Shown here one piece after another: positions 1 to 64,000 of a stretch of DNA of 64,000 nt (its first letter is position 1; each line of letters begins with the position of its first letter). Origin of the DNA: Scytonema tolypothrichoides VB-61278 (lineage in GTDB: Bacteria > Cyanobacteriota > Cyanobacteriia > Cyanobacteriales > Nostocaceae); contig NZ_JXCA02000022.1 in assembly GCF_000828085.3 (NCBI RefSeq), positions 277,254 to 341,253 on the forward strand, in the 5' to 3' direction. The translations under genes were made by a program, and so were the position numbers. The notes below the pieces were generated by a model, which saw only the letters and a list, made by a program, of their open reading frames with translations, did not search any database and had not been told where the DNA came from.

Positions 1-135
1 GCTGACTTCCTAACTGGATTGATGGAAGGGCATGAGGAGATGGCTTGGATGTTACGCTCATTCATTGAAGGCGAAGAGCTACAGCCAGATGGTTCACAGG
101 TGTTAGGACAAACAAAAACTCCTGTAGGCGTGTAA
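1..135 (+). CDS. Dps-family ferritin-like protein, C-terminal end (partial)
   Basis: The first frame is open from the window edge to TAA at 133-135 and encodes 44 residues. The segment reading DFLTGLMEGHEEMAWMLRSF is very like the last helix of Dps/bacterioferritin-like DNA-protection proteins, which store iron oxidatively and shield DNA under stress. The ferroxidase-site half lies outside the window, so activity cannot be judged. It is followed by a run of stress-type genes, which fits this assignment. The upstream boundary is unknown. Confidence 0.72.
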   Translation, partial: ADFLTGLMEGHEEMAWMLRSFIEGEELQPDGSQVLGQTKTPVGV

Positions 136-270
136 TCTTTGTTGGTAGATTTCGCTTCAAGCATAAAGTCTGAGTTTCATCTGAGTTTAAAACGGCAGAT
201 TGAGGTATAAGTAAATTTTCCGCATCTACCCCCTCAATCTGCCAACTGGAAAAGCAAAAGGAGTGTTCAA

Positions 271-1038
271 GTGGCAGAAGGATATAAAGCAGAACGTACT
301 ATCTCAGCTGTTTTTAAAGAGCAGAAGCAAGTTGATGCTGCTATTCGGCGTTTACTAGACCGGGGTGTGTCCAGAGACCATATTTCGGTTATGGGCAGAA
401 ATTTTCAATCAGAAACCCGAATTGCTGGTTTTATTACTAAAAGAGATGTCATTCTGGGAGGCTTGAGAAGCGGGGCAGTCTTTGGTTCCTTGTTTGGTTC
501 CTTCCTCAGCTTACTCACGGGTGTAGGCGTACTATTTATTCCTTTTGTCGGTCCGATTGTCGCAGCAGGTCCGATTGGTGCTGTATTGCTCGGAGCTGCA
601 AGTGGTGCGATCGCCGGAAGTGCAGGCGCAGGTTTGGTCTCTGTTTTGACCACATTGGGAATGCCAGAAGACAAAGCAGCAGTTTACCAAACTCGCTTAG
701 AAGCTGGTGAGTTCTTGGTGATGGCAGAAGTGCCTGGCGATCGCTCTGGAGAATACCAATTGCTGATCGAAAGTGCCGGTGGCGAAGAAGTCCAGACAAT
801 TGAGAAAGCACTTCCTCGGGCTTGTGCTGGTGGCTGCAACAGTCCAGAGGATTTATCTCCAGAAATTCGCTCTCATCTTTCTGGTGAAGCTCAAGGTAAA
901 TTCATTGAACGTTATAACACTGTCATAAAAGAGACAAATGATGAAGCAAAAGCTGAACATGCAGCTTGGGAGATGATTCATCAACAATATGATGAAGATG
1001 AGAATGGCGTCTGGTCAAAGGCAAAAACAACTGTTTAG
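271..1038 (+). CDS. YflT-like stress protein with C-terminal ChaB domain
   Basis: A GTG start at 271 follows the ribosome site AAAAGGAG. Residues 10-60 resemble the YflT/general-stress-protein-17M fold ([19 protein letters not shown]). Residues 65-125 form a Gly/Ala-rich hydrophobic stretch that could be one or two membrane-embedded helices. Residues 190-250 match the ChaB family (LSPEIRSHL, then [10 protein letters not shown] and ENGVW). ChaB was named for association with the ChaA cation antiporter, but its biochemical role is unknown; this domain pairing is familiar in cyanobacterial stress proteins. The Dps end upstream and CsbD/GlsB genes nearby support a stress role, which remains inference. 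Confidence 0.8.
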
Positions 1039-1074
1039 CAAATAGTCATTACTCATTAATCATTAATCAAAAAG

Positions 1075-1262
1075 TGCTTGACTGTTAACTGTTGAACGGC
1101 AGTTGCTACAACGGAGGGAACCCTCCGCAGTCGCCACAACGGGACGGCAGGTGCTCCACTTGGGGAGCCACCCCCGTGGCCAGATCTCCCGCCCGGGGAG
1201 TGGCGTGGAACCTCAGCAAGGCGCTGCTCTGAGCAACGCACTGCCTCCTGTTGACTGTTAAC
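1075..1262. repeat. GC-rich interspersed palindromic repeats
   Basis: A patch much richer in GC than its surroundings, packed with short inverted repeats such as GGAGGGAACCCTCC near 1111-1124 and a GGGGAGCCACCCCCGTGG segment. Relatives of these units recur near 4170-4220, 14763-14779 and 42740-42880. No credible gene is present. It lies between convergent genes and could act as a terminator or be a parasitic repeat. Confidence 0.55.
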
Positions 1263-1295
1263 TTGTTACCTTCACTCTTGACTCTGACCTACTTT

Positions 1296-1718
1296 TCAAG
1301 GCAATTTATAACTAGTCACTCTTATTGTTAACTGACCTTGGCCCGGATCACGTCTGAAGATAAACGCCCCTTGTTCCTTTTCACCACTAGATAAAAAGTC
1401 AATCTGTATATCCCCGGTTTCTTCCACTTCGCCGTTAATCTGCAACTGAGCCATAACCTGAACAGATTCAGCTGTTTCTCCTCCAGTATTAACTACCTCG
1501 AAGGGAACATAAAACTGTCCATCAGCTTCCCGAATTGTTTTGTTACTAACAGAAAGGACAGGAGGTTGATGGTTTTCATTCAGCCAAATATAACCTACCA
1601 AACTCACAACTAGTGCCAGAATAAATGAAGCAGCACCAAAAGTTAGCCATTCCGCAGGTGTTCTTTTTGGTCGCTCTTGTTCTTTTTTCTCATCAGTAAA
1701 TCCGTTTGTTTGAGTCAT
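1296..1718 (-). CDS. TIGR02588-family single-pass membrane protein
   Basis: 140 residues from the ATG at 1718; an upstream in-frame ATG at 1796 would lie inside the preceding gene and is rejected. Layout: charged cytoplasmic N-terminus (MTQTNGFTDEKKEQE), one membrane helix at about residues 25-50 (FGAASFILALVVSLVGYIW), then a beta-rich outer domain (VPFEVVNTGGETAESVQVMA) resembling TIGR02588 proteins. Its ATG overlaps the stop of the upstream TIGR02587 gene in an ATGA, so translation is probably coupled. TIGR02587/TIGR02588 pairs are known as conserved neighbours of unknown function. Confidence 0.75.
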   Translation of the reverse strand: MTQTNGFTDEKKEQERPKRTPAEWLTFGAASFILALVVSLVGYIWLNENHQPPVLSVSNKTIREADGQFYVPFEVVNTGGETAESVQVMAQLQINGEVEETGDIQIDFLSSGEKEQGAFIFRRDPGQGQLTIRVTSYKLP

Positions 1719-2608
1719 ATTGCTAACCGTCCTGCTGCACCTCCGATAGTTGCAGGTAATCCCAGCAGCAAAGCGTATTCCAGCCAAGTCGTCCAAGGAT
1801 CGCTAAAGCTTAGCTTTTGAAAAAACCACAGCATAAAAACAGCTGCTAATAGCGACACGAAGTATGCCACCATAGTTTCGCTTAATGGTCGTTGAAAAAT
1901 TCCTTGTTGCTGTCTACGTTTGTGTTGATCCGAAAAGCCTGCCTCAAATACAATGCCATAGGAAATGAGTAAAGATGAGGCAAGAATTGCCAAAAGCCAA
2001 GGTGGTGAAACAGCCGCTGCTAACATAGGAATTTCATCTGTTGGCGCGATGTTAAATGCAATGACAGTTGCACCAATGAGGGTTGCACCTATATCGGCGA
2101 AGGTAGCGTGTAACTCATCTGGTTTCCTTCGGCTTTCATCGCTTGTTTGACGACCCGTTCCCTCTTGTCCATCAGCATAGCGAGTATCTCCCAAAAGCTG
2201 GTTAGCTAATGCTACACCTAAGGTAAATGGTACACTTTCAAAGACGATTTTACCTAAGGCTTCCGTCAGGGGAGTTTCAGGTGTCAACTCTTGCAATAAC
2301 ATAAGCATTAAGCCAGAGCATACCAATCCAATTGCTATTGCTTCAACAGTATCTGTGAGTGATCCATAGGGTGGAGAGTTTCGTTTGCTTTTACGAAAAC
2401 CTTCTGTGCGGTTAAGCAAGAAAACTACTAGAAACATCAATGCGATCGCCAACATGATCATTGATGGTTTTGCAAGTGACCCTATCCACCAAACCTCCAT
2501 TGTATAGAGTAAAGGGATTCCAAACAAAAAACCTCCACAGACACCTCGAATAATGTCATTAATCTCATTTATCCAGACATTTTTCTTGCGCTTTCTTCCG
2601 ACACCCAT
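1715..2608 (-). CDS. TIGR02587-family integral membrane protein
   Basis: 297 residues with about seven or eight hydrophobic helices (for example GVCGGFLFGIPLLYTMEVWW and PSMIMLAIALMFLVVFLLN) and a short loop containing TPETPLTEALGKIVFESVPF, all typical of the TIGR02587 family. It is first in a two-gene unit with the TIGR02588 gene, sharing four bases. Nothing catalytic can be read from the sequence; a scaffold, channel or stress-related membrane complex with its partner is possible but unproven. Confidence 0.78.
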   Translation of the reverse strand: MGVGRKRKKNVWINEINDIIRGVCGGFLFGIPLLYTMEVWWIGSLAKPSMIMLAIALMFLVVFLLNRTEGFRKSKRNSPPYGSLTDTVEAIAIGLVCSGLMLMLLQELTPETPLTEALGKIVFESVPFTLGVALANQLLGDTRYADGQEGTGRQTSDESRRKPDELHATFADIGATLIGATVIAFNIAPTDEIPMLAAAVSPPWLLAILASSLLISYGIVFEAGFSDQHKRRQQQGIFQRPLSETMVAYFVSLLAAVFMLWFFQKLSFSDPWTTWLEYALLLGLPATIGGAAGRLAI

Positions 2609-3033
2609 ACTTTGTTTGTCATAAATACTTAACTGAATACTTTTCTTTTAATGTAGATATTAATGTACTCAGCAAGCCGTATAGACAGATCAGATTATAT
2701 TTCCTCAACTGACCAAGTAACCTTTCTTTTTCTTTATTTCTTTTTTTTTAACAGTCTATGTTTATGTCCTGACTGTCCATAACTTGTGAGGTAAGAACAA
2801 CATTTTTAGAAAAGATATTATTTCATTATACCTACTCCCATCTGGAGTGTTGCATCTACCGTCAGATAGGATTTTCGATGAACATATCTAAAATACTCTT
2901 TTGGTTTGAAAATTTGAAAATAAAACGACTTTTGATGTATACGTAACATCTTTCCTAGGATAGGTACACATCAAAGTCTATCATGATATTCTTTTGTATA
3001 GAAATACACTATACATGAAATTAAAGGTGTTAT
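2609..3033. other. AT-rich intergenic region between divergent stress genes
   Basis: No gene is seen. It separates the minus-strand TIGR02587 gene from the plus-strand csbD-like gene and should carry both promoters. It includes T-rich runs near 2725-2750 and TATA-like stretches just before 3034 (ACTATACATG). No operator or known riboswitch was recognised. Confidence 0.4.
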
Positions 3034-3210
3034 ATGAGTACTGAGAACAGATTAGAAGCAACAGCAAAAAATATCGAAGGCAAAATTCAAGAGGTAATTG
3101 GTGACATAACAGGAGATCCAAAACAAAAAGCTGAGGGTCAAGCAAAGCAAGCAGAAGCTCAAGTTAGGCATACTGCTGAAAACATCAAAGATGAGCTGAA
3201 AAACTTATAA
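3034..3210 (+). CDS. CsbD-family stress protein (58 aa)
   Basis: ATG at 3034 to TAA at 3208 gives a 58-residue, highly charged, probably helical protein. NIEGKIQEVIGDITGDPKQK followed by AEGQAKQAEAQ is the CsbD family signature (an E-G-K-x-Q-E-x-x-G-x-x-T-G-D pattern). CsbD is a sigma-B-controlled general stress protein in Bacillus; cyanobacterial copies are often stress-induced, function unknown. The ribosome site is weak (AAAGGTG 8-12 bases upstream). It sits inside the stress cluster. Confidence 0.82.
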   Translation: MSTENRLEATAKNIEGKIQEVIGDITGDPKQKAEGQAKQAEAQVRHTAENIKDELKNL

Positions 3211-3288
3211 AATAGAATAGTCTATTCACTCTTGTCATCCAACTAGGTTACATCGCTAATTAACTAAACTTTTTACGAAGTAAAAGAC

Positions 3289-3320
3289 TCCACTGTTTCA
3301 TTAACAGTGGAGTCTTTCGG
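3289..3320 (+). terminator. Probable terminator after csbD-like gene
   Basis: GACTCCACTG and CAGTGGAGTC form a perfect 10-bp stem around a short loop, followed by a T-containing stretch (TTTCGG...). It lies downstream of the csbD-like stop and before the convergent GlsB gene, so it may serve one or both. Confidence 0.55.
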
Positions 3321-3388
3321 TAAATTTGAACAAAAAAAAGGTTAGTCCTAATAAATTGGCTCTAACCATTGTTTCTACCGTCATTTAT

Positions 3389-3664
3389 TTAAACAGCACT
3401 GCGACGAGTAATTAAGCCCCAAATGAAGATAGCAATCATTGCTCCAATAACAGCAACAACCAAACCAGGAATACTTAGGCTGGCTGAACCCACTAGTTGA
3501 AGGGTTCCTGTTTCTAAAAATGTAACGATACTGCCTCCAACAAAAGCTCCGACGATACCTAAAATCATTGTGGCAAGAATCCCACCACCTTGTCTACCAG
3601 GATAAATAGCCTTAGCGATTGCTCCAGCGATGAGACCAAGAATTACCCAAGCAATTATGTTCAT
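3389..3664 (-). CDS. GlsB/YeaQ/YmgE-family stress membrane protein
   Basis: 91 residues starting at MNIIAWVILGLIAGAIAK (ATG at 3664); the longer open frame to 3784 adds a polar leader with no family likeness. Three glycine-rich helices and the motif IYPGRQGGG are diagnostic of the transglycosylase-associated/GlsB family of small inner-membrane proteins, often induced by general stress. A possible terminator hairpin of the csbD gene (CTCCACTG...CAGTGGAG around 3289-3313) lies between the two convergent genes. Confidence 0.85.
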   Translation of the reverse strand: MNIIAWVILGLIAGAIAKAIYPGRQGGGILATMILGIVGAFVGGSIVTFLETGTLQLVGSASLSIPGLVVAVIGAMIAIFIWGLITRRSAV

Positions 3665-3996
3665 AACTTTATTTTCCAATTTTCTAACTATACTATGTAT
3701 GTTATCAATCTCAAATTCACTGGGTCTTCTATCGTAAGTTGAATCACTATTCTGTCGTAAGAGATAACTGTTAGAAATTCTCAAAATTATAGGTGAGTTG
3801 CCTTTTATTAAGACACAATATCTGTTTCTTATTTCTGAAACAGCAGCATAACCTAATTGTGAACTGTAGAGCTTTACCTGTTCTTAATTTCAAAGAGTTT
3901 TTCAAGACTTCAAGAGTTAGATTGTTTCACCACTCAAGAAACTGTTCGGATGACTGATATGAAATCTAGCACGCACGTTAGAGGAAGTGCAAATTG
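3665..3996. other. Intergenic region upstream of GlsB gene
   Basis: AT-rich DNA with no supported gene; it should contain the promoter of the GlsB-type gene. The right side abuts the right end of an IS200/IS605-type element. Confidence 0.35.
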
Positions 3997-4027
3997 ACAC
4001 TCCCCATGCCTAAAGGCAAGGGGATTC
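3997..4027 (-). mobile_element. IS200/IS605-type right-end hairpin of the 4-5.4 kb element
   Basis: CTCCCC, TGCCT, loop, AGGCA and GGGG form the small GC-rich subterminal hairpin typical of IS200/IS605 right ends. It lies just beyond the 3' end of the broken tnpB, in the orientation expected for that gene. TnpB guide (omega) RNAs normally run from the end of tnpB into this hairpin, so 4052-3997 on the minus strand is where one would be expected. Confidence 0.6.
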
Positions 4028-4169
4028 TTGCGTCACGGGGATTCCAATGAATTTACCCGAAGCCGCGCATCTTGACCGTATGCCCTACGGCTGCAAGTCC
4101 GCGTATTGCGACTATTTGAGCGGCTACAACGTCTCTATCGGTTGTATAGCCGCAATGTGAACAAACATG

Positions 4170-4220
4170 AGGAGCCACTGCGTTGCGGGGGTTCCCCCCG
4201 TTGAAGCAAGTGGCGTTACG
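4170..4220 (-). repeat. 51-nt palindromic repeat inserted in tnpB zinc finger
   Basis: Removing 51 nt restores an ordinary TnpB zinc-ribbon spacing (ELSE followed by HVCSHCGY). The insert includes GCGGGGGTTCCCCCCG, a near-perfect palindrome, and GGAGCCACTGCGTTG, a unit resembling the one at 14766-14780. It adds 17 codons without changing frame. Confidence 0.7.
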
Positions 4221-4590
4221 CTCTGACAATTCTTTTTTACCTGTCTCGGTTCCGCAGTTTGGGCAAATCTGACTTGTTTTTCGTGCATCTACTTTCTGAA
4301 AATAGACATCGCGTTTGAAACAAGTTTGTTCAAGAATGTTGAAGAACTGACCAAATCCGGCATCTAGGCAATGTTTACTTAACATTCCACGAGATAACGC
4401 GACAAGGTTTAAATCTTCAACAAATACCATTCCCGCATCGTTACAGATTTGATGAGACAGCTTTCTATGAAAGTCTTTACGACTGTTGGCAACGTACTCA
4501 TGCAATAAAGCAACTTTCTTTTGTGCTTTGTGCCAATTATTCGAGCCAATACGTTTTCTGGAAACGCGCTGTTGCAGCAATTTAAGCTTG

Positions 4591-4622
4591 CGTATGTCCC
4601 AAGGGGACACGCTTCGCGAACG
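4591..4622 (-). repeat. Short palindromic repeat causing the tnpB frameshift
   Basis: On the minus strand this reads GCGAAGCGTGTCCCCTTGGG followed by ACATACG. The core GTCCCCTTGGGAC recurs at about 7132-7144 and 42826-42838. It sits exactly where TnpB similarity jumps frame, between VKRPRFFVD and KLKLLQQR. Confidence 0.72.
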
Positions 4623-5310
4623 GCATCCACAAAAAACCTCGGACGCTTGACGACTAGACTGTTAAAAGTTGCAATAAAACTTGTTAGTCCTACATCAATC
4701 CCCACTGCTTCACCGTGTGGCATTGGCTGAGGTGTACTGACATTCCATTGAACCGTTAACATCACATACCAGCCAGAAATACGCTTAACCACACGCGCTT
4801 GCTTCACTGTTCCACCATTTGGAATATCCCGCGATTGACGCATCTTAACTGCACCAATAACAGGTAATTTCACAAACCCGTTAGCCAACGGGTTTACGCC
4901 TAATTGAGGAAAAGAAAAAGAACGCATTCGTCCTAACTTTCTAAATCTTGGGAACCCATGATTTTGTTCCCACATACTTACAAAAGCTTTTTCAAGCCTT
5001 CTCAATGTTTGCTGCAAAGATTGAGCATTAACACGCTTTAAATACTCATTCTCTTTGCGTGCAGCCGTTAAAGACTTGCATTGACTAGCGAACGTTGGGC
5101 GAGGTGCATCAGCAGGTATGATATAGCAGTTACGGAGACTGCAAGCGTTAACCTGACAAAAACGGGATTTGTACCAGTTTTTACGTTCTGCTAAAGCATG
5201 GTTGTAAACTCGTCTATGAGTTTCTAGCCATTGTTCAAACAATGCTATTTGGTTTTGTGTTGGCTTTAGTTTGAATTCGTAAGTCAGATTAAACACTTGC
5301 ATCACCTCCT

Positions 5311-5420
5311 GACGCATTGTCCCCTAGAAAATGGGCAGGCTTGGTTTTGTTGATTTGTGTTGGCGTCACGAGTATTCGTTGTATTAAGCCTGCCCATTTT
5401 CTTCGTGTAAGACCCCGTGA
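5311..5420 (-). mobile_element. Large left-end hairpin, copy 1
   Basis: Arms 5328-5342 and 5386-5400 (AAAATGGGCAGGCTT and its exact complement) close a loop containing an inner ACGA-GTAT-TCGT hairpin. Outer flanks are GACGCATTGTCCCC and CGTGTAAGACCCCGTGA. It lies immediately upstream of the tnpB ribosome site, so the leader RNA of tnpB would carry it. A second copy at 12991-13096 keeps the flanks and loop but has different, still fully paired arms. Interpretation as the IS left end is inference. Confidence 0.7.
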
Positions 5421-5454
5421 CTACATTCAACAGCAATTCTAATAATCGTCAGGA

Positions 5455-5520
5455 TGGTTTTTAGGACGGGGAATAAATTCCCCTGCTGCTACACCCCCAT
5501 AGCTAGAAGCTAGGGGCACT
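5455..5520. mobile_element. Orphan IS200/IS605 right-end-like hairpins
   Basis: GGGGAATAAATTCCCC at 5468-5483 and CCCC-AT-AGCT...AGCT-A-GGGG at 5494-5516 resemble the right-end hairpin at 3997-4027 and share its orientation. No adjoining transposase gene remains, so this looks like a footprint of a lost element. Confidence 0.45.
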
Positions 5521-5709
5521 GCGGCGAATAATTTCGGTAGACCTGTAGAGTGTTGGACCAGTTGTTAATCATTCAATCTGTGCTCAGATTGTGACTGGGA
5601 TTGGCAAAACTCTACAGTGCATTTCCTCTTGAGAGTAGGGTGCTGAGTGTGTGATTTAGATTGGGCTAATGTGATAACTGACCAGACTCAATCCAAATAC
5701 GCATATGGT

Positions 5710-6429
5710 TTACGCTACTAAGCCGGAACGTAAAGCCCGAACAGCAGCTTGGGTACGATCATCGGCACAAAGTTTATTTAGGATGTTGCGAACGTGAGTT
5801 TTAACGGTACCAACTGTGATGTATAGTCTCTCAGCAATCTGTCCGTTACTACATCCTGCGACAATCAACTCTAGAATCTCCAGTTCTCGTTGTGTGAGTG
5901 GATAAGTTTCCAAAACTTGCTCGTACTCTGATGGCAGCGCTTCGATTTTGACAGTTTTAGGCTGATCAGATTGCTGATTTTCTGGAATTCCTTGCCGCAC
6001 TTGCTGCAATACTACGTTGGCGATCGCCGGATCAATCCAAGAGTTTCCTGTATGAGTTGCTTGAATTGCTTCCGTCAACTTATCAATGCTTGTATCTTTC
6101 ATATAATAAGAGTCAGCTCCAGCTGCAAAAGCAGCAAGTACTGCATCCTCAGAATGATCCATTGTTAAAACAAGGATTTTCGTTGCTGAATCACCCGTCT
6201 GTTTTTGGAACTCTCTAAATCTTCGGGTGAGTTCAATCCCATCAATATCAGGCAAACCAAGATCCACAACAGCTACATCTGGCTTAGCTGTTTCTAAAAG
6301 TTTTAGTCCTTTCGTTCCGTTTGGTGCTTCACCAATGACTGTAAGTGTGCTGCTCGACTGTAATGCAGCTTTTAGCCCCATTCTAGTCAGGTCATGATCC
6401 TCAATTAAAACAATACTAATTTCACTCAT
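5710..6429 (-). CDS. NarL/FixJ-type response regulator
   Basis: 239 residues from the ATG giving MSEISIVLIEDHD; an in-frame ATG ten codons earlier (6459) is possible. REC domain at about 1-125 with acidic pocket E10/D11, phospho-acceptor D56 (VAVVDLGLPD) and a conserved Lys in YYMKD. C-terminal LuxR/GerE helix-turn-helix at about 170-235 (LTQRELEILELIVAGCSNGQ, then GTVKTHVRNIL). It should bind DNA on phosphorylation. No kinase lies next to it, so its partner is unknown; several hybrid kinases occur 2-5 kb away. Confidence 0.88.
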   Translation of the reverse strand: MSEISIVLIEDHDLTRMGLKAALQSSSTLTVIGEAPNGTKGLKLLETAKPDVAVVDLGLPDIDGIELTRRFREFQKQTGDSATKILVLTMDHSEDAVLAAFAAGADSYYMKDTSIDKLTEAIQATHTGNSWIDPAIANVVLQQVRQGIPENQQSDQPKTVKIEALPSEYEQVLETYPLTQRELEILELIVAGCSNGQIAERLYITVGTVKTHVRNILNKLCADDRTQAAVRALRSGLVA

Positions 6430-7047
6430 CGTTACACTCGCTACTCTAGGGAATTGCATTTGTCAAACTCTGACAATTTGCAGATTGTTTTTTTTATTTT
6501 CCAAAACCAAAGATAGATGATATTTTATCAAACTTGCATCCACCGATAGAAATAAGGAGTTTTTTATCTTATTGCTATTTTATACAGACAAATATCTAGC
6601 TTGGGATATATGGGTAATTTATCAAAAATTTTCAAAGATAGTCGCATAATTGTACAAATTTCGACTGATACTCCTTATGAGGATGCAAAACCGATTGACT
6701 AGACAAATGAAACTTATGAGATTGAACTACAGTTTGTGTCTTTCCTAACAAGTAAGCTAGAGTTAATTCTTTGTTACCAGTCTAAAACGAATAAATCACA
6801 ACAAATGATTTTTTTTCTAAAATCATCATTAAACTTAATTGAGCAAAAAACTTTTCATGTAAAAAAATGATAAGCATACTGAGTCAACAGGCACACTACC
6901 ACCTGTTGCGACGGCAAGTGCACCAAATAAAAGCTCTCACCAACGGTTGGGTCACAACGATGGAAAAACTGCGCTGCCACTAAAATTATCGCCCTATGAA
7001 AAATCTTGATTTTGTATACTAGTTGACATTCAGGAGCGATTTTTCCA
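6430..7047. other. Intergenic, promoter side of the NarL-type regulator
   Basis: AT-rich. A 38-codon open frame at 6867-6983 has no recognisable features and is not called. The left part should hold the promoter for the minus-strand regulator. No known RNA family was recognised. Confidence 0.35.
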
Positions 7048-7385
7048 TCACGGGGTCTTACACGTAAAAAATTAGGCCAGGCTTATTACGATCTCTGGTA
7101 ATACCCACAGATAGCGTCCCTTGCGCGTGTCCCCTTGGGACTCAGCGTGGCGTTAGCCATAGCCTGCACCGACTTTGGGGGGACAATCCGTCAACAACGT
7201 TAGCTTCTTACCCGTTACCTTATGAGTAAGCGCGCGCATGAGTCCTTGTTTCCCTCACTTGGCGACTGGCGTTTCCGTTGGGTAATTAGGCACTGCAGTT
7301 TTTACAGGTGAAATCAAGGGGCTTGCTAGCATAATCAGCAAAACCCTCGTGCCGTGGAAGCCCCTGGCTTTAGACATGGGGGTAA
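7048..7385 (+). mobile_element. Mini-IS of IS200/IS605 type, no transposase
   Basis: 7048-7192 is a decayed copy of the large left-end hairpin in plus orientation: it begins TCACGGGGTCTTACACG and ends GGGGACAATCCGTC, and its middle is replaced by a repeat carrying GTCCCCTTGGGAC (7132-7144). At 7354-7385 a right-end hairpin (AGCCCCTGGCTTTAGACATGG) lies in the matching orientation. The 160 bp between them encode nothing recognisable. This is best read as an internally deleted, non-autonomous element, mobilisable only by a TnpA elsewhere. Confidence 0.6.
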
Positions 7386-7439
7386 GGCGCAGGCGATTTT
7401 AATCGCCGTCTTAAAATCCATATGAGTAATACCAATTCT

Positions 7440-7650
7440 CTATGAAGATGAGCTTAATACAGCGGTAAGAATAAAGTCCCAACCAGTGAGGGAATTAACC
7501 TCCTTTGGAGTCAGTAGCTCAATAATTTCTCTCAAGCGATAAGCCGGAGGCTTGACGCTACGCGTATCGCGTAGCTGATTAAGGGTAGAACAATTTTGCC
7601 AGTGTAACTCAGCTTTGAGATGTTCCCAAAATCGCGATTGGCGGATTGAG
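7440..7650 (-). pseudogene. IS630-type transposase, C-terminal fragment
   Basis: The peptide FWEHLKAELHWQNCSTLNQL and, after a 12-codon interruption, EIIELLTPKEVNSLTGWDFI resemble the C-terminus of cyanobacterial IS630-type DDE transposases (the usual PIERFWEHLK...SLTGW region). Everything upstream, including the DDE core, is gone. The interruption (about 7533-7574) contains the palindrome CTACGCG-TAT-CGCGTAG and is an inserted short repeat. Family assignment is from memory of the motif and is moderately sure. Confidence 0.6.
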
Positions 7651-7834
7651 TTCTTGAGTATGTTGTAGTTCTGACTAATGGCTGAAGACGCGTGGTTGAG
7701 TGTCACTTTAAAATTGTAGTGAAGACTACTAAGTATTATAAAATACCACGTTTTTGTTTTGATTCCCACACAAATAATCATTTCTATGCCTGTGAGTGAT
7801 GTTTGTTGTTATGGTTACTGCAATAACAAGCTTA

Positions 7835-7934
7835 GAGGATGTCTCAAATTAAAGTAGCGTCTTGTGTAGGAGATACGACACTCTGCAATGACAATGCGAA
7901 CAGCATAACATTTTAGACTTCCAGAGACATCCTC
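7835..7934. mobile_element. 100-bp MITE-like element
   Basis: Perfect 11-bp terminal inverted repeats GAGGATGTCTC (7835-7845) and GAGACATCCTC (7924-7934) bound a non-coding 100-bp segment beside the IS630 fragment. No clear target duplication is visible (TTA on the left, ATTA on the right). Confidence 0.5.
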
Positions 7935-7935
7935 A

Positions 7936-8229
7936 TTACAGGCAAATAAGTTGCAATTCATTTACAGCAGATTGCATCTTTATTGAGATACACTTTTTCA
8001 ACTCAAGAGTCAGATAATCAAGCAAATTTTACTTCTGACTTCTGAATTATGCTGTAAGTTACACGTTTATCAATTAGGCTAACCCTTTGTCATTAATTGT
8101 TTGTCTTTACAAAATGTAAAGCACAATGTTATGGAAAAAGAGTGCAATTTCGATGAATTTCATCATTACTATCATCTGAAATTTCGGTGATTTATACAAA
8201 TAAATTGAAATGTACGTAAAGCAGATTGT
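7936..8229. other. Intergenic, no recognised content
   Basis: AT-rich DNA before the decayed response-regulator gene. No gene, repeat or structure could be supported. Confidence 0.3.
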
Positions 8230-8458
8230 ATGAAATCAAAGGATATGTCAAAAAGAACGATGAACATACTACTTGTGGAGGATGATAAGGTTGATATGAT
8301 GAATGTTAAATTGCCCTTCAAAAAAGTTAAGGTCACAAATTCACTTTTTGTTGCTATCAATGGAATCGATTGGGAAATTATGAAGCGCCAAAAGTTCCTG
8401 ATCAGCGGTCTTGAATTTTGCTAGATTTGAATATGCTTAAAATGAAAGGGAGCAGGTA
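8230..8458 (+). pseudogene. Decayed Rcp-type response regulator
   Basis: MNILLVEDDKVDMMNVKLPF and LFVAINGID match the N-terminal half of single-domain Rcp-like regulators. The frame is then lost; in another frame LLDLNMLKMKG (8416-8448) is recognisable as the phospho-acceptor segment normally written LLDLNMPKMNG. At least two frameshifts and loss of the last third make this non-functional. It lies just upstream of two active-looking REC-kinase genes, so it may be a relic of that locus. Confidence 0.7.
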
Positions 8459-8655
8459 ACAGGAAACAGGGAACAGAAACTGTATCTAGTTTCGCAAAAA
8501 TTAAAGAGGAATTTCATGGTGATTAAATGTTGACTATGTTACTAACAAACAGCAAAAATAAAATTTAAAATAAATAAATTAATTTACCTCTACTGTCAAA
8601 AAATAAGAAATCATAAAAACAAAAATAATGTATTGAATAGTGATGGCTAAAAGCA

Positions 8656-9987
8656 ATGAAAGAGAAACTAAAAATTTTGATTGTAGATGATGACGAAGTA
8701 GACCGCATGGCGGTGTGCCGTGTTCTAACCAAAGCAGGCGTTGAATTGGAACTATCTGGGGTGGGTGACTTAAGGAGTGCGATCGCTCTTTTGAGCGAGA
8801 CTTTGTATGATTGTGTTTTTCTCGACTATCGTTTGCCAGACCAAGACGGTTTAAGTCTACTCCAAAACCTGCGTTTCAACAATATCGAAGTGCCTGTTAT
8901 CGTCCTGACAGATCAAGGAGATGAACAGATAGCAGTTGAACTTATGAAAGCAGGTGCTACCGATTATATATCCAAGTCGAAGTTATCACCGGAAATTTTG
9001 ATAAAAGTTTTGCGCAATGCGATCCGAGTTCACCGGGCAGAAATGCAAGTCGCCTTAGTTAATCAACAACTGCGCCAAAGCAATGAACTCCTGATTCGTC
9101 AAAAACAGGAACTGGAAGTACAGCGACAACATATAGAGTTACAAAAACTCAGACTCATCGAAGCATCACACCTCAAGTCGCAGTTTTTAGCAACAATATC
9201 TCATGAGTTGCGGACTCCGATGAATGCTATTATCGGGTTTTCTCAGTTATTGTTGCGTCCTAAGTTTAGTCAACTAACACATCAGCAAAAAGATATGGTA
9301 CAGCGTATCCTCAATAACGCTAAACACTTGCTGATGCTGCTGAATGAAGTTCTTGACTTTTCCAAGCTAGAGGCAGGAAGGTTAGATTTAAAACCACAAA
9401 TATTTGATTTATCAAAAGTGGTCAGTGCTACTGTGGAAGAGATGCGTTCTCTAGCAGAGGAGAAAAATCTGTCTTTGTTAATTCAAATGGACTTGCAAAA
9501 CTCTCTGATGTTCAACGATCCAACACGTATACGGCAGATTTTAACCAACCTGCTTTCAAACGCTATCAAGTTTACAGAGTCTGGCGTTGTAGGAGTTGAA
9601 GTCAAGGAATTGCCAGAAAATCAAGTCGAGATTACAGTTCATGATACTGGCATAGGTATTGCTCGTGCCGATTTACAAAAGATTTTTGAACCTTTTCGGC
9701 AAGTCGATCAAAGTATCACTCGCAAATATCCTGGTACAGGTCTGGGTTTGCCAATTATCAAAGCGTTGCTGCAAATGATGGATGGTAACATTAGCGTAGA
9801 AAGTCAGTTGGGAAATTATTCAGTTTTTCGGATTCAGCTACCACGTCAGATATCATCCTTAAGTCAACAAGGTTCAGATGGAACATCAAACTTTACTCAT
9901 GCTTCAGCCGGAAAACGTTTTTGGAGACAGCAAGCAATTCCTCGTTTTGCCCAAGAAGGTGCACACACTCAGAGTAGAGATAGTTGA
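8656..9987 (+). CDS. Hybrid REC-histidine kinase
   Basis: 443 residues. REC at 5-125 with D11-D13 and phospho-acceptor D57 (CVFLDYRLPD); coiled coil at about 130-172; HisKA with phospho-His H183 in ISHELRTPMN; HATPase at about 280-400 with N-box LTNLLSNAIKF, DTGIGI, and G-box YPGTGLGLPI. A 40-residue polar tail (after FRIQLPRQ) has no domain. No membrane segment, so it is cytosolic and takes its input through the N-terminal receiver. A strong hairpin follows the stop; the next gene is a second REC-kinase. Confidence 0.9.
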   Translation: MKEKLKILIVDDDEVDRMAVCRVLTKAGVELELSGVGDLRSAIALLSETLYDCVFLDYRLPDQDGLSLLQNLRFNNIEVPVIVLTDQGDEQIAVELMKAGATDYISKSKLSPEILIKVLRNAIRVHRAEMQVALVNQQLRQSNELLIRQKQELEVQRQHIELQKLRLIEASHLKSQFLATISHELRTPMNAIIGFSQLLLRPKFSQLTHQQKDMVQRILNNAKHLLMLLNEVLDFSKLEAGRLDLKPQIFDLSKVVSATVEEMRSLAEEKNLSLLIQMDLQNSLMFNDPTRIRQILTNLLSNAIKFTESGVVGVEVKELPENQVEITVHDTGIGIARADLQKIFEPFRQVDQSITRKYPGTGLGLPIIKALLQMMDGNISVESQLGNYSVFRIQLPRQISSLSQQGSDGTSNFTHASAGKRFWRQQAIPRFAQEGAHTQSRDS

Positions 9988-9992
9988 TGTTC

Positions 9993-10019
9993 TCCCCCAA
10001 ACTAAATAAAGTTTGGGGG
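9993..10019 (+). terminator. Rho-independent-like terminator
   Basis: CCCCCAAACT and AGTTTGGGGG form a strong stem with a short A-rich loop directly after the REC-kinase stop, followed by a modest T-rich stretch (ATTGTTGGG). It separates the two kinase genes. Confidence 0.7.
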
Positions 10020-10083
10020 ATTGTTGGGCTGATTCAACCGATATACAAGTTTCGCTTGTTAAAATAATTTAAAATAATTAGTT

Positions 10084-11208
10084 ATGCTAGCAGAAGACAA
10101 TTCTCAAGTAGAACATATACTTGCTGTTGATGATAATCCCGATAATCTCATCTTACTTGAAACGATTTTAGAGAGTGAAGGGTATAAAGTTGAGTTAGTC
10201 TCAAATGGTAGGAGTGCTCTCCAGCAAATTGCCCAAGCACCACCCGACTTGATTTTATTAGATGTTATGATGCCAGAAATGGATGGCTATGAGGTGACAC
10301 GCCGCATTCGTCAGAATCGAGAAATATCATATATTCCTATATTGCTGATCACAGCCTACCATGATGCGAGTGTTGTCGAAGGTTTGGATGCAGGAGCAGA
10401 TGATTTTATTCGCAAACCATTCGATCATGAAGAATTGCTGGCAAGAGTACGATCAATGCTGCGCCTCAAGCACAGTATTGATGAACAACAAAAAATGGCA
10501 CGCCAACGAGAGGACTTTGTTTCACGTCTGACTCACGACTTGCGAACCCCTTTAGTAGCCGCAGATCGGATGCTTCATTTGTTTCATCAGGAAATGTTTT
10601 GTGCAATTTCGCCAGATATGAAAGAGGCGATATTCGCCATGATTCGCAGCAACCAGAACTTGTTGGAAATGGTAAACAACCTACTAGAAGTCTACCGCTT
10701 TGAGGCAGGTAAAAAGAATCTGCAACTTGAAAGCTGGAATATGCGGCAAATCGTAGAAGAAATTGTTCAAGAACTCACTCCTCTTGTGATTGAGAAGGGC
10801 TTAACTATCAATATAGACTCCAGCAACTTAGATCCACAAGATGAAACGGCAGGTGTGGTTAAGGGCGATCGCCTAGAATTACGACGAGTCATAGCCAACC
10901 TAGTTGGAAATGCCATTAAGTTTACAGATACAGGAAGTGTCAACATTCGTGTATTTGAAACACCCGTCAAACCTGAAAATAAAACTTGGGTGATCATTGA
11001 AGTCCAAGATACAGGATTCGGCATTGCCCCAGAAGATCAAGCTACAATCTTTGAGCGGTTTCGTCAAGGTAAAAATAAGCGTGCTGGCAGTGGCTTGGGT
11101 TTGCATCTGTCGCAGCGTATCATTGAATCACATAAGGGAAAAATTGACGTTTTTTCTGAACTTGGTAAGGGCAGTGTATTTACTGTACGTTTGCCAAAGC
11201 AAGCTTGA
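10084..11208 (+). CDS. Hybrid REC-histidine kinase
   Basis: 374 residues: REC (11-128) with D16/D17, phospho-acceptor D60 (LILLDVMMPEMDG) and K111 (IRKPFD); linker helix; HisKA with H151 in RLTHDLRTPL; HATPase (about 245-372) with N-box IANLVGNAIKF, DTGFGI and G-box RAGSGLGLHL. Cytosolic and without other sensor domains. The organisation resembles receiver-first cyanobacterial kinases that work downstream of another histidine kinase. It follows a similar gene after a terminator, so it is probably transcribed separately. Confidence 0.9.
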   Translation: MLAEDNSQVEHILAVDDNPDNLILLETILESEGYKVELVSNGRSALQQIAQAPPDLILLDVMMPEMDGYEVTRRIRQNREISYIPILLITAYHDASVVEGLDAGADDFIRKPFDHEELLARVRSMLRLKHSIDEQQKMARQREDFVSRLTHDLRTPLVAADRMLHLFHQEMFCAISPDMKEAIFAMIRSNQNLLEMVNNLLEVYRFEAGKKNLQLESWNMRQIVEEIVQELTPLVIEKGLTINIDSSNLDPQDETAGVVKGDRLELRRVIANLVGNAIKFTDTGSVNIRVFETPVKPENKTWVIIEVQDTGFGIAPEDQATIFERFRQGKNKRAGSGLGLHLSQRIIESHKGKIDVFSELGKGSVFTVRLPKQA

Positions 11209-11589
11209 GTTATTTTTATCCCTCAGCTTTTGTACTCCCCGTGATCTGCAATTGCACTTTACGGGGATACACATTCGGATTTATGTCTAGAGGCTAAGTA
11301 AACCTTACAGAAACACTTATAGACATTGATGGTAAATACTGCATTTGGATGGTGATTTTCAGCAATCTTGACCAATATAATGCTCTCAATAGTTCGGGAT
11401 TTCCGAGTTTACTACACTTGATAGTAAAGTTACACTACTATTGACAACTCAAAAAGTCAAGAGTGAAAGTCACTGGTATGTCAACATCAAATCTGAGTGA
11501 CGCGTGAGAAGTTAAGTAACTCATAGCTCATAACATCACTTTTTGACTTGTCGCTGGTGGTCTAAATCTCTAGAAAAAACAACAAGCAC
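11209..11589. other. Intergenic with a hairpin after the kinase gene
   Basis: CCCCGT (11237-11242) and ACGGGG (11261-11266) form a stem that may end transcription of the kinase. The rest is AT-rich and likely holds the promoter for the DUF2294 gene; no other feature was seen. Confidence 0.4.
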
Positions 11590-12027
11590 ATGACTACACC
11601 AACACCAACTCGCGGTCAAGTAGAAAGAACATTAGCACAAGGTATTCAAGCCCTGTATCGTGACCAACTCGGTCATCAGCCTAGCAAAGTCACCTGTCAA
11701 CTGTCAGACCAAAATGTAGTAGTTATCATAGAAGATTCTATCACTAAACCAGAGAAATTGCTGGTTAAAACAGGTAGTGAAGAATTAGCTGAGGAAGTTC
11801 GGTCAGATTTGGATCATGCAATTCAGCCACAACTCAAGGCATTGATTGAAGAAACTTTGAATGTTAAAGTGATAGAACTCTTAAGTGATGCCACATTAGA
11901 GACTGGTCGTACTGGCATTATTGCTATTTTGACAGATCCACCGACTATTCGCACTCCTACACTTGAGTCTAACAAAGTTAGGACAACAACTTCATCTAAT
12001 AGAACTAACACTCCAAAATCCGCGTGA
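11590..12027 (+). CDS. DUF2294 (MpsC-like) protein
   Basis: 145 residues. TRGQVERTLAQGIQALYRDQ, then GHQPSKVTCQLSDQNVVVII and a segment ending in LSDATLETGRTGIIAILTD are typical of DUF2294, a small domain also found in the MpsC subunit linked to membrane-potential generation in Staphylococcus. A low-complexity Thr/Asn-rich tail follows. It is soluble, with no catalytic motif visible. The gene ends six bases before the convergent response-regulator stop. Confidence 0.78.
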   Translation: MTTPTPTRGQVERTLAQGIQALYRDQLGHQPSKVTCQLSDQNVVVIIEDSITKPEKLLVKTGSEELAEEVRSDLDHAIQPQLKALIEETLNVKVIELLSDATLETGRTGIIAILTDPPTIRTPTLESNKVRTTTSSNRTNTPKSA

Positions 12028-12032
12028 TATGG

Positions 12033-12485
12033 TTAATCATCACATAGATTATAAGCTAAATCTGGATTCAACTCCTGACAAAGGTAACGCCCAACGAGAG
12101 CTTCTAGGTCTTCTATCATGTAGGGTTTGCTGATGTAGTCGTTAAAACCTGCACTCAAAATGCGTTCTCTATCCTCTGTACTAGCCAATGCTGTCACTGC
12201 AATAACTGTAATGTGACTGGTTAGGGGTTCTTGTTTTAGAGAACGCACTATATCTATGCCACTAATACCTGGTAACAAAATATCCAGCAGTATCAAGTCT
12301 GGCTGATACTCTTTTGCAACAAGTGATGTTGTTAAACCATCGTTTTGGCGAATAAGCTTACAACCTAGCGACTCAAGGGCATAACTTAACAGCAGTAGAT
12401 TATCCTCATTATCTTCCACCGCTAATATTAAGGGTGGTTGAGAGTTTTGCTTTTTTTGATGACTTAATAATTGTGCCTGCTCCAT
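12033..12485 (-). CDS. Single-domain response regulator
   Basis: 150 residues, one REC domain (20-140) with acidic pair E24/D25, phospho-acceptor D68 in LILLDILLPG, T/A switch region ITVIAVTALAS and K in YISKPYMIEDL. Type: CheY/DivK-like output by protein contact. It is convergent with the DUF2294 gene. No kinase is adjacent, but two hybrid kinases lie within 2.5 kb and could donate phosphate. Confidence 0.88.
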   Translation of the reverse strand: MEQAQLLSHQKKQNSQPPLILAVEDNEDNLLLLSYALESLGCKLIRQNDGLTTSLVAKEYQPDLILLDILLPGISGIDIVRSLKQEPLTSHITVIAVTALASTEDRERILSAGFNDYISKPYMIEDLEALVGRYLCQELNPDLAYNLCDD

Positions 12486-12927
12486 GTCTTCTCCAGAAGA
12501 TTCATGTAAAACTCATCATCTGTTTTGAGAAAATAAACGAGGCACTCCGTAAGCGGTTAAGTAGCGCTTACATTAGACTGGCTCGTGTCTCAACTCTACT
12601 AAGTTGATTATCTTTACTCACCCAATGAGCTTTAAGGAAAGAATATCTTTAGCTCACGGAGTGAGAATACACTTCCTAATTATAGGCAAAACGGATAAAA
12701 ATGATAGCGAATAAATTATAAGCACTTAATATACTTAAGAATGATTTAATGTGATACCCTTGAATGTACATATCTGCATGGCAGTTTGTGATACAAAGTT
12801 CACCAAAATGTTTGGTGAGTATAGGTTATAAGCGTATGGGTGTAGGTAGCAAAGTGTTACAATTGTGAGCCTCTTATTTTTACTGTTGGTATAAAAATCA
12901 GAAACTTTTTAGCTTCTTCGCCGTAAG
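12486..12927. other. Intergenic with small inverted repeats
   Basis: Contains CACTCCGT near 12546 and ACGGAGTG near 12656 as a distant inverted pair, and a hairpin CACCAAA-ATG-TTTGGTG at 12801-12817. The right side should contain nothing coding; a 69-codon frame overlapping the IS end is rejected. Confidence 0.35.
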
Positions 12928-13096
12928 CCCCGCGCTATAACAGTACTCCGTACCGCTGTGGATATAAGGCGGGGAATGACGAAAGTATCCGACGCATTGT
13001 CCCCTAAAAATCAGCCAGCCTTTGTTTTGTTGATCTGTGTTCCAAGACGAGTATTCGTTGTAGTAAGGCTGGCTGATTTTTTCGTGTAAGACCCCC
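12928..13096 (-). mobile_element. Mini-IS: right-end hairpin plus large left-end hairpin, copy 2
   Basis: 12991-13096 repeats the flanks (GACGCATTGTCCCC, CGTGTAAGACCCC) and loop of the 5311-5420 hairpin, but its arms (13006-13022 and 13065-13081) are a different, perfectly paired 17-bp sequence built on AATCAGCCAGCCTT. Next to it, 12928-12974 forms a CCCCGC/GCGGGG hairpin in the place expected for the right end. No transposase lies between, so this is a minimal non-autonomous element of under 200 bp. Confidence 0.62.
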
Positions 13097-13120
13097 GCCC
13101 CGACCAATGCTGTGCGCCGC

Positions 13121-13288
13121 TCAGCGAGGAAGCGGGGTGCTTGAGGAATTCCCTATCTCCGCGCTTGGTAACGAGTCAATGAAGTCCTCTAATATTTGAG
13201 TCATTGTTTTATCTTTAATAGCTGAGTGTTCTCGCAGCTTATTCAATCTGCGCTCACTAATCCGTATTTGCAAACATTTATTTTTCAT
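13121..13288 (-). CDS. Small ribbon-helix-helix-like protein next to tnpB
   Basis: 55 residues from MKNKCLQIRISERRLNKLRE (an upstream ATG at 13312 would add eight residues; neither has a clear ribosome site). A short basic beta strand followed by two helices, with TMTQILEDFIDSL, resembles CopG/Arc-type DNA-binding proteins often found beside tnpB in cyanobacteria. It is divergent from the tnpB at 13348, about 60 bp away, so it may regulate the shared promoter. Function not proven. Confidence 0.6.
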   Translation of the reverse strand: MKNKCLQIRISERRLNKLREHSAIKDKTMTQILEDFIDSLPSAEIGNSSSTPLPR

Positions 13289-13347
13289 AATGCCATAACA
13301 ACGTCCATACATTTATGTTATCATAGATAGTAAGGAGGGCAAAGTAA

Positions 13348-14598
13348 ATGAGGACTTCATACCAGTTCAGACTACGACCAACAACACAACAAGCCAATGA
13401 CATTGACCGGTGGCTGTCTATGTTTTGTGCACAATACAATTACTTGTTGGCGGACAGATTTGACTGGTACGAGCAAAATCGTTGTCCTATCAACGCATGC
13501 CCTCTTGTCTGCCACATTCCGGAGTTACGAGAAAGTCCAAACTATTACACCCAAAAGAAAACTTTAACAAAACTAAAAAAGACCCATCCGCATTACGGTG
13601 AAATCCATTCACAAGTGTTGCAAGATGTGGTCAAGCGGGTGAATCTTGCCTTTGAAAGATTTCTTAAAGGTGATTGCAACGGAAAGAAAAGCGGAAGACC
13701 TCGGTTTAAACCGCGTGACCGTTATAGAACTTTTACTTACCCAGCGATAAAGGATAATTGTATTCAGGGTAATTTGATAACTTTGCCCAAGTTGGGGGCA
13801 ATCAAAGTTATCCAGCATCGTCTTATTCCTGATGGGTTCAAAATCAAAACTGCATCTGTTACTAAAAAAGCAGATGGGTATTATGTCACCTTGTCACTGG
13901 AAGACCCGACCGTCCCAACAATCAAAGCGGATATCAATCCTGACTCGGTCATTGGGATTGACTTGGGACTAAAGGACTTTCTCACTACTTCTGAAGGTTT
14001 TGCTGCGCCTATTCCGCGATACTACCGTAAAGCTGAAAAGCAATTAAAACGGTTACAGAAGCGTGTTTCACGTAGAAAGAAAGGCAGTAATCGTAGGCGC
14101 AAAGCTGTTAAGCGACTTGCTAGGCAGCACAAGAAAGTTGCTGATCAACGCAAAGATTTCCATTTCAAAACAGCTAAGCGACTGTTTAACAGGCATGACG
14201 TGGTAGCTCATGATAGCGCAGCGTGCCCGAAGGGCATAGATCTTAATGTCAAAGGACTTACAAAATCGCGACTAGCCAAGTCCTTACACGATGCAGGATG
14301 GTCGAGTTTTTTATCAATACTGGCAAACAGAGCCGCAAAAGCTGGTTTGTTGGTAATACCCGTAAATCCTCATAACACGTCTCAGGATTGCTCTAATTGT
14401 GGTGCGAAGGTTCCCAAGAAATTACATGAGCGCTGGCATAAGTGTCAATGCGGCTGTAGTTTGGATCGTGACCACAATGCAGCTATAAATATAAAACAAA
14501 GAGCGGAGGGGCATCCCGTTCTATCTAAAGCCAAGAGTCTCCTCAGCAGTAGCCGGCTTGTCTTGGAAGCCTACACCGTAATCTCTGATTCGGTGTAG
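13348..14598 (+). CDS. tnpB: TnpB (IS200/IS605 OrfB) with altered RuvC-II
   Basis: 416 residues, full length and uninterrupted; ATG follows AAGGAGGGC. Order: N-terminal wedge/REC-like part ([20 protein letters not shown]), Ruv[13 protein letters not shown], basic bridge helix [19 protein letters not shown], RuvC-II region, zinc ribbon CSNCGAK...KCQCG, Ruv[15 protein letters not shown]. At RuvC-II the usual (H)EDLNV is replaced by nine residues ahead of DLNV; the change is exactly a 24-nt insertion inside the GAA codon (14214-14237). The catalytic Glu is therefore missing and nuclease activity is doubtful. No tnpA. Confidence 0.9.
14214..14237 (+). repeat. 24-nt repeat splitting the RuvC-II Glu codon
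   Basis: Deleting these 24 nt leaves CAT-GAA-GAT-CTT, encoding the canonical HEDL. The insert carries GCGCAGCGTG followed by CCCGAAGGGC, the same plan (GCG-A/C-AGCGTG plus a small palindrome) as the repeat at 4591-4622. ATAG occurs at both edges, so the exact breakpoints can slide by a few bases. Confidence 0.75.
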
Positions 14599-14980
14599 GA
14601 GCATGTCACAGAGCCTTGACATATTTTGTAGTCAGCATGTAGTATATAAGTATCAATAAACAAAAACCGAAAATTTCTCAATTGGAGACCATCTCATTTT
14701 TGTAAATCGCCCGCACTTCGTGTCGCTAGGCTAACAGACTGGAGATCTGGGGCTACAAAAATAAAGGAGCCAGTGCGTTGGGATGGTATCTTTATTTCCG
14801 CCGACCTGTACTAGTCGCTTGTTCAGGAGCAGAGTGAAAGATAGTAATAATGACTCCACACTATTACACAAATTGCCACTACAAGTTATGCGAGATTATT
14901 TTAGATAAGGTGAGCCATGTATCCCAGCATCTAAGTGGATATTGCTCACTCCACTCAGTAAGTTGTAGAAGGTATGGGAT
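14599..14980. repeat. Inverted-repeat element with a 17-nt repeat inside one arm
   Basis: The left arm 14688-14704 (ACCATCTCATTTTTGTA) pairs with TACAAAAAT (14754-14762) plus GGGATGGT (14780-14787) if the intervening 17 nt, AAAGGAGCCAGTGCGTT, are removed: 16 of 17 positions match. The element is non-coding. It lies in the gap between tnpB and the AAA+ genes, where the tnpB right end would also be expected. Confidence 0.5.
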
Positions 14981-15892
14981 ATGGCTTTTTGGGATAATGA
15001 GATTGAAGTTGAACTGCAACGCATGAAAGCAGAACTAAAGCGTTCTGCGAAAAGAAATGGTAGTAGTCAATCTGATTTGAACAATGAAGGTTTGGAGATT
15101 GTTCTTAAGCAGCTAAATAATCTTGTGGGAATGCAGAATGTTAAAGATGAGATAAATACTTTCATCAACTTTCTTAAAATACAGCAAGCTAGGCAGGAAA
15201 AAGGACTTGCTAGTATTTCTGTTACATTGCACTCTGTATTTTGTGGACCTCCTGGAACTGGAAAAACGACAGTCGCTCGTCTAATGGGTGAAATATATAA
15301 ACAGCTAGGGATACTTACTAAAGGTCATCTTGTGGAAACTGACAGATCAGGATTAGTTGCAGGCTACGTTGGACAAACTGCAATCAAGGTAGACAAACTT
15401 ATTGAATCAGCGTTGGACGGGGTGCTGTTTATTGATGAAGCTTACGCACTTGCACCAGAAGGATCTAAAAATGATTTCGGACAAGAAGCCATAGACACTC
15501 TACTGAAACGAATGGAGGATTATAGAGACAGACTGGTAGTTATTGTAGCTGGCTACAGTGAAGATATGTCAAGATTTATTGATGCCAACCCTGGACTACA
15601 ATCAAGATTTAATAAGTATTTCTATTTTGAGAATTATAAACCTAATGAGCTACTCAATATTTTTGAAAAGATTTGTAAGCAAAATCATTTCAAGTTGACT
15701 GAAAAATCAAAGCAGGTATTACTGAATAAATTCACCGAGTTATACACAAATCGAAATAATAAATTTGGGAATGGAAGGCTTGTGAGAAATATCTTTGAAA
15801 AGACAATTGAGAGACAGGCAAACAGACTCGTAAAAATTTGTGGACTCAGCAAAGAAATGATGATGACAATCATGCCTGAGGATATTTCTTAA
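14981..15892 (+). CDS. CbxX/CfqX (SpoVK)-type AAA+ ATPase
   Basis: 303 residues. After a charged N-terminal helix, [14 protein letters not shown] opens a CbxX-type AAA+ module: Walker [10 protein letters not shown] (about residues 89-97), a pore-loop-like [11 protein letters not shown], Walker [12 protein letters not shown], then VIVAGY (sensor 1) and [17 protein letters not shown]. CbbX members remodel inhibited rubisco, but many cyanobacterial relatives have no known client, and no rubisco gene is nearby. It is followed 73 bp downstream by a second AAA+ gene on the same strand. Confidence 0.85.
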
Positions 15893-15965
15893 GTATGTTA
15901 TGGTGCGTAGTAGCTTACTAACACACCAATTTGTAAAGCTGTTATACTGCGGCACAACTGACAAT

Positions 15966-17168
15966 ATGGACTTTGAATACTATAGAAACGACGAAGGCGC
16001 TCCTGCTAATAGTAACCGTCAAAGTTTACTAGCAAGTGGCTGGCGACCTTTTCATAGAGAGTTAGACTGGGAGTTTGTATGGCAACTGTTGTCTCACGAT
16101 AGGCAAGAATTTACACAAAAAACTTTGAATTTAGCAAGCAATTTTGCTGAAATATTAGGACGAAACAATTATACTTGGTGGGCTAATCTCTTGAGTGTTG
16201 TCTCTGATAATACGCGCTACGAAGTAGAAAAATTTTGGAATTACATCACACCCGATCCTCTGTCACCAGATTATCGTTACAAAGATATTTTAAGTACCGA
16301 AACACCTATCGTCCAATTTGTCAGCCGCAATAGTATTCCAATTGATTATGTTCTGAATCGTCTTCAAGAAATTGCTGTATTGCGCGTTTTAGATGTGTTG
16401 GGACGCCCTGATATTATCACACAATATTATTTGGAACGAGATTTTTATTTTCCAGTGGAAAAGTTTCTGAACTGGGAGCGTTTGGACGTTATTAACACCG
16501 TTTATGCTTATTGGTCTAAAAATGATATTTGGCTACAAATAAACGCTTTTGATAGGGGACGACGACAGTATACTTTATTGGCAAAAAATCTCGCTCCACT
16601 CATTAACAAAGCGACACATGATTTAGCAATAATGCTGAGTGGATATCAAACTCGTGTGGGTAAACTTTATAGTCAGTTTCCCATTCGGAGTTTTCCTGAA
16701 GATATTCAAAACTTTACTGATTTAGTACAGCAGGCAATTCTGAATCAAAAGCAGTTAGCAGTTTTGGTACATGGAGAACCAGGTACAGGTAAAACCGCAT
16801 GGACACAAGCAGTTGCTAAAGAGATTTTGGTGCCTTTGGGGTATGTGATTTTTATTTTGGATCATGATGCGATCGCCAACTTTGTTCCCCCAACATATCT
16901 AGAAAGAATTTGCATCATTATTAACGAGGCAGATAACTTAGCACAAAATCGTGCTACCGAAGTAGCGCAGTACAATAACAAAACCGAACATATATTGAGT
17001 TTATTAGACGGCACGCTGTACCAAAGTGTGATTGATGATTCTGGTATTCATATGCAGCAGCAGTTAGTTGTGTTGATGACTTGTAACACCACAGAAAGAT
17101 TAGATCCAGCAATGTTACGTAAGGGGAGAGTAGATTTGATGTGTGAGTTTACGCAACGATTTGTTTAA
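15966..17168 (+). CDS. AAA+ ATPase with novel N-terminal region
   Basis: 400 residues from MDFEYYRNDEG; an earlier ATG at 15900 is less likely because it only adds a leader shadowing the intergenic DNA. Residues 1-255 are not recognised: Trp/Tyr-rich helical segments with no low complexity. The C-terminal third is an AAA+ core: Walker A HGEPGTGKTA, Walker B ICIIINEADNL (Asn where Asp is usual), sensor 1 VVLMTCNT and the Arg-finger region LDPAMLRKGRVD. It likely remodels proteins or acts as a switch; partner unknown. The lone Walker B Asp-to-Asn change suggests weak or absent hydrolysis. Confidence 0.8.
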   Translation: MDFEYYRNDEGAPANSNRQSLLASGWRPFHRELDWEFVWQLLSHDRQEFTQKTLNLASNFAEILGRNNYTWWANLLSVVSDNTRYEVEKFWNYITPDPLSPDYRYKDILSTETPIVQFVSRNSIPIDYVLNRLQEIAVLRVLDVLGRPDIITQYYLERDFYFPVEKFLNWERLDVINTVYAYWSKNDIWLQINAFDRGRRQYTLLAKNLAPLINKATHDLAIMLSGYQTRVGKLYSQFPIRSFPEDIQNFTDLVQQAILNQKQLAVLVHGEPGTGKTAWTQAVAKEILVPLGYVIFILDHDAIANFVPPTYLERICIIINEADNLAQNRATEVAQYNNKTEHILSLLDGTLYQSVIDDSGIHMQQQLVVLMTCNTTERLDPAMLRKGRVDLMCEFTQRFV

Positions 17169-17506
17169 AGACGGTTTTTGATGATTGGATTAATTAGCAA
17201 GCAAATTCTTGGGTGGTAAATATCTGGAATTTGTCCCGGAGGTTTTGTAGAAATTATGAAGTGAATGTTTTCCTAGACAATAACTCAATACCGTTGCTGT
17301 TAGTGGTATTTAGTTTTGTAAGATCCCCCAACGCTCGTTAAAAAGCTTGCTTAGTTCCCTCCTTTTTAAGGAGGGCTAGGGAGGATCAATCCTTAACAGC
17401 AACCGTATTAGACAATAACCAACTAAAAAACAGAATATAGCAGTTTGCAGTTGGATGGATACGCCATTGTATGAAGTCAGGTAGGCAATGCCTATTCTAC
17501 TAAAAT
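17169..17506. other. Gap holding a MITE-like element
   Basis: Most of the gap is the element 17274-17419 described separately. The rest (17169-17273 and 17420-17506) shows nothing beyond AT-rich DNA and a possible promoter for the third AAA+ gene. Confidence 0.4.
17274..17419. mobile_element. MITE-like element flanked by 11-bp direct repeats
   Basis: TAGACAATAAC occurs exactly at 17274-17284 and 17409-17419. Between them, AATACCGTTGCTGTTA (17287-17302) and TAACAGCAACCGTATT (17394-17409) are inverted repeats with one mismatch. The interior holds GATCCCCC...GGGAGGATC arms and a CCCTCC-TTTTTAA-GGAGGG hairpin. No coding potential. The direct repeats look like a target-site duplication. Confidence 0.7.
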
Positions 17507-18766
17507 ATGTATTTCAGTGAATTTCAAAACACTAAAACCGTGAAAATTCAACAACTGATTTTAGAAGCACTTAACCTTCCTACGAACGCTATTGCTTATC
17601 ATATGAGTCAGGAATTAGCAGCGTTTTTTCCTAAAAAAGCGTTGCTGGAAGCGAGCGATTCTGCGTTTGATGTCGAAAGGTACGCCCAGGCAAACCTCTG
17701 TACTATTAAGTATGACACCTCTATTTACAACCAGATTATTTCTGGTTGGGATGGCATGGAAAATAAAATTTACACTTCGACTGAAAATGCCAGCTTTGAG
17801 GTGACATGGGAAGAACATAAACTCGATATCCTACTCATAAGTTTTCAGGAGGGTTATTGCAAAACAAAATATCACTGGATTCTGGCTGAAAGTAAAGATA
17901 TTGCTGAAAAGTTTTTTGCCGCAGTTTGTGAGTGGAACTCCGAAATCAGAAGTGAAATTTTAGTGTTTGAAGAAGGCTATTGGTCGAAAAATGAAGAGTT
18001 GTTTGAGTCGATTCAGAACGCGACTTTTGATAATCTGATTTTGCCTAGTAATCTCAAACAAGAAATTCAAGATGACTTGACAAACTTTTTTGCTTTGCGA
18101 GAAACTTACGAAGCTTACGATTTACCTTGGAAGCGAGGAATTTTATTTATTGGCTCTCCTGGAAATGGCAAGACTCATGCAGTCAAAGCTTTGATTAATA
18201 AAATGCAGCAGCCTTGCTTATACGTCAAAAGCTTCAAATCGGAGTATAGTAATCCTCATCACAATATTCGTCAAGTCTTTCGGCAAGCGCGACAGTCTGC
18301 ACCCTGTATTTTAGTATTAGAAGACCTTGATTCTTTAGTAGAAGGAGAAAATCGTTCGTTCTTTTTGAATGAACTTGATGGTTTTGCCACAAATCTTGGA
18401 ATAGTCATATTAGCCACAACTAACCATCCAGATCGCATAGATCCAGCAATTTTAAATCGTCCTAGTCGTTTTGATCGTAAATATTACTTTGAGTTGCCAG
18501 CTTTGTCAGAACGCTTAGCTTATATCAACTTGTGGAACAACAAATTTAAACCGACAATGCGCTTATCTGAAGCCACAATCTCTCAAATTGCCGAGATGAC
18601 AAATGGCTTCTCCTTCGCTTATCTCAAAGAACTATTTGTCTCATCTATGATGCTTTGGATGCAAGGGATGGAAGCAGGTGGAATGGATAAAAGCATAATT
18701 TCACTAGTTGCTGTTTTGCGACAACAAATGAGCAGTACAACTGGGGAAGTCAAGTCTGATGTATGA
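17507..18766 (+). CDS. Bcs1/FtsH-like AAA+ ATPase
   Basis: 419 residues. The N-terminal 180 residues are unrecognised (acidic, mixed alpha/beta). AAA+ core: Walker A FIGSPGNGKTH, Walker B CILVLEDLDSL, sensor 1 VILATTNHPDRIDPAILNRP and Arg finger SRFDRKYYFELP, the arrangement seen in Bcs1- and proteasomal-type ATPases. No protease or membrane part. It starts after the MITE gap and is followed 21 bp later by the first GNAT gene, suggesting one transcription unit through 21524. Confidence 0.82.
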   Translation: MYFSEFQNTKTVKIQQLILEALNLPTNAIAYHMSQELAAFFPKKALLEASDSAFDVERYAQANLCTIKYDTSIYNQIISGWDGMENKIYTSTENASFEVTWEEHKLDILLISFQEGYCKTKYHWILAESKDIAEKFFAAVCEWNSEIRSEILVFEEGYWSKNEELFESIQNATFDNLILPSNLKQEIQDDLTNFFALRETYEAYDLPWKRGILFIGSPGNGKTHAVKALINKMQQPCLYVKSFKSEYSNPHHNIRQVFRQARQSAPCILVLEDLDSLVEGENRSFFLNELDGFATNLGIVILATTNHPDRIDPAILNRPSRFDRKYYFELPALSERLAYINLWNNKFKPTMRLSEATISQIAEMTNGFSFAYLKELFVSSMMLWMQGMEAGGMDKSIISLVAVLRQQMSSTTGEVKSDV

Positions 18767-18787
18767 CGACATCACAGCGATATTAAG

Positions 18788-19675
18788 ATGAAAGTTAATC
18801 GATTTGAAGATGCAAGTCAATTTTACGAGCGGGTGAAAGACTACTTGCTGAGTCAGGAAGCATTGCATATCCTGTTACTAAGAATTTGCAATACCTTGAT
18901 TCATCATCCACAACGGTATGATTGCCAACCCTACTTGGCGACTGTAGAAATGGATGGAAATATTGTTGCAGTAGCAATAAGAACACCGCCTCGCAGGTTG
19001 CTCTTATCAAAGGCACAAAAGTTGGTAGCAGTGGAGGCGATCGCGGAGCGACTCTGCAGGAGTATCGCCCAAGATTTGCACTCCCATGAGGAGGAATTAC
19101 CAGGCGTCAGCGGTTTAGCTGCGGAAGCTTTTGCCTTTGCTCAATCTTGGCAAGCTATCACAGGTCATTCCTACAGACTAAGTACGCAATTGCGAATTCA
19201 TCAACTCGACAAAGTGCAGTCCATTTCTGGGTCGAGTGGGTACTTGCGCTTGGCGACTGAGGATGAGCACCTCCTATTACTAGATTGGTATAAAGCATTT
19301 GTAATAGAAGCCTTTGGCTCTCTTCAAGGAGATGAAGAACGTAGTCTAGAACATTACCTGAGTCAGAAAACTCTGTATGTTTGGCAGGATGAAGTACCCG
19401 TATCAATGGCTTGTGGTAAAGTATCAACTCCTAATGGTGGTTTGATAGGACCAGTATATACTCCAAAAGATTACCGAAGAAAAGGTTATGCTACTTCTTG
19501 TGTGGCGGCTTTGAGTCAAACCCTTCTGGATCAGGGATGTCGATACTGCTTTTTATTCACAGACTTAGCAAACCCCACATCAAATCACATTTACAAAACC
19601 ATCGGCTACCAAACAGTGGCAGATTGGAACGACTACTCTTTCACCGAAAACACAGCCGCAGTAAGTACAGCATAA
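18788..19675 (+). CDS. GNAT-family N-acetyltransferase (copy 1)
   Basis: 295 residues. The C-terminal half is a GNAT fold: acetyl-CoA loop YRRKGYATSCVAALSQTLL (the R/Q-x-x-G-x-G/A variant) and the last strand DLANPTSNHIYKTIGYQ. The N-terminal 130 residues form a second, divergent GNAT-like or helper domain. Substrate unknown. It shares the opening MKxNRFEDASQFYExVKDYL pattern and most of its C-terminal half with the next gene, so the pair is a tandem duplication. Confidence 0.82.
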   Translation: MKVNRFEDASQFYERVKDYLLSQEALHILLLRICNTLIHHPQRYDCQPYLATVEMDGNIVAVAIRTPPRRLLLSKAQKLVAVEAIAERLCRSIAQDLHSHEEELPGVSGLAAEAFAFAQSWQAITGHSYRLSTQLRIHQLDKVQSISGSSGYLRLATEDEHLLLLDWYKAFVIEAFGSLQGDEERSLEHYLSQKTLYVWQDEVPVSMACGKVSTPNGGLIGPVYTPKDYRRKGYATSCVAALSQTLLDQGCRYCFLFTDLANPTSNHIYKTIGYQTVADWNDYSFTENTAAVSTA

Positions 19676-19701
19676 TTTTGTCACCACCATAACTGATGTT
19701 G

Positions 19702-20550
19702 ATGAAAATTAATCGTTTTGAAGATGCAAGCCAATTTTACGAGCAAGTGAAAGACTACTTGCTCAAACAAGAAGCACTCCATAATGTGCAGCTTGCACTT
19801 TGCAACACCTTGATTCAAAATCCTGAACGCTTCGACGAAAAGCACTACTTAGCAACCGTGGAAGTAGACAAAGATGTTATTGCTGTGGCGATGAAAACAC
19901 CTGGGCAAAACTTGCTGTTGTCAAAGATAGAAGATTTTGGGAGTATAGAAATCATCGCCCAAGACATACACCTGACTCAAGAATTATTGTCAGGAGTCAA
20001 TGCTCCCGTTACTGAGGCAAAAGCTTTCGTGGAAGCTTGGCATTCCCTAACTGGTCAATCCTATCACCTAAAAATGGATCTGCGTGCTTTTCAATTGGAG
20101 CAAGTGCAGCCGATTCCCAAACCAACAGGTGACTTACGTTTGGCGACACAAAGCGATTGCCAACTTCTCATCCTTTGGTATGCAGCCTTTGCACTGGAAG
20201 CCTTGAGCACTGTTGAGTCAGAAGCTGAACGCAAAGTAGAGCGCCTTTTGCAGCGGGGTATTGCTTACATTTGGGAAGATGAAATCCCTGTTTCAATGGC
20301 GTGCCATGTTCGTGTAATGCCCAACGGTGCGGCGGTGAGTTTAGTTTACACACCACCAGAATACCGCAGAAAAGGTTACGCTAGTGCTTGTGTGGCGGCT
20401 TTGAGCCAAACTTTACTCAAGCAAGGACATCGATACTGCTTTTTGTTCACTGATTTGGCAAACCCGACTTCTAATCATATTTACCAGGCGATCGGTTACC
20501 AGCCTGTAGGTGATTTGTCTGAATACTCTTTCACTGAAAACACTAGCTGA
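19702..20550 (+). CDS. GNAT-family N-acetyltransferase (copy 2)
   Basis: 282 residues from the ATG matching the start of copy 1 (an ATG at 19696 adds two residues). Acetyl-CoA loop PEYRRKGYASACVAALSQTL and C-terminal NHIYQAIGYQPV as in copy 1; the N-terminal half is more diverged and lacks about ten residues. Its TGA shares one base with the ATG of the following lyase gene, so the two are translationally coupled. Small-molecule (amino acid or amine) acetylation linked to the lyase is a guess. Confidence 0.82.
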   Translation: MKINRFEDASQFYEQVKDYLLKQEALHNVQLALCNTLIQNPERFDEKHYLATVEVDKDVIAVAMKTPGQNLLLSKIEDFGSIEIIAQDIHLTQELLSGVNAPVTEAKAFVEAWHSLTGQSYHLKMDLRAFQLEQVQPIPKPTGDLRLATQSDCQLLILWYAAFALEALSTVESEAERKVERLLQRGIAYIWEDEIPVSMACHVRVMPNGAAVSLVYTPPEYRRKGYASACVAALSQTLLKQGHRYCFLFTDLANPTSNHIYQAIGYQPVGDLSEYSFTENTS

Positions 20551-21524
20551 TGTCACAGCATAATTCCGTCACCATTACTGATGTAGAAGCCGCCGCCAAG
20601 CGTTTAGCTGGTATTGCTCATCGCACCCCAGTTCTCACTTCCAGAACTGTGAATAATCGCACCAACGCTCAAGTATTTTTCAAGTGCGAGAATTTCCAAC
20701 GCACCGGATCTTTCAAATTTAGAGGTGCATACAACGCACTATCACAGTTGTCTCAAGAAGAGAAGCAAAAAGGCGTTTTGACTTTTTCTTCTGGGAATCA
20801 TGCTCAAGCAACAGCACTTGCTGGACAATTGCTAAAGATTCCTATTACTATTGCAATGCCTGATGATGCTCCAGCCGTTAAGTTATCTGCGACTCGTGGG
20901 TATGGCGGTGAGGTGATTTTGTATAACCGCAAGCAAACCAACAGAGAAGAATTAGCCGAAACACTATTAACCGAGCGAGGAGGTGTGATGATTCCTCCTT
21001 ACGACCATCCTCACATTGTAGCGGGACAAGGTACAGCTGCCAAAGAACTTATTGAGGAAGTGGGTGAACTGGACTTGCTGCTCGTTTGTTGCGGTGGTGG
21101 TGGATTACTTTCTGGTTCTGCGATTGCAACCAAAGCCGTATTACCCAACTGTCGGGTGATAGGAGTAGAACCAGAACTTGCTGACGATGCGACACGTTCC
21201 TTTCATACCAAAACCCTACAAACTATCAATAATCCAGAAACCATTGCTGATGGTGCTCGTACCCCTTATTTAGGTAAAATAACTTTCCCACTGGTGCTGC
21301 ATTATGTAGATGATATGGTCACGGTATCAGAAGAAGCGATTCTTCGCACTATGTTCTTTTTGTGGGAACGCCTCAAAATTGTCATTGAACCGACTGGGGT
21401 GTTAGCTGCTGCGGCTTTGTTGGAAGGAGTGGTGAAGGTACCGGGGGCTAGGGTTGGTGTTATTATTAGCGGTGGGAATGTGGATTTGGCGAGAGTCTCT
21501 CAACTGTTTCTAACTAAAGAGTAG
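20550..21524 (+). CDS. PLP-dependent threonine/hydroxyaspartate ammonia-lyase
   Basis: 324 residues, the usual length of the serine racemase/threo-3-hydroxyaspartate dehydratase group and shorter than biosynthetic IlvA (no ACT regulatory domain). PLP Lys lies in TGSFKFRGAYNAL; SSGNHAQA is the substrate loop; CGGGGLLSG is the phosphate-binding glycine loop; ISGGN is near the C-terminus. It should deaminate a beta-hydroxy amino acid to a 2-oxo acid and ammonia, or racemise serine. Substrate cannot be set from sequence. Confidence 0.85.
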   Translation: MSQHNSVTITDVEAAAKRLAGIAHRTPVLTSRTVNNRTNAQVFFKCENFQRTGSFKFRGAYNALSQLSQEEKQKGVLTFSSGNHAQATALAGQLLKIPITIAMPDDAPAVKLSATRGYGGEVILYNRKQTNREELAETLLTERGGVMIPPYDHPHIVAGQGTAAKELIEEVGELDLLLVCCGGGGLLSGSAIATKAVLPNCRVIGVEPELADDATRSFHTKTLQTINNPETIADGARTPYLGKITFPLVLHYVDDMVTVSEEAILRTMFFLWERLKIVIEPTGVLAAAALLEGVVKVPGARVGVIISGGNVDLARVSQLFLTKE

Positions 21525-21616
21525 GCAGGAAAGCTTAACTAAACAGCATCACATCTGTAAGAAGAACAATGCAGAATTCAGGTGTCAGAATTCTGACTCG
21601 CACAACTAGACAAAAC

Positions 21617-21725
21617 AAGTCGTGAGATTTGAAATCCCACGGCTTGAATGCGGAAATCAGCGTAAGCGAACGCTCATGCTGAGCGCCAAGGGCACATAAT
21701 TTCTGCACCCGTGGGAGGATGTAAA
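21617..21725. repeat. Hairpin-rich remnant after the lyase gene
   Basis: AAGTCGTGAGATTT and ATCCCACGGCTT (21617-21645) form an imperfect stem, and CACCCGTGGGAGGATG near 21706-21722 resembles IS200/IS605 right ends. Probably an old insertion-sequence footprint; it may also end lyase transcription. Confidence 0.4.
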
Positions 21726-21729
21726 CTAA

Positions 21730-21900
21730 TTATTCAATAATATGGAAGTAAAAGGCAGCTACAAGGAAATTGATAGCCAGTAGCAACACTGCCCAACCTA
21801 CACGAAAGGTATAAGGAGCTTTAGCTCCACTTTTAGCAACGTCTTCGCCTACTTTTGCAGCAGTAGCATTAGCAGCAGCTGTCTTAGCATCAGCAGTCAT
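21730..21900 (-). CDS. Small single-helix membrane protein (56 aa)
   Basis: ATG at 21900 preceded by AGGAGAG, TAA at 21730. Residues 1-28 are Ala/Lys-rich and soluble (MTADAKTAAANATAAK); residues 34-53 are one hydrophobic helix (VGWAVLLLAINFLVAAFYF), ending HIIE. Not recognised with certainty; the pattern recalls small thylakoid-associated subunits of cyanobacteria. It ends about 150 bp before lipA on the same strand but with its own strong ribosome site. Confidence 0.7.
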   Translation of the reverse strand: MTADAKTAAANATAAKVGEDVAKSGAKAPYTFRVGWAVLLLAINFLVAAFYFHIIE

Positions 21901-22047
21901 TGTGTTCTCTCCTAATTTAAAGACTTCTTAACAAATACCAAAGAGCTGTCATATATTGCCAGATTCTTCAAGAATATTTTTGTAGACTTTGCAGCACAAA
22001 TCAGCAAAAATAAACAAAATGTAGCACAAAGTCCCGGACAGGATGGT

Positions 22048-22959
22048 TTAATCGTCAACGCCTGCGTGATAAGAACTGCGAACTAGAGGACCAGAACGAA
22101 CATGGCTAAATCCCATTTCTCGTGCTATTGAGCCTAATTCATCGAATTCTTCAGGTGTCCAATATTTTTGGACGGGCAAATGTTCCAAGGAAGGACGCAT
22201 ATACTGACCGATTGTGATGCGATCGCACCCCACTTTGCGAAGGTCCACCATTGTCTCAATCACTTCCTCAACTGTTTCCCCGTGTCCTAGCATCAACCCT
22301 GACTTGGTGGGAATGCAAGAGTCGATTTCTTTAACAACTTGCAGGACAAAAAGCGAGCGATCGTACTTCGCCCCTCGGCGGACTGGTCCTTGTAACCGTT
22401 GCACCGTCTCAATATTGTGATTAAAACAGGCTGGTTTCGCTTTCACGACCTTATATATACGCTCACGTTGACCTTGCTGTCCAGCACCCGCACCACCCCA
22501 AAAATCTGGTGTCAATACCTCAATTTGAGTTTCTGGGTTTAGCTGTCGGATAGTTTCCATTGTCTTGACAAAATGACCTGCTCCTTGATCTGGCAAGTCA
22601 TCTCGTGCTACAGAAGTCAGCACAACATAGCGTAATCCTAAAAGCTGCACTGCTTGTGCGACCTTTTGTGGTTCTTCAGAGTCAAGAGGCATGGGTGCAT
22701 GACCTTTATTGACTTGACAAAAAGCACAAGATCTGGTGCATGTTGCGCCCATGAGTAAGAAAGTTGCAGTTTTTTGAGAATAGCACTCCCCTCGGTTAGG
22801 ACAGCGTCCCTCTTCGCAAATCGTGTGAATTTGACGCTGCTTGATAATACGCTGTACTGTAGAAAGTTCGCTGGCTTTACCTATTGAACGACGCAACCAC
22901 GTAGGCATTGCCCTTATTTCAGATTTCAGTTCGGCTTTTTGTGAAGAAGTCATAACCAT
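22048..22959 (-). CDS. lipA: Lipoyl synthase
   Basis: 303 residues. Radical-SAM cluster CX3CX2C in TCTRSCAFC, auxiliary 4Fe-4S cluster [12 protein letters not shown] (CX4CX5C), and the C-terminal RSSYHA serine that ligates the auxiliary cluster. It inserts two sulfurs into protein-bound octanoyl groups to form lipoyl cofactor of 2-oxo-acid dehydrogenases and the glycine cleavage system. An ATG two codons later is equally plausible. Typical length; no lipB adjacent. Confidence 0.95.
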
Positions 22960-23255
22960 TTAAAATCTTTGTAAACAATAGTATAGGAATCAGAGAGTGA
23001 ACAAGTAGGGACTCACTACACTTAGGGGTAGGGAGAGGGGGAGAAGAGTTAATGGACAATAATTCTTTCTTCTCTCTTCCTTATTGCCTTTCATATCACT
23101 ATGATACAAATCTTAAAAAAAGTCATATAAAATACATGAATTTTTGTCATTTCTCCGAGAAATTACTCTCCCCTAAATCAAGAAAAGATTGAGTATAGTG
23201 TGTAAATTGGCGAAACCACTCTCTAAACTCAAAGTTTTTATTACACCAAACACTC

Positions 23256-23831
23256 GTGGGAACTCATAAAATTCTAGTTATCGATGACACTACAGTTGTC
23301 CGGATAAAAGTACGAGAAATGTTGCCACAAGGCAACTTCCAGGTGTTGGAAGCAAGAGATGGTCTTGAAGGATTGAATTTCATCCGTCAAGAAAAACTCA
23401 GTCTGATTCTGCTAGATTTCGTGCTACCTAAAATGAGTGGCTGGGAAGTTTTCCAGGAGATTCAATCCCAGCCAGATTTCAAAAAAATTCCTCTGATCAT
23501 TATGTCTGGTCGTAAAAAAGAGGTGATGGAAAAAATCCCAGAACCTTTTGAATATTTTGAATTTCTCGGAAAGCCTTTTGACCAAAAGCAACTTATTGAC
23601 GCGATCAAATCAGCAATGACAAAGGCTAAAAAGCCCCGTCAAGAACCGGCTGAACTCTTAGCAGTATCTGCTACAAAGACTCGAATAACGGCAACTTCTA
23701 GTGAAAACGGACTATCAAGTACTGACATTCAAATATTAAATCAAAAAATCGCCAGCATGCAAACAGAAATAGATAGTTTGAATAAACAGTTAGCTCAGGT
23801 TGTCAGCTTTATTCAACAGAAAATCAAATAA
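23256..23831 (+). CDS. Response regulator with C-terminal coiled coil
   Basis: 191 residues from a GTG start. REC domain 4-118 with D10/D11, phospho-acceptor D54 (LILLDFVLPKMSGWE) and K in FLGKPFDQ. Residues 155-188 form a heptad-like helix (IQILNQKIASMQTEIDSLNK), probably a dimerisation coil; no DNA-binding domain. Output is therefore by protein contact. It is convergent with ndhB across a palindromic terminator region. Partner kinase unknown. Confidence 0.82.
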   Translation: MGTHKILVIDDTTVVRIKVREMLPQGNFQVLEARDGLEGLNFIRQEKLSLILLDFVLPKMSGWEVFQEIQSQPDFKKIPLIIMSGRKKEVMEKIPEPFEYFEFLGKPFDQKQLIDAIKSAMTKAKKPRQEPAELLAVSATKTRITATSSENGLSSTDIQILNQKIASMQTEIDSLNKQLAQVVSFIQQKIK

Positions 23832-23847
23832 TAGGAAATGCTTAAAA

Positions 23848-23965
23848 AGGGGTGTAAAGGTGTAAGGGTGTAAGGGGGAAGAGAGAAAATAGTATTTTTG
23901 TAGACTCTAGCCCATAACTAATGGGTTGGTGCCTTTACTAATTGTTTCCCTTACACCCCTATTCC
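23848..23965. terminator. Palindromic region between convergent genes
   Basis: GGGTGTAAGGGGGAA-type repeats near 23854-23880 are complemented by TTTCCCTTACACCCC near 23944-23958. The arms are imperfect and 65 nt apart. Placed between the convergent response regulator and ndhB, they could terminate both; they also belong to the genome's repeat vocabulary. Confidence 0.4.
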
Positions 23966-23998
23966 CTTATTGCCCCACACACCTAGTTGTTGACTAAC

Positions 23999-25546
23999 TT
24001 ACTCGTTGTTCATTGCACTCACTTGAGTGGTCACAACTGCTGTGGGTTGCAAAATTGAAGTATGAGCGATGGAATTGTTAGCCAGAGTAAAGATCGGATT
24101 TGACAAGATTCCAGCGATGGAAGTGGCGATTAATGTCACGACCAATCCCACCTGTAAAGGTCTATATCCCGGCAAATTCCAACGTACTTCTGGATAATTT
24201 TTCACCACGTCAGACATTTCATGAGTTTCTTTAACGACCATCATCCTAACCACGCGGATGTAGTAGTAGATGGAGACGACAGTGGTGACTAAGCCCAGCA
24301 AAACTAACCAGTACTGTCCAGCTTGCCAACCTGCCCAGAACAGGTAAATCTTACCGAAGAATCCGGCTAGTGGTGGAATACCACCCAACGACAGTAGGGA
24401 AACACTTAACCCCAGTGTCAGGAGTGGGTCTTTGTGATACAAACCAGAGTATTCCACAATTTGGTCAGTTCCTGTCCGCAGGGAGAACAGAATCACGCAG
24501 GTAAAGCCGCATAAATTCATGAACAGGTAGATCAGCAGATAAAAGACCATGCTGGCATATCCTGCTTGTGTTCCTGCAACTAAGCCAATCATGACGAAGC
24601 CGGCTTGACCGATGGAAGAATAAGCCAGCATCCGTTTCATGCTGGTTTGGGCAAGGGCGACGACATTACCCAACACCATACTCAAGACGGCGAGGGCGGT
24701 GAAAACAAACTTCCATTCGTCAGCAACGAGGGGGAAGGTTGTTGTCAGCAAGCGAATCGCTAAGGCAAACCCAGCTGCTTTGGAACCAACTGATAAAAAC
24801 GCAATCACTGGGGTGGGTGCGCCTTCATAAACGTCTGGTGTCCATTGGTGGAAAGGTGCAGCGGAAATTTTGAAGCCAATACCTGCAATTACGAAAACTA
24901 GAGCAATCACTAAACCTAGAGATTGACCAAAACCAGATATGGCAATTTCGTTTGCGATCGCACTCAGTTCAGTCTCTCCACCCGATAAACCGTACAACAG
25001 CGAAACTCCATATAAAAACACTGCTGTACTCGAAGCACCAATCAACAGGTATTTCAGCGCTGCTTCGTTAGACCGGGGGTCACGCTTGGTGTAACCTGTG
25101 AGCAAATAAGAGGAAATACTCAGGGTTTCTAGAGAGATGAAAATCATCACCAACTCACTAGCCCCTGATAGAAACATTCCTCCCAGGGTAGCAGTTAGCA
25201 AAATCGCGATGAATTCGGCTAAAGCGGTACCACTTTGTTCAACGTAGCGAATCGACATCAAAATGGTGACAGCGGCAGATAATGCCACAATAGCGCGAAA
25301 GACGATACTCAGGTCGTCACCATTAAAGGCACCGCCAAAAGAGATGGGATTTGTATTTTCCCATTCAAGCAACAGGGCGACGATAGAAGCAAGTAAACCT
25401 GCAACTGCTAGATATCCAATCCAGCGTGAGGACGTCCGCCCTAAAATCAAATCAACAATCAAAACTCCCAAGAGGGTGACAATCACAATCCCCTCTGGCA
25501 GAATTGTTCCAGCGTTTAACTGCGATGCAAGATTAGCAAAATCCAT
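23999..25546 (-). CDS. ndhB: NAD(P)H-quinone oxidoreductase subunit 2
   Basis: 515 residues with about 14 membrane helices, the usual length for cyanobacterial NdhB. The block [19 protein letters not shown] and the following [20 protein letters not shown] are hallmarks of the proton-pumping antiporter-like subunit. NDH-1 takes electrons from ferredoxin in the thylakoid for respiration, cyclic electron flow and CO2 uptake. It is single here, as is typical, far from other ndh genes. Confidence 0.96.
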
Positions 25547-25871
25547 GAGCTGTATTGGTTTTGGCTATCAGACATAATGGTCTAACTGTGTTCATTCTAT
25601 TGTCTTTTACTCCCGTTGCATTCACTCATGTATCGGGCGAGTAGCACCATCAGATTAAATTATGTTTAAGTTTAGTTAGCGTGATTGAAAAAAAGATGTT
25701 CTTATAAAGTTAAGCAGACCAGTCATAAACTAATCTGCTTGCGTAGAAAGTGATGGTGGCAGTTTTTTTTAGAAACTGCTCATTCCGTTATATATTAAGT
25801 TTCGCTTTGCTAATGCTTTTTGCGCTTTTTGGCTACAGACCTGAAGCTTGATTCATCAATCATTTTAAGCT
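25547..25871. other. Gap between ndhB and the RRM gene
   Basis: Holds the ndhB promoter side and the 3' side of the RRM gene. AGCAGA (25713-25718) with TCTGCT and AGTTT with AAACT around 25760-25778 give hairpins that may terminate the minus-strand RRM transcript. Nothing else seen. Confidence 0.35.
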
Positions 25872-26192
25872 TTAATAGCGTCCTCTACCAGAATATCCAC
25901 CGTTGTTCCGACTCCCCCAGTTACCGCCACCAGAGCGACTATCTTTCTCCTCCCGTGGTCTTGCTTTATTGACTTTTAGCACACGATCCATCCACTCAGC
26001 ACCATCTAGGGCTTGAATGGCTTTGTCCTCTGCTTGTTCTGAGTCCATTTCTACGAAACCAAAACCACGTGGCCGACCAGTTTCTCGGTCAGTGGGCAAT
26101 TGAACTCGCGTTACAGTACCATACTCAGAAAACACTTTGCTGAGGTCTTCTTGTGTAACGCTGTAGGATAGGTTCCCTACGTAAATTGACAT
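25872..26192 (-). CDS. RRM RNA-binding protein
   Basis: 106 residues: one RRM at 1-80 with RNP2 IYVGNLSY and RNP1 RGFGFVEM, then a Gly/Arg/Asn-rich tail (SGGGNWGSRNNGGYSGRG). This is the cyanobacterial Rbp family, often cold-induced and thought to affect mRNA localisation or stability. A long AT-rich leader (26193 onward) would suit cold-dependent expression, but no motif was verified. Confidence 0.93.
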   Translation of the reverse strand: MSIYVGNLSYSVTQEDLSKVFSEYGTVTRVQLPTDRETGRPRGFGFVEMDSEQAEDKAIQALDGAEWMDRVLKVNKARPREEKDSRSGGGNWGSRNNGGYSGRGRY

Positions 26193-27105
26193 GAAATTCT
26201 CCAGAATCCGATAGAAAGAGATGTGTATCCGGAGAGCCGCTTGCAGTTTTTAATAATAACAAGATCAGAATCGCCGAATTTACCTCTCCAGACTCAATCC
26301 TAACACAACTGTTCTTAAAAAAAAGGTTAAATCTGTCCTTTGATATTGATTTTAAGTATTATATTTTACTATGTTTTCTATATCAACTATGACTTAGTTA
26401 AATACTTCCTCAGATAGATGACTATAGAAACTTCTCATTATATTGTTTTGGGCAAAGTGAATGAATACATAATAAGAATAAGCTCGTTACTATAAACTCA
26501 ATTTTTGATTTTTAAAAATTTAGATTTGTACGAAAAATTCCTTTGGATGAAGAAAGACAAAACCTAGGAGTCACTCCACCAAAGCAACTTAGGGGCTTTC
26601 CGCTGTCTTTGGACACCTAGACGCCCTCTGGTGGTGTGCTTTCCTGAGAGTAGAAATAAGACTTTAAGAGAGTTTTTGCGTAAGTCCTATAAAATCACGT
26701 CACCTTGACCAATTGCGTGTATAGTTTTTCGTCCAGGAAGTTGATTGATAGCCCGTATCACTGAGGCTGTTAAATTTAATTTCATTTTGGCATAGGCGAC
26801 ACAAACCTGGCTGTTATGTAATTGTATAACGATGCAGGTTGGGGGATTTTGAAAACTATAGTCGCCAATTATGCCGATTATAAGTTAAAGATTGAAATAA
26901 CGAGAAACTCACACAAGAGCTCCCGCCCTACCTTCCCTCTGGAAGGAAGTTTTGCTAAGCATAGGCAAATGACAGCGCTTAGCGGGCAGTTTGTGTAAGG
27001 ATAAAATCACATATCGCTCAGCGTGAGGTTTTAGCTTAACCGATGCGCTCTTAACGATTTCAATTGACTGTTTAGCTTAGCAGCTATTCTTTGTTTGAAA
27101 TTTCC
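26193..27105. other. Long intergenic region with a structured hairpin
   Basis: No gene supported in about 900 bp between the divergent RRM gene and topA. ACTCCACCA (26573-26581) pairs with TGGTGGTGT (26629-26637), 8 of 9, enclosing TAGG/CCTA and GGGGC/GCCCTC complementarities; this could be a small RNA or a repeat. AGGAAGG/CCTTCC pairs near 26927-26950 precede topA. Confidence 0.35.
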
Positions 27106-29760
27106 ATGTCAACTCTTGTCATCGTCGAATCTCCGACCAAAGCTCGTACCATTCGCAACTACCTGCCAAGAGACTACCGGGTGGAAGCGTCTATGGGTCA
27201 TGTGCGTGACCTTCCTCAATCAGCAACTGAAATTCCCGCCAATGTCAAGGGCGAGAAATGGGCGCAGCTCGGGGTAAATATAGACGCCGACTTTGAACCC
27301 CTGTATGTCGTCCCTAAAGATAAGAAGAAAGTTGTCACTCAGCTCAAAGACGCCCTTAAAGAAGTAGATGAACTGATTCTGGCAACGGATGAAGACCGGG
27401 AAGGTGAAAGCATCAGTTGGCATTTATACCAGTTGCTCAAGCCAAAAGTTCCTACAAAGCGGATGGTGTTTCACGAAATTACCTCTGACGCCATCAAGAA
27501 AGCCTTGAAAAACTGCCGCAATATTGACGAACAGTTGGTTCGTGCTCAAGAAACGCGGCGGATTTTGGATAGACTTGTGGGGTATACCCTGTCTCCCCTG
27601 CTGTGGAAAAAAATCGCTTGGGGATTATCTGCTGGACGTGTACAGTCTGTTGCTGTACGGCTTCTGGTCAACCGCGAACGTCAACGCCGTGCTTTCCGCC
27701 AAGGTTCATACTGGGATTTGAAAGCAACATTAACCCCCCCGGATTCTCCCAAAGGGCAATCATTTACTTCCCAACTAGTGACATTGGGAGGAACAAGGCT
27801 GGCGAATGGCGGCGATTTTGATGCCGCCACAGGGAAAATTCCCCCAGATCGCAATGTTATCTTGCTCAATCAAGAGCAAGCACAAGCCCTCAAAGAACGC
27901 CTAACAGGAAAAACTTGGAAAGTCACAGACCTTGAGGAACGTCCTGTTACGCGCAAACCCGCGCCACCTTTTACCACCTCGACTCTACAGCAGGAATCCA
28001 ACCGCAAACTGCGCCTTTCCGCACGGGACACAATGCGAGTTGCTCAGAGTTTGTACGAACAGGGATACATTACCTATATGCGTACAGATTCGGTGCATTT
28101 ATCGGATCAGGCGATCGCCGCCGCCCGTGAGTGTGTAGACAAACTTTACGGAAAAGATTACCTCAGCCCCCAACCAAGGCAATACACTACCAAATCCAAA
28201 GGCGCACAAGAAGCCCACGAAGCAATCCGCCCCGCAGGTAGCACCTTCCGCACTCCTCAAGAAACCGGTTTAAGTGGTCGCGAGTTCCAAGTGTACGACC
28301 TCATTTGGAAGCGTACCGTCGCCAGCCAAATGGCAGACTCTCGCCAAACTCAAATCATCATGCAACTGCTTGTGGAAGATGCAGGTTTTCGCTCCTCTGG
28401 CAAACGCATTGACTTTCCAGGATTCTTGCGCGCTTATGTGGAAGGTTCTGACGATCCAGAGGCAGCGCTGGAAGACCAAGAAGTCATTTTGCCTAACCTA
28501 AAAGTGGGGGATAGTCCTAAATGCACTGATTTAGAAGCAGTTGGTCACGAAACCCAACCTCCCGCAAGATACACCGAAGCGACCTTAGTAAAAACTCTGG
28601 AAAGCGAAGGCATTGGGCGTCCCAGCACCTACGCTAGCATCATTGGCACTATTATTGATAAAGGTTATGCCCAATTGGTGAGTAATGCCCTCATACCCAC
28701 CTTTACTGCTTTCGCCGTCACGGAACTGTTGGAAAAGCACTTTCCTGACGTTGTAGATCCCAGCTTTACCTCCAAGATGGAGCAAACCCTGGATGACATT
28801 TCCACAGGTGAAGCTGCGTGGTTACCCTACCTGAAGGAATTCTATCTGGGAGACAAAGGTCTAGAAACTTTAGTTAAGGAACAGGAAAGCCAAATAGATG
28901 CCAATGTTGCCCGGACAGTGGAACTAGAAAACCTAGATGCCAAAGTCCGCATTGGTAAGTATGGTGCTTATATAGAAAAAGAGAATGGTGATGCTGTTGT
29001 CACCGCCTCCATTCCCAAAGACCTGACTCCTGCTGACCTTGACCCCCAAAAGGTAGAAACACTGCTGCGGCAAAAAACTGTCGGTCCAGATGAACTCGGT
29101 ATTCACCCAGAAACAGGCGAAACAATTTATGTCAAAATTGGTCCTTATGGACCCTACGTACAATTAGGTGATAAGACCGACGAAAACCCAAAACCCAAAC
29201 AAGCTTCCTTACCGAAAGGAATAACGTCAGAAAATATCACTCTTGAGACAGCTATTGGTCTTTTGTCATTACCGCGAACACTGGGGGTTCATCCACAAAC
29301 AGGCGCTCAAATTCAAGCGAATTTAGGACGCTTTGGACCTTACGTTGTTCATAACCAAAGTGGTGCAAAAGACTACCGTTCGCTCAAAGCAAGTGATGAT
29401 ATCTTGACAATTTCTTTAGAACGTGCATTAGAGTTGTTGTCTGAACCGAAAAAAGGACGCAGCACCACTAACAGCAAGTCTAAGGCGGCGGAACGGGAAT
29501 TAGGCCCTCATCCTGTAGATGGTGAACCAGTCAATATTTACAATGGTCCTTACGGACCTTACATTAAGCATGGCAAAACGAATGTAAGCATCCCAGAAGG
29601 TGTATCAGTAAAAGATGTAACTCTTGCTTCCGCCCTGGAGTGGTTAGCATCCAAAGCATCAACAGCAAAATCAACTCGTAAAACAACAAGTAAATCGAGG
29701 AGTTCTACTACTTCTAAATCAACAACTAAGTCCTCAACCACCACTGCAAAAAAAAAATGA
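27106..29760 (+). CDS. topA: DNA topoisomerase I
   Basis: 884 residues; the start is set at [20 protein letters not shown] (ATG at 27106), since the upstream TTG frame adds only five non-conserved residues. Toprim with acidic DEDRE in [10 protein letters not shown]; catalytic Tyr in [14 protein letters not shown]. Instead of zinc fingers the C-terminus carries three repeats of the GPYGPYV/GRFGPYV type, each preceded by (I/V)HPxTG, then a Lys/Ser/Thr-rich tail ending in an A-rich codon run. It relaxes negative supercoils. Typical cyanobacterial architecture. Confidence 0.96.
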
Positions 29761-30246
29761 CAAAAAAGGCGAGTTTAGCTAAAAAGTTGACATCATCGAG
29801 TCGTTTTTCGTAATTGGGAAAAAGTGTTAGGAATGGCGATCGCAAGTCTTCCAGACTAGAACGTGCGATGGCACAGAGTGCCCGTTCATGAGGGCGATCG
29901 CCCTCACAATCCCACATGAAGGCGTTAATTATGTACAACTGAGGGCAGATGCTTTTGTTAACAAGCGCTTGCCAACTTGACAGAAAGAAAAACAAAAGAA
30001 ATTATAAAAATGAAAAAAATGTTTGACCGCCTTAACTTCTATACCTGTCAAACCCTCCTTAGTAAGATGCAGTCTGTAGTGAAGATGATATGATACTCTA
30101 AAATGTAGAAGAGAAAACAACATCAAAATTTCAAAATTCACAGAGTGTAAACTATCATAGTATTAAGCTGTGGGTGCAAAAATACTCTGGTTTCTCCGTG
30201 AAGGATTATAAACATCGTTGGTAGTATCTCGGGAGCGGTCAGTTCA
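29761..30246. other. Intergenic with a HIP1-centred palindrome
   Basis: GAGGGCGATCGCCCTC at 29890-29905 is a perfect 16-bp palindrome with the HIP1 octamer at its centre. Other parts are AT-rich with no gene; the right end precedes the 45-codon gene. Confidence 0.4.
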
Positions 30247-30384
30247 ATGGACTATATAGAAAAGGTGCTAGAAAAACTAAAAGACTTGGCACGCAAGCTA
30301 ATAGAAGCCCTTTTGGGACCAGAAGCGGAACCGGAACCGGAACTCATTCCGATTCCAGTGCAAGATCGTTCACGCCGTCGATAA
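30247..30384 (+). CDS. Small amphipathic protein upstream of aroQ (45 aa)
   Basis: [20 protein letters not shown] forms an amphipathic helix; then a Glu-Pro run (PEAEPEPE) and a basic tail (DRSRRR). It ends 13 bp before the aroQ start on the same strand, so it is probably co-transcribed. Not recognised; the ribosome site is weak. The clear domain-like layout and operon position argue it is real. Confidence 0.55.
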
Positions 30385-30397
30385 AGAAGCGATTACC

Positions 30398-30856
30398 GTG
30401 CTAGATTTAACTGAGCGCCCCATAAGTATTCTGGTACTGCATGGACCAAACTTAAATTTATTGGGACAGCGAGAGCCAGGAATATATGGTTCGTTGACAT
30501 TGGCTGAAATTAATCGCTCCTTAGAACAAGAAGCAGAAAAGCTACAGGCGAAAATCTCTCATTTACAATCAAATTATGAGGGCGCTCTGGTAGATGCAAT
30601 TCATGAAGCACTAGGAAAACATCAGGGAATTTTAATCAATGCAGGGGCATACACTCACACGAGTGTAGCTTTGCGCGATGCGATCGCTGGTGTTAACTTA
30701 CCTACAGTCGAGGTGCACTTGAGTAACATCTACCGGCGGGAAGATTTTCGCCATCATTCATATATAGCCCCAGTAGTCATAGGACAGATTAGTGGTTTTG
30801 GGGCGCAAAGTTATTTACTAGGGTTGCAGGCATTAGTGCATTATATAAGAAAGTAA
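30398..30856 (+). CDS. aroQ: Type II 3-dehydroquinate dehydratase
   Basis: 152 residues from GTG. Motifs [20 protein letters not shown] (with the active Tyr and Arg), [15 protein letters not shown] and [18 protein letters not shown] are diagnostic of the dodecameric type II enzyme, which makes 3-dehydroshikimate in the shikimate pathway. Normal length. Confidence 0.95.
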
Positions 30857-30898
30857 AAAGGTGAAAAACTTATTTTGACTTTTCACTTCCTTTATGAT

Positions 30899-31840
30899 AT
30901 GCGCTACTCTATCACAAGTCGATTTAAAGGCACAATACTCGGGGCAATTATTGGAGAACAGATAGCTTCTAGTCGTAGCAAGCAGTTACAGGGTGCAGGG
31001 ACGTTGAAAATACCATCTTTGCACTGGAGTGACATGGCTGTTTTATATGCTTCAAGTTTAATTTCCTCAGGTAGATTAGATACACAAGATTGGCAAAAAC
31101 CTGAACAACAAGAATTTACGAATTTCAAAAATAGCTATGGGGCTATTCTCGCCACATTGCCATTGGCGCTATTTTTTCATGACAATACAGTTAAATTGCG
31201 ACAAAACTTACTGCTGGCGACGGAAATTTGGCAGGATGATCCAGTCGTACGGGATGGAACACTAGCAGTGGGCTATGCGATCGCAAAATCTCTCACAGAA
31301 AAACTCTCTCCACAAGCCCTCATTTCTCAGACGATCTCCTTTGTTGGAGAAACGCAGACAAACTTGCCACAACAATTATTACAAGTTCATAATTTGTTAG
31401 AATACGGCGCTGGTTTAGAAACGGTACAAACCGAGTTGGGTAAGGAACAAAAGTTAGGTAACATCATAGCCTTAGCTTTTTACTGCTTTCTGAGTACCAT
31501 AGAAGACTTTCGTCTTTCTATTTTACGAGCAATTCAAGATAGTTATCGCTCTTATGCAATAGGTGCCATGACAGGTGCTTTATCAGGAGCATATAACAGT
31601 TCAGTTGGTATTCCTGTCACTTGGCAGGTTATGCTTGTGCAACAGAGTTCTGCACAAGACTGCAAACAAGCTGGCTCTTCTAAGATGGTAGAATTAGCTG
31701 ACGCAATTGTGGCTGTATGGTCAGGAGTATATAACCTTGCTTCGCATCCAGATAAAGTCAGAGAAGAAAGCGGTACTATCACACCGACTCTATTGTCTTT
31801 ACAGGTAACAGCAGCTCCTCGCGTTATTAAGTCACGCTAA
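30899..31840 (+). CDS. ADP-ribosylglycohydrolase-like protein, probably non-catalytic
   Basis: 313 residues from MRYSITSRFKGTILGAIIGE. The FKGTILGAIIGE opening, the helical spacing and GAMTGALSGAYNSSVGIPVT near residue 230 follow the ARH fold (PF03747). The metal-binding acids of active members are absent: GDxxG is GEQIA here, and the D-x-D-T cluster before the second glycine helix reads RSYAIGAMTGA. It follows aroQ by 42 bp. A regulatory or orphan role is likely. Confidence 0.65.
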   Translation: MRYSITSRFKGTILGAIIGEQIASSRSKQLQGAGTLKIPSLHWSDMAVLYASSLISSGRLDTQDWQKPEQQEFTNFKNSYGAILATLPLALFFHDNTVKLRQNLLLATEIWQDDPVVRDGTLAVGYAIAKSLTEKLSPQALISQTISFVGETQTNLPQQLLQVHNLLEYGAGLETVQTELGKEQKLGNIIALAFYCFLSTIEDFRLSILRAIQDSYRSYAIGAMTGALSGAYNSSVGIPVTWQVMLVQQSSAQDCKQAGSSKMVELADAIVAVWSGVYNLASHPDKVREESGTITPTLLSLQVTAAPRVIKSR

Positions 31841-32058
31841 CATTTTTTCTATTGCTAAACGTGACTGATTCCAAAACATTAAAGACTACAAAGTAATTCA
31901 AACATGAGTTACGAAAGTAGCTTTTAATACTAAGATAAAAAAGGCAATTCTCATTCAAAGTCTGTAGGTAGCTATAGTGGCAAATCGGCTTAAAGTATAT
32001 TCCCGTTCTGGATTGTCTTGTTTCAACCTATCAGAGTAAGTAACTGCGGTCATAGGTG

Positions 32059-34785
32059 ATGAAAACGCAGCGATTTTTTCAGTCCTTGACTCAGAAGCTG
32101 ACTTTCTGGCGGCGACAGTACAAAGTGCGACATTGTCATATTGCATCATCAAAAACAAGTAGAAAAGATGGATACCCAACAGCAAGAGTGTCACGCTCAA
32201 TTAACAAATCGCTTAAAGATAAAAATGATATTGACACAGTCGGTTCGCCCTGGGTGAAAGTCAGGCGTTCCTGCGTTGTTTTCGTCATCACAGTTGTCTC
32301 CATAACAGGGGTTATGGGGCAAAAGTTATATAACCAACCCCAGTTGCAAGTAGGGACTGTTGCGCCACAGACAATTAGAGCACCAGCGACTGCGAAAATT
32401 GAAAATAAGAAAAAAACAGCAGAAAAGCGCAAAGCCGCAACGAAAAGTTCTTTGCCAGTCCTCATGGTAGATGAACGCATCAATGCAGAAATTGAGCAAA
32501 ATTTACAAGATATTTTGCAAGAGGGCAACGAAATTCGTGCAACACTTGGATCTTTTCCTTTTTTTGACACTTTGGTTTTATCCGTCTCTACCCAGCGTTA
32601 CCTGCGTTCCTGTTCTCATTGGGAATGGCAAGCACTGCTGTTAGCTGTAGAAAATACTGACAAGCAAAAATCAACGATGTTGGTTCAAAAGCCCAGGAGT
32701 CGAGAACACAAGGATGCAAGAACACAAAGAAATGAGAATCCAGGAAAAGTTTCTGCTTTTGCCTCACCCTTCGCTAGTCAGGGCAAGCCCTATAACACTC
32801 TTTTCACATCAAAAGAAGCTTCTAGTGGTAACGTGCTAGCCGAATCAGGAACATCACAACAACCGCCTGTTTCAGGTTCTTACGCACCCAACACTCAAGA
32901 CTTAAAATCAAATGATTTGTTCCAAAACATAGAGTTTGCACAAGCGGTGGCTCAATTACAAGCTTACCGCCTCATGAGTTCCAAGCAAAATTTTTCTTCC
33001 ATAATCGCTCAAATTACAAAAATACGGGAGGGATACGCTCAAGCAAAAACTAAACTCACAGATTTGGTGATTGCCAAACCAGATACAGTATACGATGAAG
33101 CTTCTATTCTCAACTTGTCAGATGAGGATTGGACGAAAATAAAAATAGAAGTCCTGCAAACTTTAGAGCGGATTCTCACCCAAGGCATTTCACCCGGACT
33201 ACCACAAAATATCCTACAAAATACAGTCACCATACAAGTGCAGACGTTCGTACCAAAAGATGCCGAACCCTTAGCAAGCAAACTTTTGTTAGCTGTACTT
33301 AAACCAAATCTGAAGAAAGATGAATTACAAACGCAGCGAATGAGTGCAAAGATAGCTGCTCAAGTAGAACCTGTGATTGTTACTGTTTATAAGGGTGAGG
33401 TGATTGTCCGTCAACAACAGAAGGTGAGTGCATGGAACTTTGACGTACTAGAGCATTATCACCTGATTTCGCGCGAGATTCATTGGCTGGGATTGATACA
33501 GTTAGGGAGTGTTGTCACTGCATCTGTTGGTATTTTTGCAATCGTAGAGCGGCGGATCAAGCACTCCATTCGGCAAAGCGATCGCCTGTTGGTACTATTG
33601 CTGAGCCTTAGTGTACCACTGGTACAAATGATGGGTACACCTTACACCACCTGGAGTGCCGTTGGGTTATTGCTGGGTAGCTTCTATGGACCAACTTTGG
33701 GCGTGACTGTTGTAGGATTGCTGTCATTACTGCTACCCATGAGTCAAGAAATAAGTTTTATTGCTCTAGTTGCTGGCGTATCAGGGGGAGTTTTGGGCAG
33801 TTGCGTTGCACAACGGTTGCGATCGCGTGAAGAATTAGCACTTTTGAGTCTTGCGATCGCCTTAACAGAAGGTGCTGTTTACCTAATCATCAAGCTGTTG
33901 ATCAGTGCTGTATTGGGAGTTCCAGTGCACTACTTGGTACTACAAAACGCAGGATTATTTGCTTTATCCGGCTTAGTATGGAGCATCGTAGGGATGGGGT
34001 TGAGTCCTTATTTAGAAAAACTATTTGACTTAGTCACTCCAATCCGCCTCGCAGAACTGGCGAACCCTAACCGCTTCTTATTGAAAAGACTTGCGACTGA
34101 AACTCCTGGGACTTTTCAGCATACCCTGTTTGTCGCGACTCTTGCCGAAGCAGCTGCCAAACAGCTAGGATGCAACGTCGAACTTGTTAGGGCTGGCACA
34201 TTATACCATGATATCGGCAAAATACACGACCCAATGGCATTTATTGAAAATCAAATGGGGGGACCAAATAAACACGACACAGAAATTAAAGATCCTTGGA
34301 TGAGTGCGTACCTTATCAAAAAGCACGTGAGTGAAGGGTTAGCGATCGCGCGAAAGTACAGTTTGCCTTCGTCAGTTCAAGCTTTTATTCCAGAACATCA
34401 AGGTACTATGCAAATTTCCTATTTCTATCACCAAGCAAAGCAAATGGCGCTCTTAGATCCAAGTTTAAAAGTCATAGAGGCAGATTTTCGGTACGATGGT
34501 CCAATACCCCAGTCGCGGGAAACAGCAATCGTGATGTTGGCGGATTCTTGTGAAGCGGCGTTGCGATCGCTTACAGACGCCACACGAGAACAAGCTTTAG
34601 CAATGCTAAACAACATTCTCCGCGCCAGATGGCAAGACAATCAAATGGTAGATTCCGGGTTAACACGAGAGGAAATGACCCAAATTGCCGAAATTTTCGT
34701 GCAAGTTTGGCAGCAATTCCATCACAAGCGCATTCCTTACCCGAAGTTAAAAGCAGTAAAAGAAGGAACAGGCGATAGGGAATGA
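32059..34785 (+). CDS. 7TM-HD family phosphohydrolase (PgpH-like)
   Basis: 908 residues. Order: cytosolic basic N-terminus, first membrane helix near 75-95, large extracytoplasmic 7TMR-HDED domain (about 100-460), seven membrane helices (about 475-670) and a C-terminal HD domain with TLYHDIGKIHDPMAF and later HVSEG and PEHQG. PgpH relatives hydrolyse cyclic di-AMP. A 75-residue polar stretch (about 205-285, including SREHKDARTQRNENP) interrupts the outer domain and looks derived from intergenic repeat DNA. Coding start ATG chosen one codon after a GTG. Confidence 0.88.
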   Translation: MKTQRFFQSLTQKLTFWRRQYKVRHCHIASSKTSRKDGYPTARVSRSINKSLKDKNDIDTVGSPWVKVRRSCVVFVITVVSITGVMGQKLYNQPQLQVGTVAPQTIRAPATAKIENKKKTAEKRKAATKSSLPVLMVDERINAEIEQNLQDILQEGNEIRATLGSFPFFDTLVLSVSTQRYLRSCSHWEWQALLLAVENTDKQKSTMLVQKPRSREHKDARTQRNENPGKVSAFASPFASQGKPYNTLFTSKEASSGNVLAESGTSQQPPVSGSYAPNTQDLKSNDLFQNIEFAQAVAQLQAYRLMSSKQNFSSIIAQITKIREGYAQAKTKLTDLVIAKPDTVYDEASILNLSDEDWTKIKIEVLQTLERILTQGISPGLPQNILQNTVTIQVQTFVPKDAEPLASKLLLAVLKPNLKKDELQTQRMSAKIAAQVEPVIVTVYKGEVIVRQQQKVSAWNFDVLEHYHLISREIHWLGLIQLGSVVTASVGIFAIVERRIKHSIRQSDRLLVLLLSLSVPLVQMMGTPYTTWSAVGLLLGSFYGPTLGVTVVGLLSLLLPMSQEISFIALVAGVSGGVLGSCVAQRLRSREELALLSLAIALTEGAVYLIIKLLISAVLGVPVHYLVLQNAGLFALSGLVWSIVGMGLSPYLEKLFDLVTPIRLAELANPNRFLLKRLATETPGTFQHTLFVATLAEAAAKQLGCNVELVRAGTLYHDIGKIHDPMAFIENQMGGPNKHDTEIKDPWMSAYLIKKHVSEGLAIARKYSLPSSVQAFIPEHQGTMQISYFYHQAKQMALLDPSLKVIEADFRYDGPIPQSRETAIVMLADSCEAALRSLTDATREQALAMLNNILRARWQDNQMVDSGLTREEMTQIAEIFVQVWQQFHHKRIPYPKLKAVKEGTGDRE

Positions 34786-34835
34786 GAGACAGTAAAAGAA
34801 TAAAGTATGGGGTTTAGATTCAAGAGGCAAGCTTA

Positions 34836-35420
34836 ATGAAGTACATTTGCGTGTTTTGTGGTTCTAATATGGGTCTAAAACCAGCCTATAAACAAGCAGC
34901 TATAGCATTGGGCAAAGCCCTTGCGCAACGGAAATTGGGTTTGGTATATGGGGGTGGGAATGTCGGGTTAATGGGTACAGTTGCGGATGCCACCTTAGCA
35001 GCTGGTGGTGAGGTTATTGGGGTGATTCCAGATTTTCTGGTTGCAAAGGAAATTGCTCACACTGGATTGACGCAACTTCATATTGTCAAATCAATGCACG
35101 AACGTAAAACTATGATGGCGCAACTGTCCGACGCTTTTGTGGCACTTCCTGGAGGGTACGGAACGCTAGAGGAGTTTTGCGAAATCCTCACTTGGGCACA
35201 ATTAGGGTTACATCAAAAGCCTTTTGCTGTGTTTAATATCAAAGGTTACTACGATTCTCTGCTGAAATTCTTAGACCAAGCTGTTACTGAAGAATTTTTA
35301 CGTCCTATCCATCGCTCTTTAGTATTGGAAGCATCCGAACCGGAAAACTTGCTGGATTTATTGGCAAATTATCAACCTCAAAATGTTGATAAGTGGATAA
35401 GGAAAGAGGTTAAGCCTTGA
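34836..35420 (+). CDS. LOG-family phosphoribohydrolase
   Basis: 194 residues, Rossmann-like. ICVFCGSNMG at the start, LVYGGGNVGLMG, and the signature PGGYGTLEE with preceding MHERKTMM identify the LOG/TIGR00730 family, which removes ribose phosphate from N6-modified AMP (cytokinin activation) or related nucleotides. It is 50 bp after the 7TM-HD gene on the same strand. Substrate in cyanobacteria is not established by sequence. Confidence 0.9.
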   Translation: MKYICVFCGSNMGLKPAYKQAAIALGKALAQRKLGLVYGGGNVGLMGTVADATLAAGGEVIGVIPDFLVAKEIAHTGLTQLHIVKSMHERKTMMAQLSDAFVALPGGYGTLEEFCEILTWAQLGLHQKPFAVFNIKGYYDSLLKFLDQAVTEEFLRPIHRSLVLEASEPENLLDLLANYQPQNVDKWIRKEVKP

Positions 35421-35616
35421 TGAAGAGCCAAGTATTAAAAAACTAATTCTCTAAAATTAAAGGCAAAGATTACATTGGAGACCAATAAATTCACCAAGAA
35501 TTTAATTTATACCCATTGAGCAAGAATTTAGCTATAACATAAGCATGATTATTCAAAATCATCTGTCAAAAAACGTCTATAGCTAGTGACTTTATGCGCA
35601 TATCTACAGCAACGCC

Positions 35617-37305
35617 ATGCTGACAGGAAAATTAAAATCCAACAAATACAAAAAAGCAAAAAAACAGAAGAGTCAGGAAACTCCAACCCTTAGCCTCAAA
35701 GAACGTTTAGCCCAAAAGCGTAAAGCTGCACAATCGCGCAAAGAATTCACCAATTTTTTAATGATTGCTGCTTTTGGCGGTATCTTCTTTGGTATTCTCA
35801 TGGCTTTTGTCGGTGGAATTAAGGCAGCAGTTCCAGGTTTATTAGGAATTGTTACTATCGCTTTGTCCTACAAATATCCCCGCCAAGCCCTTTTTGCGTT
35901 TCTTATTTACGTGCCGTTTGCGGGTACTATTACTTACTACCTCGGCAATAGTCCCATACTCCAATTAGCGAAAGACTCCTTTTACATTCCAGCGCTGATT
36001 GGACTTTGGCAAATGTGCCGTAAACAGCGGCTACCCTTCATTATTCCCCAAGCCATTAAAATTCCACTGTTTATTTTGTTAGGTATATGTTTGCTAACAC
36101 TAGTGTTTGTTAATGGAGTGCAGCAGTTCAATCCGTCCTTGACTCAATTATTAGACGATACAGCTGTAGAAATACCCATAGGCGTGGGGATACTCGGTTT
36201 AAAAGTCTTGTTGGGCTATGTACCCTTGATTGCTTGCGCTTACTATCTCATCCGCAATAAGGAGGATTTCCTATTTTTATCGCGCCTGCAAATTGTCCTT
36301 ATACTAGTGTGCTGTGCGCTGGGATTAATTCAATACCTCTTATTATCGAAGGGAATATGTCAAGGCACAAGATATTTAGAAGGAGCAGCCCAATTTAAAG
36401 CATCAATCGAAGCTCGATGTTACTTTGGTGGTTCTCTGATTTATAGTCCCGATCAAGGGATAATTCGTCTACCAGGAACCTTTGTCGCACCTTGGCAGTG
36501 GGGATGGTTCTTGATTTCCAGTATCTTTTTTGCCTTTGCTTCCGGCTTTAGTGATCCTTCTAGAATCTGGCGAGTTCTCAGTTTAAGTTCTATGGCAGCA
36601 GTGGCTGTCAATGCAGTTGTCTCTGGGCAGAGAATAGCCCTAGCATTGGTACCTGCGTGCTTCGTAGCTTTGCTATTGCTGACTGGTCAAATTCGTAACC
36701 TCAGACGGTTTCTCCCCATAGCAGTGGGACTGGCGATGATTTTGGGAATTGCAATCATCAACAACCCTGCCATTCTCTCAGAAAGAACAGCAAGTCTGAA
36801 TGAACGTTGGGAAGCTTCACCACCTCTGGAATTTATCACACAGCAATTTGGGTACGTTTGGAGAAATTTACAACCGCTAGGACATGGGTTAGGGCGCGCC
36901 ACTAACTCTGCTCGTGCGCTAGGTGCAACCAAACTGATAGAAACTTACTATCCCAAAATACTATATGAAATTGGACCGTTGGGACTACTAGGATTTTTAA
37001 TTTTAGTCACAACTTTGACAATCGTGTGCTTCCAGACTTATCGTTCAATCAAAAATCCTAATTTCCGCAGTTACGCAGCTGCTTTGTGGGTGTTCATATT
37101 GTTTATTAGTTACAACACCTACTACTATCCTCTTGATGTCGATCCAATCGCTGTCTATTACTGGTTCTTTGCTGGAGTCCTGTTGAAATTGCCAGAAATA
37201 GACAAGCAAGAAAAACTTCAACAAGCGCAGGCAAAAGGGAGACAGGGGAAGAAGGGAAGCAGGAGAAGCAGCGGAAGCAGGGGAGCAGGGGAGAATAATT
37301 TTTGA
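35617..37305 (+). CDS. hpsL: O-antigen-ligase-like hormogonium polysaccharide protein HpsL
   Basis: 562 residues. Basic N-terminus (SLKERLAQKRKAAQSRKEF), then about 11-12 membrane helices, a long loop with GTFVAPWQWGWFLISS and LPLGHGLGRATNSARALG, typical of Wzy/WaaL-like HpsL proteins. It probably polymerises or ligates the extracellular polysaccharide needed for hormogonium gliding. The last 30 codons are Gly/Ser/Arg/Lys-rich and derive from an AGGGGAGCAGGGGAG-like repeat. First of a four-gene set; symbol given from recalled family likeness. Confidence 0.78.
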   Translation: MLTGKLKSNKYKKAKKQKSQETPTLSLKERLAQKRKAAQSRKEFTNFLMIAAFGGIFFGILMAFVGGIKAAVPGLLGIVTIALSYKYPRQALFAFLIYVPFAGTITYYLGNSPILQLAKDSFYIPALIGLWQMCRKQRLPFIIPQAIKIPLFILLGICLLTLVFVNGVQQFNPSLTQLLDDTAVEIPIGVGILGLKVLLGYVPLIACAYYLIRNKEDFLFLSRLQIVLILVCCALGLIQYLLLSKGICQGTRYLEGAAQFKASIEARCYFGGSLIYSPDQGIIRLPGTFVAPWQWGWFLISSIFFAFASGFSDPSRIWRVLSLSSMAAVAVNAVVSGQRIALALVPACFVALLLLTGQIRNLRRFLPIAVGLAMILGIAIINNPAILSERTASLNERWEASPPLEFITQQFGYVWRNLQPLGHGLGRATNSARALGATKLIETYYPKILYEIGPLGLLGFLILVTTLTIVCFQTYRSIKNPNFRSYAAALWVFILFISYNTYYYPLDVDPIAVYYWFFAGVLLKLPEIDKQEKLQQAQAKGRQGKKGSRRSSGSRGAGENNF

Positions 37306-37310
37306 CTCTT

Positions 37311-37356
37311 GACTAATGACTAATGACTAATGACTAATGACTAATGACTAATGACT
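37311..37356 (+). repeat. GACTAAT tandem array upstream of the hpsN-like gene
   Basis: Six full 7-bp units plus GACT run into the start codon region. This is a short tandemly repeated repetitive sequence of the type known in heterocystous cyanobacteria. The last ATG of the array (37351) is in frame with the gene, and no Shine-Dalgarno sequence is visible. Each ATGACTAATGACTAA is also a four-codon open frame. Confidence 0.85.
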
Positions 37357-38343
37357 ATGAATTTACCTTTAATTTCTGTTATTATTCCGACGTACTGTCG
37401 TGAGGAACCACTGCGCGATAGCCTTGCTGATGTCCTGAAACAGGACTACCCAAATTATGAAGTTTTGGTTGTAGATCAAACTCCAAAACACCAGCCAGAA
37501 ACTGAAGCTTACCTAGAAGAATTAGCCAAAAATAATCAAATAAAATGGTTCCGTTTGAGTTGGGCAAGTTTGCCTGGGGCGCGAAATTATGCAGTGCGGC
37601 GTGCAGCAGGTGAAATCATTTTATTTATTGATGATGATGTGCAACTAACTCCTGGATTTTTAGCTGCGCATGCGAAAAACTATTTAGAAAAACCAGAGGT
37701 AGGCGCTGTCGCCGGACGAGTATTTGACAGAATGAAATTAGGTGACTCTGGAGGAAAATTGCAGATAGAATATCTTCCTCCCCAGGCAATGGATCCAGGA
37801 ATTGCTTGGTACTATATAGATTTGGTACACACAATTAAACCTCAAGAAGTTCTCACAGCAAGAGGTTGTAATATGTCCTTTCGTCGCGAAATTTTTACCA
37901 AATACGGGTTGAGATTTGATGAAAGGTTTCGTGGTAGCGCAGTGCGAGAAGAATCTGATTTTTGTTTAAGGTTGCGGCAAACAGGATATAAAATTTGGTA
38001 TGACCCAGAGGCATATTTGGTACATTTAGGAGAAGAGACAGGAGGTTGTCATGATATTAGTATGCGCTCTCTCCAATACCAACTCACTTTTTACCACAAC
38101 CATTTCTTAATGGGACTGAAGAACCTTACCGCTACCCAAGCTTTACGTCTTTACCTTCGTTTATTTGACTGTCATGTCCTTGGACATCCTCCTTGCAACA
38201 AAAGTGGTTCACCCATCAAAATTGTGACTCGTGGCGTTTTCTTCTCTTTGGGGTTTTTAAAAGCCTTGGGTAGTGTTGTTCAATCAATTTGGAATGATGG
38301 TCAAATTTACACTCGCATGGATGAACATGTTGAGGTTATTTAA
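37351..38343 (+). CDS. hpsN: Family 2 glycosyltransferase (HpsN-like)
   Basis: 330 residues. GT-A fold: LISVIIPTYCREEPLRDSL, DxD-like IDDDVQL at about 90-96, and the acceptor region ending RGSAVREESDFCLRLR; a hydrophobic segment (FFSLGFLKALGSVV) near the C-terminus. It probably transfers a sugar in hormogonium polysaccharide assembly. The start is M-T-M inside the GACTAAT array (37351) or at 37357. Lies 45 bp after hpsL on the same strand. Confidence 0.78.
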   Translation: MTMNLPLISVIIPTYCREEPLRDSLADVLKQDYPNYEVLVVDQTPKHQPETEAYLEELAKNNQIKWFRLSWASLPGARNYAVRRAAGEIILFIDDDVQLTPGFLAAHAKNYLEKPEVGAVAGRVFDRMKLGDSGGKLQIEYLPPQAMDPGIAWYYIDLVHTIKPQEVLTARGCNMSFRREIFTKYGLRFDERFRGSAVREESDFCLRLRQTGYKIWYDPEAYLVHLGEETGGCHDISMRSLQYQLTFYHNHFLMGLKNLTATQALRLYLRLFDCHVLGHPPCNKSGSPIKIVTRGVFFSLGFLKALGSVVQSIWNDGQIYTRMDEHVEVI

Positions 38344-38348
38344 CTGTA

Positions 38349-38397
38349 GATTAACGCAGACGGATGCAGATATATTAAATATTTATCTGCGTTAATC
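38349..38397 (+). repeat. Inverted repeat between hps genes
   Basis: GATTAACGCAGA (38349-38360) and TCTGCGTTAATC (38386-38397) are a perfect 12-bp inverted pair around a 25-nt loop. The wording GCAGATNAACGCAGAT is common in cyanobacterial intergenic DNA. It could attenuate transcription between hpsN and hpsO. Confidence 0.6.
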
Positions 38398-38435
38398 TGC
38401 GGTTTCAAACAAAAAATACCATTTTCAAGATATCA

Positions 38436-39611
38436 ATGAAAATTTTTGTAGCAAGCCATACTTATATTGTAGACCTTAACTGTGAAAAATTACGCATTCT
38501 CTCTCAACTCGAACCGGAAATTGAAGTCACAGTAGTCGTTCCCAAAAAGTGGAAACCGGGTGGTGTTCAAAACAAAATTATTGAAACTCAATTCCGTGAT
38601 GAAGGCAAATTTCGCATAGTTCCAGTTTATAACTTTAGTCAAAATCATCAAGGACTTCTGACCTTTGGTGCTGATTTGATATCTTTGTTGTGGGATTTTC
38701 GTCCTCACATTATCCAGGTGGAACAAGGTTCTAAGGGATTAGCTTATGCTGAGACGATTACCTTAAATCAGCTATTAGGACTCAAGGCCAAAAATGTCTT
38801 TTTTACTTGGTGGAATCTACCCTATAACCTGAAATTTCCAGTTTCTTTATTAGAGAAATATAATCTAAGCCACAGTCATGGCATTATTTCGGGTAACCAA
38901 GATGGTGCAGAAATTTTACGGCAACACGGATACAAAGGTTCAATCAAAATTATGCCTCAACTGGGTGTTGACGAAACTCTGTTTACTCCCACACCACAAC
39001 CAGAATTAGGAAATAAGTTTGGGATTCAACCAGGTGATTTTGTTGTGGGATTTGTTGGACGCTTTGTTCAAGAAAAGGGATTACTGACTCTGATAAATGC
39101 TTTAGCTAGTTTGAGAGATAAATCTTGGAAATGTTTGCTTTTGGGACGTGGTTCGTTAAAGTCAGAGTTAATGAACAAAGCAGCGGAATATAACATTCAA
39201 GACAGAATCATCTTGGTAGAAAGTGTTCCTCATGATGAAGTTCCAAATTACATCAACTTAATGAGTACTTTAGTTCTACCATCAGAAACAAACTACAATC
39301 TTAAAAATATCACTTCTGTTGGCTGGAAAGAACAATTTGGTCATGTACTCATAGAAGCAATGGCTTGCAAAGTCCCTGTTATTGGTTCTAATTCTGGCGA
39401 AATTCCTTATGTGATTGGTGATGCTGGATTAATATTTGCTGAAGGAGATGCGAAAGCGCTGGCTGATTGCATCCTCCAATTGATGGAAAAACCTGAATTG
39501 GCGAAAAATTTAGGCGAAATGGGTTATGAAAAAGCAATGAGTCAGTACACCAATAAAGCTTTAGCAAAACAGCAATTGGAATTTTATAAAGAACTGATAA
39601 ATAGTGATTAG
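38436..39611 (+). CDS. hpsO: Family 4 glycosyltransferase (HpsO-like)
   Basis: 391 residues. GT-B fold with C-terminal GT1 domain: GFVGRFVQEKGLLTLINALA, a nucleotide-sugar site in FGHVLIEAMACKVPVIGSNS (E-x7-E type) and GEIPYVIGDAGLIF. Retaining glycosyltransferase likely acting in polysaccharide synthesis. Same strand and spacing as its neighbours. The symbol follows gene order and remembered family likeness. Confidence 0.75.
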   Translation: MKIFVASHTYIVDLNCEKLRILSQLEPEIEVTVVVPKKWKPGGVQNKIIETQFRDEGKFRIVPVYNFSQNHQGLLTFGADLISLLWDFRPHIIQVEQGSKGLAYAETITLNQLLGLKAKNVFFTWWNLPYNLKFPVSLLEKYNLSHSHGIISGNQDGAEILRQHGYKGSIKIMPQLGVDETLFTPTPQPELGNKFGIQPGDFVVGFVGRFVQEKGLLTLINALASLRDKSWKCLLLGRGSLKSELMNKAAEYNIQDRIILVESVPHDEVPNYINLMSTLVLPSETNYNLKNITSVGWKEQFGHVLIEAMACKVPVIGSNSGEIPYVIGDAGLIFAEGDAKALADCILQLMEKPELAKNLGEMGYEKAMSQYTNKALAKQQLEFYKELINSD

Positions 39612-39637
39612 TTACTGGTCATTCGTAAACAACAAAT

Positions 39638-39672
39638 GACTAATGACTAATGACTAATGACTAATGACTAAT
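39638..39672 (+). repeat. GACTAAT tandem array upstream of the hpsP-like gene
   Basis: Five full 7-bp units ending 9 bp before the ATG at 39681. Same array type as at 37311-37356, in the same orientation and the same place relative to the next gene. Confidence 0.85.
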
Positions 39673-39680
39673 GACAAATT

Positions 39681-40874
39681 ATGCAAGTTCTACAAATTGT
39701 CCCCTCAATTTCACTGATTTACGGTGGTCCTAGTCAAATGATACTAGGATTAGCTCCCGCATTAGCACGGCAAGGAGTAGAAGTTACAGTTCTCACCACT
39801 GACAGCAATGGTGATTCTGGGCAAAAACCTTTGGATGTTCCCTTAAATTGTCCCATTGAACAGGATGGCTATAAGATAATTTATTTCCGTTGCGCCCCTT
39901 TTCGTCGCTATAAATTCTCTGTTGACTTACTCAGGTGGTTAAACCGTCATGCCCATGAATTTAACTTAGCTCATATTCATGCTCTATTTTCTCCTGTTAG
40001 TAGTTTCGCCGCGACTATTTGTCGTCAGCAAAAGTTACCTTACATTTTGCGTCCTTTGGGAACTTTAGATCCTGCTGATTTACGTAAAAAAAAGCAACTG
40101 AAACAGCTTTATGCTGCAATTTTGGAACGTCCAAATTTAGCGAATGCAGCTGGAATTCACTTTACCAGTGTTCAGGAAGCCAAGGTGTCAGAAAGATTTG
40201 GAGTATCAACCCGAGATTTGGTGATTCCCTTGGGTGTGAAGCCTGTGAAGAGGGTGGGGGAAGCAGAAACAGAGCAGGTGTGTCGTAAGTTAGGTATACC
40301 AGAAGATGTGCCTTTAGTGCTGTTTATGTCGCGGATTGACCCAAAAAAAGGGTTGAATCTACTGCTTCCAGCGCTAGAGGCGCTTTTAGCTGAAGGATTA
40401 AATTTTCACTTTGTCCTAGCTGGGACTAATCCTCAAGATCCAAGTTATGAAGAAAAGATAAAATTACAAATACAAGCTTCTGTGTTGCGATCGCACACCA
40501 CTATCACTGGCTTTGTCACTGGTGAATTAAAATCTACCCTTCTGCAAGCTGCTGATATATTCGTCTTGCCGTCGTACTATGAAAATTTTGGTATTGCTGT
40601 AGCTGAAGCGATGGCAGCAGGAGTGCCCGTGCTTATATCAGACCAGGTGCACATTTGTCAAGAAGTACGTGATAGCGAGTCGGGATGGGTGGGTGCAACA
40701 GATGTGTCAGAACTCACTAACATGCTTCGTATAGCTTTACAAAATCCTGCGGAACGCCAACGGCGGGGATTATGTGCTCAAGAGTATGCGCTGAAAAATT
40801 ATAGTTGGGATGCGATCGCTCATCAAACCATTGAGGCGTATAATCAAATCTTGTCCGACTACGACGTAAAATAG
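39681..40874 (+). CDS. hpsP: Family 4 glycosyltransferase (HpsP-like)
   Basis: 397 residues. MQVLQIVPSISLIYGGPSQM opens a GT-B fold; the acceptor loop IHALFSPVSSFAA precedes a C-terminal GT1 domain with LFMSRIDPKKGLNLLLPALE, SYYENFGIAVAEAMAAGVPV and a final helix. Last gene of the set. Retaining sugar transferase; donor and acceptor unknown. Confidence 0.76.
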   Translation: MQVLQIVPSISLIYGGPSQMILGLAPALARQGVEVTVLTTDSNGDSGQKPLDVPLNCPIEQDGYKIIYFRCAPFRRYKFSVDLLRWLNRHAHEFNLAHIHALFSPVSSFAATICRQQKLPYILRPLGTLDPADLRKKKQLKQLYAAILERPNLANAAGIHFTSVQEAKVSERFGVSTRDLVIPLGVKPVKRVGEAETEQVCRKLGIPEDVPLVLFMSRIDPKKGLNLLLPALEALLAEGLNFHFVLAGTNPQDPSYEEKIKLQIQASVLRSHTTITGFVTGELKSTLLQAADIFVLPSYYENFGIAVAEAMAAGVPVLISDQVHICQEVRDSESGWVGATDVSELTNMLRIALQNPAERQRRGLCAQEYALKNYSWDAIAHQTIEAYNQILSDYDVK

Positions 40875-41008
40875 TAAATCTGTTTGTGCAAACTTGCACA
40901 ACTTACAATTTTGTTTCATGAGGCTAAAGCCCAATCGGCAAACCGGGGTTTAGTGCAATCATGGCAAGATAGAATACATATGGCTTTTTGAACCACAGGG
41001 AATGTGAC

Positions 41009-41647
41009 ATGGCTCTCCATTTAGGCGACACAGTACCAAACTTTACCCAAGCCTCCTCCACAGGAGACATAGACTTTTACGAATGGGCTGGCGACAGCTG
41101 GGTTGTACTTTTCTCCCACCCCGCAGACTATACACCTGTTTGTACAACAGAGTTAGGGCGAGTGGCTAAGCTAAAGCCAGAATTTGACAAACGCAATGTC
41201 AAAGTCATCGCTCTCAGTGTTGATGATGTAGAATCTCACAAAGGATGGATTGGAGATATTGAGGAAACTCAAAGTACTAACCTCAACTATCCAATTTTGG
41301 CAGACGCGGATCGTAAAGTTTCTGACCTTTACGACATGATTCACCCCAATGCCAATGCATTGCTGACTGTCCGTACAGTCTTCATCATCGATCCCAACAA
41401 GAAACTACGTCTGAGCTTAACTTATCCTCCCAGCACAGGACGCAACTTTGATGAAATTCTTCGGGTGATTGACTCGTTGCAGTTGACAGACAACCACAGC
41501 GTAGCGACACCAGCTGATTGGAAAGATGGCGATGATTGCGTGATTGTTCCTTCTCTGAAAGATCCAGAAGTGCTGAAGGAGAAGTTTCCTAAAGGATATG
41601 AGGAAGTGAAGCCCTATCTGCGCTTGACTCCTCAACCTAATAAGTAA
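41009..41647 (+). CDS. 1-Cys peroxiredoxin (Prx6 type)
   Basis: 212 residues from MALHLGDTVPNF; the frame upstream to 40988 adds seven residues without support. Peroxidatic Cys in HPADYTPVCTTELGR, a conserved Arg later in NALLTVRTVFIID, and the long Prx6 C-terminal extension ending LRLTPQPNK. It reduces peroxides with an external thiol donor and no resolving Cys pair is seen. Confidence 0.93.
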   Translation: MALHLGDTVPNFTQASSTGDIDFYEWAGDSWVVLFSHPADYTPVCTTELGRVAKLKPEFDKRNVKVIALSVDDVESHKGWIGDIEETQSTNLNYPILADADRKVSDLYDMIHPNANALLTVRTVFIIDPNKKLRLSLTYPPSTGRNFDEILRVIDSLQLTDNHSVATPADWKDGDDCVIVPSLKDPEVLKEKFPKGYEEVKPYLRLTPQPNK

Positions 41648-41672
41648 TACGCGCGTTGCATTCATAACTTAG

Positions 41673-41732
41673 ACCTCACCCCGCCCAAACGGGCACCCCT
41701 CTCCTTTATAAGGAGAGGGGCAGGGGTGAGGT
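41673..41732 (+). terminator. Strong hairpin after the peroxiredoxin gene
   Basis: ACCTCACCCC...GGGGTGAGGT encloses CCCCTCTCCT/AGGAGAGGGG: two nested stems of about 10 bp. It lies 25 bp after the stop and can terminate transcription, but a partial copy at 41780-41830 and another at 46905-46945 show that it is also a mobile or spreading repeat. Confidence 0.55.
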
Positions 41733-41779
41733 AAAATCCTGAAATCATTTTACACAAGTGCTGTGTATTCATAGCTATC

Positions 41780-41830
41780 ACCTCACCCCGCCCTGACGGG
41801 CACCCCTCTGGTGAATTCGCGGAGAGGGGC
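41780..41830 (+). repeat. Second copy of the CCTCACCCCGCCC repeat
   Basis: Shares CCTCACCCCGCC...CGGGCACCCCTCT with 41673-41732 but its inner stem is altered (GGTGAATTCGCGGAGAGGGG). No coding role. Confidence 0.55.
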
Positions 41831-41915
41831 AAACAGATGCGAGATTTCCCATCTCTACAGCGTTTTTGCGTGAGAATAAAAGCTAGTTGGGTAGGCGTAA
41901 TTAGAGAAAATAACT

Positions 41916-42500
41916 ATGCTTTCATCTCCTATTTTTTTACGGATGCCACCAGATTTGCAAATGACAGATGAGCAGTTTTTTGAATTCTGTCAGGTTAACC
42001 GAGATTTACGTATTGAACGTGATAAATTTGGTGAGATATCAATTATGCCTCCGACTGGTTCAGAGACAGGCAATCGTAGCGGTAATATATTTGGCGAGCT
42101 TTATATTTGGGCAAATCAAGACGGAACAGGTATTTGTTTTGATTCTAGTACAGGATTTAAGCTATCAACAGGTGCAGAAAGGTCACCTGATGCTTCTTGG
42201 ATGAAACTTGAACGGTGGAATACTCTAACTGGCGAACAACAGCAAAAGTTCGCTCCAATTTGTCCAGATTTTGTTGTAGAACTCCGGTCATCTTCTGATA
42301 ATCTTCAGCCTTTAAAAGACAAAATCGAAGAATATATGAAAGAACCGGGGATACAGTTAGGTTGGTTGATTGATCGCAAGCATCGCAAAGTTTATATTTA
42401 TCGTCCTGGAATGCCAGAGGAATGTTTGGATAATCCTGCTACTGTCAGTGGTGAGTCAGTTTTGACAGGGTTTGTTTTGAATATGAGTAAGGTTTGGTAG
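41916..42500 (+). CDS. Uma2-family (DUF820) endonuclease-fold protein
   Basis: 194 residues. The PD-(D/E)xK-like core: LSTGAERSPDASWM, then CPDFVVELRSSSDNLQPLKD and EEYMKEPGIQLGWLIDRKHR, as in Uma2 proteins, which are expanded in cyanobacteria. DNA-cleaving activity is assumed from the fold; biological role unknown, and many are associated with mobile DNA. It stands alone between repeats. Confidence 0.9.
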   Translation: MLSSPIFLRMPPDLQMTDEQFFEFCQVNRDLRIERDKFGEISIMPPTGSETGNRSGNIFGELYIWANQDGTGICFDSSTGFKLSTGAERSPDASWMKLERWNTLTGEQQQKFAPICPDFVVELRSSSDNLQPLKDKIEEYMKEPGIQLGWLIDRKHRKVYIYRPGMPEECLDNPATVSGESVLTGFVLNMSKVW

Positions 42501-43149
42501 TCAAAGCCTTTCAGATTGGATCAGGCGTAGGCGTAGTACCGCGTCTAGTCTATTTTGTTGGGTAAAAGTTAATCAGCGCACTTTGTCTTTTTTCTTTCTC
42601 CCCTGCCCCCTGCCCCCCTGCCCCCCTGCAGCCTCAACCCAACATTTTGGTGTGGACGCGCTAGTAGGTCGGGTTAAGCGTAGCGCAACCCAACAATAAA
42701 CGTTTGGTGTTGGGTTTCCTTACGTCAAACGCCACTCGCCTCAAGCCGGGGAACCCGTCCACGGTGAGACAGCGCTGCGGGAGGGTTTCCCTCCGCAGGC
42801 GACTGCGTTCGCGTTCGCGCAGCGTGTCCCCTTGGGACTCAGCGTCTCCGAAGGAGATACCCGAAGGGCGGTGGCTCCCCAACCTACGTTATTGATTGTT
42901 AATCGTTAAAAAATATTAAAATTTAAGTATTATAGTATACAACCCTGTTATTAATACTTTCATCCACAATTTTACTCGTTATGTAGTGCTTTTCATTACC
43001 ATAAACGAGAAACCACATGTAAGGGTGCAGTTAAAATACCTGGCGATTGGAAATCGCGGCTACACGAGACTTACGCCTGACTCCGCAGGCTAAATGTATT
43101 AGTCCGCGTAGGCGCAATACGGTTCGGAAAGATCCCCCCGCCTGCGGCG
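42501..43149. repeat. Repeat-rich intergenic DNA
   Basis: CTGCCCCCCTGCCCC tandem units at about 42600-42630; GC-rich palindromes at 42730-42880 including GGAGGGTTTCCCTCC and GTCCCCTTGGGAC (42826-42838), then AGATACCCGAAGGGCG. These are the free-standing copies of the repeats found inserted in tnpB genes. No gene is supported. Confidence 0.6.
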
Positions 43150-43468
43150 ACCCCCTTTCCAAGGCAGGGCTGTTTCATTCCCTCAAAGGCTTACATTGTC
43201 AAGTGTTGAGGAGATGAAAATCATAGCTGCAAAATTGATTTAGCGATCGCTTACACTCAATTTTTACGCCCATCGGGTAATTTTATTAACACTTGTACTT
43301 ACATATTTATGGACGGATGATATTGACAAAATTCTTACGCTTATGGAATGAAACAGCCCTGCTTTCCAAGGGGGTAAAAGGTAAAATAGCCCCCCTTTTT
43401 AAGGGGAGCCAGGTGCTAACAGCGGGTTTCCCGACTTGTAGCACCTGGCGTGGGTTGGGGGGATCTTA
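43150..43468. repeat. Large inverted repeat before the secreted-protein gene
   Basis: 43150-43181 and 43345-43375 share CAGGGCTGTTTCATTCC in opposite orientation with CCCCCTT flanks. Outside the right arm, CCAGGTGCT (43409-43417) pairs with AGCACCTGG (43440-43448), and GGGGGGATC closes at 43457-43465 against GATCCCCCC at 43131. The 160 bp between arms are AT-rich and may hold the promoter of the next gene. Confidence 0.5.
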
Positions 43469-43516
43469 TGATTGCTCACAGTCTTTGTCAAAAATTATTT
43501 ATAAAATGCATCTCCC

Positions 43517-46500
43517 ATGAAAAAGATATCCCTGTTTCTATTGACTTTACCCGTATCCACCATAGCAACTCTTGCGCCACTCACCATTGCAGTTGCGCAG
43601 CAAGTGACTCCTGATGGAACTGTATCCACGACAGTTATCACTCCTGATGGCAAAAATTTCAATATCAATGACGGAACCACAAGAGGAACAAACCTTTTTC
43701 ACAGCTTTAAAGAATTTTCTGTTCCTACAGGTGGTTCAGCAACCTTCAACAATGCAGCGAATATACAAAATATTATCAGCCGAGTGACGGGTGGTTCTGT
43801 TTCTAGTATTGATGGTTTGATTAGAACACTCGGCAAGGCAAACTTATTTTTACTCAATCCAGCAGGGATTATTTTTGGACCAAATGCCCAATTAAATATA
43901 GGTGGTTCCTTTTTAGGAAGTACAGCGAATAGTTTCCTGTTTGACAATGGATTTGAGTTTAGTGCGACTGACCCGCAAGCACCACCATTGTTAACAATAA
44001 CTGCTCCGATTGGGCTGAGCTATCGGGAGAATTTCAAAAATATCACTAGTCAATCTGCTGGTCTTCAGGTTCCTCAAGGAAACTCCTTCGCACTGGTAGG
44101 CGGTAACGTCAGCTTAAATGGTGGAATACTGTTCGCACCAGGAGGAAGAATTGAGTTAGGAGGATTATCTGCCCCAGGAACGGTTGGACTTAATGGTGAT
44201 GGGAGTTTGAGTTTTCCTGTGGGAGTGCAACGTGCTGATGTCTCGCTGACTAATGGGGCGATCGCTTATGTTCAGGGAGGCGGGGGAGGCAATATTGCAG
44301 TTAATGCCCGAAATTTAGATCTTTTGGGAGGAAGTATTCTTTATGGGGGGATACAGTCAGGCTTAGGAACTCCAGGCGCTCAAGCAGGCGATATTAAAAT
44401 TGATGCTACAGATAGGGTGAGAATCCAAGGAACAACTAGCTCTCGTAGTGGAATCTTAAACTCAACAGGTAACTTTTCATCGAACAGTTCTAACATCACA
44501 GAACCAGGAAACGCCGGAAATATAATCATCAACACAGGAACCCTGGAAGGAAACGGCAGTATTTTGATAGGTTCTTTGACTAACGGAGAAGGAAATGCAG
44601 GAAAGATCATCATCACAGCTAAGGATAAAGTCTCCTTAACAGGGGACGCCAATAACTTCGCTTATGTGGGTGGTATTGTGGGTTCATCAGGTACAGGCAA
44701 TGGTGCTGACGTTGTCATCGATACGCCGTCCTTCTCTTTATTCAACGCCGCTATACAAACTTCCACTTCGGGACAAGGAAATGCAGGGAATATCCAACTC
44801 AAGGTTTCTGAATCTATTTCTCTAGCTGGTGTTTCCCAGTTGCAAGCTAATACCTCTGGTAGAGGTAATGCAGGTAATGTAACTGTTTCTGCTGGCGGGA
44901 AAATCTCCTTTGATGGAAGAGGCAGTAACTTGATAACTGGTATCCTCAGCTATGTGGCTCCAGTAGCAGAAGGTAATGCAGGCAATATCAACATCTCGGG
45001 GCAATCGGTTTCTTTAAATGACGCTACAGTGACTACTAGCAGTGCTGGGCAGGGGAATGCTGGCAATATATTCGTGCAGGCTCAAGATACTATCTCCCTC
45101 GCTAACAATAGCTTGATCACGAATAATGTGGGAAGCCCTGAAAAACAGCCAGCCAAGGGCAATGTTGGCAATATTGTGCTCGACGCTAAAGAAATTTCCT
45201 TAAAGGATGGGGCACAACTGCAAGGTGGTTTGTATTCCGGTGCACAAGGAAATCCGGGAATTGTATCTGTACAGGCTAGAGACTCCATTTCTTTTGTCGG
45301 CAAAAACACTGGGATCTTCACTGACGTAGAATTTGGGGCTAAGGGTAATGGTAGCGATATCCAAATCTTGGCACCGTCGGTTTCTTTCAAAGATGGCGCT
45401 GTACTAAAAGCCAGCAACGCTGGACAAGGGAATGCAGGCAATATACTGGTGCAAGCGCAAGACACTATCTCCGCTGAGAATAGCTTCATCTTAAGCAATG
45501 TGGGAAGTCGGGACGAAGCACCAGCAAAGGGCAATGTTGGGAATATTGTGCTCGACGCTAAAGAAATTTCCTTAAAGGATGGAGCTCAACTGCAAGCTGG
45601 TTTATATTCCGGTGCACAAGGAAATCCGGGAATTGTATCTGTACAGGCTAGGGACTCCATTTCTTTTGTCGGCAAAAACAGTGGGATCTTCACTGATGTG
45701 GAATTTGGGGCTAAGGGTAATGGTAGCGATATCCAAATCTCGGCACCGTCGGTTTCTTTCAAAGATAGCGCTATACTCAAAGCCAGCAATGCTGGACAGG
45801 GAAATGGTGGAAATATCGCTATTACGGCTGACTCACTCTTGTTTGATAACAGTCTTGCTTCAAGCAGGGTGGAACAGAGTGGTGTTGGCAACGCAGGTAG
45901 CATTGATTTTAACGCGCGATCGCTGTCTTTAACTAATGGGGGTGCCATCTCTACCAGTAATGTTGGCAACGGTACCGCAGGCAATATAACAGTTACGACA
46001 GCTAAAGACATCCGCTTGGACAACAAAGCATTTATTGAAGCCAACACCAATGGGGGACAGGGCAACATTACCCTGAATTCAGGCGACTTAATTTTGCGCC
46101 GCAACAGTAACATCACTACTAACGCCACAGGTACAGCAACGGGAGGCAACATAAACATTAACACTGGTAACTTAGTTGCCTTGGAAAATAGCAAGATTAC
46201 CGCCAATGCCCAACAAGGTTATGGGGGCAATATCATCATCACAACAAAGGGCGGCAGATTTCTTTCCCCAGACAGCGTCATATCTGCCACTTCTGAAGCT
46301 GGTCCGCAGTTCAGTGGAACTGTGCAATTTAACACACCCCAAAATGACCCCAGCCGTGGATTATTTGAATTCCCAGAAACTGTTACCGACCCCGCACAGC
46401 AGATAGCCCAAAATGTTTGTACCAAAAGTTTTGGTAGCAGCTTCGTCATCACCGGACGTGGCGGAGTTCCAACTGATCCCAAGAAAATCCTCAGTAGTGA

Positions 46501-46726
46501 CAATGTGCGTGTTGATTTAGTTAAGCCTGTCGCTAGTACAGTGAATTCAACAAGTACAACACAAAAGCAGCCATCTCAACAGCCAACTGTCAAAAAGATA
46601 ATACCTGCTCAAGGATGGATATTTAATGAAAAAGGTGAGGTGTTGCTGGTAGGTTATGATCCCACCAAGACTGGTGTACAACGCCCGCAGCCTGCACCTA
46701 ATAGTAGTTGTGCTGCAGTGAAATAG
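43517..46726 (+). CDS. Filamentous-haemagglutinin-type secreted protein (TpsA-like)
   Basis: 1069 residues. Signal peptide MKKISLFLLTLPVSTIATLA with cleavage after about AVA; then a TPS/haemagglutination-activity domain (about 30-150) with NLFHSFKEFSVPTG, NIQNIISRVTGG and LFLLNPAGIIFGPNAQLN. The rest is a beta-helix of GNAGNI/GNGSDI-type repeats, with an exact-phase 125-residue duplication (45047-45421 and 45422-45796). Such proteins cross the outer membrane through a TpsB partner, not found in this window. A C-terminal 60-residue Pro/Ser/Thr linker precedes a conserved WIFNEKGEVLLVGYD. Confidence 0.88.
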   Translation: MKKISLFLLTLPVSTIATLAPLTIAVAQQVTPDGTVSTTVITPDGKNFNINDGTTRGTNLFHSFKEFSVPTGGSATFNNAANIQNIISRVTGGSVSSIDGLIRTLGKANLFLLNPAGIIFGPNAQLNIGGSFLGSTANSFLFDNGFEFSATDPQAPPLLTITAPIGLSYRENFKNITSQSAGLQVPQGNSFALVGGNVSLNGGILFAPGGRIELGGLSAPGTVGLNGDGSLSFPVGVQRADVSLTNGAIAYVQGGGGGNIAVNARNLDLLGGSILYGGIQSGLGTPGAQAGDIKIDATDRVRIQGTTSSRSGILNSTGNFSSNSSNITEPGNAGNIIINTGTLEGNGSILIGSLTNGEGNAGKIIITAKDKVSLTGDANNFAYVGGIVGSSGTGNGADVVIDTPSFSLFNAAIQTSTSGQGNAGNIQLKVSESISLAGVSQLQANTSGRGNAGNVTVSAGGKISFDGRGSNLITGILSYVAPVAEGNAGNINISGQSVSLNDATVTTSSAGQGNAGNIFVQAQDTISLANNSLITNNVGSPEKQPAKGNVGNIVLDAKEISLKDGAQLQGGLYSGAQGNPGIVSVQARDSISFVGKNTGIFTDVEFGAKGNGSDIQILAPSVSFKDGAVLKASNAGQGNAGNILVQAQDTISAENSFILSNVGSRDEAPAKGNVGNIVLDAKEISLKDGAQLQAGLYSGAQGNPGIVSVQARDSISFVGKNSGIFTDVEFGAKGNGSDIQISAPSVSFKDSAILKASNAGQGNGGNIAITADSLLFDNSLASSRVEQSGVGNAGSIDFNARSLSLTNGGAISTSNVGNGTAGNITVTTAKDIRLDNKAFIEANTNGGQGNITLNSGDLILRRNSNITTNATGTATGGNININTGNLVALENSKITANAQQGYGGNIIITTKGGRFLSPDSVISATSEAGPQFSGTVQFNTPQNDPSRGLFEFPETVTDPAQQIAQNVCTKSFGSSFVITGRGGVPTDPKKILSSDNVRVDLVKPVASTVNSTSTTQKQPSQQPTVKKIIPAQGWIFNEKGEVLLVGYDPTKTGVQRPQPAPNSSCAAVK
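45047..45796 (+). repeat. 375-bp tandem duplication inside the secreted-protein gene
   Basis: Two 125-codon units begin GQGNAGNIFV and GQGNAGNILV; the middle stretch with NIVLDAKEISLKDGAQLQ is nearly identical at the DNA level, while the first 35 codons differ, which suggests unequal crossing-over or gene conversion in the middle. Confidence 0.8.
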
Positions 46727-46779
46727 AAATGTCTTTCGGCTCCATTTTTACTAACATTCATTAACAAAAACTTCCTGTT

Positions 46780-46887
46780 TCAACCGAGACTGTCGGCAGC
46801 ACCTCGTCCACAGGCAGACACGAGCGAACTACTCGCGTATTTCGATATGTTTATTGCCGCGTTCAGATCGCGGTCAATCTCAAAGCC
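46780..46887 (-). pseudogene. tnpB: TnpB C-terminal remnant
   Basis: On the minus strand GFEIDRDLNAAINISK, then SSLVSACGRGAADSLG and a stop, is the RuvC-III end of a TnpB (DRDxNAAIN). Nothing else of the gene remains: 5' of 46887 the sequence is interspersed-repeat DNA. Too short to be reported as an ORF, it marks an old IS891/IS1341-type insertion. Confidence 0.72.
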
Positions 46888-47241
46888 ACTGATTAACCCT
46901 CTCCTTGATAAGGAGAGGGATGCCCGACAGGGCAGGGTGAGGTTTTCCCAGTTAAAATCATTACAGTTTATTTCACTCCGTTCTCGTCCGCCTAGGACTA
47001 AAAGTCCCAGGCTAATAGTCGAAGTCCATTAAAATGGACTAAAACTAGAATGTTTTTCAAGTATATTTTAATACGATTAAATTCGCTTATTAGCGGTTTA
47101 CTCGTAATGGTGCAAGTTCTCAGCTACCGGATTAAAGCTAATATGAGGCACGATTTTCTGACTTGTGTGTACACCCTAGCCTTATAAAGGGGAGCGAATT
47201 AAGGATACTGTTGGCAAAATATATCTTAATAATTAAAATTC
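46888..47241. repeat. Repeat-bearing intergenic region
   Basis: A third copy of the CCCTCTCC/GGAGAGGG repeat lies at 46905-46945 in reverse orientation. CCTAGGACTAAAAGTCCCAGG (about 46991-47011, imperfect) and AGTCCATT-AAA-ATGGACT (47025-47041) are small palindromes common in such genomes. No gene. Confidence 0.5.
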
Positions 47242-48417
47242 TCAATTTTTCTGATCGTACTTGGTTATGGGAAGCGTAACAGCAAAGGTCGTACCCACCC
47301 CAATCTCACTATGAATTGAAATCTCACCACCAAGTGTGTCTACACACTTTTTAACAATCGCCAGCCCTAAGCCAGTACCAGGAATTCTGTCCACATTGGA
47401 AGCACGATAGAAAGGCTTGAACAACAGCGACTGGTCTTCTTTAGGAATACCAATTCCCTCGTCTTGTATCTGAAAAATGACTATTTGTTCCTGAGCAATG
47501 AGTTGAAACCGTACTGTACCACCATTAGGTGAGTACTTAATGGCATTATTAAGCAAATTGCTCAAAATATGACATAACAGGCTTTCATCCCACAACGCCT
47601 CATCCAATTCTCCAACACTTGTAAAAAGCAGAGTTAGGTGTTTTTGCTGCGTAGTTAGTTGAGCTTCTTCAACAAGTTGGCGACAAAAATTTTCCAAATT
47701 CAGTTGATGAAATTCACAATGAAGCTGACCAGAATCAGCTCTACCTATGAATGAAACTTCATCTAATAGCTGAGCCATGTTTTTAATGGCTGAACGAATC
47801 AACTGAAAATGAGAAAATTTTTTCTCCTTTGGCAATTTGTCGTCACTATTTTGCAGTAATCCAGCAATAAGTTGAATTGTATTCAGAGGACTGCGAATAT
47901 CGTGAGACAACATTGAGACAAATTCAGATTTAAATTGGCTGATTTCTTGGACTTTAACCAGTTCAGCTGTTCGTTCTTGAACCCGAATTTCTAATGCCTG
48001 ATTAACTGTGCGTAGTGTTTCTACAACTTGTTTACGCTCAATTGCATACCTTAGAGAGCGAATGAGTAAATCTGAATTCACCTGTCGCTTGACAAGAAAA
48101 TCTTGTGCTCCTCGTCGCACTGCTTCTAAGGCAAGTTCATCATCATTAGTATTGGTGAGTACAACAATTGGTAAGCCAGGGGCATGAGTTATTAACGGTG
48201 CAAGGGATGCTAATCCTTGGCTATCTGGTAGCGTCAAATCCAACAAGATGACATCATACGTTCGAGAGCGTAATTGTTGGAGAGCTTCCCCTAATCGTTT
48301 CACATGAACCAAACTAAACTCATGGGACTTGGCTTGCTTCAGAAACTCTTGCAACAACCTAGCCTCTGCCAGATTGTCTTCTATTAACAAGATTTTTACT
48401 GAATAGCTTACAGCCAT
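47242..48417 (-). CDS. Hybrid REC-histidine kinase
   Basis: 391 residues. REC 5-125 with phospho-acceptor D60 (DVILLDLTLPDSQG), then helix, HisKA with H172 in SMLSHDIRSPLN, and HATPase with N-box ILSNLLNNAIKYS, DEGIGI and G-box RIPGTGLGLAI. Cytosolic. It lies about 105 bp after the Rcp-like regulator and phytochrome genes on the same strand, so it may take its signal from them. Rcp-to-REC-kinase relay is inference. Confidence 0.9.
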   Translation of the reverse strand: MAVSYSVKILLIEDNLAEARLLQEFLKQAKSHEFSLVHVKRLGEALQQLRSRTYDVILLDLTLPDSQGLASLAPLITHAPGLPIVVLTNTNDDELALEAVRRGAQDFLVKRQVNSDLLIRSLRYAIERKQVVETLRTVNQALEIRVQERTAELVKVQEISQFKSEFVSMLSHDIRSPLNTIQLIAGLLQNSDDKLPKEKKFSHFQLIRSAIKNMAQLLDEVSFIGRADSGQLHCEFHQLNLENFCRQLVEEAQLTTQQKHLTLLFTSVGELDEALWDESLLCHILSNLLNNAIKYSPNGGTVRFQLIAQEQIVIFQIQDEGIGIPKEDQSLLFKPFYRASNVDRIPGTGLGLAIVKKCVDTLGGEISIHSEIGVGTTFAVTLPITKYDQKN

Positions 48418-48521
48418 AGTCTTGTAGTTTCACCCCCCATTTCTTTAATGCATAAAAGTACTCAGTTTTGAGAGAGAAGATAAGGGAGTCATTTCTCTTT
48501 TTCCTCCCTTCTCTTTAATCA

Positions 48522-48968
48522 TCATTCCAATGGCAAAGTAGCAGTTTCTAGCCAAAACTCTTCAATTCCCTTGACTATTTTGAATAGCTGACTGAGGTTT
48601 CGAGATTTGGTAATGTAGCAATTTACGTGTAAGTCGTAGCTGTGGAAAATATCATCTTCATTGTGTGATGTTGTGAGCACGACTACGGGAATGCGTTTTA
48701 GTTTGGGGTCAGCTTTTATTTCCGCCAGGACTTCTCTACCATCTTTCTTAGGTAAGTTTAAATCCAGCAGAATCAGGTCGGGGCGTGGTGCTTCTGCATA
48801 CTCCCCTTCCTGGCGCAAATAAGCCATAGCATCCATACCGTCTCTGACTATTACGACTTGATGTGGTACTGAGCTATCTTTCAATGCTTCTTGGATCAGA
48901 CGAATATCAGCTTTATTGTCTTCCACCAAAAAGATTGTTTTGCGCTTTTCTTCCATTTCTGCGCTCAC
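48522..48968 (-). CDS. Rcp1-type response regulator
   Basis: 148 residues. The start is a GTG at 48968, eight bases after a perfect GGAGG; the more distant ATG at 49019 lies deep inside the phytochrome gene. REC only: D15-E16-type pocket (FLVEDNKAD), phospho-acceptor D69 ([13 protein letters not shown]) and K in YITKSRNL, with the C-terminal extension typical of Rcp proteins. It overlaps the end of the phytochrome gene by 56 bp, matching the classic cph1-rcp1 order. Confidence 0.9.
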
Positions 48969-51219
48969 GATCGCGCCCTCCGACTGGAATCGTAAAGTAG
49001 AAAGTTGCTCCTTCTCCAAGTTGTGATTCTACCCAAATCCTCCCCCTATGGCACTCTACAATTTTCTTGCAGATAGCTAAACCCATACCTGTACCTGGGT
49101 ACTCGTCGCGTGTGTGTAGGCGTTGAAAGATGACGAAGATGCGATCGCTAAACTGCGGATTCAGACCAATCCCATTATCCCGTACACAGAACAGCCACTC
49201 ATCCTCCATTCGAGTCGCTTCCACATGAATTTCTGGTGGTTTGTCACTGCGGAACTTAATCGCATTACCAATGAGATTCTGGAACAACTGCATCAACTGG
49301 GTACTGTCAGCCATCACAGTTGGTAACTCACTATAAGTAACAACAGCCCCAGTTTCCTTAACACGTTTGCGCAAATTTGTCAAAGCGCGTTCCAAAGCTG
49401 TTTCTACTTCAGTCAGTTGAAACTCAATTGCCTGCATATCCACCTTAGAGTACGCCAGCACATCATCAATCAGCGTCTGCATCAGGCTGACTCCCTCGAC
49501 GGCGTAGGTAATAAACTCATTCGCATCTTCGTCAAGTTTATCTTGATAGCGCATCTCCAACAATTGTACATAGTTAGCCACTTGATTGAGTGGTTCTTGC
49601 AAGTCGTGAGAGGCGACGTAGGCAAACTTTTTCAGTTCTGCGTTGGAACGTTCTAAATCTTGTGCAAGCTGTGCTAACTCATCTGCCTGACGCAGCACAA
49701 TATTAACAATTGCTTTGCGCAGTTCCAGTGCTGCTTTTATTTCAACAGGTTTCCAGGGTAAAGAGGTCAGGCGAACTGTTTCCTTCCACAATTCAAATGA
49801 TTTACGCGGACGCAAGCGTAAATTCCCCTCAGACTTACTTAACTCAAACGCCTGATTGGGATCACCTCCCCAATTAACAGTTTGAATCACTTCTGGGCGA
49901 AACCATAAAACATAATTTCGCTTGGAAATGGGAATCGCCAACAAACCACTGGCAACATTCTTAAATTTGTCAGCATCTGGATAAATACTGGGCAAAGAAT
50001 TTGTGTAGAAGACTTCTTCGTTAACGTTACTTTTTAGCCATTGGACTAAAAAATTCAAGTCTTCTTCTTTGGGTGTTTCACCAATTAATGTGTAATGACC
50101 ACCAAAACATATAGCTGCGCCTTCAGCACCAGTTAAGTTGAGGAGATTTGGTTGGTGTTTAACTAACCCATCAATAAAGCTGTCTTCTTGGGACATATAT
50201 TCAACCAACGCTGATTGGATATATGTCAGTTGCATACGATAGTCGTAATCTTCAGTTTCCTCTCGAGTAGAGATTTCCGAAAATATGACTCTACCTAAGA
50301 ATTCGCAGGCTTTTCGCAATTCATAGGAAACATACTTTGGTGTTTGATGGTGACAAGCAATGAGTCCCCAAAGTTTTCCTTCTTTAATCAGAGAAATCGT
50401 CAAAGAAGCACCCACACCCATATTGTGCAAATACTCGATATGACAAGGAAAGACACTTCTGAGAATGGAGTGAGTCAAATCAAGCGGCCGTTCAGTTTCC
50501 GGATTATTGTTTGGAAAAATTTCTACAGGTTCGGAATGAGTATCCGGTATTAATCTAATCCAATTAAAAGTAAATAATTTTCTTGCTGGTTTGGGAATAT
50601 CTGACTCTGGGTAGTGGAGACCTAAATAAGGTTCTTGGCTTTCTAGTTTTTCTTCTGCAATCACTGAGCCATGCCCATCGTGATCAAACTTATAAAGCAT
50701 GACCCTATCAAACCCCGTCACTTTTCGTACTTCTTGGACAATGATTTGACAGAAATCTTTGAGATTGGCAGTTTCGTGCAGTTGGTTAATTGAAGCTTTC
50801 GCGAGATGATAAAAGCTTAAAAATGGAATATTTTCTTGAGAAATTGCTGGCTCTAACTCCAGAATCAAAAATCCTTCGGAATTGCGATGGAAAACTCCAT
50901 CAAATACTACGTAATCATCACCTTTTTTTCTTACCCAAATTTTCGTGGGGTTAATAAAATCAAGGCTTTCCTCTGAGAGTTCTGTTTTAATTCTCTCTAT
51001 TTGAAAAGAGTCGAGTAAATCTTCTAGTTTGGTTTGCAGCAGATTTTCGGGAGATATACCGAAAATAGAATAGACATTGCTGCTAACTTGTAATATTGTT
51101 AAGTCAGGTTCTTTGAGAACAAAAAGTATTCCATGAGGTTGGATTTGACTATGAATATGAATTTTTGGTTCTTTCAAATTAGTCAAATTAATGCCATGCA
51201 ATTGTAAATCGCTAACCAT
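48913..51219 (-). CDS. cph1: Cph1-type phytochrome histidine kinase
   Basis: 768 residues, ATG after AGGAGA. PAS (1-130) contains [16 protein letters not shown] but no N-terminal bilin Cys, as expected for Cph1-type. GAF (about 140-310): [10 protein letters not shown] and Cys259 in [10 protein letters not shown], the canonical phycocyanobilin attachment site. PHY with tongue motif RPRKSF and WFRPE. His[10 protein letters not shown]; HATPase: [23 protein letters not shown]. It should be a red/far-red photoreceptor that phosphorylates the overlapping Rcp regulator. The C-terminal 20 residues are Arg/Gly-rich because the reading frame overlaps the next gene. Confidence 0.95.
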
Positions 51220-51672
51220 CGCAATTCTCCTGTCTTTCCAGGATTCTTTAAAATCAAATACTAATCTGGTTTAACATTTCAGGAGGGATCATACACCAAC
51301 TTTCGGCAGTTTCTTAACACTCTATCAATTTACTTCATAGATGACTTCATAGATAGTCATAATAACGTTAATGAATGTGCTGAAATTTTACCTAAATTAA
51401 CAGATAAAACATTTACATATTTGCCTGAATTGGTACACCTGCCTATGGTAGTGTAACAGTCAACAAACCTGGCTTGACAATAATAAATATTAACAAAATG
51501 TTATGAACTGCACTATATATATGTAGCTCTGTTACAGCAGTTTTCAATTGCGTAAAATACAAGTTGGCTGTGGGGGGCACAGCTGGCTTGTGCCGGTCTA
51601 ATTTCTCAGACATCAGTCATACACAATTCACACAGATGTGTTTTTTACCTTTTTCGTTCTATTATTACGAGT
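51220..51672. other. Divergent promoter region of the phytochrome gene
   Basis: No gene. AT-rich, with the phytochrome promoter on the minus strand and that of the PAP2-like gene on the plus strand. No operator or known regulatory motif was identified. Confidence 0.35.
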
Positions 51673-52317
51673 ATGAGAGGAGCATTGGAAGCAATGGAAG
51701 CAACGAGCAGAGAACACAACCTCACAACCGTGGAACGCATCGCCCAAGTTATCTCTGCGATTTTCCACCCGCTAGCCTTGCCTGCGATCGCCTTCACGTT
51801 CTTGGTAGTTGCAGATCCGACCAGTGATTTACTGCACAAATTAATCGTTGATGGAGTGGCGATTGTCTTTTCGGTTGTTTTAGTTCCTGCCTATATTTTC
51901 TTCCTCAAATTTAAGGGAGTGGTTGATTCTGCTGATATCACGATTCGTGAACAACGAATAAATCCGCTGATGATGGGTGCGGTTAGCTACTTTATTGGGT
52001 TTTTGTTGTTAAAGCTGGCGGGTGCATCGACCCTCATTCAAGGATTAATGTTTTGCTATGCAACGAACACTCTGCTGATTGTGTTAATTACCAATTGGTG
52101 GAAAGTCAGCGTCCATACAACGGCGATTAGTGGTCCTCTGGTGGCACTTGCTTATCAATTTGGCAGCGTCGTGTTTCCGTTTTTTGGGTTGATTCCATTA
52201 GTGGGCACATCGCGCCTGATCTTGAAACGGCATACGTTAGCCCAAGTTTTGGTTGGGGCAACGATTGGTGTGTTGATGACTGCTTTACAAATTCAATTGT
52301 TTTTCAAGAGTCTGTAG
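51673..52317 (+). CDS. PAP2-like integral membrane protein
   Basis: 214 residues with five or six membrane helices. Residues 138-190 (KVSVHTTAISGPLVALAYQF and TSRLILKRHTLAQVLVG) follow the spacing of PAP2 motifs II and III, but the KxxxxxxRP and PSGH signatures are degenerate (KVSVHT). It may be a lipid phosphatase-like protein of altered activity. Start uncertain between 51673 and 51694, the latter being preceded by AGGAG. Confidence 0.65.
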   Translation: MRGALEAMEATSREHNLTTVERIAQVISAIFHPLALPAIAFTFLVVADPTSDLLHKLIVDGVAIVFSVVLVPAYIFFLKFKGVVDSADITIREQRINPLMMGAVSYFIGFLLLKLAGASTLIQGLMFCYATNTLLIVLITNWWKVSVHTTAISGPLVALAYQFGSVVFPFFGLIPLVGTSRLILKRHTLAQVLVGATIGVLMTALQIQLFFKSL

Positions 52318-52573
52318 AAATCAGCCGCCCAACAATGCGCTGAATCATTAAGTTTAAGGCGTTAAGGACTCAGCAGATTGGGACGGTTACTGTTCCTTTG
52401 TGAGGATCATGGTTAGGACTTATCATCAAAGCTGCGTTATGCATCTGGGCATTTCGCCTGATGGCTGAATGGAGTGGTAGGCATCAGCCATCTTTACTTT
52501 AAGGTGTTAAGCCTGCGGTACGGCTGCGCCCATAGAGTCCTTTTCTCCAAAAGGAGGGATAGGCGGGGAAATG
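52318..52573. other. Intergenic between convergent genes
   Basis: A short G/C-rich stretch near 52530-52560 (CTTTTCTCC-AAAAGGAGGG) could form a weak terminator. No gene. Confidence 0.35.
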
Positions 52574-55045
52574 TCACGATCGCCCCTCAACTTTAGCCAC
52601 TTCCAGCATTGTCTTCAAAACCGAATCCGGATTTAAACTCATAGAGTCAATCCCCTGTTCAACTAAAAACTGGGCAAACTCTGGGTAATCGCTGGGTGCT
52701 TGTCCACAAATACCGATTTTACGATTATGCTTTTTGGCGGCGGCGATCGCAAACTTCACCATCCTCTTAACACCCTCACTCCGTTCATCAAATAACCGCG
52801 CCACTAACGCGGAATCTCTATCTAAGCCCAGTGTCAGTTGAGTTAAGTCATTAGAACCAATTGAGAACCCGTCGAAAACTTCTGCAAAATCCTCAGCCAG
52901 GATGACATTGTTGGGTAACTCGCACATCACATAAACTTGCAACTCATTCACACCCTGCTTCAAACCATTTTTCGCCATTTCTGCCAAAACCAGACGCCCC
53001 TCATCGGGAGTTCGACAAAACGGAATCATAGGAGTAACATTTGTCAACCCCATTTCATCCCTAACTCGTTTAAGGGCGCGACATTCCAGAGCAAAAGCTT
53101 CTTTGTAACCTTCATCATAGTAACGCGCTGCACCTCGCCAGCCCAGCATGGGATTTTCTTCTTCGGGTTCAAACTGTCTACCGCCCAACAAGTTCGCGTA
53201 CTCGTTACTCTTAAAGTCCGACATCCTAACGATAACTGGTTTGGGATAAAATGCAGCAGCAATTCTACCAATACCTTGAGCTAGTTTCTCAACAAAATAC
53301 TGCGGTTTGTCGTCATAAAGCGCAGTGATTTCAGAAATCTTAGCTTTGACAAAGTCATCATTTATTTCGTCATAATGAATCAGCGCCATTGGATGGGTTT
53401 GGATGTAATTGGCGATGATAAACTCTGTCCGGGCTAAACCAACTCCATCATTGGGAATCGCAGACAAACTGAATGCTTCTGAAGGGTTCCCCACATTCAT
53501 GAGAATCTGAGTACGGGTGCGGGGTAAGTCTTCTAGCGGAACTTCTTGGACTTCATACGGCAATAATCCTGCATAAACCCGTCCTTCTTCCCCTTCCGCG
53601 CAAGAAATCGTGATTTCTTGACCATTTTTCAGAACTTGCGTAGCATTCCCACATCCCACAATTGCAGGTACACCCAATTCTCGCGCAATGATCGCCGCAT
53701 GACAAGTGCGTCCACCTTGGTTGGTAATAATCGCGCTTGCTCTTTTCATGATCGGTTCCCAGTCAGGATCGGTTCTATCTGTGACTAAGATTTCCCCTGC
53801 TTGGAACTGTTCGATTCTGTGCACATCTGTAATCAGGTGTGCTTTACCTTGACTGATGGCTTCCCCAATAGCACGTCCCGTGAGTAGAAGATGGGGGGAT
53901 AAAGAGGATTTTGCTCGCTCATTTATTTCATCTGTCTTCAAGAAGCGGTAAGTCCGCAACACATTCTCCGTCTTTTGAGACTGTACAGTTTCCGGACGGG
54001 CTTGCACAACAAATAATTCGCCCGTAATACCATCTTTCGCCCATTCGATGTCCATTGGGGTATAAGTGTTGTTGACTTTGGAATAATGTTCTTCAATCAA
54101 ACACGCCCAACGAGCTAATTGTAAAATCTCATCATCAGTCAGAGCGAATTTCCCTCTTTCACTTTCAGGAACTAGGACGTTTTTGGTAAATTTTGAGCCA
54201 TCATCATAAACCATTTTTAATTCTTTACTACCCAATCTTTTATCAACAATTGGGCGAAAATCTTCTTTAAGAGTTGGTTTAAAAACGTAGTATTCGTCTG
54301 GATTAACTGAACCTTGAACAACGTTTTCTCCTAAACCGTATGCTGCTGTAATGAGTGCAGCATTTTTAAAACCTGTCTCTGTTTCAATAGAGAACATTAC
54401 CCCAGAAGATGCTAAATCAGAACGCACCATTTTTTGCACGCCAACAGCGAGGGCTACGCTGAAGTGGTCAAATCCCTTAATATGGCGGTAAGAAATAGCA
54501 CGGTCTGTAAATAGGGAAGCAAAACATTTGTGACAAGCGGCTAAAACTCCTTCTATACCAGTCACGTTGAGGTAACTTTCTTGCTGTCCGGCAAAACTGG
54601 CGTCGGGGAGGTCTTCAGCGGTAGCACTTGAACGTACTGCTACGTCTGTATCTGGATTGTATCGCTCACATAAAGCAAGGTACGTGCTAACAATTGCTTC
54701 TCTTAATTCTTTGGGAAACGGTGTGTGTAGCAGCAGCGATCGCGCCTTTTTCCCTCGTTCTCGTAAATTTTTGACATCTTCTACATCTAAGTCAGAAAAG
54801 AGTTCGCGTAGCTTTTCCTCTAGCCCAGCACCTTGAATGAAGTAGCGATAAGCGTAAGCTGTGGTAGCAAACCCGATGGGAACGTTAATGCCTTTGGGTG
54901 TCAATTGTTGAATCATCTCGCCCAAAGATGCATTCTTACCACCAACTATGGGTATGTCGGTAATGCCAACCTGATCAAACCATAGGATGAGCGATCGCTC
55001 CTTAGAGGACGAGTCTAAAAAAGTCTTTTTTACTACCGTATCCAT
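52574..55045 (-). CDS. ppsA: Phosphoenolpyruvate synthase
   Basis: 823 residues. ATP-grasp N-terminus (VGGKNASLGEMIQQLTPKGI, EWAKDG near 340), swivelling phospho-His domain with GGRTCHAAIIARELG, and TIM-barrel C-terminus with IGSNDLTQLTLGLDRDS and the acid-base Cys in GICGQAPSD. It converts pyruvate, ATP and water to PEP, AMP and phosphate for gluconeogenesis. Typical length. No partner gene. Confidence 0.95.
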   Translation of the reverse strand: MDTVVKKTFLDSSSKERSLILWFDQVGITDIPIVGGKNASLGEMIQQLTPKGINVPIGFATTAYAYRYFIQGAGLEEKLRELFSDLDVEDVKNLRERGKKARSLLLHTPFPKELREAIVSTYLALCERYNPDTDVAVRSSATAEDLPDASFAGQQESYLNVTGIEGVLAACHKCFASLFTDRAISYRHIKGFDHFSVALAVGVQKMVRSDLASSGVMFSIETETGFKNAALITAAYGLGENVVQGSVNPDEYYVFKPTLKEDFRPIVDKRLGSKELKMVYDDGSKFTKNVLVPESERGKFALTDDEILQLARWACLIEEHYSKVNNTYTPMDIEWAKDGITGELFVVQARPETVQSQKTENVLRTYRFLKTDEINERAKSSLSPHLLLTGRAIGEAISQGKAHLITDVHRIEQFQAGEILVTDRTDPDWEPIMKRASAIITNQGGRTCHAAIIARELGVPAIVGCGNATQVLKNGQEITISCAEGEEGRVYAGLLPYEVQEVPLEDLPRTRTQILMNVGNPSEAFSLSAIPNDGVGLARTEFIIANYIQTHPMALIHYDEINDDFVKAKISEITALYDDKPQYFVEKLAQGIGRIAAAFYPKPVIVRMSDFKSNEYANLLGGRQFEPEEENPMLGWRGAARYYDEGYKEAFALECRALKRVRDEMGLTNVTPMIPFCRTPDEGRLVLAEMAKNGLKQGVNELQVYVMCELPNNVILAEDFAEVFDGFSIGSNDLTQLTLGLDRDSALVARLFDERSEGVKRMVKFAIAAAKKHNRKIGICGQAPSDYPEFAQFLVEQGIDSMSLNPDSVLKTMLEVAKVEGRS

Positions 55046-55576
55046 CTGTATTAACCCCCTGATTTTGATGCCCGGATTGTTCGACGATTGCTTGCCTCTA
55101 CGTAAGGTATATCACATTCAATCGTAGACGGTTTTATAGTTTCTTTAGATTTTGCAGAAGAGATTTGAGATTTTGGACTGATAAATCATCCAAAATCTGA
55201 GTTTTCTCATGAGTAAAAATGAATTTTCATTCTTCAATAGTAAAAATATAGGTTTTGCTTGGTTAAATTCACATTGGCAATTGATACAAGTAGATCGGTA
55301 CAAATAAAGTTAACTAGTGAAGGCAGTCCTTAGTCATTAGTCATGAGTCATTGGTAAGGGTTTTAGAAGGTTTACCTTTCTTAACATAGTTATGTTTATT
55401 TTTGCCTACCTACTTGTATTAAGTTTTTTTCATTTGCCAACATGATAGAAATGACACTGTGTATGACTGCAACAGGATCTATGACTACTCTTTGAGATTC
55501 AACGATTCCGGAATTTTATGTGTTATTGCTGGAGCTATATCTGTACCACTTTAGCCTTCGCAATAAAAAGTCAGCT
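55046..55576. other. Long intergenic region
   Basis: Promoter side of ppsA and of the Clp-N gene. A fragment of the TAGTCAT/ATGACTA tandem family occurs near 55331-55350. Otherwise nothing. Confidence 0.3.
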
Positions 55577-56227
55577 ATGTTTGAACGGTTTACAGAAAAA
55601 GCTATTAAGGTCATTATGCTAGCTCAAGAAGAAGCACGTCGCTTAGGGCATAATTTCATCGGTACAGAACAACTTCTACTAGGGCTGATTGGTGAAGGAC
55701 AAGGAATTGCAGCTAAAGTTTTAAAATTAATGGGTGTTAACTTGTTAGAGACTCGCCAAGAAGTCGAAAATATTATTGGTCAAGGTTCTAGCTTTTTTGG
55801 CGTGGAAATTCCTTTTACTCCCCGTGCCAAACGAGTTTTGGAATTAGCCTTACAAGAATCTTACCGATTAGGACATAACTACATTAATACAGAACATTTA
55901 CTATTAGGTTTAATTCAGGAAACAGAAGGAGTTGCTGTTAGAGTTTTAGAAAAATTGGATATTGACATAGCCCACATACATCGTCAAGTGATTCATCAAA
56001 TTGATGAGAGGATATTTGAGAATGAAACAATAGATACCACACGAAAAGACCATCTCAGCATCATTGTTATACCAAAAAGAATCGAAAAACACATTGAACG
56101 CCTCAACGTGCTCTTGACAGAAGCAAGAAAACTTATGAGTGAAATTGAGCCATTTTTAAAATTCAAAGTATCGGCTTGTATCACTGATATTAGTCATCTG
56201 ATTAATCAGTTACCAGATTCTCTTTAA
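55577..56227 (+). CDS. Clp-N-domain protein, stop-interrupted
   Basis: 216 residues from [20 protein letters not shown]; upstream in-frame codons to 55520 lack similarity. Two ClpA/ClpC N-terminal repeats ([20 protein letters not shown] and [20 protein letters not shown]) are followed by a helical linker. The AAA+ modules of ClpC are absent, so it is a stand-alone adaptor-like protein. TAA at 56225 is followed in the same frame by 91 codons ending in a second recognisable domain (56228-56500), so the ancestral gene was probably longer. Confidence 0.82.
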
Positions 56228-56500
56228 GAAAATCACCCAGAAATTAAAGGATTATTGAATCAGCTACTAACACTAATAGATACAGACTCAGAATTACAAT
56301 CTGAAGAAAAAAATGAGGCATTAGAACAAGTAATAATCTTAGTAGCAGCAGCGCAAAATCCTCTAGACGAGGAAATGAGAAGATCTGCAAAAACAGCGAT
56401 CAGAATTTTGAAAGCAGTAATTGCAGAATTACCTACTAATAATCTTTTGCTTCAGGAGTGTAAACAACTTTTACCTGCTATCGCTAGAGTTTTTGATTGA
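56228..56500 (+). pseudogene. Detached C-terminal domain of the Clp-N gene
   Basis: Reads in the same frame as the Clp-N gene after its stop: ENHPEIKGLLNQLLTLI, EKNEALEQVIILVAAAQNP, DEEMRRSAKTAIRILKAVIA and KQLLPAIARVF. This helical module, ending LLPxIAxxF, recalls a C-terminal domain common to many Nostocales multidomain proteins. It could be translated separately from TTG 56255, but no ribosome site is visible; readthrough or decay is more likely. Confidence 0.6.
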
Positions 56501-57015
56501 AAATGAAAATTTTGCTAAATTGATCAAGCTAGCTGTTAAATTGATTGACAACAATGGCAGACAGACTTTGATTCTGTCTTTACTAAATCCGTTTATGTTT
56601 CTATAATCTGCTTAGAAACTTAGTAAAGCACTGATAATTCCGTAAATTGTTGTATTTAGTATTATTTTATACTTAATATCGGGATTGTTTCATGAAAAGG
56701 TTTAAGAAGAGATACTGTCAGAATTCTTAAGATTATTGAAAGTTATTCTCATAAATTAGCAAGCAAATTACAACCAGGTTATACTCATTGAGCACTCTCT
56801 TGCCATCGGTATAATTTACGATACACTCAACCGCCTGTGTACTGTAAATCAGCCATGTTTGAGCATTGTTCTCCTCGATTCATACAGCGTTTAAGTACAC
56901 GTCATAAAAAACCTTTTTGTGAAAATAGAACAACAGGAGACTCGCTGATTGCTAAACTACCCATTGATACTAAATTTGTGTTATCACTAGCGAGCCATTT
57001 TAGGAAGGAGCAGTC
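56501..57015. other. Intergenic with a terminator-like hairpin
   Basis: AGACAGA (56559-56565) and TCTGTCT (56573-56579) form a stem followed by TTACT, a likely terminator for the Clp-N gene. A 73-codon frame at 56837 has no support. The right side carries the promoter of the TerB-like gene. Confidence 0.4.
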
Positions 57016-58068
57016 GTGGGTAAGTACGACAAGTTTTTTAACTCAAAAAAAACATTAGAAGAATCAATCAGTCCAGAAGAAGCAGTTGCGGCGATCGCGG
57101 TTGTCACAGCTGCCGCTGATTCTTCATTAGAAGAACTGGATCCAGATTTTTTGGCGGATATCCTCTGGGGACTGGAGATTTTTGAGGAATACTCAGATGA
57201 TGAATTGTTAGAAACGCTGGATAAAGTCGTAGCCATTGCAGAAGAAGGTCAGATAGGACCACTATTTAATGCTGCAAAAAATTCTCTGACAGACGACTTA
57301 GTATTGGATGCTTATGCTGCGGGAGTCAGCGTACTTGTAGACGAAGAGGAACTACGTATTCCCAAAGGAAAAACGACTTTGCTCAAAAAGCTTCAAGAAG
57401 CCTTGCAAATTAACGATGAAGATGCTAAAGAAGTGATAGATGAGGTGATCGCCGCCTTTGAGGAGGTAGAAGATGAAGACTTCCTAGAAGACGAGGATGA
57501 GAGAGAATTTGACGAAGACTTAAACCCAAACGTGTATGAATCACCCTCAGGTAATTTTATAGTTCTAATTCCTGTGGACTCTCAACAAGGTGGTAGAGTT
57601 GAAACTCAAGAAAGCTCAGTCAGCTTTTCTGATGACTCTGGCAGATTGTTGAGAATCGATTATTTCCCTATTTCCTCAAAACAGACTCAAGAAATGGATT
57701 CTGTAGGACACCAAGAATATCTGCGTTCATTTCTTTTAAGTAAGTATGTGCCTCAAACAATTGTTGCTAATTTACCAGATGCTCAAGTTAAACATACTGA
57801 ATATCTGGAAGACATATTAGAAGGGGCTTACTTCGTATTAGTTGATATGCCTCAAGGTTCAACAGTTACGAAAACAGGAAACAACGGTACTGCAACTAAG
57901 TTGAATGCATACCGTGGTGTTCTAGCATTTAGCTATGGTGACCTTTTGTATATTGTCAGCAGTCAGCAGAGCTTTTCTGATGGAGAAAAACTAGATTCTC
58001 TTGAAGAAGAAGCTGAAGCTATCAAGCAGAATGTTTTAAGTTTCGTTGATACTATCGAGTTTCTTTAA
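57016..58068 (+). CDS. Acidic protein with TerB-like N-terminal domain
   Basis: 350 residues from GTG (57016), preceded by AAGGAG. Residues 15-140 form a helical, acidic domain (SPEEAVAAIAVVTAAADSSL, later LLKKLQEALQINDEDAKEVI) resembling the TerB/tellurite-resistance fold. A very acidic linker (EEVEDEDFLEDEDEREFDED) leads to a C-terminal beta domain (190-350) that is not recognised, with hydrophobic strands (GNFIVLIPVDS, AYRGVLAFSYGD). No catalytic motif. It may act as a stress or envelope-related adaptor. Confidence 0.62.
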   Translation: MGKYDKFFNSKKTLEESISPEEAVAAIAVVTAAADSSLEELDPDFLADILWGLEIFEEYSDDELLETLDKVVAIAEEGQIGPLFNAAKNSLTDDLVLDAYAAGVSVLVDEEELRIPKGKTTLLKKLQEALQINDEDAKEVIDEVIAAFEEVEDEDFLEDEDEREFDEDLNPNVYESPSGNFIVLIPVDSQQGGRVETQESSVSFSDDSGRLLRIDYFPISSKQTQEMDSVGHQEYLRSFLLSKYVPQTIVANLPDAQVKHTEYLEDILEGAYFVLVDMPQGSTVTKTGNNGTATKLNAYRGVLAFSYGDLLYIVSSQQSFSDGEKLDSLEEEAEAIKQNVLSFVDTIEFL

Positions 58069-58096
58069 GGTTAACGAGCTTTTACGAATTTTCACT

Positions 58097-58152
58097 ACAG
58101 GGGTAGACGTGTGATGGTTTGTTATAAAACACCACACCTGTTCTACCCCTGT
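58097..58152 (+). terminator. Terminator hairpin after the TerB-like gene
   Basis: ACAGGGGTAGA (58097-58107) and TCTACCCCTGT (58142-58152) are perfect 11-bp arms; inside, GTGTG and CACAC extend pairing. It starts 29 bp after the stop. Followed by TGTTTATC rather than a long U-run, so strength is uncertain. Confidence 0.65.
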
Positions 58153-58264
58153 TGTTTATCAGTTATCAGTTGTTCATTATTTACTGTTTACTGTTCACTG
58201 TTGAGTAAATCATTTTTGTCCGTGCTGGATCAAGTCGCAAAGTCGCGATCGCCCGTATATGCCC

Positions 58265-58331
58265 AGAGGGTTTTTTGCAAAAACCCTCTCCCCAAAGCTC
58301 CGCTTTGGGGCAGCCAAGCTGCGCTTGGCTG
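58265..58331. repeat. Three perfect hairpins with no spacer
   Basis: 58265-58289 (arms AGAGGGTTTTT), 58290-58310 (arms CCCCAAAG) and 58311-58331 (arms CAGCCAAG) are three perfect stem-loops abutting base to base, loops of 3, 5 and 5 nt. Together 67 nt could fold as a three-leaf structure in either strand. Confidence 0.8.
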
Positions 58332-58506
58332 GGGCATAGGGCGCGCTACGCGATCGCAGCCGCAAACATTCCGGCTTGACTCTAGGGCGTTCTTCTGGGC
58401 CTGTGTTTATTTTATAAAGGGGGCTTTTTTTGATGGTCACACAGTTATTATGTATTTTCACTTAAAAAATGTATAATTTTGATAAAAATTTGACCAGGTG
58501 GCACTC

Positions 58507-59334
58507 ATGACCGAGAACTCTAACCGTATCAAAATAACCCGGCGGCAGGCGGTCAATACGCTCCTATTCACAACTGGGCTGTTAGCCTCAACGGAAGTGA
58601 CGAAAGTGCGAGGGCAGGAGGCTGATACCAGGAGCAGTGATATTTTGCCTAAATCCAAGGTTTGTGTGCTGACATCGCAAACAGTCCAAGGGCCATACTA
58701 CTTCGACCCCAAACTGCTCCGCACCGATATTACCGAAGGGAAAGAGGGCGTGCCGCTCAAACTGTTGGTACAGGTAATTGATACAAGGGGCTGTACCCCA
58801 ATCCCCAGGGCGCGGGTTGATGTCTGGCACTGCGATAGCCTTGGCTTGTATTCGGGCTATGAAGGACAGGGAGATGACAAGGCTACATCAACAACGGGCG
58901 AGACGTTCCTGCGTGGCACCCAGATCACCAATACTCTGGGACAGGTAATTTTCACCACGATTTACCCAGGCTGGTACCCTGAACGAACGCCGCATATTCA
59001 TCTCAAGGTTTTCCTCGATCAGCAGACTGTGCTGATCGCTCAGCTGTATCTCGTTGACGCCATCAGTGAATACATTTACAAGAATGTACGCCCGTATAAC
59101 ACCCGTACCGTCGAGCGGGATACGGTCAATATCACAGACTTCGGGCTGCGTAACAGCGAGGGACGTGACTCGTTCCTCAACATCAAGGAGGAAGCCGATT
59201 ATTACCTAGCATCGATTATCATTGGTGTAGACCGTAATGCCAGACCCACTGGGGAAATTCCTCCTGGCATAGACTTCCAAGTGATACCGAAGCCCACCAC
59301 GCCCCTTGTTCCTGGCGTTTCTAGTACACAGTAA
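58507..59334 (+). CDS. Exported intradiol ring-cleavage dioxygenase
   Basis: 275 residues from ATG 58507; an upstream in-frame GTG (58498) is unneeded. N-terminal twin-arginine-like signal (KITRRQAVNTLLFTTGLLAS). Catalytic core resembles protocatechuate 3,4-dioxygenase beta: QTVQGPYYFD, ARVDVWHCDSLGLYSGY (Tyr ligand), WYPERTPHIHLKVF (Tyr, His, His ligands of Fe(III)). It should cleave catechol-like rings between the hydroxyls. The gene looks richer in G+C than its neighbours, and lies just before a tyrosinase pair. Confidence 0.85.
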   Translation: MTENSNRIKITRRQAVNTLLFTTGLLASTEVTKVRGQEADTRSSDILPKSKVCVLTSQTVQGPYYFDPKLLRTDITEGKEGVPLKLLVQVIDTRGCTPIPRARVDVWHCDSLGLYSGYEGQGDDKATSTTGETFLRGTQITNTLGQVIFTTIYPGWYPERTPHIHLKVFLDQQTVLIAQLYLVDAISEYIYKNVRPYNTRTVERDTVNITDFGLRNSEGRDSFLNIKEEADYYLASIIIGVDRNARPTGEIPPGIDFQVIPKPTTPLVPGVSSTQ

Positions 59335-60100
59335 CTTACAAACAAAGGCAGAGGGCAGGAGGCAGAAGGCAGGTATGCTTTCTGTCTCCTGCCCTCTAAA
59401 AAAAACTTTAGTTATGGGTTTAAAGCTTATTTAAAGAAAAGATGTTTTTCGAGACGCGCAGCGCGTTAGCCCACCGGCACGTAGCGTAGCGGTTCCTTTT
59501 AGGAACTAGTGCGGAAAAACGGCGTCCTTGCTTCAATCCCACACTTTTAAGTGTGGGTTCCTTCTGCCCTCTGCCTTCTGCCTTCTGAAAATGTGTATTA
59601 CGTTACACGTATTTTGTCATCACCCTTCATCGCGTTACTAGTCCTGATCGTCTTCCCCTCAATCGTCAAGTACACTGCATAAGTTGTTTTTACTTGCACC
59701 TATATACATAATTTTACTTATATAAAAATGTCAAAATTAGTTATCTATCTAAAGATAGATTTTGTAATGTTTTATCTTTTTTAGATATACTTTAGTCACG
59801 AGTTATGTAAAAATTATTTCTGTTAGTACAGAAATAACCGCAGTATATGATGACACGTGTTTTCATCTAAATCAAGCACGTTTGGGATCCACTAGACTGC
59901 CGAAAGGCAACAAGCTCTCAAAAAAATAGTCGATCATTTTTTGCGAGTTATTTGATTAAGGTAGTCAATCCGGCTATAGGCTACGCAGAAGTTACTCTGC
60001 TTCTTAGTGAGAAATCAGGGTCTACTAGTCGCTTTGTTTAGAGCGATATTTTTAAGAATTTGAAAAACAAATCAATGCATTGCATTCAAGAGGGAAATTT
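59335..60100. repeat. Repeat-rich gap before the tyrosinase operon
   Basis: 59350-59361 (AGAGGGCAGGAG) pairs perfectly with 59386-59397, followed by an A-run. A GCGCGTTAG... stretch near 59455-59500, CCCACACTT-TTA-AGTGTGGG near 59540-59556 and CTGCCTTCTGCCTTCTG repeats follow. From about 59640 to 60100 the DNA is AT-rich with no gene; the tyrosinase-pair promoter should be here. Confidence 0.5.
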
Positions 60101-60499
60101 ATGTTTTCTAGTTTGTCTCGCCGTCAACTTTTAAAGCTAATCAGCCTCATGCTTGGTGGAACTGCAGTTGTAGGAAGTGCTCCATTCTTTGGGAATTTCT
60201 TTGCTACTAAAGCCCAAGCTCAAGAAACCGAGGAGTTCGTATACAAAGGTAGAAAATATAGGATTGTGACCAATCAGGCTGATAGGACTGCATCTATAGA
60301 CACTACATTTGATACGTCTGAGCAGCTATTTCTTGATGACAAAAAAGTTAATATTACCCGCAATAAGGAAACACAGAAATATCTGACACCTCTTTTATTT
60401 GGTCAGTTTAACTCGCCCCATGAAGTAGCGAGAAGGTTAATAGACCAGGGAATAAAGTTTCCTATTAGTGAGGTAAAGCTAGATCCTAATGTTGATTGA
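60101..60499 (+). CDS. MelC1-like tyrosinase caddie protein
   Basis: 132 residues from ATG 60101 after AAGAGGGAA. Tat signal SRRQLLKLISLMLGGTAVVG with cleavage near AQA; the mature part EFVYKGRKYRIVTNQADRTA...HEVARRLIDQGIKF resembles MelC1, which delivers copper to tyrosinase and carries it out by piggy-back on the Tat system. The partner gene starts 65 bp downstream. Confidence 0.72.
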   Translation: MFSSLSRRQLLKLISLMLGGTAVVGSAPFFGNFFATKAQAQETEEFVYKGRKYRIVTNQADRTASIDTTFDTSEQLFLDDKKVNITRNKETQKYLTPLLFGQFNSPHEVARRLIDQGIKFPISEVKLDPNVD

Positions 60500-60563
60500 A
60501 AATTGTTGGCGTAAGTATTTAAGGAATTGAAGAAACAAAGCAAGCAAAAAATTGAGGTGGAAG

Positions 60564-61511
60564 ATGAAGAATATTAGAAAAAATTTCAGGGATCTGAGTA
60601 GCACTGAAAAACAAAACTACATTTCGGCAGTCAAAGCAGTCAAGGCTAGTATTAGTCGTACTACTAACCGTAGTATTTACGATGAGTATGTGCTTTGGCA
60701 TAGTTTAGCCACCGCACAGGAAGACCCAAGCGATCCCAGGCATTTCCGTAATGCTGCTCACGTGGGTCCAGCGTTTCTTCCTTGGCATCGCTATTATCTT
60801 TACAGATTTGAACGGCAATTACAAAAAAAGGTGCCTGGTGTGACAATTCCTTACTGGGACTGGACGCAAGATGCTGACGATCCTTTCAATTCACCAATTT
60901 GGGATGCTGACTTTATGGGAGGTAATGGTGACCCTGAGGATAATAATTTAGTTAAGACTGGTCCATTTGCAATCGATCAATGGATAACCGTTAATATTGA
61001 TGGCAGTCCTAAGGGGAGCTTACAACGCGAGTTTGGTAAACTTAGTAAAGGACTACCAACTCAAACAAATGTGCAGAAGGCGATTGAGGAAACTCCTTAC
61101 GATCAACAACCATGGAACATAGATAGCAGTCCCAGCCATCGCAATCGGCTTGAAGGCTTCCTCCCTCCGGGCGGATCAATTAATCCAGACGGATCGCTTA
61201 TTATTAATCCAGACGGAACATTGGCTCTTGAATTACACAACCAAGTTCATACATGGATCGGGGGCGATATGTCAAATGTGAATATTTCGCCAAATGATCC
61301 CGTTTTTTTTCTGCATCATTGCAACGTAGATCGGCTCTGGGCAATATGGCAAGAAAAAAACCCAAGCCAAGGATATCTACCCACTGGTGACGGACCAGAG
61401 GGACACAATCTCTACGACCTAATGTACCCCTGGAATGGGAAAACTACCAAGCTAAAGGGTAGACCAGCAGATGTTTTAGATTCAAAAAAACTCGGCATTT
61501 ACTACGCTTAG
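60564..61511 (+). CDS. Tyrosinase (catechol oxidase family)
   Basis: 315 residues from ATG 60564 (GAGGTGG just upstream); a TTG at 60552 is rejected. Type-3 copper centre: CuA His in VLWHSLA, AAHVGPAFLPWHRYY; CuB His in ELHNQVHTWIGG and DPVFFLHHCNVDRLW. No own signal peptide, as in Streptomyces MelC2, which is exported with MelC1. It oxidises phenols to o-quinones. Unusual in cyanobacteria, and the upstream caddie and dioxygenase suggest one aromatic-oxidation function. Confidence 0.9.
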   Translation: MKNIRKNFRDLSSTEKQNYISAVKAVKASISRTTNRSIYDEYVLWHSLATAQEDPSDPRHFRNAAHVGPAFLPWHRYYLYRFERQLQKKVPGVTIPYWDWTQDADDPFNSPIWDADFMGGNGDPEDNNLVKTGPFAIDQWITVNIDGSPKGSLQREFGKLSKGLPTQTNVQKAIEETPYDQQPWNIDSSPSHRNRLEGFLPPGGSINPDGSLIINPDGTLALELHNQVHTWIGGDMSNVNISPNDPVFFLHHCNVDRLWAIWQEKNPSQGYLPTGDGPEGHNLYDLMYPWNGKTTKLKGRPADVLDSKKLGIYYA

Positions 61512-61536
61512 CTAAATATAAAGCGGTCATGATCAA

Positions 61537-64000
61537 TCATGTTAAAATCGCTCCACCCATCAACCGCTCATACCGATACTTCAACTCTTCCCTCATCAAA
61601 TACCAACGTTCCAAAGTTGCATCTATCTCTATCACCTTTTCGGCTGCTTGTCGCGCCAAAATTAACACTTCCTCATCTTCTACTAAACTCGCCAATGTAA
61701 AATCTGGCACACCTGATTGACGAGTCCCCAAAACTTGCCCAGGACCACGAAAACGCATATCCATTTCCGAGATGAAAAAGCCATCCTGAGATTGTTCCAA
61801 AACCCTCAGACGTTGCTGTGCATCTGAACTTTTGGAACTACTCAGTAAAAGACAATAGGACTTGGCTGCACCTCGACCAACACGTCCCCGGAGTTGGTGC
61901 AACTGAGATAAGCCAAATCGCTCTGCATTTTCAATGAGCATGACTGTTGCATTCGGCACATCTACACCGACCTCCACAACAGTCGTAGAAACCAAAATTT
62001 GAGTTTCATTATCGCGGAATTTTGTAATTGCTTCGTCCTTTTCCGCTGAACTCATGCGACCATGAAGCAGCCCCACCTGAAATTCTGGAAAGATACTTTC
62101 CTGTAACTTTTTATGCTCTTCTACTGCCGATCGCAAATCCAACTTTTCTGATTCTTCCACCAATGGCAAAACCACATAAGTTTGTCGTCCTTGGGCAATT
62201 TCCCGGCGAATAAGCTCATAAGCATGGCTACGTTGCTGACCCATGAGCACAGTTGTCTGAATCTTTTGCCGTCCTGGTGGTAACTCATCAATCTGACTCA
62301 CATCCAAATCCCCGTGTATTGTCAATGCCAAAGTTCGAGGAATTGGAGTTGCTGTCATAGTTAATACATGGGGTTGCTCACCTTTTTGCTGCAAACGCGC
62401 CCGTTGTTCGACTCCAAAACGATGTTGTTCGTCAATAACAACCAAACCCAATCGCATAAAGTTGACAGGGTCTTGAATTAAGGCATGAGTTCCCACCAAA
62501 AGCGGCAATTCACCCGTTTCTAACTGAGCGTGAATTTGTCGTCTTTTTGCAATTTTCGTAGAACCAGTCAGTAATTCCACTGACAAAGACAGGAGGTTAA
62601 ACCAACTCACTAACTTGCGATAATGCTGTTCTGCCAAAACCTCTGTGGGAGCCATCAGTGCTGCTTGATACCCAGACTGAAGAGCAGCAAGGATAGCAAC
62701 CACAGCAACAACAGTTTTACCAGAACCGACATCCCCTTGCACCAGACGATTCATCGGTACAGGTTTTTGCAAGTCGTCGAGAATTTCGTTAATGACTCGT
62801 TGCTGTGCGTTAGTTAGTTTAAATGGCAGTATCTCGGAGAATTTTTCCAGTAATTGACCTTTTGGGGCAAGAATCGCACTGGTTTGAGTTTCCTTGGCTT
62901 TTTGTTGACGTTGGAGTAACCCAAGTTGCAGGTAGAAAAATTCATCGAAAACGAGGCGGCGACGGGCAGCTTGGAGGCTATCGCTGTCTGGGGGAAAGTG
63001 GATATTATGAATTGCTTCCTTCAATTCCATCAAATTATATTTATCTCGCAGACCACTGGGGAGTGAGTCTTTCAAGTGGATAGTAGAAGGTAAAGCAGCA
63101 ATAACTGCCTGTCGAACCAAATCTGCCCCCACTCCCTCTGTCAGCGGATAAACAGGGACTATCCTACCAATCATTAAAGACTCAATTGTATCTCCTGGAT
63201 GTCCCAAAACCTCCAGTTCTGGGTCTTCCAACGTTAGACCGTATTTACTTTCTTTCACCAACCCGCATGCTGCTACAATACTACCATTCGGGTAGCGACG
63301 CTTGAAACTTTCCTGCCAAGCACGACTGGTATAGCGTGTACCAGCAAAAAATCGGCTGATTTTGATCTGACCCGTCTGATCACGTAGCAGCACTTCTAAA
63401 ATCGTCAATTTGTTGTTTTTGGGAGTCGTAAAGCAGTTACAGCGCTTCACCGTTGCGACTATTGTCACCGTCTCCCCCGCCACCAACTCTTGAATATTCA
63501 CCTGACGAGCATAGTCGATATGGTCACGGGGATAATAGGAAAGTAAGTCACGCACAGTGTATAAACCAAGACGTGCTAAGTTAGCAGATTTTCTGATACC
63601 TATTTCTGGTAAGTCACTCAACTTTTGGTCTAGATTGGGAGCAAGGTTGCGACTGACTTCAGCAACAATTGGAGATTTTGAGAGTGGAGAGTAACGAGGA
63701 GAATTTTCTTTTGCTCTTTTACTCCCCTGCTTTTCTGGTTCCCCTGGTTCCCCTGGTTCCCCTCCCTCTTCAACCACTTGCTGAACTTGGTACAGATACC
63801 TACGAGTTTCTGCAACTAAGTGTTGTCTATCTTCCAGTTCCAGATTGGGATAATTAGCAAATTCAGCTGCCAATTCTTGCCAGCGACGACGTTCAATACC
63901 AGGTAAGCCTATGGGGAATTTGCCAAAAGTCAGAGTAAAAAACTCACTGAAGCGGTATTGTTTACCCAGCAAATCAGCAAAGCCTTTTTCTGCTTCTATT
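61537..64000 (-). CDS. recG: ATP-dependent DNA helicase RecG (5' end outside window)
   Basis: Open from the stop at 61537 to the window edge; reading on past TTG 63972 gives EAEKGFADLLGKQYRFSE, typical of the cyanobacterial RecG N-terminal extension, so the true start lies beyond. Wedge/OB domain (TIVATVKRCN), helicase motifs I GDVGSGKTVVA, II VVIDEQHRFG, III TMTATPIPRTLAL, V and VI QLRGRVGRG. RecG remodels stalled forks and Holliday junctions. A linker of GEPGEPGEPEKQGSKRAKEN type is encoded by GGTTCCCCT repeats. Confidence 0.95.
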   Translation of the reverse strand, partial: IEAEKGFADLLGKQYRFSEFFTLTFGKFPIGLPGIERRRWQELAAEFANYPNLELEDRQHLVAETRRYLYQVQQVVEEGGEPGEPGEPEKQGSKRAKENSPRYSPLSKSPIVAEVSRNLAPNLDQKLSDLPEIGIRKSANLARLGLYTVRDLLSYYPRDHIDYARQVNIQELVAGETVTIVATVKRCNCFTTPKNNKLTILEVLLRDQTGQIKISRFFAGTRYTSRAWQESFKRRYPNGSIVAACGLVKESKYGLTLEDPELEVLGHPGDTIESLMIGRIVPVYPLTEGVGADLVRQAVIAALPSTIHLKDSLPSGLRDKYNLMELKEAIHNIHFPPDSDSLQAARRRLVFDEFFYLQLGLLQRQQKAKETQTSAILAPKGQLLEKFSEILPFKLTNAQQRVINEILDDLQKPVPMNRLVQGDVGSGKTVVAVVAILAALQSGYQAALMAPTEVLAEQHYRKLVSWFNLLSLSVELLTGSTKIAKRRQIHAQLETGELPLLVGTHALIQDPVNFMRLGLVVIDEQHRFGVEQRARLQQKGEQPHVLTMTATPIPRTLALTIHGDLDVSQIDELPPGRQKIQTTVLMGQQRSHAYELIRREIAQGRQTYVVLPLVEESEKLDLRSAVEEHKKLQESIFPEFQVGLLHGRMSSAEKDEAITKFRDNETQILVSTTVVEVGVDVPNATVMLIENAERFGLSQLHQLRGRVGRGAAKSYCLLLSSSKSSDAQQRLRVLEQSQDGFFISEMDMRFRGPGQVLGTRQSGVPDFTLASLVEDEEVLILARQAAEKVIEIDATLERWYLMREELKYRYERLMGGAILT

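Follow-up and report, generated by a model that had tools for sequence, protein, structure and literature searches.

The window, a stretch of 64,000 nucleotides from Scytonema tolypothrichoides VB-61278, contains three copies of a short repeat with a long hairpin at its center. Copy 1 (5313-5417, plus strand) is 105 nt long and comprises an outer left end, CGCATTGTCCCCT, two paired arms enclosing a loop in orientation A, and an outer right end, TCGTGTAAGACCCCG, the whole being bracketed by TGA at 5310-5312 and again at 5418-5420. Copy 2 (12991-13097, plus strand) is delimited by GACGCATTGTCCCCT and TCGTGTAAGACCCCCG, has 17-bp arms and an orientation-A loop, and is flanked by CC on the left (12989-12990) and on the right (13098-13099). 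Copy 3 (7051-7190) is located on the minus strand, with TGA, in minus-strand reading, adjacent to its right end (7048-7050) and its left end (7191-7193); the outer ends of the family are present with one mismatch in the left end, and the interior is longer and altered. Copies 1 and 2 have flanks and loop in common, with 84% identity over 51 nt and 86% over 49 nt, and both fold better than each of 200 dinucleotide shuffles (z -4.3 for copy 1, z -3.4 for copy 2), while the fold of copy 3 is no better than that of shuffles (z 0.10). The stem of copy 1 is formed by 17 Watson-Crick pairs and one G-U pair, and that of copy 2 by 17 pairs; the arm sequences of the two copies are unlike, and pairing is kept in both. 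The original prediction placed two copies with common flanks and loop at these positions and a decayed third at 7048-7192, all of which are real, with boundaries refined to those given above. It also assigned perfect stems of 15 and 17 bp, of which the latter stands and the former is slightly too short.

The hairpin constitutes an insertion separate from its surroundings, because uninterrupted sites exist in relatives. The copy 1 locus is empty in the genus relative L408, which is 98% identical over 270 nt and reads CACCTCC-TGA-CTACATT with a single TGA, as compared to CACCTCC-TGA-element-TGA-CTACATT in the window; the more distant L411 and L410 (80% and 83%) are likewise uninterrupted at this point, with a single TGA in L411 and a single TAA in L410. 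Copy 2 splits a stretch that is unbroken in L394, L395, L396 and L407, with CC on either side. Further pairs of filled and uninterrupted sites, among the matches listed, are L035/L022, L053/L002, L067/L121, L097/L008, L027/L086 and L007/L043, the triplet being TCA in the last of these; L043 itself carries TGA at one side and TAA at the other. In comparison to uninterrupted relatives among the matches listed, the duplication in L044, L101 and L002 fits CC, CGCC or a single T, and a clean triplet is absent from L086 and L068.

For a broader view, 160 distinct copies in which the two ends can both be recognised were gathered, merged by interior and 8-nt flanks, in a collection where one genome may occur twice, including as a named record. 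The same TNA is found on both sides in 53 of the 160 (37 TGA, 14 TCA and 2 TAA); in the other 107 such a pair is absent, 29 having the triplet on the left side only, 49 another xGAC on the left and 29 other flanks. In an earlier copy set, TGA/TGA (27) and TCA/TCA (12) were compared to the mixed combinations TGA/TCA (1) and TCA/TGA (0), and 9 of the 14 TCA copies of that set start with the left end CATTTG. The target consensus is weak, with G two bases ahead of the triplet at 30 and C directly behind it at 33 of 52 sites. A second mode, GACGC...CCCCCG with CC at both sides, as in copy 2, falls outside the 3-bp rule. Neighbouring copies share TGA or TCA somewhat more often than shuffles, in 43 of 56 cases versus 34.6 (p 0.02), a lineage effect that a plain transposase would not be expected to leave. 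Inheritance of the flank type along with the element was set aside as weak, the p value of 0.02 for TGA/TCA becoming 0.19 once CC is included. Taken together, the element is dispersed and enters its sites as a discrete unit, in many cases duplicating 3 bp of the target.

Two coincidences of position were also noted. L040 and L044 carry an internally identical hairpin at the same point (position 1486) of two otherwise diverged sequences, reflecting either repeated targeting or gene conversion, and in the related sequences L043 and L097 two unlike hairpins, whose loops face opposite ways, occupy one and the same point.

The family follows one layout, in which a loop of about 40-46 nt is enclosed by two arms, the arms by two outer ends, and the whole by the two copies of a target duplication (usually 3 bp). 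The outer ends are conserved and 12-15 nt long, the left end being unlike the right one; in the genus they do not form inverted repeats, and the perfect inverted arms, mostly paired over 17-18 bp, begin 12-15 nt inside the ends. The window's own genome yields 43 blast matches, some of them pieces of a single copy, and all seven genus genomes have matches, with 174 exact occurrences of the 12-base left end CGCATTGTCCCC distributed over every one of them and none of the reversed pattern. In a collection of 84,980 species, from which the window's own genome is possibly absent, the exact two-end pattern retrieved 60 stretches, all titled Brasilonema, Scytonema or Nostocales HT-58-2. Three plasmid records, of Scytonema and Brasilonema, hold a family element; the exact pattern was not found in viral contigs, and phages gave no blastn match.

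Several structural variants occur. L020-L022 and L024 possess a variant outer left end, CATTGGGACAAAG or similar instead of CATTGTCCCC, and additional small repeats, many of them palindromic, lie within the arms or beside the stem top of L016, L027, L053, L066, L101 and L131. At about position 1500 of L153 and L200, on the minus strand, the two outer ends stand alone, the hairpin being gone and TGA/TAA still adjacent. We considered this hairpin-less form as ancestral and rejected the idea, as it has just one exact match in seven genomes (L153/L200); deletion is likelier.

Relatives with other outer ends were detected beyond the genus. A covariance-model search gave hits in 14 of the 388 genomes examined in the order, own genome counted, several of them with different outer ends. 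The stem-top pattern CCAGCCTT-38 to 48-AAGGCTGG is present in 22 of the 388 genomes and copy-rich in a few (18, 8, 7, 5 and 5 copies), as compared to single hits in each of three genomes for the reversed control; lone stem-top hits without a long stem likely represent chance. The CAGCCTT/AAGGCTG stem top is common to elements of other cyanobacterial genera that have other ends, and the long-stemmed relatives share one plan, with a stem of 15-19 bp (mostly 17-18) and a loop of 40-46 nt. In 30 relatives, selected by motif such that elements with Scytonema ends were left out, and required by the test design to start with GG or GA at both ends, a matching 3-mer is found at the expected boundaries in 23, versus 1199 of 5816 mismatched pairs (21%). 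The 3-mer is TAA or TTA in 17 of the 23 and otherwise CTA, CAA, TTG or GAT, and the outer ends are of equal length on both sides, 12-14 nt, in 22 of the 23. The exception, L289 (GAT), has unusual distances, and its triplet may match by chance. These 3-mers, combined with the constant spacing, fix the element boundaries independently of the window's family. Targets are TGA or TCA in the genus and mostly TAA or TTA in the relatives, CAA and TTG being among the exceptions. Elements of two relatives were sought in plasmids, and none was found.

The arms covary across the family far beyond chance. In 99 unique intact copies (interior 77-83 nt, from 127), pairing between own arms averages 16.7 bp versus 6.0 bp when arms are swapped among copies, and at least 15 bp are reached by 92 of 99 own and 104 of 2970 swapped combinations. 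The 92 own combinations include 59 distinct arm sequences, three or four pair types occur at 13 of the 15 arm positions examined, and in an alignment of 32 copies both sides have changed at 14 of the 17 consensus pairs. The long hairpin with covarying arms recognized in the original prediction is thereby confirmed at the level of the family. That such compensatory change demonstrates selection for structure does not follow, because template switching can yield the same pattern without selection.

The loop varies in orientation. Among 89 intact copies, unique and with a known orientation, drawn from the 160, it is in orientation A relative to the outer ends in 48 and in orientation B in 41, and both orientations are seen with 11 of 52 arm sequences. 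Nearest neighbours do not share orientation above the level of shuffles, whether ranked by loop (p 0.24) or by arm (p 0.22). Some near-identical loops sit on quite different, perfect arms: in 22 copy pairs whose loops agree to 93% or more, the arms are identical in six and at most 83% alike in ten, these ten involving only nine copies and hence not representing ten independent cases, and the orientation is opposite in 12. Distances between the two loop halves correlate with a rho of 0.55, as compared to 0.19 for arm and loop, which is weak but above all 500 shuffles, -0.09 for outer end and arm, and -0.05 for outer end and loop, the outer-end comparisons being weakened by the shortness and small variation of these ends. 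Loop, arms and outer ends are thus largely uncoupled between copies.

The hairpin had initially been taken to mark the left ends of IS200/IS605-type elements. In support, 12 of 65 copies have a tnpB match at a distance of at most 500 nt (8 being upstream of it, 3 inside it and 1 downstream), versus 179 of 3000 random positions (6%) drawn from the same copy-holding stretches, which derive from the exact-pattern search and extend up to 8 kb. The enrichment beside tnpB is real, yet there is as a rule no identity with IS200/IS605 ends: no tnpB match is found within 500 nt of the other 53 of the 65, as judged by tblastn with the two TnpB proteins of the window, which distant TnpBs may escape. Copies away from IS200/IS605 ends had been named beforehand as an observation that would speak against the assignment, and together with the uninterrupted sites they remove it as a general reading. 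IS200/IS605 insertion is not known to produce a target duplication, and here duplications are found at uninterrupted sites. What the element has in common with IS200/IS605 left-end hairpins and palindrome-associated elements is a hairpin beside tnpB in some copies; it differs through its target duplication, its longer stem and the position of most examined copies away from tnpB.

Two features of the window touch on this neighbourhood. The tnpB beside copy 1 (4053-5317) consists of two overlapping reading frames, and copy 2 splits a non-coding stretch (12900-13200) upstream of a tnpB, parts of which recur in all seven genus genomes and which looks like structured-RNA DNA of the IS200/IS605 type, though situated upstream of its tnpB. 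Furthermore, 13 of the 160 copies occur at two recurrent flank motifs, eight with TTTCATCC before and five with CCC(C/T)GACC after the element, both of which we infer to belong to IS200/IS605 non-coding RNA.

The flank motifs, the enrichment beside tnpB with its predominantly upstream positions, and the covarying arms are compatible with a structured RNA of tnpB elements, i.e. a leader, an insulator or an omegaRNA-like part, whose fold would be under selection. We regard such an RNA as highly improbable, as 53 of the 65 copies have no tnpB match nearby, the copy 1 locus occurs without the hairpin, and loop orientation is independent of loop or arm type, so that transcripts would therefore differ. 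Rfam returned nothing for the window at gathering scores, and for L001, L006 and L007 two weak matches to microRNA models, both outside the hairpin. The more specific proposal of RNA control of the tnpB beside copy 1 is unlikely, because that tnpB is split and most examined copies are located elsewhere. Movement of a single-stranded hairpin by a Y1 (HUH) transposase, as for IS200/IS605 and REP elements, with TNA as the cleavage site and the guide inside the element, would agree with the maintenance of a perfect hairpin, with outer ends that are alike as direct and not inverted repeats (CATTGTCCCC and GTAAGACCCC), with a flank type that to some degree tracks the subgroup, and with the eight Y1 genes of the own genome. 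However, the target is duplicated at uninterrupted sites, the flank pairs are as varied as TGA, TCA, TAA, TTA, CTA, CAA and TTG, and a motif search 1.5 kb to each side of the eight Y1 loci revealed a hairpin on both sides of none, the nearest case being L118 with copy L024 about 0.7 kb away, so that a Y1 or RAYT partner was rejected and this route appears quite unlikely. REP/BIME sequences, which are moved by RAYT, resemble the element as dispersed palindromes, in cyanobacteria as well (PMC3733652), but measure 20-40 nt as compared to about 105 nt, and the element differs further in its target duplications and in the lack of a flanked Y1 gene in its own genome. Finally, the SDR elements of Nostoc punctiforme, reportedly described by Elhai and others in 2008, are said to be small, folded, nested and subject to compensatory changes, with a length of 21-27 nt, and an RNA-mediated origin of the kind proposed for them would account for the small size, the conserved fold with compensatory changes and the nesting. 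The element is far longer than these SDRs, it is a discrete two-ended insertion, and in relatives matching 3-mers flank constantly spaced boundaries, leaving little room for such an origin.

Based on these comparisons, the hairpin is probably a gene-less, MITE-like mobile DNA element, about 105 nt in length, and not the terminus of a larger IS200/IS605 element. MITEs are generally short, with inverted ends and flanking direct repeats (PMC10969869). In agreement with this class, the element is below 500 bp, lacks coding capacity, is present in many dispersed copies and has target-site duplications, those of the minority class being CC only. Cyanobacterial counterparts are Nezha, a MITE of Anabaena and Nostoc (PMC10969869, PMC3733652), and the type II MITEs of Anabaena sp. 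90 (PMC3542288), which like the present element are short, gene-less, dispersed and hairpin-folding; the latter are described as lacking an evident parent IS (PMC3542288), as so far holds for the hairpin element. Differences from these MITEs as they are described are that the outer 12-15 nt are not inverted in the genus, that the arms are very variable yet paired, that the loop flips, and that loops, arms and ends are mostly uncoupled. A published account of the family or of its arm and loop shuffling was not found in the mainly open-access literature, which is weak evidence of novelty.

The sites read, in the own genome and in another 40 stretches from the genus, revealed neither an autonomous partner sharing the ends of the element nor a long element bounded by both ends, and they represent part of the candidates. 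In the own genome, the left motif with at most one mismatch has 55 sites, of which 30 were taken as loci and 12 read, and the right motif with at most two mismatches has 57 sites (30 loci, 8 read). From the 174 exact left-motif sites of the genus, 40 that belong to the other genomes were inspected, each across at most 3 kb and five of them also for their reading frames; in five genomes, 7 of 30 loci with the arm motif of the relatives were read.

We propose that this MITE-like, non-autonomous element of about 105 nt is moved through its ends by a cut-and-paste type transposase acting in trans, which perhaps also uses the CAGCCTT/AAGGCTG inverted pair at the stem top, the portion of the element that is conserved in other genera. 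During replication, template switching at the hairpin would then copy one arm onto the other and sometimes invert the spacer, so that arm covariation and loop flipping may mainly arise in this manner. Template switching between inverted repeats is known to homogenise arms and invert spacers (PMC8604942) and can keep hairpins with compensatory changes (PMC8794818); the likeness lies in arm homogenisation and spacer inversion, and these reports concern yeast coding DNA and RNA genes and not the evolution of a mobile-element family (PMC8604942, PMC8794818). Template switching alone is insufficient, because near-identical loops carry different arms, and exchange between copies is needed, through which loops may be swapped. 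Selection of foldable DNA at transposition may contribute, and an RNA function would not be required; template switching with exchange between copies accounts for the data no less well than selection acting on an RNA. Alternatively, stem top and loop could form an exchangeable module, with folded hairpins or cruciforms cut and rejoined through the stem near the invariant CAGCCTT/AAGGCTG by the transposase of the element or another enzyme, such that loops would move and flip with both arms staying perfectly paired. We consider this unlikely; if true, folded strands would be the substrate of a recombination system whose chemistry differs from that of integron attC and of IS200/IS605.

In conclusion, the probable MITE-like element described here eliminates a misleading link to IS200/IS605 ends and to the regulation of TnpB, and provides a dense natural record of hairpin arms changing together, with more than 100 copies in few species. 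The element also serves as a warning that a mobile palindrome in DNA can give rise to covariation, which is usually taken to prove a functional RNA. The family allows a direct test of template switching versus selection versus hairpin exchange.
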